Assembly (NCBI GenBank): GCA_902780935.1
Contig: CACZHP010000023.1
Span: 1 to 48,958, forward strand
Reading direction: 5' to 3'
DNA: 48,958 nt
DNA from: an uncultured Bacteroidia bacterium
GTDB taxonomy: Bacteria > Bacteroidota > Bacteroidia > Bacteroidales > UBA932
A program made the translations under genes and the position numbers. This document shows, piece by piece, positions 1 through 48,958 of this stretch (the first letter of the stretch is position 1; each line of letters begins with the position of its first letter). The notes beneath the pieces were generated by a model that saw nothing but the letters and a program-made list of their open reading frames with translations, had not been told where the DNA came from and ran no database searches.

Positions 1-400
1 TACTGGTAATGAAATGCATGGCTTCAAGGCATATTACGGTCAGCAGCATGGCGGCAATGGCTATTGGGTACATCCCGGCACCGCAGGCGAGGCCTATCGC
101 CGCGGCAACCCACAAGCCGGCCGCGGTGGTGATGCCCCTGACCACGTTTTTCTGGAATATTATCACTCCCGCCCCGATGAAACCGATTCCGGACACGACC
201 TGGGCGGCTACCCTGGAATGGTCATACTGCCCGGAGAAGGCATATTGGGAGATGATCATGAACAACGCGCTGCCGAGAGCGACTATGAAATGGGTACGGA
301 CCCCGGCTTCCTTGGCCCGGAACTCGCGCTCGAAACCGATCGCCCCGCCCAGCAGGCCGGCCACCAGGAGCCTTAATATGAAATTCCACTCTATTGTCAT
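1..400 (-). CDS. MgtC/SapB family membrane protein (C-terminus cut by window edge)
   Basis: About 133 residues are visible, starting at the ATG at position 400; the gene runs off the left edge. The N-terminal half has the MgtC/SapB pattern: a first hydrophobic helix ending in LLGGAIGFEREFRAKEAGVR, then THFIVALGSALFM, and further on GIGFIGAGVI followed by GITTAAGLWVAAAIG. These blocks (GxERE, RTxxLVxxGSAL, GIGFlGAG, TTAAxxW) are the family hallmarks, so the assignment is firm. MgtC proteins are inner-membrane proteins linked to low-Mg2+ survival and, in Salmonella, to control of ATP synthase and phosphate uptake. The gene starts 12 bases after the stop of the DASS permease gene and so appears to be the last visible cistron of the operon that begins at 7702. 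That placement fits a phosphate or Mg/ATP homeostasis role, which is inference. Confidence 0.88.
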   Translation of the reverse strand, partial: MTIEWNFILRLLVAGLLGGAIGFEREFRAKEAGVRTHFIVALGSALFMIISQYAFSGQYDHSRVAAQVVSGIGFIGAGVIIFQKNVVRGITTAAGLWVAAAIGLACGAGMYPIAIAAMLLTVICLEAMHFITS

Positions 401-412
401 ATCATTGTCTGT

Positions 413-2023
413 TTAGAATAATCCGGGAGTGATGTTCAGCCACTTGAGGACCGTCTGACCGAAGATCAGGATAAGGAACCAGGAGAATGTCATCATCGTG
501 ATTCCGAACTTGAACGCGTCCGTCTGGCTATACTGGTTTGTATTATATAGAAGCGCCGCCGGCTTGCTGTTGAATGGCAGCACATAGCAATGCTCGATCA
601 GCATGGCGACCGGGAGGGACAGGCTCATCGGCATGAAACCGAAACGTTGCTCCACTCCAAGGGCTATCGGCACGAAAACCATCGTGCGGATGGTCTTGCT
701 CTGGAACACCAGCCCCGAGTACATCATCAGGAAGGTGAGGATCACGTACAACACCCAGAACGGCGTGTCAGAGGTTATCCCCATCGAGTCAAATGCGGCG
801 TTAACCATCGTGTTGGGAAGGTCGGTGGCGTTCAGGCCGCTTCCGAGCACATACGCTCCGGCGGAGAAGAGCATCAGGTGCCAGGGGATGTCCACGTCGT
901 TCCATTTGACGACCCCTATTCCGGGAAGCAGGGCGAGGACCGCTCCGATCAAGGCGACGATGGTCTCGTCAATATTGTGGAAAGTGCCTTTTGTGACCCA
1001 AAGGAAGAGGACTACCATGAATATGCAGACCGCCCTCCACTCCTGGGCGCTCATCTTCCCCATGGCGTCCAATTCGACTTTAAGCCTTTCGATCCCGCCC
1101 TCGATCTGGGGTTTCTGCTCTTCTTTCTTCATCGGGAAGAACACGTACATCCCCACCAGGAGACCTACGACCAGGATGATCACGCTCATCGGGCCGACGG
1201 CAATGAGCCAGTCTGCGTAACCGAAGTCGCAGGATCCGAGGAAGCCGGCGATAAGGGATATCGCGAGAAGGTGTGCCCCTGACCCGGTGTAGAAGGCATT
1301 CGCCCCGATATTGACCTGGAACAAGTTCTGGATCACGAGGTTACGCCCGAAGTTATTCCTATGCCCGTCGGAAGCTCCGTAGATCGCGCAGATCACCATG
1401 AATATAGGCAGCATGATGGTCGCCTTGACTGTGGTGGCCGAGATGAAGGCCGACAGGACGAGGTTGATCAAAAGGAAACTCCACAGAACCCCCTTCGCGC
1501 TACGGCCGAACTTGATCACGAAAGCCAGGGCGAACCGCTTGGCGAACTGTGTCTTGACAAGCATGGAGGCCAGCACGAAACTGAGGATATTCAGCCACAT
1601 CACTGGGTGGCCGAGTTGTGCGAGAGCCTCTTTCTGGGTGGTCACGTTGAACAAGACGACTCCCAGGATCAGGATCAGAGAGGTCAGATAGTTTGGAAGG
1701 GCCTCCGTCATCCATAGGATCAGGCTGGCGACGAATATCGCCAGCATCGCGTAGTTGGCCCGGATGAATCCGTCCAGGCCGAGGACTCCGAGCCTTTTTT
1801 GCGCTGTCGTGGCAAGACCGGTCGTGTCCAGGTTGTCGATGAAGCCGATATGGCAGAACCAGCATATCCAGACAAAGGCGACGATAGCCAGGGGCCCGCC
1901 AAGACGGGCCATCCAAACCTCGAATTTGGATTTCCGCATCTTGGGCAGCTTCTCGATCTTGTAATTGTTCATGTCCAGCGGATCGAACGCGCTCGCCGCC
2001 TTTGTCCCGATATCTGTCGCCAT
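413..2023 (-). CDS. DASS/SLC13-type sodium:anion symporter
   Basis: A 536-residue polytopic membrane protein with roughly 11-13 hydrophobic segments after a charged N-terminus of about 35 residues. The layout (long hydrophobic halves, a cytoplasmic loop near residues 300-330 rich in K and E, and a paired motif in each half) matches the divalent anion:Na+ symporter family. The first-half motif reads SATTVKATIMLPI where classical members have SNTATAAMLLPI. The second half has VFQSKTIRT and LPFNSKPAALLYNTN. The altered SNT motifs suggest an unusual substrate or coupling ion. DASS members carry dicarboxylates, sulfate or, in yeast Pho87/90/91, phosphate. The gene starts 2 bases after the CYTH gene stop, so it is translationally coupled or nearly so, and it sits in a run with a PhoU-like protein and a phosphate-type porin. 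Phosphate or another inorganic anion is therefore my preferred, unproven substrate. Confidence 0.8.
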   Translation of the reverse strand: MATDIGTKAASAFDPLDMNNYKIEKLPKMRKSKFEVWMARLGGPLAIVAFVWICWFCHIGFIDNLDTTGLATTAQKRLGVLGLDGFIRANYAMLAIFVASLILWMTEALPNYLTSLILILGVVLFNVTTQKEALAQLGHPVMWLNILSFVLASMLVKTQFAKRFALAFVIKFGRSAKGVLWSFLLINLVLSAFISATTVKATIMLPIFMVICAIYGASDGHRNNFGRNLVIQNLFQVNIGANAFYTGSGAHLLAISLIAGFLGSCDFGYADWLIAVGPMSVIILVVGLLVGMYVFFPMKKEEQKPQIEGGIERLKVELDAMGKMSAQEWRAVCIFMVVLFLWVTKGTFHNIDETIVALIGAVLALLPGIGVVKWNDVDIPWHLMLFSAGAYVLGSGLNATDLPNTMVNAAFDSMGITSDTPFWVLYVILTFLMMYSGLVFQSKTIRTMVFVPIALGVEQRFGFMPMSLSLPVAMLIEHCYVLPFNSKPAALLYNTNQYSQTDAFKFGITMMTFSWFLILIFGQTVLKWLNITPGLF

Positions 2024-2025
2024 GG

Positions 2026-2502
2026 TTATTTCCAGTTCTTATAAGGGTTCTTCATCAACATGGAGTTGTAGTACTTGGGATCACCGGTGACCTCCTCGCC
2101 AAGCCAAGACGGCTTGTCGAAGGTGTCATTCTCGTCGGTGAGCTCAACCTCGGCGACCGTCAGGCCGTCGTTATCTCCGTAGAACTCATCGACTTCCCAA
2201 GTGTGCTTGCCGTCAGTGTTCTTGACAAGATAACGAGTCTTGTCGATGACTCCCGGCTCAGCGAGATCCAGCAGAGCCTTGACCTCGTCAACAGGGATCT
2301 CTTTCTCCCACTCGAAACGAGAGGCTCCGGAGGCGTTGCCGATACCCTTTACGGTGATGAATCCCTTGTCGCCCTTTACCCTGACACGGACGGTCCTCTC
2401 AGGGACGCTGCTGAGGTAGCCTTGGGTGATACGCGTGGCTTTGAAGGCCTCATCTTTGAAGTCTCCCTTGACCAAGAATTTCTTCTCTATTTCCTGTCCC
2501 AT
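2026..2502 (-). CDS. CYTH domain protein, probable inorganic triphosphatase (TTM family)
   Basis: A 158-residue single-domain CYTH protein, the usual size for bacterial triphosphate tunnel metalloenzymes such as the Nitrosomonas and Clostridium thermocellum ones. The ExExK signature is at residues 4-8 (EIEKK). Further tunnel residues are visible: RVRVKGDKGFITVKG, an acidic strand FEWEKEIP, DKTRYLV, a WEVDEF strand and AEVEL. All expected charged positions are present, so it should be active on tripolyphosphate or similar triphosphates in the cytoplasm with Mg2+ or Mn2+. The start is ATG 4 bases after the stop of the second CYTH-like gene. Its place in an operon with PhoU-like, porin and permease genes supports a role in inorganic (poly)phosphate turnover. 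Thiamine triphosphatase activity cannot be excluded from sequence. Confidence 0.9.
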   Translation of the reverse strand: MGQEIEKKFLVKGDFKDEAFKATRITQGYLSSVPERTVRVRVKGDKGFITVKGIGNASGASRFEWEKEIPVDEVKALLDLAEPGVIDKTRYLVKNTDGKHTWEVDEFYGDNDGLTVAEVELTDENDTFDKPSWLGEEVTGDPKYYNSMLMKNPYKNWK

Positions 2503-2506
2503 ATTC

Positions 2507-3145
2507 TTACTCGTTAGCTAAAGGTTTATCTATCATGCCGATGACCCTCTTGATTGCCTGGAGGTAATTGATGTTCTCCACTCCCTCGAGACCGCAGTCG
2601 GCGATGGTCTTTTTGATGTCCTCGATCTCCGTGGACTCGGAGTTGATCGTGACGACTTTAGCGCCGTTGATCAGCACGTTGCCCACCTCGCAGATGGTGT
2701 CGTTGACCATGTAGCCGAAGCGCTGCTTGTGGACCCTGACGGCGGCGAGGTCGGGGCATGCCTTGACCATCGCGATGAACTCCTCATAAGTGTAGGTGTC
2801 CTTTGTCAAGGCCGGCATCTCAACCATGAAAGCGGGGAAAACCTCTTTCTCAAGAACCTCTTTCGAGATAGGGAACTCCCCTTTCATCAGCGGGTTCCAC
2901 TGCTCGAGACCATCGACGGTCTGGACATAGGTCTTGATGTCCATCTTGCCATTGCGGATCTTGGTGTTGTTGATGTCGTTCTTGGCGGAGATGATGTATA
3001 TCTCGTCGCTTGTACGCTCCCAGACCTTCTCCGGCACGGGGACGGAAAGACGCGCCATTCTCTTGTGGGCCTCACAGAAGTTCTGCCCAAAGCTACGGAA
3101 TTCAAAGCGAGGCTTGCTCTGCTCGCCGATTTTAAGTTCTGCCAT
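2507..3145 (-). CDS. Divergent CYTH-like protein, possibly catalytically altered
   Basis: A 212-residue soluble protein that I read as a remote CYTH homologue. The order of elements fits: an N-terminal FEFRSFG strand where ExExK is expected, then SDEIYIIS and NTKIRNGKMDIKTYV (equivalent to the alRiR...ltlK strands), an acidic GEFPIS, and in the second half VRVHKQRFGYMV, ICEVGNVLING, VVTINSEST and a C-terminal helix with NYLQAIKRVIG. The paired acidic residues of ExExK and of the late EIE strand are replaced (RFEFR, SES), so the tunnel chemistry may be lost or changed. It precedes the canonical CYTH gene by 4 bases, which suggests co-expression and perhaps pairing. It could be a polyphosphate or nucleotide-binding regulator, or an enzyme with different metal ligands. 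The fold call is by eye only. Confidence 0.6.
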   Translation of the reverse strand: MAELKIGEQSKPRFEFRSFGQNFCEAHKRMARLSVPVPEKVWERTSDEIYIISAKNDINNTKIRNGKMDIKTYVQTVDGLEQWNPLMKGEFPISKEVLEKEVFPAFMVEMPALTKDTYTYEEFIAMVKACPDLAAVRVHKQRFGYMVNDTICEVGNVLINGAKVVTINSESTEIEDIKKTIADCGLEGVENINYLQAIKRVIGMIDKPLANE

Positions 3146-3169
3146 ATTATTGATATTTAAGTTAAACGT

Positions 3170-3991
3170 CTATTGCTTCACATCCGGATCATCGGTGCCG
3201 CTTGTGCTGTTAGCGGCTCCGGGAGTGAACTTCTCGGTCTGCATCCACTTGCCGCTGCCGTCCGGGATACGGCTCCAAGAACCCTTGTTGTTGGAGAGGG
3301 ACGCACCCCACTCACCGGTATCCATCTTCTCGCCCCTCTGGAAGAAGTCGATCTTGTTGCCCTTTGTGTCGAAAAGCTCGATAAGCACGCTCTTCTTGGC
3401 GGAGAAACCGCTCTTGAATCCCCTGGGGGTTGTTCCCTTGCCACCGACAATGGCGAAGTAGCCCTTGGCAGGCACGACCTCACCGTCAATCCCGGTCCAT
3501 GTCAGCTCCTCATCCTTGTTGATCGTGACCCCCGTGAGCTTGATCGGGAAGTCTCCGGCATTGTACAGCTCGAAGAATTTCTCCTCGTCAGCACCAGCGC
3601 CATAAACCTCGTTGAGCCTCAACTTGGTCCAGTCGGTGGCCGGATCGCCGACCTTGTAGGAGAACTTGTCTGAAGTGGTCGCGAAACCGGCCTCATTGTT
3701 GACAGTTATCGTGAAATTGACCTCGGTGCCGTCAGCCATCGCCGGGATCGTGGCGGTGAACTGGGTTCCGGAACCGGTCATCTGGACGTTATTCCCGTTG
3801 TAGTTGAGCGTGGCCGATGTCACAGCCTGCAGTCCTGAAACCGTCGCGGTCACATTGACAGGAGCGATTGAGGTCGGTGCCTCTGGAGTGAACGCCACCT
3901 TGTCGATGCTTGACGGGCCTTCGAACATCTTGTCTTCCACGCATCCGAGGAGCGCGATGAGAGCCGCTGAGAATAAAAGTATCTTTTTCAT
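3170..3991 (-). CDS. Lipoprotein with lamin-tail (LTD) domain
   Basis: I start at the ATG at 3991; a TTG two codons upstream is possible but unlikely. The 273-residue product begins MKKILLFSAALIALLGC, a type II signal with Cys17 as lipidation site. Residues about 35-115 look like an Ig-like beta domain (pairs of short beta-strands, VNVTATVSG, FTATIPAMADGTEVNFTITV). Residues about 120-250 match the lamin-tail domain: LRLNEVYG, EKFFELYNAGDFPIKLTG, a tryptophan strand, VPAKGYFAIVGG and a final SWSRIPDGSGKW strand. Bacterial LTD proteins are secreted or surface attached and often accompany phosphatases, nucleases or phosphodiesterases. It lies between the porin and CYTH genes with 24-27 base gaps, so it belongs to the same transcript. 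It may be a surface scavenging partner of the porin; no catalytic motif is seen. Confidence 0.85.
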   Translation of the reverse strand: MKKILLFSAALIALLGCVEDKMFEGPSSIDKVAFTPEAPTSIAPVNVTATVSGLQAVTSATLNYNGNNVQMTGSGTQFTATIPAMADGTEVNFTITVNNEAGFATTSDKFSYKVGDPATDWTKLRLNEVYGAGADEEKFFELYNAGDFPIKLTGVTINKDEELTWTGIDGEVVPAKGYFAIVGGKGTTPRGFKSGFSAKKSVLIELFDTKGNKIDFFQRGEKMDTGEWGASLSNNKGSWSRIPDGSGKWMQTEKFTPGAANSTSGTDDPDVKQ

Positions 3992-4018
3992 AATCAATTA
4001 TTTCTTAATGTGGTTTTA

Positions 4019-5386
4019 CTAGAAGTCGATCTCGAAGCGAAGAGCCAGCATGTGGTAGTCAACTCCCGCCTTTCCGGTAGGAGTAGCGACCTTGGTGTAG
4101 TCTTTGGTAGGCTGTCCTGCCGAATCTTTGCCGACATTGAGCTTGCCCTTACCGTTAGCGTAACGGTCGTTGTTGTTGAACTGGTAGTTCAGCTGCATTT
4201 TGACATTCTCGTTCACCCAGTAGTTGAGACCAAGGGTGTAAGCCTCAGCCGCTCCACCATAGACATTGCCGAAATTAAGGTTGCAAGTCTCGTAACGGGC
4301 GCAGAGTTCGATGTCGCCCCAGTCGTGGGCGCGCTCCACCTTGGTGTACTTGCCACCCATTGAGTCATAGCGCTGCTTTCCGCCGAAGAGCAGATAGCCC
4401 GCCTGGGCGTACCAACCACCGAAGTTCTTGGTCTCGGGATCAGCGGCTTCCGGCTTGAAATGGACGTTGTCGCCAATATAAGCGGCCTCATAGCGCAGTC
4501 CGCCCCAGTGACCGGCCAGCTCGACAGTCCAGAGGTTGTTGTGGTCGAAGCCGGGAAGGTTATTGGTGTCGATGTACTTCTTGCGGTTGATGCTCGTGGA
4601 GTTACGCGCGCTTGCCCTGTATGTGCCCCACTCGCCGGTGGCAAGGTCGGTGGTCGTTGTCCTGTAGGAATATGCCGCACCGATGTGGAGGCTGGCGTTG
4701 TCAAGCTTGTACAGGGGACGAAAGACCAGCTTGGTGGTAAGGGAATAACCGGAGCTGCGGCCGAAATCCTTGTTGTTGTCTGCCACATTGGTCCATTCCT
4801 CCTGTCCGGCGATCACCTGAGAGAACGCTCCGGCGGAGAACCAGATCCAATCCTTGGCGTACTTGGCGTTGAATCCAAGATGACGGGACGGTGACAGGGC
4901 CGAGCAGACCATAGGACGCTCCATGAACTGGAGGTAACGGGAGGTCGTGTTCCTCTGGATAGAGAAGTTCTCCTTGAAGTTTCCTACCTGGAGATCCAGG
5001 TTGGGGACACCTGTATAACGGACGATGGCATCCTTCAGCTCGGCAAGGCCGTTGGCGAGATCCATATCGAACTCTCCGTACCAATTCTCATCGATCTGGC
5101 CTTTGACCGCGAAACGGGCCCTGCGGATCTGGACACCGTTGCCGATCTTGTCGGCATAGTCGGGAGCGCCGAAAAACACCGCCCCGTCAGCTTGCGCGCG
5201 GATATCAAACCAAAGTTTGTAACCACTTGCCGGAGACTCCAGGACAAGGATTCCGTCCTGAGCCTCAACGTCAAGCCTGTCGGATTTGACCTGTACACCG
5301 TACTGGTTGTACTTGACTCTTTGTTGCGCGGTGGCCGCCGGAACTACCAGCAGCAGCGTCGCGACTATTAAAATTATCTTACGCAT
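4019..5386 (-). CDS. OprO/OprP-type phosphate-selective porin family protein
   Basis: A 455-residue outer-membrane beta-barrel with a signal peptide (MRKIILIVATLLLVVPAATA, cleavage before QQ). Near residues 75-110 it has the porin O/P pattern: GVQIRRARFAVKGQI, ENWYGEFDMDLANG and LKDAIVRYTGVPNLDLQVGN. The rest is alternating aromatic strand pairs (FGGWYAQAGYLLFGGKQR, AYTLGLNYWVNENVKMQLNY), and it ends in a strand finishing with Phe, the usual beta-barrel assembly signal. In Pseudomonas this family forms trimeric phosphate or pyrophosphate channels; in Bacteroidetes annotations the family is broader. Here the neighbours (PhoU-like, PiT-like, CYTH) support phosphate or polyphosphate uptake. It follows the permease-regulator gene by 27 bases. 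Confidence 0.88.
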   Translation of the reverse strand: MRKIILIVATLLLVVPAATAQQRVKYNQYGVQVKSDRLDVEAQDGILVLESPASGYKLWFDIRAQADGAVFFGAPDYADKIGNGVQIRRARFAVKGQIDENWYGEFDMDLANGLAELKDAIVRYTGVPNLDLQVGNFKENFSIQRNTTSRYLQFMERPMVCSALSPSRHLGFNAKYAKDWIWFSAGAFSQVIAGQEEWTNVADNNKDFGRSSGYSLTTKLVFRPLYKLDNASLHIGAAYSYRTTTTDLATGEWGTYRASARNSTSINRKKYIDTNNLPGFDHNNLWTVELAGHWGGLRYEAAYIGDNVHFKPEAADPETKNFGGWYAQAGYLLFGGKQRYDSMGGKYTKVERAHDWGDIELCARYETCNLNFGNVYGGAAEAYTLGLNYWVNENVKMQLNYQFNNNDRYANGKGKLNVGKDSAGQPTKDYTKVATPTGKAGVDYHMLALRFEIDF

Positions 5387-5413
5387 AATTGGTTAGGATA
5401 AATGTTATTGTAG

Positions 5414-7030
5414 TTAAATCGCTCTTATGAATTTGATAAGGTTGTCACTTCTTTGGAGACCCAGCTTGCAGCGCAGGCGGTAACGGTTGATCTCCACGCT
5501 TTTGGGGGCTATATTCATCAGCGAGGCTATGTACTTGGAGGAGAATCCCTGGCGGAGAAGATTCGCGAGTTTCCTCTCGTTTTCGGTGAGGTTGGGATAT
5601 GCCTCCGAGAGGCGCAGGTTGAAATCCCTGTGAAGGACCTCGCTCCGGGCATAGAAGTCATTCATCTCGCTCGTGAAATACATCCTCTCCCTCATGGAGG
5701 ACAGCAAGGTGTCGGTCCGGGCGTCTTTCTCCGGCCCGTCTGGCAAGGCCCGAACCTCTTTGAGATCCTCGTAGAAGCTTTCCATGAACCTTTTCTGGTC
5801 ACCGATGCCCACCGCGAAATCCACGAGTTCCTTCCTCTTTATGTCAAGTTTGTTAAGAAGGTCTTTCTCAGTCATTTCCGCTTTTACCTCAAGGGCAGAC
5901 AACGACCGCCTGGTGCTGTTAAGCTGGCTCTCCCTTGCCCGGAGGATCCGCTTCTGAAGGTCCCTGCCGCCTTGCCAGCGGAAGAACAACGTCACGCCAA
6001 AACCAAGAGCGGTGAGAGTGAGGGCAATCAACGAACCGAGGGCAGTCCCGTCCACGACCTTTGCCAGGCAATACGAGAGCATGAAGGCCAGGACCGGAGC
6101 CAACGCGGCTGCGGCAAAGGTCCCCACTATGACTTTAGTGTCCGTGAGAGCCCGCCCGCGGATTACGCTGATCCCTACAAGGGCGGAGACGAACAAAAGC
6201 CCGACAGGCAGAGGGGTAGCCGCCATTCCGATCTTTCCCGGCAAGGGACTTGAGAACAAGGCAAGGACGACCGCCATTGAAAGGATCACTGAAGAAATCG
6301 ACTGGGAATTGATGTCCAGCTCATAATCAGAGATGTTCCACGTGTCTATGGAGACCTCCTTCCGCATCAGGAGGTATAGGAAGGAGGCACAAGCGCAGGA
6401 AGTCAGGATCCTGGCCCAAAGTGGGGCGGGGGCTGTCTGCGGCAGATATGAGAACAGCAGTGAATAATTGACAGAGAAAGCCGCCAGAAGGAGGAATGAA
6501 GCTATCATTGAAATCCCCAGGAGGCGCGCGTCAATGACTGCGAGATGGATCTTCTTGTTCTTCAAGACCAAAGCGTAGATCCGGTATATTCCCGCCGCTA
6601 CCAAAGCGCACAGCAAGGGAGCGACCACCCAAGAAAGTAGGAAGGAGCCCGCCGCAATGAGGTTCAGCTGGCCCTCCTTTGCCAGAGAGATGCCGGCAAG
6701 GGAGGCTATGAAAGCGAACGGCACGGCAATATAGCGGCCAAAACGTCCCGCCACTATTGCCGATATCGCGGTGGCCAAGCCGACAGGAATGATGTCGGCG
6801 GCAGAAGTTGGCCTGAATACACTTGTAGCCGCAGCCGAGAGAGGATCGCCGGTCACCAGAAATGGGACGGCGAGACCGGCCAACAGGACAAAAGGCCAAA
6901 GATACCTTGTTGACAGCCTTTCCCCCGCCCCGGAAGCCAGCACGGCCCCGTTGACGACAGGCAGATCCCTCAGCACAGCCAGGGAACCAACCAGAAGAGT
7001 GGAGAATATGATGTAAACAAGGATATCCAT
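5414..7030 (-). CDS. Degenerate PiT phosphate-permease domain fused to LuxR-type HTH (predicted membrane-bound phosphate-responsive regulator)
   Basis: A 538-residue protein. Residues 1-345 are polytopic (about ten hydrophobic segments) and resemble a PiT/PHO4 phosphate permease by eye. The GxNDxxN motif position reads LRDLPVVNGAVLASGAG (residues 20-36): Asp22 and Asn27 are kept, the first Asn is Arg. The PTSTT position is YIAVPFAF, and SWVVAPLLCALVAAGIY (133-149) matches the family's inter-repeat helix. Residues 345-465 are a charged coiled-coil followed by the Bacteroidetes linker FNLRLSEAYPNLTENERKL. Residues 481-538 are a complete LuxR/GerE HTH (GFSSKYIASLMNIAPKSVEINRYRLRCKLG, written here as segments GFSSKYIASLMN and KSVEINRYRLR). 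The DUF47 partner of PiT permeases is 6 bases upstream, where a permease gene is normally found. I infer a sensor that binds phosphate or the DUF47 protein and controls transcription from the membrane. An alternative is an unrelated polytopic sensor domain. Confidence 0.72.
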   Translation of the reverse strand: MDILVYIIFSTLLVGSLAVLRDLPVVNGAVLASGAGERLSTRYLWPFVLLAGLAVPFLVTGDPLSAAATSVFRPTSAADIIPVGLATAISAIVAGRFGRYIAVPFAFIASLAGISLAKEGQLNLIAAGSFLLSWVVAPLLCALVAAGIYRIYALVLKNKKIHLAVIDARLLGISMIASFLLLAAFSVNYSLLFSYLPQTAPAPLWARILTSCACASFLYLLMRKEVSIDTWNISDYELDINSQSISSVILSMAVVLALFSSPLPGKIGMAATPLPVGLLFVSALVGISVIRGRALTDTKVIVGTFAAAALAPVLAFMLSYCLAKVVDGTALGSLIALTLTALGFGVTLFFRWQGGRDLQKRILRARESQLNSTRRSLSALEVKAEMTEKDLLNKLDIKRKELVDFAVGIGDQKRFMESFYEDLKEVRALPDGPEKDARTDTLLSSMRERMYFTSEMNDFYARSEVLHRDFNLRLSEAYPNLTENERKLANLLRQGFSSKYIASLMNIAPKSVEINRYRLRCKLGLQRSDNLIKFIRAI

Positions 7031-7036
7031 GACTTG

Positions 7037-7702
7037 TCAGAGGGCTCTTTTGATCGCCATAACCGAGAGCTGCTCGGCGACCTTGACGGCCGCCTTGGCA
7101 AGGTCCTCGATGTGAAGGGCGAAATACCGCAAATGGAACTTCTCGCTAAGCTTGAGATCGTCGACCATGTCATGGAAAACCGTGCGCTTTATAGACTGCG
7201 AGAGCTTCACGGCCTCCTTCTCATAGAAGTAAACCCTCTCTGTGGTCTCAGCCACCTCCTCGGGCTGGGTAAAGTAGGCCTTCGACCCCGGGATGGTGCT
7301 CTCGACAGCCAGGGACGCGAGCTCACTGAGTTTGAGAAACTCCTTCCTCAGCTCCGCGGGAATCTTCGGATTCTCAATCTCGAACTGGACAAGATCCACA
7401 CTTATTATAGATATAATATGGTCGAATCTCTCCAGGAGCCTCATGATGTCTCCCCTGGAACGGATGAGATACCCCCGGGAATACAGGGCACTCTCGATCT
7501 CCCTGATCCTGGCACCGGCCTCAGTCTCCAGCGAGGCCATGGAAGAAAGATTGTCCACAAAGGCTGACTCGTCATTGTAGAGGTAATTCTTGACACCTTC
7601 CCTGAAGACGAGGAGCGAGTGGTCAACAATGCCGAGAAGTTTGTCCATGCTTCCCACAAGGCCGTCGGCTTTCTTTTTGGAGAATATATTGAAAAGTCCC
7701 AT
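7037..7702 (-). CDS. DUF47 family PhoU-like protein
   Basis: A 221-residue all-helical soluble protein of the DUF47/UPF0111 (TIGR00153) PhoU-like family. Visible traits are the N-terminal MGLFNIFSKKK, the early helix with the DKLLGIVDHSLLVF block, the repeated long heptad helices, a helix with SRGDIMRLLERFDHI at about residues 95-115, and the C-terminal SLSEKF-like helix LKLSEKFHLRYFALHIEDLAKAA. Members are usually encoded beside a PiT phosphate permease and are thought to gate or regulate it, with metal ions bound by acidic helix faces. Here the next gene, 6 bases downstream, is the permease-like/LuxR fusion, so the DUF47 protein may control the fusion rather than a transporter. It is the first gene of the operon, downstream of the inverted repeat at 7716-7752. 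Confidence 0.9.
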   Translation of the reverse strand: MGLFNIFSKKKADGLVGSMDKLLGIVDHSLLVFREGVKNYLYNDESAFVDNLSSMASLETEAGARIREIESALYSRGYLIRSRGDIMRLLERFDHIISIISVDLVQFEIENPKIPAELRKEFLKLSELASLAVESTIPGSKAYFTQPEEVAETTERVYFYEKEAVKLSQSIKRTVFHDMVDDLKLSEKFHLRYFALHIEDLAKAAVKVAEQLSVMAIKRAL

Positions 7703-7715
7703 AACTGTTCGGATC

Positions 7716-7752
7716 TTTTGTAATTATAGTGTTTTTCGAAATAATTACAAAA
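7716..7752 (-). promoter_or_regulatory. Perfect 12-bp inverted repeat overlapping the phosphate-operon promoter
   Basis: The arms ttttgtaattat (7716-7727) and ataattacaaaa (7741-7752) are exact reverse complements separated by 13 bases, and the inner arm ends 13 bases before the DUF47 start codon. Read on the minus strand, one arm supplies a TTTTG resembling the Bacteroidetes -33 element and, after 19 bases, the other supplies TATAATTA in the -7 position. A protein bound to both arms would cover the promoter. The LuxR-type HTH of the permease fusion is an obvious but untested candidate. An RNA hairpin in the leader is the other possibility. Confidence 0.6.
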
Positions 7753-7765
7753 CCTTGTAGAGAAA

Positions 7766-7797
7766 CAAAAAGGCTCGTACATGCCGTACAAGCCTTT
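7766..7797 (-). terminator. Rho-independent terminator of the 8622-7882 lipoprotein gene
   Basis: On the minus strand a 12-bp stem (arms 7786-7797 and 7769-7780, one G-T type mismatch) with a 5-base loop is followed by a run of T. It lies about 85 bases after the lipoprotein stop and isolates that gene from the phosphate operon downstream. Confidence 0.8.
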
Positions 7798-7881
7798 CCA
7801 ATAGGGATGGTATAGAGTAATTGTAGAGTTTTTAAAAATAACTTTACATTCGCTTGTTAAGTTTATTAATAGTGTGAAGCG

Positions 7882-8622
7882 CTATTTCGCAGCATCTTTC
7901 AAGGCCTTCTCAAGCTGCTTTTGGACCTCCGGATCCTCAAGGGCTTTCTCGGCTTCCTTCATGGTCTCGTCGAAGCTCTTCTGGAGTCCCTTGTACATTT
8001 TGACGGAATAGCCGAGCTTCGTGTCATTCTTCTCCAGGAGACTAATCTCGCAGCGGTGAAGGACTCCGTCCCTTAGGAACGACCAGCCATAATTACCGAT
8101 GTAGATCTCGATGCCGAGGATCTTGGAGCCGGCATTGTCCTTAATCATCTGCTCCAGATCCTTCTCGGAATAGGCCTCGTCCTTGTCGGACTTGTCCTCG
8201 AAACCATAGACATTGATCCCGTTGTCGGCGACCTTTTTAGTCACGGCGTAGATCCGGCGCACATTGTCCTCGTGCTGTTCCTTGGTGTAGGTGTCCCCGT
8301 CCTGGATCTTGAAGTTGGCGAGCACGTCGTGCTCATCACCATAATAAGTGTACTTGCTGGTCTCATTGAGCTTGTACTCGGGAACCAGATCCGAGAACTT
8401 GATGCCCTCGTTCTTCTTGAAATAGTACTCGGCGGCCTCCTTGGAGTATTTGTCTCCCTCGAAGGCTTCCTTGACCATCTTCTCGGCGACCTTCTCAAGG
8501 TCCACCTTGCCGTCTTCCGTGACGGCGCTTCCGGCCTTCTTGCCACCCTTGCCCCCGCAGGAGACCAGGGCCAGAGCGCAGGCCAAACTCATAATCAAAA
8601 CAAGAAAACGTCTCATTGCCAT
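7882..8622 (-). CDS. Lipoprotein of unknown function
   Basis: I do not recognise the family. The 246-residue product has a lipoprotein signal (FLVLIMSLACALALVSC, Cys about residue 22), followed by a Gly/Lys-rich linker and a highly charged domain with many Lys, Glu and Asp. A second ATG two codons in (8616) is an equally plausible start. Visible elements include KFSDLVPEYKLN, a YTKEQHEDNVRRIYAV helix and IEIYIGNYGWSFLRDGVLHR, a strand pair suggesting a small alpha/beta domain, and a C-terminal charged helix ending KALKDAAK. It lies 32 bases downstream of the small LuxR-type HTH gene on the same strand, so the two are likely co-transcribed, and it is followed by a terminator at 7766-7797. An envelope role regulated together with that HTH protein is the most that can be said. 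Confidence 0.75.
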   Translation of the reverse strand: MAMRRFLVLIMSLACALALVSCGGKGGKKAGSAVTEDGKVDLEKVAEKMVKEAFEGDKYSKEAAEYYFKKNEGIKFSDLVPEYKLNETSKYTYYGDEHDVLANFKIQDGDTYTKEQHEDNVRRIYAVTKKVADNGINVYGFEDKSDKDEAYSEKDLEQMIKDNAGSKILGIEIYIGNYGWSFLRDGVLHRCEISLLEKNDTKLGYSVKMYKGLQKSFDETMKEAEKALEDPEVQKQLEKALKDAAK

Positions 8623-8654
8623 CTATTTTAAAAGATTATTCATTTAATATGAAT

Positions 8655-8909
8655 TCAGAGTATTCCGGCCTTGATGGCCTTGCTCACCATCTCGACGGTG
8701 GTCTCAGCCTCAAACTTCTCCTTCAGCCTTTTCCGGTACCATTTGATGGTCGGAAGGCTAAGGATCATTATCTCAGCGATCTGGGGACTTGTCTTCCCTT
8801 CAGCGATAAGGGAAAGGATCCTTGTCTCCTTCTTGTTCAAAATGATTCTTTTCGGATCTGTCGGTCGCATGTTCATTGACATCTTATTATCGCGAATTTC
8901 GTCAATCAT
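8655..8909 (-). CDS. Stand-alone LuxR-type HTH protein
   Basis: An 84-residue protein that is almost only a LuxR/GerE helix-turn-helix domain, with no receiver or sensor. The core is LNKKETRILSLIAEGKTSPQ, followed by IAEIMILSLPTIKWYRKRLK. The same architecture with nearly the same residues (TSPQIA, LSLxTIKWxRKRLxEKF, SKAxxxG) forms the C-terminus of the divergent regulator at 9011-10228, so the two HTH domains are paralogues. Internal ATG codons at MSMNMR could shorten the product to about 75 residues. It may compete with, or act as a partner of, the membrane regulator at shared operators, and the heptamer repeats between the genes are candidate sites. It precedes the lipoprotein gene at 8622-7882. 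Confidence 0.82.
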   Translation of the reverse strand: MIDEIRDNKMSMNMRPTDPKRIILNKKETRILSLIAEGKTSPQIAEIMILSLPTIKWYRKRLKEKFEAETTVEMVSKAIKAGIL

Positions 8910-8931
8910 ATTCTCGAAAACACTACCCGAA

Positions 8932-8960
8932 AGGATAGAATAAACTATCCTAAAGGATAG
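8932..8960. promoter_or_regulatory. AGGATAG/CTATCCT heptamer cluster between divergent LuxR-type genes
   Basis: Three copies of one heptamer occur in 29 bases: aggatag at 8932-8938, its reverse complement ctatcct at 8945-8951, and aggatag at 8954-8960. The first two form an inverted repeat with a 6-base spacer and the last two one with a 2-base spacer. A further ctatcct lies at 9024-9030 inside the start of the divergent gene. The position between two genes with paralogous HTH domains suggests operators for one or both proteins. Confidence 0.5.
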
Positions 8961-9010
8961 ATTTTTAAGCGGTTGAGGCTTGATTAAAGGTTTTTTGTTA
9001 TCTTTCAGAC

Positions 9011-10228
9011 ATGAACGTCCGACCTATCCTGACCATAGCCGTTATCCTGCCCCTGGCTTCCGCCATTCTCCGGGCGGAGTACACCGACCACCGCCGGAAG
9101 AACCTCGACTCTCTGGAGAATGTCGTGGTGAAATACACTCCAGACAGGATTGAGAACGCTACCGAAGAGGAACTGTCTGACCTGATCAACGCATATGACA
9201 ACCTGATGAACGGCTACCTCCAGATCAACCGGGAGCGAAGTATCCTTTTTGCCAGAAAACAGATCGCCCTCGCTTCAAAAAAGGGCTGGCTGGTCAAAAA
9301 GTCTGACGCGGAGAAGACCCTCGGGAAGCACTTCTGGGCAATGGAGCAGTACGACAGCGCCATGTTCTACTACATGAATGCCCTGAACGATGTTGACAAG
9401 ATCGCCAAGATCGCGGCCGACCCAGACAACTCCAACGGTTACAGCCAGGTCACGGCGGACGACAGTTATTCAAGTCTTTACGGAGCCATCGGAAACCTCT
9501 ACAACATGATGGACTCAATCCCCAAGGCGATGGAGTATTACCGGATGGCAGGAGAGATATTCGATAAATATGGCTGGAACGAAAGTAACTCGATCCTTTA
9601 CCATAACATCGGAGAGACCTATCTTGACCTGAAGGACTATCCGCAAGCCCGGGAAAACTACGAGAAATCCCTCCATTACGCCCTCGCTTCAGGGGACACT
9701 CTCCAGATCTCCAGCGCCTACACCGGACTGGGAGCCCTGTATCTTGAGCTTGGACGTACCCGGAAAGCCCTGAAGTACCTCAAAGAGGCCGACAACTACT
9801 ACTCTCTCCACGAGGACCAGGAGTTCAGGGCTAGGATCGAGACTCTGGACTTGATGGGGCAGGTGCTTTCGCTGCAGAAGAAACAATTGAGAACCATCAC
9901 TTTAACAGCTATACTTCTTGCCCTGCTGACCGTAATTCTCGCAGCCGTGCTGAGAAAGGCTTGGATATTCCGAAGGCAAAGGGATGCGGCGGACGAGGCT
10001 ATCGATGAGGCTATCGAAGAAGGAAAGAGTGATGAAACCACTTTGACGGAACGAGAGACGGAAATCCTGCCGTTGATCGCTTCCGGAATGACCAGTCCCC
10101 AGATCGCCGACAAGCTATTCCTCTCCCTGTCCACCATCAAATGGCACCGCAAGAGACTCCTTGAGAAGTTTGACTCCGCCAACACAGCCGAACTTATCTC
10201 TAAAGCTAAAGAGAAGGGTTTCATTTAA
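9011..10228 (+). CDS. TPR-transmembrane-LuxR HTH sensor regulator
   Basis: A 405-residue membrane-anchored regulator of the Bacteroidetes TPR/LuxR type. It starts with a signal or anchor segment (MNVRPILTIAVILPLASAILRA), then about 260 residues of helical repeats. The TPR units are clearest around YNMMDSIPKAMEYYRMAGEIF, NIGETYLDLKDYPQARENYE and YTGLGALYLELGRTRKALKY (each shown in part). Residues about 296-318 form a TM helix, then a short acidic linker, and residues 345-405 the LuxR HTH with ETEILPLIASGMTSPQIADK. The TPR part is expected in the periplasm and the HTH in the cytoplasm. The HTH is a close paralogue of the divergent 84-residue protein. Genes for a deoxyribosyltransferase-like protein and a GH92 enzyme follow with 25 and 19 base gaps, so it may be in the same transcript and control mannoside use. 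Confidence 0.88.
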   Translation: MNVRPILTIAVILPLASAILRAEYTDHRRKNLDSLENVVVKYTPDRIENATEEELSDLINAYDNLMNGYLQINRERSILFARKQIALASKKGWLVKKSDAEKTLGKHFWAMEQYDSAMFYYMNALNDVDKIAKIAADPDNSNGYSQVTADDSYSSLYGAIGNLYNMMDSIPKAMEYYRMAGEIFDKYGWNESNSILYHNIGETYLDLKDYPQARENYEKSLHYALASGDTLQISSAYTGLGALYLELGRTRKALKYLKEADNYYSLHEDQEFRARIETLDLMGQVLSLQKKQLRTITLTAILLALLTVILAAVLRKAWIFRRQRDAADEAIDEAIEEGKSDETTLTERETEILPLIASGMTSPQIADKLFLSLSTIKWHRKRLLEKFDSANTAELISKAKEKGFI

Positions 10229-10253
10229 AACAAAATAGCACTATATTAGCGCC

Positions 10254-10676
10254 ATGGCAAAGATCTATGTGGCGTCAAGCTGGCGCAATCCCTACCAGCC
10301 CGAAGTCGTGCGGCGGCTTCTGGAGGCCGGACATGAGGTTTATGATTTCCGCAACCCTGTCGCCAACCCAGGCGGTTTCCACTGGTCAGACATTTCCGAT
10401 GACTGGCAAGAATGGGACGTTGAGAGTTACATCGGCAACCTTGATCATCCGATAGCCGAGAAAGGTTTCAAGGCGGACTTCGACGCTATGCTCTGGGCGG
10501 ACACATGCGTGCTGGTGCTTCCCTGCGGCCGCTCGGCTCACACGGAGGCCGGATGGTTCGCAGGAAAGGGCTTGAAGACAATTGTTTACATCCCCGAGAA
10601 ACAGGAGCCGGAACTGATGTACAAAATATTTGACAAGGTCGTGGGCTCAATAGACGACCTGCTTGAGGCAATATAA
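10254..10676 (+). CDS. Nucleoside 2-deoxyribosyltransferase-like protein
   Basis: A 140-residue soluble alpha/beta protein. It begins MAKIYVASSWRNPYQPEVV, the first strand and helix of the nucleoside 2-deoxyribosyltransferase-like fold, and has the later block DAMLWADTCVLVLPCGRSAH followed by TEAGWFAGKGLKT, equivalent to the family segment that carries the active-site acidic residue (here Glu after HT). Such proteins are nucleoside or nucleotide N-ribohydrolase or transferase enzymes in base salvage, and the small family also includes phage and conjugative-element proteins of unknown role. It sits between the TPR-LuxR regulator and the GH92 gene with short gaps; I see no functional link to sugar use. 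The substrate is not predictable from sequence. Confidence 0.75.
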   Translation: MAKIYVASSWRNPYQPEVVRRLLEAGHEVYDFRNPVANPGGFHWSDISDDWQEWDVESYIGNLDHPIAEKGFKADFDAMLWADTCVLVLPCGRSAHTEAGWFAGKGLKTIVYIPEKQEPELMYKIFDKVVGSIDDLLEAI

Positions 10677-10695
10677 TAACACAAATACAAACCAA

Positions 10696-13401
10696 ATGAT
10701 TTTTAAGTCTTTAAGGAAGACGGTCCTATCGGCGTTAGTCCTCCTTCTTTTACCTGAGGCCGTCGTGGCGGCACCCGGTAATATCGCTCAAAAAGCCAAA
10801 GTCACATCCTCAGGAAGCCTTTCCGAGGCTTTCGACGCGAATAATGTGACTGACGGGAGAGTCATGTGGGAAAACACCGGGGAATGGGCCTGCAAAGGTC
10901 ATGTGACAAGCTGGGGCGAAATGTACTTGCCCTGGGTCAGGCTCGACTGGGACGAAGATGTCACAGTGAGCAGGGTAGTCGTTTATGACCGCCCCTCCAT
11001 GGAAGAACACCTTTCCGGAGGAACCTTGCTGTTTAGCGACGGAAGCCGTCTCAGCGTGACTGCCATTCCCAATGACGGAAGCCCGAAAGAACTTGTCTTC
11101 GAGCCCAAGACTATCCGGTGGATCCGTTTCGACGCCACCGACGGTAATGGCAAGAATATAGGTCTGAGCGAGATCGAGGTCTTCCCTTATGAGCCTGAAG
11201 AAGGAGACTTCACCAATTGGGTTGATCCCCTGATCGAAACCACCAGAGGCAGATGGTTTTACTGCACCCCTGGAGGACGGCCCATGGGAATGGTCGCAGC
11301 TCATGCTTTCAACAGGGTGAAAAACCAAGGTGGAGGCGGCTACAATTATAATTTCCCCTATATTCTCGGATTCTCACAAATCAACGACTGGATGATCTCC
11401 GGACTGAATATCATGCCTATCGAGGGTGAAGTGAACCCTCTCCTTGGGATGGAAGGATGGAAGTCAGGCTTCAGTCACGAGAGCGAGACCATACATCCTG
11501 GGTACCATAAGCTTTATTTGGACAGGTACAAGACATGGGTAGAGTATACCGCGACCGACAGGGTGGCTCTGTACAGGCTTTCCTATGCCCCCGGGAGCCG
11601 TCCCGGACTGCTGGTTGACGCAGGTAGTGTCCTCGGGAGTTGCACCATGCGGGATGCCGTTTTGAACAAGGTGGACGAACATACCGTAGAGGGCCATTTC
11701 ATGACAACTGACAGGTTCTGGGGAGGGCCTGACGAGATAGGGCTATATTTCGTCTTGAAGTCAGACGCCCCGATCACGGATGCCGAGAGTTGGACAGCAA
11801 AATGGAGGGAACCTGACCCTTGGATTGTGACAGGTGATGGAGCCGGGATGCTTCTGCGTTTTGACAAGGATGTGGTAAACGTGAAGATAGCCATGTCCTA
11901 CACAAGTGTCGAGAATGCGAGAGAAAACCTGGCCGCAGAGGCTCCTGGATGGGATTTTGACGCCGTGGCGAAAGAGAGTGAGGCCATCTGGAACGAGGCC
12001 TTCGGAAAGATAGAGGTCAGTGGCGGCACCCATGAGCAAAAGGTCAAGTTCTACACTGATCTTTGGCACGTGTTGCTCGGAAGGCATAAGATAAACGACG
12101 TCAATGGGTTCTATCCGGATTATACATATGGGGAATATGTCAACAATCGTACTTCGGCTCCAATGAGGGTGTTGAGACTGCCTTTAAACGAGGATGGAAC
12201 TCCCGTACACAATATGTACGGTTTCGATTCGCTTTGGCTCAGCCAGTGGAACCTCAACACGCTCTGGGGCTTGGCGTGGCCGGAGATCTTGGATGACTTC
12301 TCCGCATGCCTTGTACAATATGCGGCCAACGGAGGACTTCTGCCAAGGGGCGCATGCGCCGGAGGATATTCATTCATAATGACAGGCTGCCCTGCCAGCA
12401 ATATGATAACCAGCACTTTCCTGAAAGGAATTCTCACCAAGACAGATCCCGAGGAAGCCTTCCAGGCTGTGAAACGCAATCATCTTCCTGGTGGAATGAT
12501 GAGTTTCGACAGCTCCTCCAACCTGGAGTTCTACATTGAGAACGGTTGGTGTCCGGACAACGCCGGAAAAACCCTTGAGTGGGCTTTCCAAGACTGGGGA
12601 CTCAGCCGGATGGCGAAAAAACTCGGCCACGAAGACGACGCTCGGGAATTCGAACGCAGGTCGCACGGATGGACAGCCCTATTCGACCCTGAGGAATGCC
12701 TCGTATTCCCGAAAGACAAAGACGGCAACTGGGTTCATAAAGAACCTCTCAACGGAAGAGGATGGGTTGAGTCCAATGCCTGGCAGGCCACTTGGTCAGT
12801 TTCCCACGACATAGGCACGCTCGTGAAGCTCATGGGAGGTAAAGACAGGTTCTGCGACAAATTGAACGAGGCTTTCGAGAAGTCCAAGGACTTTGATTTC
12901 GTCTACGCCTACAGCAGCGGTTATGTCAGCTACGCCAACCAGCCCGGCTGCTCAAACGCCCATGTCTTCTCTCATGCGGGGAAACCATGGATGACCCAGT
13001 ATTGGGTACGGAGGGTTAACGAGCAAGCCTACGGGGGTACCACTCCAGATCTTGGCTATGGAGGTCATGACGAGGACCAGGGCCAAATGGGTGGTATCAG
13101 CGCCCTCATGTCCATAGGCCTCTTCAGCGTGACCGGAACTGAGACCGACACTCCTTGCTACGACATCACATCGCCTGTGTTCGACAAGGTGGTCATACAC
13201 CTGAACCAGGACTACTATCCCGGGAAAGAGTTCACAATCAAGGTGAAAGGCAATCCTGACTGTTACATCCAGAACGCCCGCCTGAACGGCCGGAACTGGA
13301 AATGGTCACAGTTCAGCCATGAGGAATTCGCCAAGGGCGGCGTCCTTGAACTCACTCTCGGTCCAAAACCAGCGACCTCTTGGGGAAGCCTGAAATATTA
13401 A
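10696..13401 (+). CDS. GH92-family glycoside hydrolase with N-terminal F5/8C-like domain
   Basis: I start at the ATG at 10696; an upstream in-frame ATG at 10663 overlaps the previous gene and lacks a signal sequence. The 901-residue product has a signal peptide (to about residue 26, VVA-APG), an F5/8C-like beta domain (residues 27-165, ending IRFDATDGNGKNIGLSEIEV) and then the GH92 double domain. GH92 landmarks are FSQINDWMISGLNIMP, GFDSLWLSQWNLNTLWG, the SNMITSTFLKG helix, and a late GHDEDQGQM block at residues 790-798 followed by GISALMSIGLFSVTG. GH92 enzymes are mostly exo-alpha-mannosidases acting in the periplasm with calcium. Two conserved blocks differ from the usual family text: GNEPSHH reads CSNAHVF and GNDDxGQ reads GHDEDQGQ, so specificity may not be alpha-1,2-mannose. 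An isomerase and ROK kinase follow in an operon. Confidence 0.85.
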   Translation: MIFKSLRKTVLSALVLLLLPEAVVAAPGNIAQKAKVTSSGSLSEAFDANNVTDGRVMWENTGEWACKGHVTSWGEMYLPWVRLDWDEDVTVSRVVVYDRPSMEEHLSGGTLLFSDGSRLSVTAIPNDGSPKELVFEPKTIRWIRFDATDGNGKNIGLSEIEVFPYEPEEGDFTNWVDPLIETTRGRWFYCTPGGRPMGMVAAHAFNRVKNQGGGGYNYNFPYILGFSQINDWMISGLNIMPIEGEVNPLLGMEGWKSGFSHESETIHPGYHKLYLDRYKTWVEYTATDRVALYRLSYAPGSRPGLLVDAGSVLGSCTMRDAVLNKVDEHTVEGHFMTTDRFWGGPDEIGLYFVLKSDAPITDAESWTAKWREPDPWIVTGDGAGMLLRFDKDVVNVKIAMSYTSVENARENLAAEAPGWDFDAVAKESEAIWNEAFGKIEVSGGTHEQKVKFYTDLWHVLLGRHKINDVNGFYPDYTYGEYVNNRTSAPMRVLRLPLNEDGTPVHNMYGFDSLWLSQWNLNTLWGLAWPEILDDFSACLVQYAANGGLLPRGACAGGYSFIMTGCPASNMITSTFLKGILTKTDPEEAFQAVKRNHLPGGMMSFDSSSNLEFYIENGWCPDNAGKTLEWAFQDWGLSRMAKKLGHEDDAREFERRSHGWTALFDPEECLVFPKDKDGNWVHKEPLNGRGWVESNAWQATWSVSHDIGTLVKLMGGKDRFCDKLNEAFEKSKDFDFVYAYSSGYVSYANQPGCSNAHVFSHAGKPWMTQYWVRRVNEQAYGGTTPDLGYGGHDEDQGQMGGISALMSIGLFSVTGTETDTPCYDITSPVFDKVVIHLNQDYYPGKEFTIKVKGNPDCYIQNARLNGRNWKWSQFSHEEFAKGGVLELTLGPKPATSWGSLKY

Positions 13402-13405
13402 AGAC

Positions 13406-15115
13406 ATGAGAAAGCCTAATTACGACAAAACCCCAGCGACACCGGTAGAAGGTAATATTTTTATCGGATGGGAGAATATAATTCCGGAAATCCAAGCTGT
13501 GGCGGCCGAGCGGCAAGTCATAGTGGAGACATATCCCGGAGTTTATGAAGATGAGATAATCAAGGTGTTTTCCGAGGCTTTAGGTCCTGTTGTGAATACA
13601 AGGTCCTTAATGAGAAGCGAGGAGGATATTCGTTCCATGACCCAACCCTTCATGACTGACGATGTCCTGTTCGGGTATCTCACCTCGCTGAGAATCAACG
13701 ACTTCTTTAACGAGGCCAAACTCACCGCCGCCAGGGACTCAACCCCTAAGGTGATAGTCGGCGTCGGAGCGTCTTTAGCGGCCGGAGAGAACGCCCTGAT
13801 AGTCTACGCCGACATGGCGCGATGGGAGATTCAGCGCAGGATGCGCCTCCATGAGGTCAAGGGCATCGGGGTGGACAACAGGTCCGATGCAGTCAGCATC
13901 CAATATAAAAGAGGGTTATTCATAGACTGGAGAATATGTGACATCCACAAGGACAGTCTTTTCGGCAAGGTGGACTTATGGCTCGACACAAACGATCCGT
14001 TTAAGCCTAAAATGATTGATAATGAAACCTTTATCCAAGGTATAGACAAGACCGTCAGCTCACCCTTCAGGGTGGTTCCGTTCTTCGATCCCGCACCCTG
14101 GGGAGGCCAATGGATGAAAGAGGTATGCGATCTCGATCCGGACAAGCCCAACTACGGATGGTGTTTCGACTGCGTCCCGGAGGAGAACAGCCTGCTGTTC
14201 AATGTGGATGGCGAGTTGTTCGAGATTCCCTCGCAGGATCTTGTCTTATTGAGAAGCCGAAAACTGCTCGGTGGACCTGTGGAAAGCCGTTTCGGAAAAG
14301 ATTTCCCGATCAGGTTCGACTTCCTGGACACCATCGGGGGAGGTAACCTGAGTCTTCAAGTTCACCCTACCACCCAATTCATCAAGGAAAGTTTCGGCCT
14401 GCCTTACACTCAGGACGAGAGTTACTATCTGATGGACGCGAATGAGGACGCCGTGGTTTACCTCGGGCTCAAAACCGGAATAAATCCGGAGGAGATGCTC
14501 TCCGACCTGAGGGCGGCCCAGAGAGGGGAGATCGTATTCGACGCCGGGAAATATGTCAATAAGATCCCGGCGAGGAAACATGACCATTTCCTAATCCCCG
14601 CCGGGACAATCCACTGCTCAGGGGCCGGAAGCATGGTCCTTGAGATAAGCGCCACTCCCAACATATTCACTTTCAAACTCTGGGACTGGGGCAGGCTTGG
14701 CCTGGACGGAAAACCGAGACCCATCAACATCGAGCGAGGCTCTAAGGTCATCCAATGGGACAGGGACACTGAATATGTGGAAAAGAACCTCCACAACCAT
14801 TTCGAGCCCGTGGCCAATGGCGATGGATGGGAAGAAACACGAACAGGTCTGCATCCTTACGAGTTCATTGAGACACGGAGGACACGGTTCTCATGCCCAG
14901 TGACTTTCAACACGGGAGGAGGAGTGAACGTTCTTAACCTGGTTGAAGGGGAAGAGGCTGTCATCACCAGTCCTTCCGGCGCCTTTCCCCCTTTCGTCGT
15001 CCACTATGCCGAGACTTTTATCATCCCAGCTTGGCTCGGGGAATATGTCATATCCCCCTCAGGGATCGCCAAAGGCGGGTCCTGCATGGTCATTAAAGCC
15101 AATGTAAGGTTCTAA
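13406..15115 (+). CDS. Large class I mannose-6-phosphate isomerase-like protein
   Basis: A 569-residue protein whose C-terminal half is a class I phosphomannose isomerase. Zinc-site motifs are visible: SLQVHPTTQFIKES (near residue 316-329, Gln and His ligands) and IPAGTIHCSG (near 398-407, His). The block ATPNIFTFKLWDWGR agrees with the active-site region of ManA. The N-terminal 230 residues are extra. They include GWENIIPEIQ, VIVETYPGVYEDEIIKVF and the P-loop-like segment KVIVGVGASLAAGENALIVY followed by ADMARWEIQRRM, which resembles a kinase-like fold seen in the long Bacteroidetes form of this enzyme. The role of this extra part is unknown. It follows the GH92 gene by 4 bases and precedes a ROK kinase, consistent with conversion of released mannose or its phosphate to fructose 6-phosphate. 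Confidence 0.82.
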   Translation: MRKPNYDKTPATPVEGNIFIGWENIIPEIQAVAAERQVIVETYPGVYEDEIIKVFSEALGPVVNTRSLMRSEEDIRSMTQPFMTDDVLFGYLTSLRINDFFNEAKLTAARDSTPKVIVGVGASLAAGENALIVYADMARWEIQRRMRLHEVKGIGVDNRSDAVSIQYKRGLFIDWRICDIHKDSLFGKVDLWLDTNDPFKPKMIDNETFIQGIDKTVSSPFRVVPFFDPAPWGGQWMKEVCDLDPDKPNYGWCFDCVPEENSLLFNVDGELFEIPSQDLVLLRSRKLLGGPVESRFGKDFPIRFDFLDTIGGGNLSLQVHPTTQFIKESFGLPYTQDESYYLMDANEDAVVYLGLKTGINPEEMLSDLRAAQRGEIVFDAGKYVNKIPARKHDHFLIPAGTIHCSGAGSMVLEISATPNIFTFKLWDWGRLGLDGKPRPINIERGSKVIQWDRDTEYVEKNLHNHFEPVANGDGWEETRTGLHPYEFIETRRTRFSCPVTFNTGGGVNVLNLVEGEEAVITSPSGAFPPFVVHYAETFIIPAWLGEYVISPSGIAKGGSCMVIKANVRF

Positions 15116-15132
15116 ATGGTAGATCACTGAAT

Positions 15133-16233
15133 ATGAACGATAAGACAAACCGGGTCATAATGACCCTCGACGCAGGAGGCACGAACTTCGTTTTCTCAGC
15201 TATGGAAGACGGGAGGGAGATTGTGCGGCCAAAGACCATTCCCGCGGTATCTGACAACAGTCAAGCCTGCCTGAAATTAATAGCGGAGGGATTCTCCATC
15301 GTAAAAAAGGAATGCCCCTATGAACCTGTGGCCATAAGTTTCGCCTTCCCTGGCCCGGCGGACTATGAGCATGGGATAATAGGTGATCTACCCAACTTCC
15401 CGGGCTTCAGGGGAGGAGTCGCGCTTGGTCCTTATCTGGAAAACCGGTTCAAGATCCCGGCGTTCATCAACAATGACGGGAACTTATTCGCTTTAGGCGA
15501 GGCCGCATTCGGATTATTACCGGAAATCAATGCCGAGCTCGAGGCCGCCGGATCGGAAAAGCGTTACAAAAACCTGCTCGGCATCACTCTGGGAACAGGT
15601 TTTGGCGCCGGAGTCGTAACAAACGGCACCTTATTGACTGGAGACAATGGCTGCGGTGGAGACGTTTGGCTTATGCGCCATCCAAGTGAGCCGGAACTCA
15701 TCGTGGAGGAAGGTGTGAGTATCAGGGCAGTCACACGATCCTATGGTCTCCTGTCTGGTGAAGACACTACCGGCCTGACTCCAAAGGACATTTTCGAGAT
15801 AGCTAAAGGGCAACGACCCGGAAACGTTGAGGCTGCCAAAGAGAGTTTCGCCTCACTTGGCCGCCATGCCGCCCATGGCATAGTCCACGCCCTCGATATC
15901 GTTGACGGAATCGTGGTGATAGGAGGAGGCTTGTCAGGGGCATCCGAATTCTTCATGCCGGCCTTGATTCAGGAAGCCCGAAGATCTGTCTGGACCAGGT
16001 CTGGTGCATCCTTCCCATGCCTCCAAAGCAAGTTGTTCGACCTGACAGACAAAGACGACAAGGCCGATTTCCTGAAAGACGAGTCCAAGGCCGTGAATAT
16101 TCCCGGCACTGACATGACCGCCCGTTACGACTTTGTGAAGAAAACCGGAATAGCCATCTCAAGACTCGGCGCTAGCCGGGCCATATCCTTGGGTGCCTAT
16201 GCCTTCGCAATGAAAGCCCTGGGCATTAATTAG
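15133..16233 (+). CDS. ROK family sugar kinase
   Basis: A 366-residue cytoplasmic ROK kinase. The ATP-binding motif DAGGTNFVFSAM is at the N-terminus, then FAFPGPADYEHGIIGDLPNF, the catalytic region FINNDGNLFALGEA (Asp in NND is the predicted base), GITLGTGFGAGVV and VVIGGGLSGASEFF. The family zinc motif CxCGxxGC is not seen; the equivalent region reads GDNGCGGDVWLMR. The substrate is probably a hexose such as mannose or fructose, because it is co-transcribed with a GH92 enzyme and an isomerase. The stop codon (16231-16233) abuts the stop of the convergent glycosidase gene (16234-16236) with no base between, and no terminator is visible there. Confidence 0.88.
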   Translation: MNDKTNRVIMTLDAGGTNFVFSAMEDGREIVRPKTIPAVSDNSQACLKLIAEGFSIVKKECPYEPVAISFAFPGPADYEHGIIGDLPNFPGFRGGVALGPYLENRFKIPAFINNDGNLFALGEAAFGLLPEINAELEAAGSEKRYKNLLGITLGTGFGAGVVTNGTLLTGDNGCGGDVWLMRHPSEPELIVEEGVSIRAVTRSYGLLSGEDTTGLTPKDIFEIAKGQRPGNVEAAKESFASLGRHAAHGIVHALDIVDGIVVIGGGLSGASEFFMPALIQEARRSVWTRSGASFPCLQSKLFDLTDKDDKADFLKDESKAVNIPGTDMTARYDFVKKTGIAISRLGASRAISLGAYAFAMKALGIN

Positions 16234-18087
16234 CTATTCAACCTCGATAATCGAGTAAATCTCCAAGGATGGCACCTTGAAGATGGCTTTGCCTCCTTTA
16301 TACTTGAATCTCAACTCCTTCCCTTCTGGCTGGCAGACTATCCTGGAAGGTTTATCCGGAAGTCTCAAGGCAACCTCGATATCCGTCACCGGATCGATTG
16401 AATCGATGATGGGGGTGTTTCTATGGTCGCCGGAGGTATTGACAAGGTGAACCTGGAGAGTGCCGTTCAACTTCCTCAAAGACACATCCACGAAAGGAGA
16501 GGAAAGGACTTCCACCAATGGTTCGGGAAACAGCTCATTAACAAGCACATTGACCCTGGCCCTGATACTGTCAGAACCTTTCCCTGACTCATAATCACCA
16601 GCGATTTCAGTGGGAATGAATCCTATCTTTCCCGAACCGAGACCAGCGCTGAACCACTCGGATCCCTTGAGCCCGATTCCGGATGCCGTGGAAAAGAAGT
16701 CAGCCATATCCTTGCCTACGACAAGAAGCGACCCTCCCCCTTTGACATATTCCAGAAGATCATCCCTGAACACCTCAGACAGTGTTTCGCATTCAGGAAT
16801 GACAATCAGCGGGAAGCGGCTCAGGTCAGGAAGCAGAGAGGCTTCTCCGAGAAGATCCACGCTGTATTGAGCCTCCAGAAGGCAGTTCATTATCCCGGCC
16901 GCCCCTCCTGTGAAATTAGGGAACAGAGCCCCAGGATTGCCCGGGAGATTCCTGTGTTGATAGTCGTAAGTGGACAGAAGAACGGCCACTTGGGGAACCG
17001 AGGCCGAATGGTGGCAATATTTCTGCCTTGCCCTGGCGAAAACAGCCACGTCCGCCATCGATGTAAGCTTATCGAGCTTCACCGAGCCGTCCCTGTTCTG
17101 GGTGAAATATGCCTGGAAACCACCGCCTTGGGAAAGTGTAACCGCAGCCTCCCTCATCAGTTGAACGGAGGTTTTCTGCCTACGAGCTTCTCCATTGCCA
17201 GCGAAACTCCATGCCATCAAATCCCACGGAACACCTTGCCAGGCAAGATACCTCGCGGCCACCCGCGCCGAATTCACGCTATTCGTGGGAGAATAATCTC
17301 CCGACAAGAAATTCACAGGGGCCGACACCGGCTCCGACATGTGATGGGTATATGCCCAGTTGCTGCAGATTTGGAAATCAGGATATTCGCTCCGGACAGC
17401 GGCGATGTAATGACGGAGATATTTCCGGAAAGCTTCCCTGCAGAACTGCTTCCACTCATACCAATGAGGCTCCTCAGGTGAGGTAGGAGCGTCGAATCCG
17501 GTTTCTTCCTTGAAAAGCCTGACGGCCTTCTCCCCATAATCAAGAGTGGTCGCCCAGCATTCTCCGTCAACCCACATTCCGTCAACCTTGTATTTTCCAG
17601 CAAGCTCTTTCAGCTGGGGAATGAGCAGCTTATCAACATAGGGCCCGAATACGGAAGTAATTCTGTCACTGGGGTTTCCGGACGGGTCCTTCACTGCCCA
17701 GTCCGGATGGAGTTCGACTGCTCTCCCGTCCCAGACACCGGAATAGTGCATGTAAAGTCCGACTCCCCGATCAGCTGTCACCTTTCTCCAGACTGCCAGC
17801 GGATCAGTCACAAGACCAGGGGCCGGATTCCCGACCAGTGTCGGATAACTTGAATACCCGGGATGACCCTTGCAGTCCACCTGGATATAGTCAGGATGGA
17901 CCATGTCAAGGATTGTCCCGACCATCTCAGGTGTGGTGTTGGCGCCTATATTCTTGTTGGCCGCGCCAGCGTGAAAATCGAAATGGATGCCGAGGAAACT
18001 CTGGTCCCGGCGAAGACGCTCCTGGCCAGCCGCTGAAAGGCAGCTCAAGATTACAAAAATGAAGAGGATTGGTTGTTTTGCTTTCAT
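16234..18087 (-). CDS. Secreted TIM-barrel glycoside hydrolase with C-terminal beta-galactosidase-trimerisation-like domain
   Basis: A 617-residue protein with a signal peptide (MKAKQPILFIFVILSCLSAAG, cleavage before QE). Residues 30-350 look like a GHL6/GH29-like TIM barrel: LGIHFDFHAG, HPDYIQVDCKGHPGYSS, VGLYMHYSGVWDGRAVELH, the strand KVDGMWVDGECW with a candidate nucleophile Asp, and FQICSNWAYTHHMS. Residues 390-500 fit a glutamine-amidotransferase-like or trimerisation domain (QYSVDLLGEASLL, FPLIVIPECETLSEVF, YVKGGGSLLVVG), and the rest is a beta-sandwich. The exact family and substrate are not certain; an alpha-L-fucosidase- or beta-galactosidase-like enzyme is plausible. It is transcribed from the palindromic promoter shared with enolase and converges on the ROK gene. 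Confidence 0.65.
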   Translation of the reverse strand: MKAKQPILFIFVILSCLSAAGQERLRRDQSFLGIHFDFHAGAANKNIGANTTPEMVGTILDMVHPDYIQVDCKGHPGYSSYPTLVGNPAPGLVTDPLAVWRKVTADRGVGLYMHYSGVWDGRAVELHPDWAVKDPSGNPSDRITSVFGPYVDKLLIPQLKELAGKYKVDGMWVDGECWATTLDYGEKAVRLFKEETGFDAPTSPEEPHWYEWKQFCREAFRKYLRHYIAAVRSEYPDFQICSNWAYTHHMSEPVSAPVNFLSGDYSPTNSVNSARVAARYLAWQGVPWDLMAWSFAGNGEARRQKTSVQLMREAAVTLSQGGGFQAYFTQNRDGSVKLDKLTSMADVAVFARARQKYCHHSASVPQVAVLLSTYDYQHRNLPGNPGALFPNFTGGAAGIMNCLLEAQYSVDLLGEASLLPDLSRFPLIVIPECETLSEVFRDDLLEYVKGGGSLLVVGKDMADFFSTASGIGLKGSEWFSAGLGSGKIGFIPTEIAGDYESGKGSDSIRARVNVLVNELFPEPLVEVLSSPFVDVSLRKLNGTLQVHLVNTSGDHRNTPIIDSIDPVTDIEVALRLPDKPSRIVCQPEGKELRFKYKGGKAIFKVPSLEIYSIIEVE

Positions 18088-18093
18088 GACAAA

Positions 18094-18133
18094 ACAAAGA
18101 TAACGATTATTGAGGAATAATGATTATCTTTGT
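18094..18133. promoter_or_regulatory. Palindromic bidirectional promoter between glycosidase gene and eno
   Basis: Left arm 18094-18111 and right arm 18116-18133 are inverted repeats matching at 16 of 18 positions around a 4-base centre. Each arm carries a TATCTTTG, which fits the Bacteroidetes TAnnTTTG -7 element: 18125-18132 for eno on the plus strand and, in reverse, 18095-18102 for the glycosidase on the minus strand. The two promoters therefore point away from each other and their -33 regions overlap the opposite arm. Confidence 0.65.
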
Positions 18134-18176
18134 CTTCTGGTTTGAAATGAGATATTTATAATCCAATATTCATTAA

Positions 18177-19487
<1,311 letters not shown>

Positions 19488-19506
19488 GTTCCTTCCGGAC
19501 TATTAG

Positions 19507-19540
19507 AAAAGCGGCGGCCCTTAAAGGTCGCCGCTTTATT
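19507..19540. terminator. Bidirectional terminator after eno
   Basis: Arms aaagcggcggcc and ggtcgccgcttt (roughly 19508-19519 and 19526-19537) form a GC-rich stem with one G-T type mismatch. A-rich and T-rich flanks on the two sides let it serve eno and the convergent LRR lipoprotein gene whose stop is at 19554. Confidence 0.82.
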
Positions 19541-19553
19541 CATGCCTATACGG

Positions 19554-20747
19554 TTAAAACTTGAACTTGCTGAATTTCTCAAGGGCTTTGAGGGCCTCAG
19601 GCACTGGGGCAAGCTGATTGCCGGAGAAGTCCACGAAAGGACCCTTGCCGAGGTTCTTGCAATTAGCCAGCTCAGCTGGAATGGTTCCGGTAAGCTGGTT
19701 CTTGGAGAGCTGGAGACCTTCCAGGTTGACAAGCTTGCCAAGGGAGGCGGGAATGGTGCCGGTCAGCTGGTTACGCTGCAGCCAGAGCTCTTTGAGGGCG
19801 GTCATGTTCCCGATCTCGGAAGGGATGGAACCCGTGATCTTATTGTCGTAAATCTCAAGGGTCTTCAGACCGGTCAGCTGACCAAGCTCCTTGGGAAGCT
19901 CACCAGTGAGTCCGCAATCTGCGATGATGAGGCTCTCAAGATTCTTCATATTAGCTACTTCCGGAGGAACCGTACCGCTCGTCGAGACCTTGCGGAGGAA
20001 TATCCTCTTAAGGTTCGTCATCGTGTAGATCTCATTGGGGAAGACAGCGTCAGCAGCAGCGACGTTGCCGATAAGACCGGCGGTCTGGTCGATCTGCAGA
20101 TGCTCCAGCTTCTTGAGATTCGCGACTTTGGGACTGACACCACCTTTGAGGCCAGATGTGGTGATGCTGATCCTCTTAAGGTTGGACAAGTCATAATAGC
20201 TGGCCGGAATCTGGCCGGTTCCACCATCGATATCGAGAGACTCCATGGTAGCGGGAACCTCTGGGAACTGAACCGTCTTCGGAAGGTTGAGGTAGAGGGT
20301 CTTGATCTTGGAAAGGGACTTGAGGTCCGGAACCGTATAGTTGGATCCGCTGACATTCAGACGCAGCGTCTCGAGGTTGGAAAGCTGTGAGATCGAAGCT
20401 GGAATGACGTCATCCTTCTTGGGATCAAGGTCATCGTTCCTCAGGACGATAACGAGATTCTTCAGCTCGGTGAGGCCGGAGATCTCGGCGGGAATCTCAC
20501 CTGTACCGCGGACAGTCAGCTCGGTGACACGGCCTTCCGCATTGACCTTCACATTTTTCCATTTGGCGAGATCTTCCTCGCTGTTCCAGTTCTCCTTGTC
20601 GCTGTCCTTCCAGGTGTCGCCACCGGCCTTTTGGTAAACAAGGGCAAGGATTTCCTTGTCAGTCAAGTTCTTGCTCCCTCCGCCACAGGCGGTCATCAGG
20701 GACATCACCGGCAGCAGCACGGCTGCCAAAATCATTAGTCTTTTCAT
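19554..20747 (-). CDS. Leucine-rich-repeat lipoprotein
   Basis: A 397-residue surface or periplasmic lipoprotein (signal LILAAVLLPVMSLMTAC region, Cys about 21). Residues about 25-65 are a charged cap with GGDTWKDSDKENWNS, the usual N-terminal cap of plant-type extracellular LRRs, followed by about a dozen 23-26 residue repeats. Clear units are LPKELGQLTGLKTLEIYDNK, ITGSIPSEIGNMTALKELWL, QRNQLTGTIPASLGKLVNLE and QLTGTIPAELANCKNL. The repeat consensus GxIPxxLgxLxxLxxLxLxxNxLtG is the plant-receptor-like form frequent in gut Bacteroidetes and used for protein or glycan binding. It starts 26 bases downstream of aspA on the same strand with no terminator between, so read-through is likely. No partner is identified. 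Confidence 0.9.
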   Translation of the reverse strand: MKRLMILAAVLLPVMSLMTACGGGSKNLTDKEILALVYQKAGGDTWKDSDKENWNSEEDLAKWKNVKVNAEGRVTELTVRGTGEIPAEISGLTELKNLVIVLRNDDLDPKKDDVIPASISQLSNLETLRLNVSGSNYTVPDLKSLSKIKTLYLNLPKTVQFPEVPATMESLDIDGGTGQIPASYYDLSNLKRISITTSGLKGGVSPKVANLKKLEHLQIDQTAGLIGNVAAADAVFPNEIYTMTNLKRIFLRKVSTSGTVPPEVANMKNLESLIIADCGLTGELPKELGQLTGLKTLEIYDNKITGSIPSEIGNMTALKELWLQRNQLTGTIPASLGKLVNLEGLQLSKNQLTGTIPAELANCKNLGKGPFVDFSGNQLAPVPEALKALEKFSKFKF

Positions 20748-20773
20748 GGATTTAAAATAATAAATGGGGGAAA

Positions 20774-22165
20774 TTATCCTATCATATTCTCAGGATCAAG
20801 GGCCTTGTCAAGGGCTTCCTTGGTCATGACCCCTTGCTCCAGGACTATGTCATAGACGGAGCGATTGGTCTCCAAGGCCTCTTTCGCGATCTTGGTGCTG
20901 GCCTTGTAGCCGATGATCGGATTGAGGGCGGTGACGATGCCGATGCTGTTCTTGACCATGTCGTAGCAGCGTTCCCTGTTGACGGTAATGCCTTCCACGC
21001 ACTCCTTCCGGAGGGTGTTCATCGCATTGGTCAGCCATGTGATGCTTTCCATAATCGACTCAGCGATAACTGGTTCCATCACATTAAGCTGAAGCTGTCC
21101 GGCCTCGGCGGCGAAGGAGACAGTCGTGTCGTTACCGATAACCTTGAAACAAACCTGGTTAGTCACCTCAGGAATGACCGGATTGACCTTGCCGGGCATG
21201 ATCGAAGATCCCGGAGCCTTGGGAGGCAGGTTGATCTCATGAAGGCCGCAGCGGGGACCGGAAGCCATAAGGCGAAGGTCGTTGCAAATCTTTGAGAGCT
21301 TGACGGCCAACCTCTTTAGGGCTCCCGAATAGCTTACATACGCTCCGGTGTCCGGAGTCGCCTCCACGAGGTCCGGGGCGGCGATGAACTTCTCGCCCGT
21401 GAGTTCAGTCAAGTTGGCGGCGCAGAGAGTGGCGAAACCTGGCTTGGCATTGAGACCGGTACCGATGGCCGTACCGCCCATATTGATCTCATAAAGGAGG
21501 TTCACATTCCTCTCAAGATTGGCGACTTCCTCCTCAAGGTTGGTGGCATAGGCATGGAACTCCTGGCCGGAGGTCATCGGAACAGCGTCCTGAAGCTGGG
21601 TACGACCCATCTTGATCACATCCTTGAACTCCTCCCCTTTGGCCCGGAAAGCCTCGATCAGGTCCTTGAGGCTCTTTTCGAGCTTACGGTTCATCCTGAT
21701 GAAAGCGTAACGGAAAGCCGAAGGGTAGGCGTCGTTGGTGGACTGGGCGCAGTTGACATGGTCGTTGGGAGAGCAATATTTGTACTCGCCTTTCTCGTGA
21801 CCCATGATCTCAAGAGCCCTGTTGGCAATCACCTCGTTGGCGTTCATGTTGACGGAGGTTCCGGCACCTCCCTGCATCATATCGACAGGAAATTGGTCGT
21901 GGAACTTGCCGTCAATGATTTCCTTGCTCGCCTCCATGATGGCGTCGGCAATGACAGGGTCAAGGGCGCCGAGTTCCTTGTTAGTCTTTGCCGCTGCGTA
22001 CTTGATGCAAGCCATGGCGATGACATAATCAGGATAATGGCACATCCTGGTCGTGGATATCTTGTAATTATTCAATGCCCTTTGTGTCTGTACGCCATAG
22101 TAAGCGTTCGAGGGAACCTGAAGCTCGCCGAGCAAATCAGACTCAATCCTGAATTTCTCACTCAT
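20774..22165 (-). CDS. aspA: Aspartate ammonia-lyase (aspartase)
   Basis: A 463-residue enzyme of the fumarase/aspartase superfamily, converting L-aspartate to fumarate and ammonia. The N-terminus reads RIESDLLGELQVPSNAYYGV, typical of AspA, followed by QGGAGTSVNMNANEVIANRA and the substrate-binding SPNDHVNCAQSTNDAYPSA. The superfamily signature loop GSSIMPGKVNP is present, carrying the catalytic Ser. Aspartase rather than class II fumarase is favoured by the QFPVDMMQGGAG and PNDHVNC wording. In Bacteroidales it feeds fumarate into the reductive succinate branch. A TAnnTTTG promoter lies at 22202-22209 on the minus strand and the secDF terminator is just upstream, so it has its own transcription unit, perhaps shared with the LRR lipoprotein. 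Confidence 0.95.
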   Translation of the reverse strand: MSEKFRIESDLLGELQVPSNAYYGVQTQRALNNYKISTTRMCHYPDYVIAMACIKYAAAKTNKELGALDPVIADAIMEASKEIIDGKFHDQFPVDMMQGGAGTSVNMNANEVIANRALEIMGHEKGEYKYCSPNDHVNCAQSTNDAYPSAFRYAFIRMNRKLEKSLKDLIEAFRAKGEEFKDVIKMGRTQLQDAVPMTSGQEFHAYATNLEEEVANLERNVNLLYEINMGGTAIGTGLNAKPGFATLCAANLTELTGEKFIAAPDLVEATPDTGAYVSYSGALKRLAVKLSKICNDLRLMASGPRCGLHEINLPPKAPGSSIMPGKVNPVIPEVTNQVCFKVIGNDTTVSFAAEAGQLQLNVMEPVIAESIMESITWLTNAMNTLRKECVEGITVNRERCYDMVKNSIGIVTALNPIIGYKASTKIAKEALETNRSVYDIVLEQGVMTKEALDKALDPENMIG

Positions 22166-22201
22166 ATTTCTATCTTTAAATTAAAAACGTATTATATCAT
22201 A

Positions 22202-22209
22202 CAAATATA
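22202..22209 (-). promoter_or_regulatory. Promoter -7 element for aspA (TATATTTG)
   Basis: The minus-strand sequence TATATTTG matches TAnnTTTG and lies about 37 bases upstream of the aspA start, just after the secDF terminator. I see no clear -33 element. Confidence 0.5.
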
Positions 22210-22221
22210 TATAATAAATAT

Positions 22222-22252
22222 AAAAAAAGCGCCAACCACCTGGCTGGCGCTT
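22222..22252 (-). terminator. Rho-independent terminator of secDF
   Basis: On the minus strand the stem agcgcca/tggcgct (22245-22251 with 22228-22234, loop of about 10 bases with partial extra pairing) is followed by seven T. It begins about 20 bases after the secDF stop. Confidence 0.85.
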
Positions 22253-22270
22253 CAATATTCTTAATGATCC

Positions 22271-25200
22271 TTACTTCTTGAAAGACTTCTTCGCAGGCTC
22301 AGCCGCAGCAAGCTTCTTCTGACGGGCAACTGTGGCGTCGTACATCACAGGAGTTCCGATGAAGATGGAAGCGTAAGTACCGATGAGGATACCAAGGATG
22401 AGGGCGACCGCGAGACCCCTGATGGACTCACCGCCCCAGATCGCGATAGCGAGCATGGTGACGAGAGTTGAGACAGAGGTGTTGACCGTACGGGTAAGGG
22501 TCGCGTTCAGAGCCAGGTTCGTGTTGGTCTTGATGTCCGTGTTCGGGTGCAGAGTCCTGTACTCGCGGATACGGTCAAAGATAACCACGTTGTCGTTGAT
22601 GGCGTATCCGATGATGGTCAGGATAGCAGCGATGAACGTCTGGTCCACGTCAAGGTTGAACGGCAGGATGCCGGAGAACAATGAGAAGAAACCGATGACG
22701 ATGATGGCGGTGTGTGCCAGTGAGACGACACCACCAAGACCCCATGTCCAGCCCTTGAACCTGAAGGCGATGTATGCGAAGATCACCATGAGGGCGAGGA
22801 TGACGGCGATCACGGCGTCCCTCTTGATGTCATTGGCGATCGTAGGACCGACCTTGTCGGAGGAGATGATACCGTTCGGGTTGCCCAGTGTGGACTTGAA
22901 CTCGTCGATGCTCATCTTCTCGGCGAAGAACGGGATCAAAGCCTTGTAGAGCTTGCCCTCGACCTCGGCGTCCACGTCGGAGGACTCCTCGTCGTTCTTG
23001 TACTGGGTCGTGATCTTCATCTGGCTCTCACCACCGAACTGCTTGACCTCGACGGCTCCGTCGAACTCGGCGATAGCGGCCTGGCGGATCTCCTCAGCGG
23101 TAACGGGCTTGTCGAAGCGGACCACATAAGTACGGCCACCGGTGAAGTCGACACCATAGGTGAAGCCCTTGGTGAAGATGGACACGAGGGAGATGAGGAT
23201 CAGGACACCGGAGACTATGTAAGACACCTTGCGGGCGCTGATGAAGTCGAAGTGGGTGTTCTTGAGGAAGTTCCTCGTGAGGCTGTTCTCGAAAGTGATG
23301 TTCTTGCCCTTCTTGATACGGTCGTCGAAGATCAGACGGGTGATGAAGATGGAGGTAAGAACAGAGGTGATGATACCGATGATGAGCGTAGTGGCAAAGC
23401 CCTGGACGGGACCGGAACCGAAGATGAAGAGGACGATACCGGTGAGGAGGGTGGTGACCTGACCGTCGATGATGGCGGAATAAGCGTTCTTGTAACCGTC
23501 AGCCACAGCCTTGCTCAGGCCCTTGCCGGCGGCAAGCTCCTCCTTGATACGTTCATATATAATAACGTTGGCATCCACAGCCATACCCATTGTCAAGACG
23601 AGACCGGCGATACCGGGCAGGGTCAGGACGGCTCCGAACGACACAAGGACTCCGAAGAGCAGAAGGACGTTGCAGAGAAGGGCGATGTCAGCGGCGACAC
23701 CGGCTCCCTGATAGAAGAATATCATATAAAGGAGAACCAGCAGGAAAGCGATCAGGAAGGAGATCATACCAGCCTTGATCGACTTGGCTCCGAGGGAAGG
23801 TCCGACAACCTGCTCCTGAATGATAGTTGCAGGGGCGGGAAGCTTACCGGACTTCAATACGTTCACGAGGTCAGTGGCCTCATCCGGGGTGAAATGACCG
23901 GTGATTGAGGACTGACCGCCGGTGATGGCGCTGTTGACATTAGGATAGGAATAGACCATGCCGTCGAGGACGATGGCGATCTGCCTTCCGACGTTGTCGC
24001 CGGTCATGCGGGCCCAGATATTGGCGCCCTCGGCATTCATGCTCATCGAGACTGAAGGCTCTCCGTTGGTGCCATGGTCATAGACCACGCGGGCGTCGGT
24101 GACGACACCGCCGTCAAGCTTAGCCTTTCCGTTGCGGGAAGTCGACTTGATGGCGACGAGCTCGAAGATATTGTCGGACTCGAACATCTCGGAGGGCTTC
24201 ACTGACCACATAGGGATGAACTCGGCCGGGAAGATCTCGGCGATCTGAGGCATAGCGAGGTACCTGTTGACCTTGGCTGTGTCAACACCGGAAGCGAAAC
24301 CTATGCAGGCGTTACCAGTGTACTGGGAAGGAGTAAGGACGGCGAAAAGGGGATTCTGCTTCTTGTAAGCCTCGAGATCGGCGTCGGAAGACTGGTTCTG
24401 GGCGATCTCGGCGTCAAGCACCGAACCCTCACCCTCCGGCTTGGCCTCCTCGGCCTCAGCCTCGGCGGGAGCGGGAGTCTCGTTGCCTGAGAGAATCTCA
24501 GCGAGCTTAGCGTTAGCCTCGGCGAGATAACCGGAGATCTCCTGGTTGGTGAAAGTCTCCCAGAACTCAAGGGAAGCGGTTCCCTGGAGGAGTTTCCTCA
24601 CACGCTCAGGCTCCTTGACACCAGGGAGCTCAACGAGGATACGTCCGCTGTTTCCGAGCTTCTGGATGGAAGGCTGGGTCACACCAAAGCGGTCGATACG
24701 GTTCCTAAGGACGTTGAAGGAGTTGGCGACGGCGCTCTCGGCCTCTCCGCGGATCACGGTCAGAACCTCGGCGTCAGTGGACTCGGGCTTGACCTTGTCC
24801 TTCATCTCATAAGTGCCGAAGATCTGAGCGAGCCTCTGCCCGCCGGCGACCTCTTTCCAAGCGTTGCCGAAGAGGGTTATGAAATCATCCCTCGAATTGA
24901 CGCTGCGCTCTTTGGCAAGAGCAAGAGCCTTCTGGAACGCAGGATTGGGGTTGTCACCCGAAAGAGCCCTGACAAGATCCTGCAGCTGGACCTGGAGCAT
25001 GACGTTCATACCTCCCTTGAGGTCCAGACCCAGGTTGATTTCCTTGGCCTTGCAGTCCTTGTAGGTGTTCCAGAGATAAACTTTCTTGGAAGAGACCGAA
25101 TCGATGTAGACCCTGTTCTGGTCTTTTCTGATGGAGTCCAGATAATAAGCCTGGTTCTCCGGGGAAACCTTGGCGAACTCCGCGGCGTTCATCGCCGCCT

Positions 25201-25330
25201 GGGCGGCCTGCTCCGCGAACTTGTCCGCTTTCCTTTCCTGGATGGTCGTCACCGCCGTGAAAGAAAGCTGCCAGATCGAAGCGATGGCGAGCAAGATGGC
25301 GACGAGCCTTATCCAACCTTTACTTTGCAT
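22271..25330 (-). CDS. secDF: Protein translocase subunit SecDF (fused SecD and SecF)
   Basis: A 1019-residue fusion, the normal Bacteroidetes arrangement. The SecD half has an N-terminal TM, the motif LGLDLKGGMNVMLQV, the large periplasmic P1 domain with an Ala/Glu-rich insertion near residues 285-310, and a six-helix region with LTMGMAVDANVIIYERIKEE. The SecF half starts around residue 720 with a TM, GVDFTGGRTYVVRF, a periplasmic domain and ILTIIGYAINDNVVIFDRIR, ending in a short basic tail. The protein uses the proton-motive force to drive late steps of Sec export. A promoter -7 element TAAATTTG lies about 55-65 bases upstream (25386-25393, minus strand). Confidence 0.97.
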   Translation of the reverse strand: MQSKGWIRLVAILLAIASIWQLSFTAVTTIQERKADKFAEQAAQAAMNAAEFAKVSPENQAYYLDSIRKDQNRVYIDSVSSKKVYLWNTYKDCKAKEINLGLDLKGGMNVMLQVQLQDLVRALSGDNPNPAFQKALALAKERSVNSRDDFITLFGNAWKEVAGGQRLAQIFGTYEMKDKVKPESTDAEVLTVIRGEAESAVANSFNVLRNRIDRFGVTQPSIQKLGNSGRILVELPGVKEPERVRKLLQGTASLEFWETFTNQEISGYLAEANAKLAEILSGNETPAPAEAEAEEAKPEGEGSVLDAEIAQNQSSDADLEAYKKQNPLFAVLTPSQYTGNACIGFASGVDTAKVNRYLAMPQIAEIFPAEFIPMWSVKPSEMFESDNIFELVAIKSTSRNGKAKLDGGVVTDARVVYDHGTNGEPSVSMSMNAEGANIWARMTGDNVGRQIAIVLDGMVYSYPNVNSAITGGQSSITGHFTPDEATDLVNVLKSGKLPAPATIIQEQVVGPSLGAKSIKAGMISFLIAFLLVLLYMIFFYQGAGVAADIALLCNVLLLFGVLVSFGAVLTLPGIAGLVLTMGMAVDANVIIYERIKEELAAGKGLSKAVADGYKNAYSAIIDGQVTTLLTGIVLFIFGSGPVQGFATTLIIGIITSVLTSIFITRLIFDDRIKKGKNITFENSLTRNFLKNTHFDFISARKVSYIVSGVLILISLVSIFTKGFTYGVDFTGGRTYVVRFDKPVTAEEIRQAAIAEFDGAVEVKQFGGESQMKITTQYKNDEESSDVDAEVEGKLYKALIPFFAEKMSIDEFKSTLGNPNGIISSDKVGPTIANDIKRDAVIAVILALMVIFAYIAFRFKGWTWGLGGVVSLAHTAIIVIGFFSLFSGILPFNLDVDQTFIAAILTIIGYAINDNVVIFDRIREYRTLHPNTDIKTNTNLALNATLTRTVNTSVSTLVTMLAIAIWGGESIRGLAVALILGILIGTYASIFIGTPVMYDATVARQKKLAAAEPAKKSFKK

Positions 25331-25385
25331 AATGTTTTAGTTTATATTTTTATTGTTTTTGCTTTCGGGCATAAAAATAAGGGTA

Positions 25386-25393
25386 CAAATTTA
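25386..25393 (-). promoter_or_regulatory. Promoter -7 element for secDF (TAAATTTG)
   Basis: The minus-strand TAAATTTG fits TAnnTTTG and stands about 56 bases before the secDF start codon in an AT-rich divergent region. No clear -33 partner was found. Confidence 0.5.
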
Positions 25394-25434
25394 GCATTTT
25401 TTTCTAAGAAAGAAATTATCTGCCAAGTATTTCT

Positions 25435-25442
25435 TATTTTTG
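25435..25442 (+). promoter_or_regulatory. Promoter -7 element for the PD40/SPOR gene (TATTTTTG)
   Basis: TATTTTTG fits TAnnTTTG and is followed by 26 bases to the ATG at 25469. It supports that start rather than the much earlier in-frame ATG at 25325, which lies upstream of this promoter. Confidence 0.55.
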
Positions 25443-25468
25443 CAGACGCATTGACTCCGATTTTCGGA

Positions 25469-27307
25469 ATGAAAAAGATAACTCTCGAATTTTTCATCAT
25501 AATTTCCACCCTGCTGGTGTCCGGGCTGAAAGCCGGGTCCCAGACCATCGTTGACAGGATCATCGCCCAAGCAGACTCGGCGAGACTCTCTTATGATTTT
25601 CCTAAGGCGGTAGAGCTTTGCCAAAAGGCAGCCGAGCTCGACTCCACCGCGGCTGTAAGGGTTGAGGACCTTCGGATCATCAGCGATAACGGATTGTCCA
25701 TGATGGACTTCTGCAGCCGGCCAGTGGTGGTGGCAAGGCAGGCTTTCCCTTTGAAGGACTTCCTGCTGTATTACCCCCTCTCGAACCACGGATGGAGAAA
25801 GTCTCCCAACCAGCTGGACTCCCTGGGCGGGGAAGGACTCGCTCAAGCCGTCTATTTCCCGGAAGGCGCTAAGGATCTTTACTATTCGGCGACAGACGAG
25901 AACGGCATCAGGAATATCTACAGGACGGTTCTGGAGGACTCCCTGTGGACTGCTCCGACATTGATCAACGAGCAGCTGACCAGCTCTTCCGACGAGATTT
26001 ATCCTATGTTGTCCCCCGACGGGGAATCCTTGTACTTCGCATCCAAAGGTCTTTACGGCATGGGAGGTTACGACCTTTATGTCTCAAGGTGGAACGCCGA
26101 GACCGGAGACTGGGACATCCCGGTCAACATGGGTTTCCCATATTCCTCGCCATACGACGACTTCCTGTTCATGAACACTGAGGATGGGAGATATTCCATA
26201 TTCGCATCCAACCGCGGCTGCGGGAAGGACAGCGTCCTGATCTATGTCCTTGAATATGACAGCATGCCCGTGCGGGAAGCCATAAGCGACATAAACGCAC
26301 TGAAAGAACTGGCCACCCTGACTCCGGCCAGGGATCCGTCAAGGATGGACAACGGAGCTGCCGTCAATGACAACGACACCTCGGGAGAGGAGGCCAGAAG
26401 ATACATGGACAAGATGAAGGAAGTGCGTTCCCTCCGCGACTCCGTCTCCCGTTTCAGCAAGGGTATCGAAAACCTGCGCGCCGAGTTCTCCTCCGCCTCG
26501 GAGGAAAGGAAAGCGGCCCTCTCCGAAGAGATTCTCAGTAAGGAGCTGCAGCTTCCCGTCCTCAACGACTCCCTGCAGAAAGCCGTGAAAGGCTTGCAGG
26601 CTCTCGAGATGGAGTTCCTCGCTAACGGGATAGTTCTGGACATCAGTAAGTTACAGGATCGCGCGGACAAAGATGTGGTCGGGGCTTCGACCGGGTATAC
26701 CTTCTCCCGGAACAGTTACGGACCAGCCCCGCTGCTGGCCATGAGGAAGCCTGAGAGAAAGTTCGACTACTCTTTCATGATCCTGCCTGAAGGCCGTTTC
26801 GCCGAGGACAACACTCTGCCGGAAGGCATTGTGTACCAAATACAAATGTTCACCCAGTCCCGTAAGGCGACGGTGGCGGACCTGAAGGGATTGAGCCCGG
26901 TTTTCGAGAAAAAGTCAGGAAGCAGGTACATCTGCTCCGCCGGACTTTTCAGAACCTACGCCGATGCCCTCTCCAACCTCAACAAGGTCAAGAGACAAGG
27001 CTTCAGGACGGCCGAGATACGAGCCTACAAAGACGGGGAGTCCATCAGTGTCACCTCAGCCAGAAAACTTGAGTCTGAGCGCCTGTACACCGTGGTCTTC
27101 TACCCGGAGAACGGCCAATCCCTGCCTGACGGTGCGATGGACGCGATCCGGGAGACAGGGATGGATGTGGCCAAGAGCGTGGAGAACGGCTCCGTCGTGT
27201 TCAAGGTCGGCCCGTTCCACGACAAGACCGAAGCCGAGGGACTCGTCAGTGCCTTGAAGTCCCTCGGATCCGGAGATTGCTCGCTAACGCTTTCTGGGAG
27301 CGAATGA
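25469..27307 (+). CDS. Envelope protein with PD40 beta-propeller and SPOR-like C-terminus
   Basis: I start at ATG 25469, which gives a signal peptide (MKKITLEFFIIISTLLVSGL, cleavage near KAGSQ) and 612 residues. Residues 30-65 look like a short TPR segment. Residues 110-260 contain PD40/WD40-like strands: EIYPMLSPDGESLYFASKG, GGYDLYVSRW and DGRYSIFASNRGCGKDSV. Residues 290-400 are a charged coiled coil, and from about 460 there are two SPOR-like units, VYQIQMFTQSRKATVADLKG with GSRYICSAGLFRTYADALSN, and a second near the end (VFKVGPFHDKTEAEGLVSAL). SPOR domains bind denuded peptidoglycan. Related PD40 proteins with peptidoglycan-binding tails are common in Bacteroidetes, including gliding/type IX secretion and OmpA-like proteins. 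Its 3' end overlaps the convergent phosphoesterase gene by 24 bases. Confidence 0.75.
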   Translation: MKKITLEFFIIISTLLVSGLKAGSQTIVDRIIAQADSARLSYDFPKAVELCQKAAELDSTAAVRVEDLRIISDNGLSMMDFCSRPVVVARQAFPLKDFLLYYPLSNHGWRKSPNQLDSLGGEGLAQAVYFPEGAKDLYYSATDENGIRNIYRTVLEDSLWTAPTLINEQLTSSSDEIYPMLSPDGESLYFASKGLYGMGGYDLYVSRWNAETGDWDIPVNMGFPYSSPYDDFLFMNTEDGRYSIFASNRGCGKDSVLIYVLEYDSMPVREAISDINALKELATLTPARDPSRMDNGAAVNDNDTSGEEARRYMDKMKEVRSLRDSVSRFSKGIENLRAEFSSASEERKAALSEEILSKELQLPVLNDSLQKAVKGLQALEMEFLANGIVLDISKLQDRADKDVVGASTGYTFSRNSYGPAPLLAMRKPERKFDYSFMILPEGRFAEDNTLPEGIVYQIQMFTQSRKATVADLKGLSPVFEKKSGSRYICSAGLFRTYADALSNLNKVKRQGFRTAEIRAYKDGESISVTSARKLESERLYTVVFYPENGQSLPDGAMDAIRETGMDVAKSVENGSVVFKVGPFHDKTEAEGLVSALKSLGSGDCSLTLSGSE

Positions 27308-28633
27308 TATCTGGTCCTGAACCTGACCGGTCAGGACATTATGTACGATGACGTTCAACCTTCCGCCCTCGACTTTTCCTTCTATCACTGTGGGGAAGTG
27401 AGTCTCGTCCAATTTCGGACCTCCTCCGACAAGTTGCGTCCAGCTCCTTCCAGGAGTGGGGTCGTCCCGGCGATAGGTATGCTCATGGGCAGTGATAATC
27501 AATTGGCAATGAGCTTTTTCTAAGAGCGGAGTCCAAAGCTCCGAGCAGGTACGCTGCCAGATGGCAAAATCATGGGTGTACTTCGGATCCTTGTCGTCCG
27601 GAGCCACATCACCGGGATTGGACTCGGGTCTGGAGTCGAATAGCGGAATATGACAGAAAGCCACAAGGTAAGGAGCTTTGGCTATATCCTTCCGCTTCAA
27701 GGCGTCGCGAAGCCAGGCAACCTGCGCCCTGCGGTAAGCGTCACTGTTGAACAATCCGGCGAAAATCGGATTGGTGTCCATCTTATCCTCGGCGGTGTCA
27801 AGCCCGATCAAGGCGATATCCCCCATCCTGACGGCGAAGTTCCTGCCGAGATCCCAGTCCCTCGGAGCCCTCTCCTCAGGCTGGCGATACATCCAGACCC
27901 TTTCCAGATGGCGGTTGGCCATGCCCCTGGAGTCGTGGTTGCCAGGGCTGAAAAGATACGGGATCCCGGAAGCGTAGTCCTTGGCTGAAATCTTGGGATC
28001 CAGGAATATTTCTATCTGACTCTCAATCGTTTCCTGTGTATTGGAAGCGTCACCGTTCCAGATCACGCATGAAGGAGCCAGGGAGTTGACCTTAGCTATC
28101 GTCTTATCGATGCCGGGCCAATGTACATGGGTGTCGTTGATGACGCAGAAATGTCCCTCCGAGGCCTTCCCGGCGGTGGTGAAACTGTAGGTCCGCGGAT
28201 CCTCCTCAGTGCCGAGAATCTTCATATCGTAGCCGCCGCCATAATGGATCCTGTCGGCGCCGATCTTATAGTAATATTTGGTGGAAGGCTTCAGGCCGGT
28301 CACCCGGATCTGGCTTACCTTGTCGCTGATCTCAGTCAGGCGGTAGCCTCCGCATTTTATCTTTCTAGCGTCGCTCAAGTCAGGTTTTTCACCGACAAGG
28401 ACATAGCCGTTGGCCAGGGCCCCGACGGCGAAAGCCACCCCGATCGAATCCTCCGCGTAATTCTGCAGCATCGGCGCCGAAGTGATAAGTTTCCCGTCCC
28501 CGTCGGCCATTTTAGCGTCATGACCGGCCAGACCGGTCATCCCAGACACACGGTCCGCCGCCTTCAAAGCGCTCCCCGCCCCTGCGGCGGCAACCAGCAT
28601 CGCCGAATCCTTGATGAAATCTCTTCTTTTCAT
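27284..28633 (-). CDS. Exported calcineurin-like metallophosphoesterase
   Basis: A 449-residue protein with a twin-arginine-like start (MKRRDFIKDSAMLVAAAGAG) and a cleaved signal near ALKA. Residues about 60-150 form a fibronectin-III-like domain as in purple acid phosphatases (VSQIRVTGLKPSTKYYYKIG, RTYSFTTAG). The phosphoesterase core carries the metal motifs NDTHVH (first block, normally GDxHG-like), IWNGDASN, SPGNHDSRG, AFCHIPLF and ITAHEHTYRRD. The five-block pattern is complete, so it should be an active dinuclear-metal phosphatase or phosphodiesterase in the periplasm. The C-terminal coding end overlaps the convergent PD40/SPOR gene by 24 bases. A thioredoxin-like gene lies 14 bases upstream on the same strand, so the two may be co-transcribed. 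Confidence 0.88.
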   Translation of the reverse strand: MKRRDFIKDSAMLVAAAGAGSALKAADRVSGMTGLAGHDAKMADGDGKLITSAPMLQNYAEDSIGVAFAVGALANGYVLVGEKPDLSDARKIKCGGYRLTEISDKVSQIRVTGLKPSTKYYYKIGADRIHYGGGYDMKILGTEEDPRTYSFTTAGKASEGHFCVINDTHVHWPGIDKTIAKVNSLAPSCVIWNGDASNTQETIESQIEIFLDPKISAKDYASGIPYLFSPGNHDSRGMANRHLERVWMYRQPEERAPRDWDLGRNFAVRMGDIALIGLDTAEDKMDTNPIFAGLFNSDAYRRAQVAWLRDALKRKDIAKAPYLVAFCHIPLFDSRPESNPGDVAPDDKDPKYTHDFAIWQRTCSELWTPLLEKAHCQLIITAHEHTYRRDDPTPGRSWTQLVGGGPKLDETHFPTVIEGKVEGGRLNVIVHNVLTGQVQDQISFAPRKR

Positions 28634-28647
28634 ATTGTCAAATGTTA

Positions 28648-29145
28648 TTAATTAGTATTCAAATAAGAACGAACCTTGTTCCAGAGGCCGTCGCCACGAA
28701 GATCCCGCTCCAGGATCGTCCCGTCAGGACCGATGAGGATAATGTACGGAATGTAATTGAAGCCGTATGCTTCGGAAACCGTATCAGGAGCGTTCAGGAT
28801 CTGCTTCCAAGGCACCTTGAACTCATTGACCGCTTCCAAGGTGTTCTCCACCTTGTCAAAGACAGGCACGCCGACAATGTCAAAGGCTTTGTCCTTGTAC
28901 TGGTAATAGATATCTTTAAGGCGAGGGATCTCCTCCCGGCACGGACCGCACCAGGAAGCCCAGAAATCCACAAGCACGTACTTTCCCTTGCCGACGAAAT
29001 CCGACAGCTTGACGATCTTTCCATCCGGCTGCGAGGCCTCGAAGTCGATGAACTTCTCCGCCTTACCCTCCGGTACGGTCTGTCCCCCGGCAGTCAGGCA
29101 GCAAAGCGCCGCCACTATAGCGGTCAAAATGTATCTTCCTTTCAT
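28648..29145 (-). CDS. TlpA/ResA-like periplasmic thioredoxin
   Basis: A 165-residue protein with a signal peptide (YILTAIVAALCCLTAGG, cleavage near GG-QT) and a thioredoxin fold. The active-site motif WCGPC is at residues about 66-70 in FWASWCGPCREEIPRLK, preceded by KYVLVDFWAS, and the cis-Pro loop is IPYIILIGPDG. This is the TlpA/AhpC-TSA-like class, which reduces or forms disulfides in exported proteins. The CC in the signal region could also be a lipoprotein signal, but the lipobox is weak. It lies upstream of the metallophosphoesterase gene and downstream of an intergenic repeat cluster. Confidence 0.9.
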   Translation of the reverse strand: MKGRYILTAIVAALCCLTAGGQTVPEGKAEKFIDFEASQPDGKIVKLSDFVGKGKYVLVDFWASWCGPCREEIPRLKDIYYQYKDKAFDIVGVPVFDKVENTLEAVNEFKVPWKQILNAPDTVSEAYGFNYIPYIILIGPDGTILERDLRGDGLWNKVRSYLNTN

Positions 29146-29177
29146 ATATCTCGCAATTTACAAAAAAACATTCGAAA

Positions 29178-29260
29178 ACCCCATAGGGGTCTAGCGGTGA
29201 TTCCGAGCGAAGCGAGTTCAGGGAGTCTGAGGGGAACGCCCCTCAGTCCCCCATAGGGGG
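29178..29260. repeat. Intergenic palindromic repeat cluster
   Basis: In the space between the thioredoxin and MBOAT genes there are three hairpins: acccc/ggggt arms around 29178-29190, ctgagggg/cccctcag at 29227-29246, and ccccc/ggggg at 29248-29260. The intervening sequence contains gagcgaagcga (29205-29215), which also forms the core of the repeat at 32451-32479. This looks like a dispersed REP-type element rather than a gene. Confidence 0.6.
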
Positions 29261-29282
29261 CCAGGGGGGTAGATAGTTCCAG

Positions 29283-29310
29283 TTCCAGTTCTAGCGCGCT
29301 AGAACTGGAA
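29283..29310. repeat. Perfect 28-bp palindrome at the end of the MBOAT gene
   Basis: The 28 bases from 29283 to 29310 read the same on both strands, with the centre at gcgc. The MBOAT stop codon (29299-29301 on the minus strand) is inside it. No long T run follows, so it is not a textbook terminator. Confidence 0.75.
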
Positions 29311-31188
29311 GTAGATGAAACTCTGAAGGTCTGCGGTTATGAACTGGCATATGATGAAGACAGCGACCATGCAGGCGAGAACCATCAGAGCCAGAGGCAT
29401 CTTCGCGAACCAGATACGGTAACGCCTTTTGAAATTCTCAGGAAGCCAGTGGATCAGCATGCCGACCACGAAGACCAGGATGATGCTCCTGTGCTGCCAG
29501 GCCATCTGCGGCACCAAGGACCAGTCCCACTGCCCACCTATCTGGTTCACCATGTTCTTGGCTGTGCTCCAAGCCTTCTCATTGGCCTCCGCGGGATCCA
29601 GGTTCGAGCCGCTGCGGAAGAAAAGACGGGTGAAAGTGATGAATATGAATGTCATAAGCACGGCCCACGCATCGCTGATCCAGCTCACGGCCTTCCCCTT
29701 CCTGACCTTGTGGAAAACCATCCCGACAAAGGCTCCGAAAAGGATTATCACTGTCCACCAGAAGAACATATTGAACACCGGAGCGCCGAAATAATACTTC
29801 AAAGCCCCGAAAACGGCCACAATGAGCCCGATAACGAGAACCTTGAAATAGGCGTTGCAGCTGGCCCAGAAGCGGTAGATCAGCATTCCGAGCCCGTTCA
29901 GGCCGCCCCAGATCATGAAGTTCCAGCTGGCGCCGTGCCAAAGTCCGCCCAAGAGCATCGTGTCCATCCTGTTGATGTCCGAGATGAGCTCCTTACGCCA
30001 GCTCTTCTTGAACGCTATCAAAAGGGCGATGATCGCAGTCAAGACAAGGACACTGCCGAAAACCCACCAGCTCCCTGCCAGGGCGGAAGCCAGGAAAGCG
30101 ATCCCGAGGATGATGGCGTAAGAGCCGAAAGTGCCGTTGCGGTTGCCTCCAAGGGGAATATACAGGTAATCCTGCAACCACTTGGAAAGGGATATATGCC
30201 ATCTTTTCCAGAACTCGCCGGCGTTCTTGGCTTTATAAGGGGAGTTGAAGTTCTTGGGAAGATAGAAGCCCATCAGCATCGCCACTCCGGTGGCTATGTC
30301 AGTGTAGCCGGAGAAGTCGGCGTAAACCTGCAGGGAATAGCCGAACAGGGCGGTGAGGTTCTCAAAGCCGGTATATAGCAGCGGGTTCTCAAAGACACGG
30401 TCGCAGAAGTTGACAGCCAGGTAATCGCTGAGAATCAGCTTCTTGGCCAATCCGTTAAGAATCCAGAAGACGGCGAAACCGAACTGGGTGCGGCCGAGGA
30501 AGAAAGGTTTGTGGAGCTGGGGAATGAACTCCTTGGCCCTGACGATAGGGCCGGCTACAAGCTGGGGAAAGAAGCTCAGGTAGAATCCGAAATCAAGGAA
30601 GTTCCGCACCGGCTCGATGCCGCCCTTGTGTTTGGATGTGTCTCCACCTCGGGAGACATCGACAACATAGCTGATGGCCTGGAAGATGAAGAACGAGATG
30701 CCGACGGGAAGGAAGATCGAATCGACGCTGAACGCCCCTGAACCGACCACCGAATTGCCCCAGGAGGCGATCCAGTCCTTGACGACGAACGAAGTGCCGA
30801 ACAGGTTGTTCAGAACATCGGTGATGAAATAAGCGTATTTGTAGTAGCACAAGAGCGACAGGTCCACCACGACGCTCGTGACCACCACGAAGCTCCTCCA
30901 GAACTTTCTCCGGCAATGGGGCAAAAGCAAGCCCGCCAGATAGTTATAGACTATCACGAAGCCAAGGAGCATCAGGAACAGCCCACTGGTCTTGTAGTAG
31001 AAGAACAGGCTCACGAAGAACAGGAAGGCATTCCGCATGAGAGTCTTGTTCTTGAACAAGCAGAGGAAGGCGAGGACAATGGCGAAGAACGCCCAGAAAT
31101 AAAACTGGGTGAACAGCAGCGGGTGGGCCTGGTCGAAAGCGAACAGGTCCTTAAGAAACTGCAGCGACACTTCTCTCAAACCAGCCAT
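29299..31188 (-). CDS. MBOAT family O-acyltransferase
   Basis: I start at ATG 31188 (MAGLREVSLQFLKDLFAF), which overlaps the stop of the upstream SGNH gene by 13 bases; the longer upstream frame is a shadow of that gene. The 629-residue protein has about ten TM segments. Family signatures are PVGISFFIFQAISYVVDVSR, FLSFFPQLVAGPIVRAKEF (reading FYLSFFPQLVAGPIVRAKEF), WKRWHISLSKWLQDYLYIPL followed by GGNRNG, and the catalytic histidine block GGLWHGASWNFMIWGGLNG. This is the AlgI/DltB-type group that moves acyl groups across the membrane for O-acetylation of extracellular polysaccharide or peptidoglycan. The two SGNH proteins upstream would be the extracytoplasmic acceptor-side partners. Confidence 0.92.
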   Translation of the reverse strand: MAGLREVSLQFLKDLFAFDQAHPLLFTQFYFWAFFAIVLAFLCLFKNKTLMRNAFLFFVSLFFYYKTSGLFLMLLGFVIVYNYLAGLLLPHCRRKFWRSFVVVTSVVVDLSLLCYYKYAYFITDVLNNLFGTSFVVKDWIASWGNSVVGSGAFSVDSIFLPVGISFFIFQAISYVVDVSRGGDTSKHKGGIEPVRNFLDFGFYLSFFPQLVAGPIVRAKEFIPQLHKPFFLGRTQFGFAVFWILNGLAKKLILSDYLAVNFCDRVFENPLLYTGFENLTALFGYSLQVYADFSGYTDIATGVAMLMGFYLPKNFNSPYKAKNAGEFWKRWHISLSKWLQDYLYIPLGGNRNGTFGSYAIILGIAFLASALAGSWWVFGSVLVLTAIIALLIAFKKSWRKELISDINRMDTMLLGGLWHGASWNFMIWGGLNGLGMLIYRFWASCNAYFKVLVIGLIVAVFGALKYYFGAPVFNMFFWWTVIILFGAFVGMVFHKVRKGKAVSWISDAWAVLMTFIFITFTRLFFRSGSNLDPAEANEKAWSTAKNMVNQIGGQWDWSLVPQMAWQHRSIILVFVVGMLIHWLPENFKRRYRIWFAKMPLALMVLACMVAVFIICQFITADLQSFIYFQF

Positions 31189-32441
31189 GTCCTTCTCCTT
31201 AAATGCTCTATATATTTCTCCATGAAGGCATTGAACAAAAGATCCCCGATGATCGTGTAACCTTCGTCGGTGAAGTGGATCTTGTCCCGGCGGGCAAGCC
31301 CGGCCTCCTCCCATTTCTTCATCGACTCGAGGCCGCCCATGATCCCGAACAAGTCCCAATAGCCCCCGCCGCAATCCTGGCAAAGACGGAAAAACGCCTC
31401 CTGGACCTCAAGCCCGTTGCGATTGACAGCATATACCCTGCGGCGCACCCGCTTATAGCTGTCGTTATTGGTCACGAACAGAAGGGCGCAGTCGGGATTG
31501 ACCGCACGGACCCGGGCGATCAGGCGCTTGTAACCAGCGATGAACTCATCCTGGGTAAAATTCTTCCCCGTCGCGTCATTGATTCCGATGGCGAATATCA
31601 CCATGTCCGGGTTCACCATCCGCAGGTCCCTTTCCAGGTCCTCGCAGCGCAGGAACGACGGCACCGCGGCGCCATTTACCCCTATACCGGTCACCGATAT
31701 TCCCGGAGAGGGGTTGTCCAGGTATATTCCAGTAAGAGTCAGTTCCCCGCCGTGTCCTGCCACCGCCACCTTGACTGAATCCTGAGGCTCCGGAAGGAGG
31801 TATGACCAGCAGGACTTATCCTCGACCCTGACCCCCTGAAGGGTGTCCCCGGACTCCAGGACCACAACCGGAAACCGTTCACCATCAGTGGCATACCCAA
31901 GAATATTCAAACGATCGAAACTGAAATCAGGATCTGCCGGGGTGGCATTCCTTGCCTTCAGGACTATCTTCACGGAAGCTGTTGAATCAGAGGTCGTCAC
32001 AGCCATTCCCGTAAGACCGAGCCTCCTGGGAAGGTCCCTCTTGATGTTCTTCGTGGCCTCCCATTCCCCTTCGTAGCGGGAGCGGTAGCTGCTCGGGGTG
32101 TTGGTCTTCGCTGCTGTGAAAGGGAAAACCATCCCCCGGCCGCCGTCAATCCCGTCTCCGAGAGCCAGAAGGTCATTTCGGAAACGTCTCGTCAGGGTGC
32201 CACCCTGGACATGCGAGCCGCCAATGTGCATAATCCTGAAATTCCCGGAACCAGACAGCAAGGCGGCGTCCATCTTCGAGAACGCTTTCTCAAAAGCCGA
32301 GCTGTCTCCGAGGAAGATTATCTTGTTCTTGTCGAAACGAGCGAACTCAAGGTCGGGAATATCCTTGCGCACCGTCTGCCCCGAAAGGACCGACGGAACC
32401 GCCAGCAACGCCAGAGCCAGTATTTTCCCTATCTTATTCAT
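31176..32441 (-). CDS. SGNH/GDSL-hydrolase-like protein, first of a pair
   Basis: A 421-residue exported protein (signal MNKIGKILALALLAVPSVLSG, cleavage near QT). The N-terminal catalytic block reads IMHIGGSHVQGG rather than GDS, the Ser-containing position being kept as GGSH. Block III is IFAIGINDATG with the Asn, and block V KIHFTDEGYTIIG holds the catalytic Asp and His. A beta-rich insertion separates the blocks (residues about 115-260). Such proteins occur with MBOAT acyltransferases in alginate- and peptidoglycan-type O-acetylation systems, transferring or removing acetyl groups in the periplasm. The stop overlaps the MBOAT start, indicating translational coupling. It starts 13 bases after the stop of the second SGNH gene, with a repeat in between. 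Confidence 0.82.
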   Translation of the reverse strand: MNKIGKILALALLAVPSVLSGQTVRKDIPDLEFARFDKNKIIFLGDSSAFEKAFSKMDAALLSGSGNFRIMHIGGSHVQGGTLTRRFRNDLLALGDGIDGGRGMVFPFTAAKTNTPSSYRSRYEGEWEATKNIKRDLPRRLGLTGMAVTTSDSTASVKIVLKARNATPADPDFSFDRLNILGYATDGERFPVVVLESGDTLQGVRVEDKSCWSYLLPEPQDSVKVAVAGHGGELTLTGIYLDNPSPGISVTGIGVNGAAVPSFLRCEDLERDLRMVNPDMVIFAIGINDATGKNFTQDEFIAGYKRLIARVRAVNPDCALLFVTNNDSYKRVRRRVYAVNRNGLEVQEAFFRLCQDCGGGYWDLFGIMGGLESMKKWEEAGLARRDKIHFTDEGYTIIGDLLFNAFMEKYIEHLRRRTWLV

Positions 32442-32450
32442 TATCCCTTC

Positions 32451-32479
32451 CTTGTCATTCTGAGCGAAGCGAAGAATCT
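32451..32479. repeat. Dispersed intergenic repeat containing the stop codon of the SGNH gene
   Basis: A 29-base sequence of the widespread bacterial repeat type whose core is tctgagcgaagcgaagaat. It lies between the two SGNH genes; on the minus strand it supplies the last six codons (SSLRSE) and stop of the upstream SGNH gene. The core gagcgaagcga also occurs at 29205-29215. Confidence 0.6.
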
Positions 32480-33954
32480 ATTTGAGACGGTGCCGGACCA
32501 GGTAAAGAGTCAAGATAATCCCTGACCGCTTGCTCAGATAGCGTAGCCCGAAGTCTCCGGAAATCGTCGTACAGCAGCAGCGACTTAGCCAGCGCGCTTC
32601 CGACCTCGGCGGCTCCTCTGGTCGTGAAATGGATATAATCCGGACCCGCCAGTTGAGGGTTGTGGTTCACCCACTCCTTCATGGAGCCTACTCCTCCCAT
32701 CATGTTGAAGGTGTCCCAATATGCGATGCCGTTGTTTAGGCAATGGACCTTCAGTGAGTCGTTCAGGTCCGGAAGCAACGGCCATGTCACAAGGCTGCCG
32801 TTCACGCTCTTGCTCATGTCGGCCGGGCCGACGAACAGAAGTTTAGCCCATGGCGCCACTCCCTTGAAATATTCGAACTGCTTCTCCAACTTATTCATGT
32901 AGAGGGATATGGCCTTCCTCGATCCAATCCCGGGCATGGCGTTGCCGCCGAACTGGAGGATGATCAGCCTGGTGTCCGTGTTCTCGTAAGCTGCTCTCAA
33001 GGAAGTCGAATCCATTCCGGAAAGAATGGTTCCGGAGCATCCCCGGAGAGCCACATTGTCAACTGTGACCCCGGGGCCGCCGTCAAGCATGATCCCGTAG
33101 ATCTCCGCCGTGCCGTTCAAGGTCAAGGATCCTTGCCTGACGTTTTGAGGAAGATCCCAGGAGACAACCGAGACCCCATTGACAGCGGAATCGACCGAAG
33201 CTGTCATTAGAGCCAAAGTGTCGCATTTAAGGCTCATCCTGAGCCCCGGAGAGCTATGCCCGAAAAGGACGGATATCTTTGAGATACTCCTTACTCTCTC
33301 CTGGGCGTAACGGTTCTCCGCACGACGGAAATTGAACCGGGCCTCCCCGGAAAGCGTGGCGTACCGCGCAAGCGGACCGTAACGATGGGTGGAAGACCAT
33401 CTGGACAAGGTGTCCGAGACCAATGAATATCTGGTCAGGCTCCCGGTGGTGTTCTGCGAGACTGAGACAGAGGACATCGGCTTCAGGATGGGAACCATCC
33501 CGGGGCCGGAGCCGCCGAAGCGATCCTGGAGCATCTGGCGGAGCATCGAGGAGATGCGGTCCATCTCCAGCTGGGAGTCGCCATAATGGACAATCCTGGC
33601 AAGCTGGCCTGAGGAAGCCGCGGTGTCCAGCCCCTCGAAAAACGAATCGAAAAAGGTGTAGTCGTCTCCAGGAAGATGGATCCTGTTGGGATTGGACGTG
33701 ATATATTCCTTATAGAAAGCGAGCGTGTCTCCCTGCTCCCGGACCATCTCGTAACTCTTCTGGACAGCCAGCAGGACGGAATCGACATCAACAGCCGAAT
33801 CCCCGTTCCGAAGGTCCTCAAGGGCTTTTTCGTAAGAAGGGAACCTCAGCTTCACGCCGCGGACGTCAACCCCTTCCGCCGGGAAGAAATACCAGCAGGT
33901 GAACATCAGCGCGAACAGCGCCAAGAAGAACAGCACTATCTTGTGAAGCTTCAT
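32455..33954 (-). CDS. SGNH/GDSL-hydrolase-like protein, second of a pair
   Basis: A 499-residue protein with an N-terminal membrane anchor (VLFFLALFALMFTCWYFFP) and a periplasmic SGNH domain. Block I is IVHYGDSQLEMDR with the nucleophile Ser, block III is ILQFGGNAMPGIG with Asn, and block V is YIHFTTRGAAEVG with His. Between them is a beta-rich insertion of about 150 residues (GTAEIYGIML, TVDNVALRGCSG). The last six residues are contributed by a dispersed repeat, so the natural C-terminus may have ended slightly earlier before insertion. With the following SGNH and MBOAT genes it forms a probable acylation operon, transcribed from a -7 element at 33973-33980. It may be the acetyltransferase acting on exported glycan; esterase activity is equally possible. 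Confidence 0.8.
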   Translation of the reverse strand: MKLHKIVLFFLALFALMFTCWYFFPAEGVDVRGVKLRFPSYEKALEDLRNGDSAVDVDSVLLAVQKSYEMVREQGDTLAFYKEYITSNPNRIHLPGDDYTFFDSFFEGLDTAASSGQLARIVHYGDSQLEMDRISSMLRQMLQDRFGGSGPGMVPILKPMSSVSVSQNTTGSLTRYSLVSDTLSRWSSTHRYGPLARYATLSGEARFNFRRAENRYAQERVRSISKISVLFGHSSPGLRMSLKCDTLALMTASVDSAVNGVSVVSWDLPQNVRQGSLTLNGTAEIYGIMLDGGPGVTVDNVALRGCSGTILSGMDSTSLRAAYENTDTRLIILQFGGNAMPGIGSRKAISLYMNKLEKQFEYFKGVAPWAKLLFVGPADMSKSVNGSLVTWPLLPDLNDSLKVHCLNNGIAYWDTFNMMGGVGSMKEWVNHNPQLAGPDYIHFTTRGAAEVGSALAKSLLLYDDFRRLRATLSEQAVRDYLDSLPGPAPSQIDSSLRSE

Positions 33955-33972
33955 TTACCAACAAAACGGCGT

Positions 33973-33980
33973 CAAAGTTA
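33973..33980 (-). promoter_or_regulatory. Promoter -7 element for the SGNH-MBOAT operon (TAACTTTG)
   Basis: The minus-strand TAACTTTG matches TAnnTTTG and lies 18 bases upstream of the SGNH start codon at 33954. No clear -33 element was found. Confidence 0.5.
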
Positions 33981-34013
33981 CAAATTAATTATCTTATGCT
34001 TGACTATTAGACT

Positions 34014-34021
34014 TATATTTG
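34014..34021 (+). promoter_or_regulatory. Promoter -7 element for the PH-like/zinc-ribbon/giant-protein cassette (TATATTTG)
   Basis: TATATTTG matches TAnnTTTG and stands 27 bases before the ATG at 34049, divergent from the SGNH operon promoter. It suggests the cassette is one transcript. Confidence 0.5.
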
Positions 34022-34048
34022 TATATTGTACCACAAACTCAAACAGTT

Positions 34049-34669
34049 ATGAGCCCAAACGACTATTCTGGCAGCAGGGTGGCCTTATGCGAGGACGGTA
34101 AATACCGCTGGACCTACCCGCTGGACATGCTGAAGAACCCGAGCATCCTTTTCGTCCTCTTGAAGATTTTTGGAATCCTGCTGAGCATTCCTCTGCTGAT
34201 CGCACTCATTTCGGCCGCCGCCAACAATGACTGGCAAAAAATCTGGGACAGCTTCCTTAAAATCTGGCTCATCGTAATGGTTGTGTTTTTCGTGATCATC
34301 GTGATCTCTTACTTGATCGTGGTCTGGATGAACGGAGGCAAGTATGTCGTGAATTTCACCATGGATGAGAAACGTCTCATCCACGAGCAGGTTCCCGTCC
34401 AGTACGACCGCGCGCGTAAAGTCGGACTTCTAGCGGCCCTGGTGGGAATATTCGCGAAACGTCCTGCCGCGGCCGGCGCCGGGGCTCTGGCCGCCTCCCG
34501 CGACACTTCAATCTCGGTGTTCGACAAAGTACGGCGCGTCAAGCCACGCCGCGGGCAGAACCTCATAAAGGTCAACCAGAGCCTGGAACGGAATCAGGTC
34601 TATGTCCCCGACGAGGATTTCGACTTCGTCCTAGATTTCATCCGCAAGCACTGTCCCAACGCTAAATAA
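34049..34669 (+). CDS. Two-TM protein with PH/YcxB-like C-terminal domain, function unknown
   Basis: I start at ATG 34049; the earlier in-frame ATG has no matching context. The 206-residue product has two TM helices (residues about 32-57 and 70-97, with NNDWQKIWDSFLKIW between) followed by a 110-residue cytoplasmic domain. That domain starts GGKYVVNFTMDEKRLIHEQ and ends NQVYVPDEDFDFVLDFIRKH, with the core strands SVFDKVRRVKPRRGQNLIKV. The order resembles bacterial PH-like/YcxB-like domains (FxMDxxgixh...yvPxxdFdxvlxxI). An Ala/Gly-rich stretch (AAAGAGALAA) lies in the middle. It is the first gene of a three-gene cassette with a zinc-ribbon protein and a 1,270-residue protein. My recollection that similar cassettes exist in gut Firmicutes is unverified. 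Confidence 0.7.
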   Translation: MSPNDYSGSRVALCEDGKYRWTYPLDMLKNPSILFVLLKIFGILLSIPLLIALISAAANNDWQKIWDSFLKIWLIVMVVFFVIIVISYLIVVWMNGGKYVVNFTMDEKRLIHEQVPVQYDRARKVGLLAALVGIFAKRPAAAGAGALAASRDTSISVFDKVRRVKPRRGQNLIKVNQSLERNQVYVPDEDFDFVLDFIRKHCPNAK

Positions 34670-34679
34670 TTCTATACCA

Positions 34680-35096
34680 ATGGCATACTGCACCCATTGC
34701 GGCGCCTCCTTGCCTGACGGCGCCCGATTCTGCCCCGTCTGCGGCAAGGCCGTGGCGACCGTCTCAGCAAGAACCTCGGCTGATGGCCGGGGCATCATCA
34801 TCGACGCCCCCAAAGGCGCTACAGTAAGCATCTCCGAAGTCCCGGAAAAGACTTCAACATTCGATGCTCCGAAGCTTAAGGGAGAATTCACATTGAGCGA
34901 ATGGGACGAACCCATAGCCGATCCCAAACAAACATCACAGCCAGCGGCCATTCCCGCAAAGCAACCATCGGGCAAGAAAGGGAAAAAGAAAAGATCCCTT
35001 TTCGGGCGTGTTATCCGCTTCATTTTCGGGATGATCATAACTGCCATCATCCTGCTGTTCCTGTACTGGTTCTATCAAGGTTACACCTCCGTTTAA
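34680..35096 (+). CDS. Zinc-ribbon protein with C-terminal TM helix, function unknown
   Basis: A 138-residue protein beginning MAYCTHCGASLPDGARFCPV followed by CGKAV, a four-cysteine zinc ribbon (two CxxC pairs). A variable acidic middle follows (residues about 30-90), then a Lys-rich patch GKKGKKKRSLFGRVIRF and a single TM helix (residues about 112-133, MIITAIILLFLYWFYQG). The zinc ribbon is therefore cytoplasmic with the C-terminus out, or tail-anchored. It lies 10 bases after the PH-like gene and 10 before the giant protein, so all three are surely co-transcribed. Zinc-ribbon tail-anchored proteins of this size have no single known job. A structural or scaffold role in a membrane complex with its neighbours is inference. 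Confidence 0.75.
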   Translation: MAYCTHCGASLPDGARFCPVCGKAVATVSARTSADGRGIIIDAPKGATVSISEVPEKTSTFDAPKLKGEFTLSEWDEPIADPKQTSQPAAIPAKQPSGKKGKKKRSLFGRVIRFIFGMIITAIILLFLYWFYQGYTSV

Positions 35097-35106
35097 ACCG
35101 CTTGCA

Positions 35107-38100
35107 ATGAAACGATTACTGATAATATGCGGTGCTTTGCTCCTGGCCGGTCCTTTTATACGGGCGGACTACAAGGAGTACACACGAGATGGATTGACCG
35201 TACGGGTGGATATTCCGGGAGTAAAACTGCGGGACTTCGATCCTCAGAAGGAGAGTATCGACGACCTTACCAACGGTTTACTCCAAAGTTTAGCAGAAGG
35301 AACTGTCGTCTGGGTCGGGACCTACAAGCCCGGCACCACTCTCGAGATAGATGTTTCGGCAGAGACTGAACATCTCGCCTATAACCGAAATTATGCCAAC
35401 AACAATCGCCCTGAACATACTCCTTTCTGCGCATTGACTCTTCCCAAATTCGGCCCCTCCTCATACAGTTCCACTAGTCGCAAATACACAGGTTGCTTTG
35501 AGAAGATAGACGATACGGATCCATTCAAATGGTATGGCATCTCACGCCCAACCGGGCACGTTAACTTGTTGTTTAAAATGACCGAGAGACACAGAGGGTT
35601 ATATCAGCATTTCATAGCTTCAACCCTTGTGGAAAAACCGAAGTCCAGGCCAAATGAATACCATAATGTTCGCCAAAACATTGATTTTTACGTGGTTTTC
35701 CTTCCAGAATCTTCCGGCACCTACGAGACAACAACCATCGCCTCAGATGATTTCGGCGAGGAAGGGGATGAAAATGGTGAAGATGGAGGTGACCCCGAGA
35801 AAGGAACCGAAATTCCCTGGGAAATCATCGGGGGCGGAGCCGCCATCATCGGTACTGGGATAGCGCTTGGTCGAAGAAAGCGGAAGAAAAATGGAGCCAA
35901 GGACAAGGATAAAGGGGATAAGGAAGACAAGAAGAAGGATAAGAAGGAGAAGCAAAGCACCTTCCGGATGATCCTGTACAAGAATTTCGGAAGCACCATT
36001 CCACTGGATGCCGACAACCTGGAAGTTGGAGCGAGGATTGAGGAGACCACCCCTGAGGGACATAAGGTTGACCGACGGGACCTCTCAGCGCAGATCACGA
36101 TCGAGGATGAGGAGAACTGCGTCATCAGCCGGGTCCGGATGAACGGACCATACCAGCTTGCCCAGATCAAACCAGACGAGAATCCCACCTCTTCCGGAAG
36201 GGCTGTTGTCCGCCTTAGTTTCAAAGGCAAGGGTGGAACTTTTGTGAACCACGTCGTCTTCAAACTTGAGGAAGCTGCGGAAATAGTGATGGATGAGGCG
36301 CTTACGTTCGCCGCCTGCAGCGGGAAGACCCTCGACATGGAATTCGGGATCAACAATTTCAACGAAGAGGTGACGGCCCTCACCGCCGATGCCGGACCCA
36401 GGGCGAAAGACGTCTTCAAGATCGCCATAGAAAAGGCGAAGGATGTTCCCGGAAAATTCGTTGTCCACGTCACCGAATGCGGCAGCACGAAGATGGAAGC
36501 AGGGGATATCGACCGGTACACATGTGACATTTCCGTCAAGTCACGCTCCAGGAAGAAACCCCTCACCGGTTCTTTCGACATCTACCGCGTAGGTCTCGGT
36601 CTGCGGCTTGAAATGAGGGCGATCAAAGCGTATCTGGTCGAGTTCGACAGCACCTATGACAGCGAGAGACTAGCCACCGACCCGAAGGTGCGGAAGAAAT
36701 TCGCCGAGAGCAAGGTCACATTCAAACTGCTCACGGAGGATCCCGAGACAGGGCAGATCCAGGCCGTCATTCCGGACAGCGGCCCTGACTTCACCTACGA
36801 GGACATCCGGGAGGAGAGCCTTCTGTTCCGGGACAAATACGGCAACGATGTCCCGTCTCCTGTGGGATCGATGCAGCCGAAATTCGAATTCGTGGATGTT
36901 GACATCGACAACACAGTCATCGGGGTCATCCATTCCACGGCGGGCGGTTTGCTGCCGCCGAACCGCGGCAAAGCCAAGGTGACGCTGAAAGTCGGATGGA
37001 AAGGAAAGTCCTTCGAGGAGAGCGTAACCGTTCCGGTCATCTCGCAGCCGTTCGTGGACATCAATGACACCAGGGAGTACAACAACTGGCTCAACGACAA
37101 CCAGAAGAAATACGAGCAGCTGGTGGACATCCGTTCCAAGATAGCCTACGATCCCCGCTTCGCCGAGCTGCTTCCATTCTACTACAAGGTCTACGCGTTG
37201 GTGGAAGGTTACGACCCGAAGTTCGGAGTCTATGAGCCTGATTACCAGAAAATCAAGCGAGTATTCGACAAATATTGCTCCGGTGAGATCGGCCACTATT
37301 TCGTGAATGACGCCGTATGGACACCGGCGTGGACCGAGGCGGATGAGAATTTCAACGCTTTCGTGGCCACCTTCGGCAAAATGGAGAAATCCATCCCGGT
37401 CATCGGAATGCGCATTGCGCTGGGATTCTTCACCGCAGGCGCCTCAGAGCTAGTTCTGACTCCCTATAGCGGAATGATGAAGATGCGGGATTACGTGAAC
37501 AAGGGAGGTGACAGCGCCTGGGAAGGCTTTGTCGTGGGCAGTAAAGATGTTCTTTTTTGGGAGGGCGTATTCTATGTAGGCGGAAAAGCCTTTGAATTCG
37601 CCAAACAGAAAGGTTGGACGCAAACGGTGAAAGACAAGGCGAAAGACGGGTGGTCGAAACTAAAAGAGAACTTCAAGAAACTGAAAGAAGGATCGGAAAA
37701 AGCCAATGGCGCCAAACAGGCCACGGAAAACCTGTCCAAAGCGAAAGACTTCAATACCGCCGGACTCGGAGATAAAGTGAAAAACGCCGGAGACAAGGTG
37801 AAACACACCAAGGAAAGCGCCGCGGCAGGCGCAAATGAATCCATTAAGCGCACCAGGATGAAGGGGGACGCCGTCTTCTCCAAGAACTCCTTATATGCGG
37901 AGGAATGCGCAAAACGGGCCCGGCAAGACGCGCGCAAGATTGTCGATGAGTTTGAGGCCGTTATGAATAACCCTACAGCTACTCCTGAGGAAATGAGGCG
38001 CGTTACCTTGATGCTGCAGGGGAATAAAAACGCTCAGAACCTGCTCCGCAACCACCCTTCAGATATGCTGAGGGCCAATTTCAACGCCCAGATGCAGGAG

Positions 38101-38919
38101 ATGTACAAGAATACGGATCCTGTCGCCATCAAGAAAATGGCCGAGCGTCTCGGGGTGCCGGAGTCGGACATCCAGGTCTGGAACGGCGCCACAGGCAATG
38201 ACGCCAGGGATCTCTATCTGGGCAGGAAGATCGGTGCGGACCGGGATGTGACCTTCCAAGTCCGGGGCAAGGACGGGAAGTGGGTGGATATAAAGGAGGA
38301 AATCATGGAGGAATGCTATGCGCAGGCTTTCGATGAGGTCCATTTCGGATTCTATTCACATGACCGTCAAGAACTTCTGAAGACACTGAAAAAATTCGAC
38401 CAGGCGACCGTCAATGGTCTCGAAGGAGCCGAATCCTACGGACAAGATCTGGGCAGGATCATCGACAAGGCGAGGCAAACCGAGAAACTCATTGATCCAC
38501 GGCGTGTCGCCAACACCTTCAAGCACAAATGCAAAGAGTTCATTGGCCAGGGAGAAAGTTGCAGACGACAGGCGGAAAGCTTATACGAAGCCGGACTCTA
38601 TGACGAGGCGATGCGGATACAGGGATATGGAGAGGCCTTGGTCGAAGAGGGTATCCGACAGAACGTCAAGCAGTTCAAGCGTATCTTGGATCCCCGCATA
38701 GAGGTGCTTGCCGCTAAAGGTGTCGGCAAGGATTACTCGCTACTGTACGAGAAAGTCCGCATTCTGGAAAGCCTTGGCAACCCGCCGCCCAAAGATGCCC
38801 TTCCCATCACCCTGGAAGAAGCCCGGATCGTGCTAAAAGACCAGTACGGTACCTCTCTGGAAAATGTCATAGAGGAGTGCGCAAATGTCATCGAGGAGAT
38901 CAATCCTCTCCTTTCCTGA
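35107..38919 (+). CDS. Very large membrane protein with signal peptide and toxin-like C-terminal region, function unknown
   Basis: A 1,270-residue protein I cannot assign. It has a signal peptide (MKRLLIICGALLLAGPFIRA), a periplasmic-type domain of about 210 residues, a Gly/Glu/Asp-rich linker, and a TM helix at residues about 236-255 (IIGGGAAIIGTGIALG) followed by a basic, Lys-rich stretch (about 256-285). The positive-inside rule puts the last 980 residues in the cytoplasm. Those contain beta-rich Ig-like segments (residues 290-670), a Gly-rich hydrophobic stretch (about 760-835), an amphipathic Lys/Glu/Ala coil (about 840-910) and a helical C-terminus with LGRKIGADRDVTFQVRGKDG. The Gly-rich region and the DRDVTF block remind me of linker and C-terminal parts of large polymorphic proteins in gut Firmicutes, a memory I could not check. 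An initial portion near 35400-35720 is visibly more AT-rich than its neighbours, hinting at transfer. Confidence 0.7.
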   Translation: MKRLLIICGALLLAGPFIRADYKEYTRDGLTVRVDIPGVKLRDFDPQKESIDDLTNGLLQSLAEGTVVWVGTYKPGTTLEIDVSAETEHLAYNRNYANNNRPEHTPFCALTLPKFGPSSYSSTSRKYTGCFEKIDDTDPFKWYGISRPTGHVNLLFKMTERHRGLYQHFIASTLVEKPKSRPNEYHNVRQNIDFYVVFLPESSGTYETTTIASDDFGEEGDENGEDGGDPEKGTEIPWEIIGGGAAIIGTGIALGRRKRKKNGAKDKDKGDKEDKKKDKKEKQSTFRMILYKNFGSTIPLDADNLEVGARIEETTPEGHKVDRRDLSAQITIEDEENCVISRVRMNGPYQLAQIKPDENPTSSGRAVVRLSFKGKGGTFVNHVVFKLEEAAEIVMDEALTFAACSGKTLDMEFGINNFNEEVTALTADAGPRAKDVFKIAIEKAKDVPGKFVVHVTECGSTKMEAGDIDRYTCDISVKSRSRKKPLTGSFDIYRVGLGLRLEMRAIKAYLVEFDSTYDSERLATDPKVRKKFAESKVTFKLLTEDPETGQIQAVIPDSGPDFTYEDIREESLLFRDKYGNDVPSPVGSMQPKFEFVDVDIDNTVIGVIHSTAGGLLPPNRGKAKVTLKVGWKGKSFEESVTVPVISQPFVDINDTREYNNWLNDNQKKYEQLVDIRSKIAYDPRFAELLPFYYKVYALVEGYDPKFGVYEPDYQKIKRVFDKYCSGEIGHYFVNDAVWTPAWTEADENFNAFVATFGKMEKSIPVIGMRIALGFFTAGASELVLTPYSGMMKMRDYVNKGGDSAWEGFVVGSKDVLFWEGVFYVGGKAFEFAKQKGWTQTVKDKAKDGWSKLKENFKKLKEGSEKANGAKQATENLSKAKDFNTAGLGDKVKNAGDKVKHTKESAAAGANESIKRTRMKGDAVFSKNSLYAEECAKRARQDARKIVDEFEAVMNNPTATPEEMRRVTLMLQGNKNAQNLLRNHPSDMLRANFNAQMQEMYKNTDPVAIKKMAERLGVPESDIQVWNGATGNDARDLYLGRKIGADRDVTFQVRGKDGKWVDIKEEIMEECYAQAFDEVHFGFYSHDRQELLKTLKKFDQATVNGLEGAESYGQDLGRIIDKARQTEKLIDPRRVANTFKHKCKEFIGQGESCRRQAESLYEAGLYDEAMRIQGYGEALVEEGIRQNVKQFKRILDPRIEVLAAKGVGKDYSLLYEKVRILESLGNPPPKDALPITLEEARIVLKDQYGTSLENVIEECANVIEEINPLLS

Positions 38920-38940
38920 CCATAACTCAACCTCTTTTAT

Positions 38941-38948
38941 TATCTTTG
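38941..38948 (+). promoter_or_regulatory. Promoter -7 element for the transglutaminase-like gene (TATCTTTG)
   Basis: TATCTTTG fits TAnnTTTG and is 23 bases upstream of the ATG at 38972. It lies downstream of the giant gene's stop and supports the 38972 start. Confidence 0.6.
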
Positions 38949-38971
38949 CGAGATTGATTTTAGTTTTAAAA

Positions 38972-41509
38972 ATGAGAAAGTCCTTACTTATTTTGCTGTC
39001 GCTCGTGGTTTTATCATCGTGCGAAGTTCATCATTTGATCAATGACCCGGATTACCGCCGCCAGATGGAGAAGGATCTCCAGGCAAGGCTTGACGGCGAG
39101 GGCAACCTCGGACAATTCTACACTGCCGATGACATGGTCATTACGACAGAGGAAAAAGAGGCTCTCGAGTTCCTCTATGCCTACATGCCTATGGCTGACT
39201 TCACCGACTACACCACGGAATATTACCTGTCCAACGTCAGGTCCTCGCTCGACACCCGTGACGAGATGGGTTGGAACGTGCCAGAGAGGGAGTTCAGGCA
39301 TTTTGTCCTGCCGATAAGGGTCAACAATGAGGACCTGGACAGTTCCAGGGTAGTGTTCGCCAGGGAGATCAAGCCAAGGGTCAAGGGTATGCCGATGAAG
39401 GACGCCATCCTTGAGGTCAACCACTGGTGCCACGAGAAGCTCACCTACAAGCCCTCCGACGCCAGGACCCTGTCCCCGCTCTCGAGCATGAGGAGTTCCC
39501 TGGGACGCTGCGGAGAGGAATCCACCTTCACCGTGGCCGCCTTGCGCTCGGTAGGCATCCCCGCCAGGCAGGTTTACACCCCGCGTTGGGCCCACTCCGA
39601 CGACAACCACGCCTGGGTTGAGGCCTGGGCTGACGGCACCTGGTACTTCCTCGGAGCTTGTGAACCGGAAGCGGTGCTCAACCTCGGTTGGTTCAACACC
39701 CCGGCCAGCCGCGGCCTTCTGATGCACACAAGGGTCTTCGGACGCTATGACGGTCCGGAGGAAAAGGTCATGGAAAGTTCCAACTACACGGAGATCAACC
39801 TGATTGACAACTACGCCAAGACCGCCAAGGTAGATTTCATTGTCAAGGATGACTCCGGCAATCCTGTGGACAGCGCCCTCGTGGACTTCGACATCTACAA
39901 CTACGCCGAGTTCTATCCCGCTCTCGCAAAATACACCGACAAGGAGGGCAAGACCTTCCTCACCGCCGGCATGGGAGACATGCTCGCATGGGCCTCTAAA
40001 GACGGGAAATATGGCCACTCGAAAGTCTCTTTCGGGAAAGACTCCCTCGTCACGATCGTGATCACTGCCGACCATCCGGACATGTCTGAAAGCATGATGA
40101 TAGTTCCCCCGGCAGGAGGAGCGAATATTCCGGAAGTAACTGAGGAACAGCGCAAAACCAACGGTGAGCGCACCGCCAGGGAAGACGAGATCCGCAAGGC
40201 GTACATGGCGACATTCGCCAAGGATGACGGCACTCCGAAGGGCAAGTTCCTCGCAAAGGCGGCCGGCAACCACGGGGTGATCGAAGGCTTCCTCGCAGCA
40301 CACCCGGACCAGAGGGCGCTGGACCTGCTAGCTTCCCTTTCCGACAAGGATATGGTCGATGTGACGAGGGAGATCCTCGAAGACAGCTACCAGGCCACCG
40401 ACGCCATTCTCTGCCCGAGAGTCGCGAACGAGTTCCTCTCCCCTTACAAGGGGTTCTTCAAGAGCGCACTCTCCGCTGAAGAGCAAAAACAGCTTTCCAA
40501 CCCGGCAAATCTTGTCAAATGGGTGAAAGACAATATTATACTCGTTAACGACACCAAAGCGTGGAGGATAACGATGTCGCCGATCGGGGTGTTCAAGTCA
40601 CGGCTGGCAGACCCCCGCTCAAGGGAGATATTCTTCGTCGCGCTCGCCAGGACCCTCGGCATCGACGCCAGGAAGGATCCCGTGACAGGAAAAGTCCAGT
40701 ACGCTTCGTCAGGCTCAGCGACCGGGAAGGATTGGATCGATGTCGATTTCGAGGCGGCAAAGGAGAAGGTAACCCCTAAGGGTACCGTGGTCCTCAGGTA
40801 CACCCCCACCCCGAAGCTCGCCAACCCCGGCTACTACAGCAACTTCACTATCAGCAAGATCCAGGATGGACGCACCAACCTGCTCGCCTTCGACGAAGGC
40901 CAGGTAGACATGGGCGGCGGAGTCAGCTGGGAAAACGTGTTCAAGAAAGGGACCTCCATCGACACCGGCGACTACATCCTCGTCAGCGGCAACCGCCTTT
41001 CGGACGGCAGCGTGCCTGTGACGCTAAAAAAATTCACGGTCAAGGAAGGCGAGACCACCACTGTTGACCTTGTGATTGAGATCCCGGACAACAAGCTAAG
41101 CGTGATCGGAGAATTTGATTCTGAGACAAGATATTGGAAATCGGCAGGTTCCGATCCAGTGTCCGTGCTCTCGACCACCGGCCGGGGAGTTTTCGTCATC
41201 GGGTTCCTCACTCCTCGTCACGAGCCTTCCGTCCACGCCGTCAACGACCTCATCGCGGCAAAGGACGGCCTCGAGAAATGGGGTAGGCCGATCCTTCTCC
41301 TCACGAGCGAGGAGGGTCTCAGTTGGGTAAAGGAATATGCTTCCCGCATGCCTTCGAATGTCAGCTACGGTATAGCTCCGAAGGAGATGCTGGAAGGCAC
41401 GATGCCCCGGGTCATGATCGCCGACACCTTCAACCGGGTTTTCTTCAAGACCGAGGGTTACACGATCGGTCTCGGCGACCAGATTCTCGGAGCCATAGCG
41501 AAACTATAA
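38972..41509 (+). CDS. Transglutaminase-like lipoprotein
   Basis: I start at ATG 38972 rather than an in-frame ATG at 38885 that overlaps the previous gene and precedes the promoter. The 845-residue product has a lipobox (LVVLSSC, Cys17). Residues about 100-270 form a transglutaminase-like core with catalytic Cys180 in GRCGEESTFTVAALRSVGIPA (shown in part: GRCGEESTFTVAAL) and His213 in DDNHAWVEAW. Where the Asp of the Cys-His-Asp triad is usual (W..lDp) the text is FLGACEPE, so the acid may be supplied by Glu or be missing. Beta-sandwich, Cna-B-like segments follow (KVDFIVKDDSGNPVDSALVD). A C-terminal thioredoxin-like or alpha/beta part with GRGVFVIGFLTPRHEPSV may be a further domain. It likely cross-links or cleaves peptides in the envelope. 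The GDPD gene follows 18 bases later. Confidence 0.82.
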   Translation: MRKSLLILLSLVVLSSCEVHHLINDPDYRRQMEKDLQARLDGEGNLGQFYTADDMVITTEEKEALEFLYAYMPMADFTDYTTEYYLSNVRSSLDTRDEMGWNVPEREFRHFVLPIRVNNEDLDSSRVVFAREIKPRVKGMPMKDAILEVNHWCHEKLTYKPSDARTLSPLSSMRSSLGRCGEESTFTVAALRSVGIPARQVYTPRWAHSDDNHAWVEAWADGTWYFLGACEPEAVLNLGWFNTPASRGLLMHTRVFGRYDGPEEKVMESSNYTEINLIDNYAKTAKVDFIVKDDSGNPVDSALVDFDIYNYAEFYPALAKYTDKEGKTFLTAGMGDMLAWASKDGKYGHSKVSFGKDSLVTIVITADHPDMSESMMIVPPAGGANIPEVTEEQRKTNGERTAREDEIRKAYMATFAKDDGTPKGKFLAKAAGNHGVIEGFLAAHPDQRALDLLASLSDKDMVDVTREILEDSYQATDAILCPRVANEFLSPYKGFFKSALSAEEQKQLSNPANLVKWVKDNIILVNDTKAWRITMSPIGVFKSRLADPRSREIFFVALARTLGIDARKDPVTGKVQYASSGSATGKDWIDVDFEAAKEKVTPKGTVVLRYTPTPKLANPGYYSNFTISKIQDGRTNLLAFDEGQVDMGGGVSWENVFKKGTSIDTGDYILVSGNRLSDGSVPVTLKKFTVKEGETTTVDLVIEIPDNKLSVIGEFDSETRYWKSAGSDPVSVLSTTGRGVFVIGFLTPRHEPSVHAVNDLIAAKDGLEKWGRPILLLTSEEGLSWVKEYASRMPSNVSYGIAPKEMLEGTMPRVMIADTFNRVFFKTEGYTIGLGDQILGAIAKL

Positions 41510-41527
41510 CCAACATACCAATATAAT

Positions 41528-42454
41528 ATGGGAAGATCCCTCCTCCTGTTCCTGGCTATCGCAGGGACGAGCCTCTCGGCAGCTGCCCAGAGATCCGCTG
41601 CAATTGACCTTCTGCGCTCGAAGGAACCTACTGATTATGTGTGGGTAGCGGCCCACAGGGCGGATTGTGTCTATGCCCCGGAGAATTCCTTGGAGGCGCT
41701 GGAACACGCCTTGTTTTTCGGCTCGGACATCATCGAGACCGACGCCCGTGTCACGAAAGACGGCCATATCGTCATAATGCATGACTACACTGTGGACAGG
41801 ATGACCGACGGCACCGGCACCATCTCAGAGATGACTCTGGACCAAATCAGAAAGCTGCACCTGAAGACCAACTGGGGAGGCAGGACAACCCTCCTGGTCC
41901 CGACCCTGGACGAGTTCATCGAGATGGCCAGGGGCAAGGCCTGCCTCTATCTTGACAAGGCCTCCTACGACCTTCCCGGAAACGAGCCGGGCACCTTTGT
42001 GAAGCAGCTTCTGAAAGTCCTGAAGGAGCATGATGCGCTGGAAGAGGCGATATTCGTGCTGGACTGGCCATACGAGAAGGCCAAAAGAGTATTCGGGGAC
42101 GACCTTGAGAAGGTTATCTACTGCCCGGTGATAGACGACAAGGTGCCAGATCTGGAGGAATACGTCGATGAGTACCTTAAGAAACTGAAACCCATAGCCT
42201 TCCAGTTCCGGATGGACACACTTGATTCTGTGACTTACCGGCTTCTTCCAAAGATCCTCGCCTCCGGATCAAGGGCGTTTATAGCCGCGACCTGGGACCA
42301 CCACACCGCCGGCCACAGCGACAACACTTCTCTCTTCAAGCGTCCTTCGGAGGGATGGGGATGGCTTGTCGCCCAAGGATTCAACATCCTGGAAACCAAC
42401 TACCAGAATGACTTGCTTCGCTTCCTCAAGACGGAACGTCTGCGGAATTTATGA
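41528..42454 (+). CDS. Glycerophosphodiester phosphodiesterase family protein
   Basis: A 308-residue exported enzyme (signal MGRSLLLFLAIAGTSLSAAA, cleavage near QR). The GDPD barrel motifs are visible: VAAHRADCVYAPENSLEALE with the catalytic His-Arg, then IIETDARVTKDGHIVIMHDY with the metal-binding Glu-x-Asp and the second His, then a strand ACLYLDKASYDL in the position of the third Glu/Asp pair. The C-terminal half runs to GWGWLVAQGFNILETN, matching the last barrel strand. It hydrolyses glycerophosphodiesters in the periplasm with Ca2+ or Mg2+, releasing glycerol 3-phosphate. It is 18 bases after the transglutaminase-like gene, so it is in the same operon. The stop is followed by about 165 bases of AT-rich DNA that contain the SusC promoter. 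Confidence 0.9.
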   Translation: MGRSLLLFLAIAGTSLSAAAQRSAAIDLLRSKEPTDYVWVAAHRADCVYAPENSLEALEHALFFGSDIIETDARVTKDGHIVIMHDYTVDRMTDGTGTISEMTLDQIRKLHLKTNWGGRTTLLVPTLDEFIEMARGKACLYLDKASYDLPGNEPGTFVKQLLKVLKEHDALEEAIFVLDWPYEKAKRVFGDDLEKVIYCPVIDDKVPDLEEYVDEYLKKLKPIAFQFRMDTLDSVTYRLLPKILASGSRAFIAATWDHHTAGHSDNTSLFKRPSEGWGWLVAQGFNILETNYQNDLLRFLKTERLRNL

Positions 42455-42521
42455 CTTATGGTTAAATATTGTCACTTTTTGCGAAAAAAAGCCTCACTTC
42501 TTTAACTCCAGCCAACCAATC

Positions 42522-42554
42522 TTTGTAAATATTTTGAAATTTTACTTACTTTTG
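42522..42554 (+). promoter_or_regulatory. Bacteroidetes-type promoter of the SusC/SusD operon
   Basis: TTTG at 42522-42525 and TACTTTTG at 42547-42554 are separated by 21 bases, matching the -33/-7 pattern TTTG-N19-21-TAnnTTTG. The -7 element lies 65 bases before the SusC start codon, and the leader is AT-rich without obvious structure. Confidence 0.65.
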
Positions 42555-42619
42555 ACTTTCATTTTTGATAGCACCACTCATAAGAAAGAGTAAAAACCAA
42601 ACCATTCAAAACCATTTTT

Positions 42620-45600
42620 ATGTTTAAATCAACACTCAAAACCGGACTGTCGCTGGCCGTGGCCGCGATAGTCGCAGGAGGGTGGCTGTTCCAGGCACAA
42701 GCAGCCGGAGCCGATTCCCAAGCCATGGTCCAACAGAACCAGACATGCACGGGAGTCGTCGTCGATGAGGCTGGAGTGCCGGTGATCGGAGCGGCCGTCC
42801 TTATCAAAGGAACCCTCAAGGGAACGTCCACAGATGTCGATGGACATTTCACGCTTCCCCAAGCCAAGACTGGCGATGTCCTTGAAGTGTCCTCTGTCGG
42901 TTATCTTCCGGCCGAGATCACATGGAACGGCAGTCCACTAAACGTGACCCTTAAGGAAGACAGGCTTTCCATCGAAGAGTCTGTCGTCGTGGGTTACGGC
43001 GTGCAGAAGAAAGTCAACGTCACCGGTGCGGTGAGCATGGTCGATTCCGAAGTGTTCGAGTCCCGCCCTGTACAGACTGTCTCCCAGGCCCTCCAGGGCC
43101 AAATCCCTGGCCTCAACTTCGGTGTAACGACCGGTGGTGGTGAGCTCAACCAGAACATGAGTTTCAACGTGCGTGGTACCGGTACCATCGGTGACGGTTC
43201 CACCGCCTCCCCGCTCGTCCTCATCGACGGCATCGAGGGTGACATGAACACCATCAACCCTAACGACATTGAGACCATCTCCGTCCTGAAGGACGCCGCC
43301 TCCTCCTCCATCTACGGAGCAAGGGCTGCTTTCGGTGTGATCCTCATCACCACCAAGAGCGGAAAGGCTGGCAAGACCCACGTCTCCTACACAGGCAACG
43401 TGCTCTTCAACAGCGGACTCCATCTTCCTGACATGATGAGCTCAGACAAGTTCGTGCGCTACTGGAACCGCGCGAGGGCTAATGACGGTACCGCCGCCCA
43501 GTTCTCACCCGAGGTCGTCCAGAGAGTCGATGACTACATCGCCGGAAAGATCACTACCGGTACTGTGGCTCAAGACAACGGCCGCTGGGGAACCTATGGT
43601 GTGGGTAACGCCAACACCGACTGGTTCGAGGAGTTCTACGGTAAGAACGTTCCCTCCCACAACCACAACCTCAGCGTGAGTGGAGGAAACGACCGCATCA
43701 ACTACCGCGTCAGCGGATCCTTCATGAACCAGAATGGTCTGCTCCAGTTTGGAAAGGACAAGATGAACCGCTACACGATCGATTCCAAGATCAGCGCCAA
43801 GCTCACTGACTGGGCCCGCCTGGACTACACCAACAAGTTCGTGCGCGAGGACTACACCCGTCCTACCTACCTGACTTATCAGGGCCGTCTGTTCATGCAC
43901 AACATCGCCCGTCGTTGGCCTAACGTTCCTGTTTACGACCCGAACGGCCACCTGATCGGCGGTATGGAGACCGAGACCCTCCGCGACGGTGGTGAGCAGC
44001 TCACCCAGAAGAACTACTACACCAACCAGCTCGCTCTCGTCTTCGAGCCCGTCAAGGATTGGCACATCAACATCGAGGGTAACATGAGGACCTACACCAA
44101 CCGTGACCACCAGGTCTTCCAGCCCGTCCTTTCCTACGACGCCAACAACCAGCCTTACTATGACAGCTGGGACAACGGTGTGGGTTCCATCTCCCCCGGA
44201 CAGAGCAGGGTCTATGAGTATCGCTACACCCAGGACTACTTCACGACCAACATCTACTCCGACTACAGCTGGACTCTCGGCGGGAACCATAACTTCCATG
44301 TGCTGGGCGGTTTCAACGCCGAGCTCACCAAGTACGACCAGATGAGCGGCCGAGGTGACTACCTCGTGGATATGTCCGTGCCTTACCTGAGCCAGACCAC
44401 AACCAACCCGATCATCTCCGGCGGACGCGAGCACAACTCTGTGGCAGGCTTCTTCGGCAGGTTCAACTACAACTACGCCGACAAGTACATGCTTGAGCTG
44501 AACGGCCGTTACGACGGTTCCTCCCGTTTCATCAATGACAAGAGATGGGCTTTCTTCCCCTCTGTCTCAGTGGGTTGGAACATCGCGAAGGAAGATTTCT
44601 TCGGCTCCCTCGCCGACACTTTCAGCACCCTGAAGATCCGCGCTTCCTACGGTCGCCTTGGTAACACCAACACCAACAGCTGGTACCCGTTCTACCAGAC
44701 CATGCCCGTCAGCACAGCCGCCGGAACATGGATCCTGAACGGAGAGAAGCCCAACATCGCCACGATTCCAGGTATCGTCTCCGCCCTCATGACCTGGGAG
44801 ACCATCGAGACCTGGGACGCCGGTCTTGACATCACCGCATGGAACGGACGTTTCAACGCCACCTTCGACTACTTCGTCCGCAACACCCTGAACATGGTCG
44901 GCCCGGCTCCTGAGCTTCCAGCCGCCCTTGGAACCAGCGTGCCGAAGGTCAACAACGCTGATATGAAATCCCATGGTTGGGAACTCGAGATCTCCTGGCG
45001 CGACCAGATCGGCAAGGACTTCTCCTACGGAGCCCGCCTCGTCCTCTCTGATGCCATGCAGGAGATTACCCGTTACCCCAACAAGACCAATTCCCTCTCG
45101 ACCTACTATGTGGGCCGTAAGATGGGTGAGATCTGGGGCTACCAGGCCGACAACCTCGCCTCCTCACAGGCTGAGATGGACTCCTGGCTCCAGAGCAACC
45201 GTCCTTCATGGGGTTCAGGTTGGGGCGCCGGTGACTTGATGTACAAGGATATCAACGGAGACGGAAAAGTCACAGCCGGATCCAACACCCTTGACGATCA
45301 CGGCGACCGCTCCATCATCGGTAACAGCACTCCACGCTACAACTTCGGTATCACCCTCGACGCCGCTTGGAAGGGTATAGACGTCCGCGCCTACCTCCAG
45401 GGAGTCGGCAAGCGTGACTACTGGTGCTCCGGACCTTACATGTTCGGTACCAGCGGTGGTATGTGGCAGTCCGCCGGTTTCGAGCAGCACTGGGACTTCT
45501 GGCGTCCTGAAGGCGACGAGTACGGCGCCAACCTCGACGCTTACTATCCGAAGCCCTCATTCAACGGAAACTCCAAGAACCAGCAAACCTCCACAAGGTA

Positions 45601-45841
45601 CCTGCAGAACGCCGCTTACATCCGCTTGAAGAACATCCAGCTCGGCTACACCCTGCCTAAGAAGTGGACCGAAAAAGCCGGAATGTCCTCGGTACGCATC
45701 TACACTTCCGGAGAGAACCTCTTCACATTCTCAAAGATGAGCAAGGTCTTCGACCCTGAGACCATCGGTGGAGACTGGGGAGACGGAAAGGTCTATCCTC
45801 TCATGAAGACTTATTCCTTCGGTGTCAACATCAACTTCTAA
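42620..45841 (+). CDS. SusC/RagA family TonB-linked outer membrane transporter
   Basis: A 1,073-residue outer-membrane receptor. It has a signal peptide (LAVAAIVAGGWLFQAQA), a carboxypeptidase-regulatory-like domain (residues about 35-120, TGVVVDEAGVPVIGAAVLIK and STDVDGHFTLPQ), a plug with VVVGYGVQKKVNVTGAVSMV and the SusC signature SQALQGQIPGLNFG, and a long beta-barrel with TonB-dependent aromatic-rich strands, ending YSFGVNINF. The start ATG follows a promoter at 42522-42554. It forms, with SusD, a pedal-bin transport pair for oligosaccharides larger than disaccharides. The cluster with GH16 and sulfatase genes marks a polysaccharide utilization locus. The barrel strands have the regular codon bias of highly expressed genes. 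No TonB-box regulator is visible in this window. Confidence 0.96.
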   Translation: MFKSTLKTGLSLAVAAIVAGGWLFQAQAAGADSQAMVQQNQTCTGVVVDEAGVPVIGAAVLIKGTLKGTSTDVDGHFTLPQAKTGDVLEVSSVGYLPAEITWNGSPLNVTLKEDRLSIEESVVVGYGVQKKVNVTGAVSMVDSEVFESRPVQTVSQALQGQIPGLNFGVTTGGGELNQNMSFNVRGTGTIGDGSTASPLVLIDGIEGDMNTINPNDIETISVLKDAASSSIYGARAAFGVILITTKSGKAGKTHVSYTGNVLFNSGLHLPDMMSSDKFVRYWNRARANDGTAAQFSPEVVQRVDDYIAGKITTGTVAQDNGRWGTYGVGNANTDWFEEFYGKNVPSHNHNLSVSGGNDRINYRVSGSFMNQNGLLQFGKDKMNRYTIDSKISAKLTDWARLDYTNKFVREDYTRPTYLTYQGRLFMHNIARRWPNVPVYDPNGHLIGGMETETLRDGGEQLTQKNYYTNQLALVFEPVKDWHINIEGNMRTYTNRDHQVFQPVLSYDANNQPYYDSWDNGVGSISPGQSRVYEYRYTQDYFTTNIYSDYSWTLGGNHNFHVLGGFNAELTKYDQMSGRGDYLVDMSVPYLSQTTTNPIISGGREHNSVAGFFGRFNYNYADKYMLELNGRYDGSSRFINDKRWAFFPSVSVGWNIAKEDFFGSLADTFSTLKIRASYGRLGNTNTNSWYPFYQTMPVSTAAGTWILNGEKPNIATIPGIVSALMTWETIETWDAGLDITAWNGRFNATFDYFVRNTLNMVGPAPELPAALGTSVPKVNNADMKSHGWELEISWRDQIGKDFSYGARLVLSDAMQEITRYPNKTNSLSTYYVGRKMGEIWGYQADNLASSQAEMDSWLQSNRPSWGSGWGAGDLMYKDINGDGKVTAGSNTLDDHGDRSIIGNSTPRYNFGITLDAAWKGIDVRAYLQGVGKRDYWCSGPYMFGTSGGMWQSAGFEQHWDFWRPEGDEYGANLDAYYPKPSFNGNSKNQQTSTRYLQNAAYIRLKNIQLGYTLPKKWTEKAGMSSVRIYTSGENLFTFSKMSKVFDPETIGGDWGDGKVYPLMKTYSFGVNINF

Positions 45842-45853
45842 ACCGGGAAAGAC

Positions 45854-47878
45854 ATGAAAAAGATATTTACAATTATAGTATCCGCCGCTGCCCTTCTCAT
45901 CACCACCGGTTGTAACGACTTCCTCGACAGGCAGCCTATCACCAATATCACGCCCGAGAAGTATTTCAAATCGGCTGATGAGCTTGCGGCTTATACCGTG
46001 GCATATTATGAGACTTTCTTCCCCAGCTACCGCGGCAACTACAACGTCGGTGTGATCTGGGAGGACGCCTGCACTGATAACCTCGTGAGAGGTGGCTCTG
46101 ACTTCGCCACGGCTCTGCAGTATTTCTCTTCAAGCAACGGAAGGTTCCTCGTCCCTACCGGACAGAACACCTCCACCGCTTTCAACAGGATCAGGATCTG
46201 CAACTATTTCTTCGAGCAGGCTCTCCCGAAACTTGAGGACGGCACTCTCTCCGGAGCGGATGTCAACCATTATGTCGGCGAGATGTACGTGATGAGGGCA
46301 CAGGCTTATTTCTACGCCCTGCGCAACTTCGGAGACTTCCCGATCATCGAGACCGTCCTTCCTGACGACAACGACGTCCTGGTTGAGGCCAGCAAGCGCT
46401 CCCCGCGCAACGAGGTCGCCCGCTTCATCCTCTCCGACCTTGACAAGGCTGCCGGCCTGCTCAGCAACGGAGCCAAGAACAGGATCACCAAAGACCTCGC
46501 TCTTCTGATAAAATCCCGCGTGGCTCTCTACGAGGCAACCTTCGAGAAGTACCACAAGGGTTCAGGTCGAGTCCCCGGAGATTCCAACTGGCCCGGCGCC
46601 TCAAAGAATTCAGGCAAGTCATTTGATATCGACGGAGAAGTCAAATTCTTCCTCCAGCAGTGCCTTGACGCCGCCGCCCAGGTGGCCGACGCGCACTCTC
46701 TCGTGGCTAATACCCATGTGATGAACCCCACAGACGCCAATCCTCACTACGGATGGAACTCTTACTTTGAGATGTTCAACCAGCCTGATGCCAGCAACAT
46801 CGACGAGGTGATCCTTTACCGCGAGTACAGCCGCGAGCTGAACGTCACCGCCGGCCAGGGTCCCTACATCCTTGAGGGTGGTAACTGCGGACCCACCCGC
46901 AGCCATGTGGACGGCTTCCTGATGAGCAACGGTCTCCCGATCTACGCCGCCGGTTCCGAGTACAAGGGCGACGAGACCCTGGATCTCCAGCAGGAAGGCC
47001 GCGACGAAAGGTTGCAGCTCTTCGTGTTCAACAACACCGACCTGCTCGCACACAGGGTTACGGGAGACGAGACGTTCAACGCTCCCGCTTTCCTGGAACA
47101 GCCAGAGCATAGGGATGTGACCGGATTCCGTATCCGCAAGTCATACACCTATGATGAGGCCCAGACCGTCGGTGCCAGCGGTAACATCATCGGAACCAAC
47201 GATATGATCCTCTACCGTGCCGCCGAGGCTTACCTCAACTACATTGAGGCTTACTATGAGCTCAACGGCAACATCGGTGGTAAGGCTGACACCTATTGGA
47301 GGGCCATCCGCACCCGCGCCGGTGTCGATCCCGACTACAACAAGACCATCGCCGCCACCGACCTCTCCAAGGAGGATGACTGGGGCAAGCGCAGCGGGGA
47401 GACCCTCGTGGATGCCACCCTGTTCAACATCCGCAGGGAGCGTCGTTGCGAGTTCATCGGTGAGGGCTTCCGTTGGAACGACCTTATCCGCTGGCGTTCG
47501 TTCGACCACCTGATGACCGAGAAGTGGATTCCTGAAGGTGTCAACCTCTGGGAGAGCCCTCTGAAGGACAATGAGAAATACCTGAAGAAGGACGCCGCCG
47601 GTAACGTTACCACCGAATCCGCCTTCGTCGAGTGCGCCAGTGGCAAGTCAGACGCGAACATCTCCGCCAGGACCGACAGCAAATATGTCCGCCCGCTCCG
47701 CGTCATCTACGACAACAACGAGCTTTATGACGGTTACACTTGGCACAAGGCCTACTACCTGCAGCCTTACGGGCTCCAGGATCTCACCCTGACCTCAACC
47801 GACGGTTCAGTGGAGAATTCCGTGGCTTATCAGAACCCTTACTGGCCGACCCAGGCCTCCGAGGGCGCTATCGAATAA
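45854..47878 (+). CDS. SusD/RagB family glycan-binding lipoprotein
   Basis: A 674-residue surface lipoprotein (lipobox LLITTGC, Cys about residue 20, followed by NDFLDRQP, the classic SusD start). TPR-rich alpha-helical body with family landmarks ITNITPEKYFKSADELAAY, VNHYVGEMYVMRAQAYFYAL with RNFGDFPI, and the C-terminal NIRRERRCEFIGEGFRWNDL followed by IRWRSFDHL. It is longer than the usual 500-600 residues, with extra sequence in the loops that may build the glycan-binding site. It starts 12 bases after SusC and is followed by a strong terminator at 47898-47928. The lid protein and the SusC barrel act together on the cell surface; the substrate is inferred only from the GH16 and sulfatase genes downstream. 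Confidence 0.96.
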   Translation: MKKIFTIIVSAAALLITTGCNDFLDRQPITNITPEKYFKSADELAAYTVAYYETFFPSYRGNYNVGVIWEDACTDNLVRGGSDFATALQYFSSSNGRFLVPTGQNTSTAFNRIRICNYFFEQALPKLEDGTLSGADVNHYVGEMYVMRAQAYFYALRNFGDFPIIETVLPDDNDVLVEASKRSPRNEVARFILSDLDKAAGLLSNGAKNRITKDLALLIKSRVALYEATFEKYHKGSGRVPGDSNWPGASKNSGKSFDIDGEVKFFLQQCLDAAAQVADAHSLVANTHVMNPTDANPHYGWNSYFEMFNQPDASNIDEVILYREYSRELNVTAGQGPYILEGGNCGPTRSHVDGFLMSNGLPIYAAGSEYKGDETLDLQQEGRDERLQLFVFNNTDLLAHRVTGDETFNAPAFLEQPEHRDVTGFRIRKSYTYDEAQTVGASGNIIGTNDMILYRAAEAYLNYIEAYYELNGNIGGKADTYWRAIRTRAGVDPDYNKTIAATDLSKEDDWGKRSGETLVDATLFNIRRERRCEFIGEGFRWNDLIRWRSFDHLMTEKWIPEGVNLWESPLKDNEKYLKKDAAGNVTTESAFVECASGKSDANISARTDSKYVRPLRVIYDNNELYDGYTWHKAYYLQPYGLQDLTLTSTDGSVENSVAYQNPYWPTQASEGAIE

Positions 47879-47897
47879 TCAACATTCCGCATAGATT

Positions 47898-47928
47898 GAG
47901 GTTGCCCTGCGGGGCAACCTCTTTTTTT
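47898..47928 (+). terminator. Rho-independent terminator after susD-like gene
   Basis: A perfect 10-bp stem, gaggttgccc and gggcaacctc (47898-47907 and 47912-47921), with a 4-base loop is followed by seven T. It lies 20 bases after the SusD stop, giving partial separation of SusCD from the enzymes. Confidence 0.93.
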
Positions 47929-47955
47929 AAAGAAACATCAAATAGACTGCAGATT

Positions 47956-48726
47956 ATGAAACGGTTACTTTTTGTTTTGGCTACCCTGGCCATGGTCTCA
48001 TGCTCCCATCAGGAAGGATGGACCCTGGTATGGACAGAAGACTTCAACGGCCCTAAGATCGACGAGAATGTCTGGACAAGGGTCGAGAAAGGTGGCAGTG
48101 ATTGGAACGACATGATGTCCCTGAGGGAGGACCTAGCGTTCATCGAGGATGGACAGCTGGTGCTCCTTGGCAAGGTCAATGACGGAAGCTCTTCAGACAC
48201 AACCGCTTTCGTGACAGGAGGCCTAAGGAGCAAGGGCAAAAAATCTTTTATGCCCATCGCCAAATTCGAGATCAAGGCTAAGTTCAACAGCGCTGACGGA
48301 TTCTGGCCGGCCTTGTGGCTTATGCCTGACTATGACATGCCCAAAGACGTGTATGCCGAGATTGACATCATGGAGCATCTGAACAGCGACACCTTCGTTT
48401 ACCAGACCCTTCACTCGAGATATTCCCTTGACGTGAGCCGTGAGGATCCGAAGAACTTCGGTACTGGCCCCATAGTCAAGGATGATTGGAATATCTACGC
48501 CGCTGAGGTGTACCGCGACAGCATTTGCATGTACACCAACGGCCAGAAGACCCTAACCTATCCCAGAGTCGAAGGCAAGGAGAAGCAATTCCCCTGGCCG
48601 GACTATCCTTTCTACTTCATCCTGTCCAACCAGCTTGGCGGGGATTGGGTAGGAGAGGTAAAGAACCCTTCCCAGCTACCCTCGGAGCTCAGGGTCGACT
48701 GGATAAAAGTTTATCAGTGGAAATAA
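47956..48726 (+). CDS. GH16 family endo-glycosidase lipoprotein
   Basis: I start at ATG 47956; a far longer in-frame upstream start overlaps susD. The 256-residue product has a lipobox (LATLAMVSC, Cys about residue 16) and a single GH16 beta-jelly-roll domain. Landmarks are [20 protein letters not shown] at the start, [20 protein letters not shown], and the catalytic ExDxxE block [14 protein letters not shown], with the two Glu as nucleophile and acid. The C-terminal WIKVYQW is typical. The EIDIMEH wording is close to the GH16_3 (laminarinase/mucin O-glycanase) group. It probably cuts a beta-glucan, galactan or mucin-type chain at the cell surface. It is 2 bases before a sulfatase gene, which favours a sulfated substrate. 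Confidence 0.92.
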
Positions 48727-48727
48727 G

Positions 48728-48958
48728 ATGAAAGGGAGACTGTTGTGGCTGGCCAGCGGAGCGTTGGCGGCTGCCTCATGCGCCACGGACAAGGCTGATA
48801 GACAAATGCCTAATGTGGTTTTCATCCTCGCTGACGATCTCGGCTGGGGAGACCTCAGCTGCTATGGGCAGGAGCGCTTCGAGACACCGAACATCGACGC
48901 GCTGGCCGCCAATGGCCTCCGTTTCACTCAATGCTATTCCGGGACAACGGTAAGCGCT
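48728..48958 (+). CDS. Sulfatase, N-terminal part (cut by window edge)
   Basis: The first 77 residues of an arylsulfatase-family protein: a lipoprotein signal ([10 protein letters not shown]), then [20 protein letters not shown] with the two metal-binding Asp, and [20 protein letters not shown]. The last bases read as SGTTVSA, where the next residues of the (C/S)xPSR formylglycine motif should follow. If the text continues PSR, the residue to be oxidised is a Ser and the enzyme needs an anaerobic maturase of the anSME type. The gene starts one base after the GH16 stop, so it is in the same transcript. The family call is firm; the Ser-type prediction is inference. Confidence 0.9.

Follow-up and report, generated by a model that had tools for sequence, protein, structure and literature searches.

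The 538-residue product of a single gene in an uncultured Bacteroidia bacterium (Bacteroidales UBA932) is, as its sequence reads, a PiT-derived membrane domain joined to one extra helix, a coiled coil, and a LuxR helix-turn-helix (HTH). We think it probable that this protein is a one-component membrane transcription factor that acts on its own operon under the governance of the DUF47 protein encoded next to it (DUF47'), with phosphate as the most likely signal; phosphate as the ligand is the least certain step. The gene lies in contig CACZHP010000023.1 (GCA_902780935.1), whose 48,958 nt, the whole stretch of DNA analyzed, we call the window. Transporter-derived membrane regulators are already known, and the PiT-LuxR version appears to be new. 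An earlier reading by a model, made from the letters of this DNA (the sequence-only reading), knew of no described PiT-HTH fusion, and no description of a PiT-LuxR or PiT-HTH fusion was found in the open-access literature that we searched.

Domain Architecture of the Fusion Protein

The fusion ORF is on the minus strand, with its ATG at 7030 and its stop at 5414. Profiles, motif alignment, and hydropathy delimit a PiT-derived membrane core of ten hydropathy segments that has lost its transport motifs (residues 1−325; 6056..7030, minus strand). An added eleventh TM helix (residues 330−348; 5987..6043, minus strand) is indicated by hydropathy, by charge pattern, and by a module match that begins at residue ∼331. 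It is followed by a coiled-coil linker (residues 353−475; 5606..5974, minus strand), which is named from the sequence and is helical in the AlphaFold model at mostly low confidence, and by the LuxR/GerE HTH (residues 478−538; 5417..5599, minus strand), which carries a Pfam GerE match. Averaged over the window family, the ten core segments and the one at 329−345 give 11 segments. The earlier count of about ten TM segments fits the core and missed the eleventh, which is part of the TM-coil-HTH module. The profile of fused relatives with intact motifs has 12 hydropathy segments, two of them separated by just three residues around the NN motif, and its final segment comes after a 39-residue loop. 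Alternating positive charges suggest that both ends of the core are outside, so that the extra helix would put the coil and the HTH in the cytoplasm.

The LuxR HTH described in the sequence-only reading is confirmed: in Pfam, the window protein scores 29 bits for GerE at residues 480−530 against a cut-off of 23.5, and all ten orthologues scanned exceed the cut-off. For PHO4 (PF01384), the window protein itself reaches 16.6 bits at residues 85−171, below the cut-off of 33.7; at E ≤ 1, PHO4 is listed for 7 of 10 orthologues and not for the other three, and two of the ten pass the cut-off (L082, 36.4 bits; L085, 42.7 bits). A profile of 14 members covering residues ∼1−345 (A2) matches the solved phosphate transporter 6l85 at E 7e-8, with both repeats covered. 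Its alignment with five canonical PiTs is weak (E 8e-4). The PiT homology was settled, after weak comparisons with five canonical PiTs or two CysP-like proteins, by the larger set of fused relatives outside the window's family (A6), whose profile aligns with that of the window family at E 2e-23 over columns 1−322 and matches 6l85 at E 7e-35. The PiT resemblance noticed in the sequence-only reading is upheld by these results, and the unrelated fold that it had named as a refutation is one to which no sequence profile points. The AlphaFold2 model, built from seven sequences, is too poor to bear on the fold of the membrane part; it has a mean pLDDT of 41.9, with values below 50 for residues 1−410, which include the membrane part, and about 70−80 for the HTH.

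The membrane part appears from codon comparisons to be under purifying selection. Its dN/dS is 0.10−0.19 where computable, and that of the coil and HTH is 0.00−0.08. Several pairs are saturated for dS; the membrane part gives 0.11−0.16 in the three pairs with dS < 0.6. Decay of the membrane part as a pseudogene was considered and rejected, since the frames are open and dN/dS is low.

Distribution of the Fusion

When the whole window protein was searched against 199 genomes of the window's family (E ≤ 1e-6), 61 genomes gave matches; in 15 of these, the window's included, the match starts at or before residue 104, and in the rest it covers the C-terminal part only. A contig scan added six loci from uncultured Bacteroidales or Bacteroidia, with 60−88% identity in the best segment, all of which group with the window on the DUF47 tree. 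The record titles of two of the six mention the rumen or omasum. The window's clade (f1) comprises 21 full-length fused proteins that align from end to end, with an HTH in every one.

Across the order, the A2 profile (295 genomes, E ≤ 1e-5) matched 28 genomes. The fusion is found in 18 of them, namely, the window's genome, G236, 14 others with the HTH in frame, G087, and G272; an unfused PiT' gene is found in seven, the match in G203 is cut by a contig end, and two have only permeases that we label CysP-like. The fused gene of G272 (L122) runs into a contig end within the coil and stops short of the HTH; L146, counted among the non-fused loci, is likewise cut by a contig end. The fused gene of G087 (L123) is broken by a TAA into two ORFs. 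All 13 fused relatives scanned outside the window's family match PHO4 (best E 6e-65) and 12 of the 13 match GerE, at E ≤ 0.001. Genome G128 has two DUF47'-PiT' operons (L126 and L141), one fused and with the operator described below, the other unfused and without it, and the two are a natural control.

The class search (E ≤ 1e-15) matched 159 of 395 genomes, nearly all through the HTH module alone among the rows listed, and contained one more full-length fusion, with the same operon around it, in a genome of another order (G669). In the phylum search (395 genomes, E ≤ 1e-100), 12 genomes matched through the PiT part only, and the ten of these that were read, all ten, are without the HTH module. 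Both searches used a motif-bearing profile, which matched the window's own protein through the HTH module only in the class search and did not bring it to the 1e-100 threshold in the phylum search, so that motif-less fusions outside the order could be missed. In other classes of the phylum, PiT genes (L217−L223; 492−528 aa) have a C-terminal, soluble-looking extension of ∼150 aa that is without the HTH module.

The genome search that the sequence-only reading had proposed thus returned the same fusion at 21 clade loci, in frame in 14 other Bacteroidales genomes, and once in another order. With 21 full-length clade loci and 15 more in-frame fused genes, a chimera or a chance fusion is ruled out.

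Operon and DUF47 Partner

The gene for the PitR-like DUF47/PhoU_div protein lies 6 bp upstream of the fusion gene (7037..7702, minus strand) and was assigned from Pfam and the DUF47 tree. For PF01865, the window protein scores 22.2 bits, just below the cut-off of 24.4; the L082 orthologue scores 48.6 bits over the full domain (residues 3−212). DUF47' stands immediately upstream in 20 of 20 clade loci other than the window and, elsewhere, in all 17 fused loci, counting L122, L123, and L177. The DUF47 partner gene named in the sequence-only reading is therefore present, adjoining and upstream, in every clade and fused locus read. That reading would have been given up had orthologues lost their link to phosphate genes, and the orthologues keep DUF47.

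The genes that follow are on the same strand. A Porin_O_P outer-membrane porin (4019..5386, minus strand; Pfam), whose nearest solved relatives are OprP and OprO, comes next in 19 of 20 clade loci other than the window, L072 ending there, and in 14 of 17 fused loci elsewhere, L122, L128, and L135 ending at or near a contig edge. Past the porin, the gene order in the clade is a lamin-tail-domain protein (3170..3997, minus strand; Pfam), p2507 (2507..3145, minus strand), a CYTH-domain protein (2026..2502, minus strand; Pfam), a DASS sodium-coupled anion symporter (413..2023, minus strand; Pfam) with dicarboxylate transporters as its nearest solved relatives, and MgtC, which was checked in Pfam in L067 only. 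The start of the MgtC-like gene, cut by the window end (1..400, minus strand), was assigned from its counterpart at that position in L067, and the window stretch was read by eye. The DASS gene is present in 16 of 20 clade loci other than the window. In the eight unfused operons, the DUF47'-PiT' pair is followed by a p2507-like or CYTH gene in five; L137 also has a porin and p2507, and two have neither.

By Pfam and alignment, p2507 is a highly conserved 212-aa protein of no known family. It is present in 16 of 20 clade loci other than the window and has 77−99% identity to 9 of 11 aligned relatives and 27% and 45% identity to the other two. A guess by eye that it is a CYTH or VTC relative found no support in Pfam, NCBIfam, or the PDB. 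A sulfate-assimilation operon, suggested by reading the 206-aa gene behind DASS as CysC, was discarded when Pfam identified that gene as MgtC.

Elsewhere in the window's genome, for which the assembly is 97% complete, a second PiT gene lies within a 755-aa frame. No Rfam RNA, including known riboswitches, was found in 3900−9100 at E ≤ 1. A small LuxR-type HTH ORF of ∼71 aa (8655−8870, minus strand) was seen by eye with a TPR-LuxR gene on one side and a lipoprotein-like gene on the other; in L067, the ORF in this position resembles the TPR-LuxR protein.

Motif Loss and the Probable Order of Events

The ND and PVSTT-type motifs of both repeats have roles in PiT transport. We counted them in a joint alignment of 55 sequences, on which the counts depend. 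The IAVPFAF stretch of the window family aligns on the VSTSQAI / PVSTS block, where the sequence-only reading had placed it. All four motif blocks are altered in the window clade: PVSTS and PVSST are kept in 0 of 21 members, and the Asn after the ND/NN pair is lost in both repeats in 21 of 21. All 21 members retain an acid (D/E) at the D22 position, and all retain the first Asn of repeat 2. The loss of catalytic motifs proposed earlier is accordingly correct for PVSTS, PVSST, and the Asn residues and does not extend to the last two positions. The fused rows of other families (n = 15, L122 included) have the repeat-1 Asp in 15/15, the Pro and Ser of the PVSTS-like block in 14/15 and 15/15, respectively, NN..N in repeat 2 in 15/15, and PSS[TS] in 15/15, and, like canonical PiTs, they have ND in repeat 1 (14/15). 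Where the canonical rows have ND in repeat 2 and His after each STS block, these fused rows have NN and Gln, and they share both features with three proteins that we label CysP-like.

On a DUF47 tree of 48 rows, with its root drawn at the midpoint, the window clade forms a single group (100/98), and this group joins 12 fused-intact rows, L123 being one of them (100/99). Motif loss takes one change on this tree and fusion state takes three. Because motif loss is a single change and the clade adjoins fused-intact rows, the simplest order is that the fusion probably came before the loss of the motifs. The shortest unfused proteins (L138, L141, and L142; 343−347 aa) stop just past the core. Unfused L139 and L140 have a further hydrophobic helix at the C-terminus but no HTH, perhaps a remnant or a precursor of the fusion.

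A Candidate Operator Upstream of the Operon

Direct repeats of CTCTACA lie upstream of DUF47', the start of the operon, in the window. The likely operator, picked out by the upstream repeats and by conservation, is a tandem CTCTACA-N4-CTCTATA with an 11-bp period, CTCTACAATTACTCTATA (7811..7828, minus strand); a further half-site, CTCTACA, is found among the upstream repeats at 7756..7762 (minus strand). With C[ACT]CTACA counted on the sense strand within 300 bp upstream, the operator is present in 36 of 37 fused loci (34/35 without the defective L122 and L123) and in none of nine others (eight surely unfused plus L146). By group, it occurs in 20/21 clade loci, 16/16 other fused loci (14/14 without L122 and L123), and 0/9 others; the exception is L083, a fused locus that has no operator site within 300 bp. 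The same pattern on the antisense strand occurs in 13/21, 3/16, and 1/9 loci, respectively, and shuffled sequences give means of 1.42, 0.93, and 0.20 regions. The strict CTCTACA is found in 18/21, 9/16, and 0/9 loci. As a control, the same count was made for the other ORFs of 150 aa or more at these loci, and sites precede 13/239, 4/145, and 3/90 of them. The fused locus of G669 has two operator sites, and the unfused locus of G638 has none. The joint occurrence of fusion and operator amounts to two to three phylogenetically independent contrasts, all of which agree, a number too small for significance.

A TAnnTTTG box, which we take to be the Bacteroides −7 consensus, stands near the start in 15 of 17 fused loci. 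In 6-bp windows, the CTACA core lies 63−68 bp upstream of the box in 9/15 loci, 159−164 bp in 8/15, and 117−122 bp in 6/15; L122 and L123 are in the 63−68 and 159−164 sets, and the loci are related by descent. Over 2000 trials, random placement gave a maximum of six loci in the best window, compared with the nine observed. The 117−122 set alone is not beyond chance because random placement also reaches six.

The window's genome has one perfect CTCTAYA-N4-CTCTAYA pair, and a looser repeat pattern shows no enrichment there (21 sites, compared with 61 for the reversed control). In 149 family genomes, CTCTACAANNNCTCTA has 11 sites against 23 for the control, and three of the 11 (in G000, G432, and G395) are at this operon by their coordinates. 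From these counts, we take the strict pair to mark this one operon, in some of the genomes, and not a genome-wide regulon.

Between the two operator blocks, at 7771−7795 (minus strand), is a terminator-like hairpin with a T run. In several orthologues a hairpin was seen by eye at the same place with other stem letters.

Proposed Mechanism and Alternatives

In the mechanism that we propose, a PiT phosphate permease was fused, as the sequences show, to a TM helix-coil-LuxR HTH module common to other Bacteroidota LuxR regulators. The charge pattern suggests that the protein sits in the inner membrane with its HTH in the cytoplasm. Co-occurrence and spacing suggest that the HTH recognizes the CTCTACA repeats ahead of the operon in which it is encoded and controls transcription there. 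Activation is the most likely mode, since the promoter box lies downstream of the repeats. The PitR-like DUF47 protein would report anion status, most likely that of phosphate, to the PiT domain, and the DUF47'-PiT pair would take the place of the two-component system on which PitR acts in Staphylococcus, with no kinase. The PiT domain of the window clade, its transport motifs lost, would be a receptor or platform only; the motif-bearing domain of other families may both transport and signal. The sequence-only reading had called the window protein a membrane-tethered transcription factor and a transceptor. A membrane-tethered regulator is likely; the window protein looks like a receptor only, and the term transceptor suits its motif-bearing relatives better. 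A more far-reaching version, which we put forward tentatively and hold to be possible, is that these relatives are flux-reading transceptors that import phosphate and set transcription of the operon through the LuxR domain and the PitR-like partner, without a kinase, the window clade being the end stage, a pure receptor.

It could be that the membrane domain of the window clade is a mere anchor that senses nothing and that signaling falls to DUF47' or another protein alone. The alteration of all four motif blocks speaks for this, as does the better conservation of DUF47' (81−96% identity) than of the membrane domain (50−83%) across the same six loci. However, the membrane domain is under purifying selection by the dN/dS values above, and it keeps the D/E at the D22 position and the repeat-2 Asn in 21/21 members, and we regard the anchor as unlikely, although it is the strongest of the alternatives. 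Somewhat more doubtful is that the PiT-derived domain senses another anion in place of phosphate, either sulfate or a dicarboxylate transported by the operon's DASS symporter. Some PiT-type proteins, such as CysP, carry sulfate, and the repeat-2 NN and the Gln after both STS blocks that the fused relatives share with the proteins that we label CysP-like are the reason why the anion could be sulfate; the window-clade profile is also slightly closer, weakly, to the CysP-like pair than to the five canonical PiTs (1e-4 versus 8e-4). The dicarboxylate draws on the conservation of the DASS gene in the operon, with dicarboxylate transporters as its nearest relatives. Against both anions, the neighbors DUF47/PitR, OprP/OprO-like porin, CYTH, and MgtC speak for phosphate or polyphosphate; matches of the motif-bearing fused relatives to PHO4 reach E 6e-65, and their repeat-1 ND is kept in 14/15; and for the fused relatives listed for both profiles, the canonical PiT profile outscores the CysP-like one.

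We consider it improbable that a PhoB-type response regulator uses the CTCTACA repeats as its PHO box and that the fused HTH acts elsewhere. The 7-bp units and 11-bp period do resemble PHO boxes, which in Streptomyces are described as direct repeat units of 11 nt in the accessible text of one report (PMC7866108), but the repeats are missing upstream of nine DUF47'-PiT' operons not seen fused (L146 being contig-cut), the second operon of G128 among them. Moreover, the window's genome has the one perfect pair and none within 300 bp upstream of the 755-aa PiT gene, and it has no PstC over the cut-off (two weak matches) and PhoU only within a 652-aa ORF.

If the transceptor version is true, the unfused, fused intact, and fused motif-less forms would preserve, in living lineages, the stages between a transporter and a transcription factor. 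It has long been asked how bacteria link the import of phosphate to the expression of their genes. PhoU and PitR proteins work together with a transporter on a sensor kinase, and the intermediate step is unclear. Here, a transporter-derived domain and a DNA-binding domain are in one molecule with a PitR-like protein adjoining, so that the signal from DUF47 to PiT could be read directly at a defined promoter, and the natural series would allow one to ask which PiT residues serve signaling and which serve transport.

Comparison with Known Systems

The nearest parallel for the partner gene is in Staphylococcus, where, in the available portions of two reports, a PhoU_div/DUF47 gene is likewise followed by a PiT gene (PMC13170248, PMC7326077). 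PitR, a single PF01865 domain, and its cognate Pit are described as controlling Pi signaling via PhoPR in S. aureus (PMC13170248). PitR there acts on the PhoPR two-component system, whereas here PiT itself bears the DNA-binding domain. A precedent for an uptake transporter recast as a sensor, with transport lost, is Ks-Amt5, an ammonium transporter-histidine kinase that, according to the accessible part of its report, binds ammonium without moving it (PMC5764959). The output of Ks-Amt5 is a histidine kinase; the PiT fusion carries its HTH directly, so no phosphorelay is needed.

The regulators DadR, HcdR, and CadR of Eggerthella lenta are described, in the portion of the report available, as LuxR proteins with 10−12 TM helices that respond to substrates (PMC9734109). 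They are alike in their many TM helices, C-terminal LuxR HTH, one-component form, and regulation of neighboring genes, and the 11 hydropathy segments of the window family are within their range. They differ in belonging to another phylum and in that the same portion of the report assigns their TM domain to no transporter family and mentions no DUF47 partner. Unlike them, the PiT fusion shows a named transporter ancestry and intermediate forms.

The module itself is widespread. From residue ∼331 onward, the fusion protein resembles many LuxR regulators of the order, whose N-terminal part is unmatched. The NCBIfam BT3442 family has a homologous TM-coil-HTH module and matches L082 at residues 342−544. 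In other Bacteroidota LuxR regulators the N-terminal part is likewise unmatched to the PiT domain, and many of their frames, of about 900−1000 aa, match through the module only.
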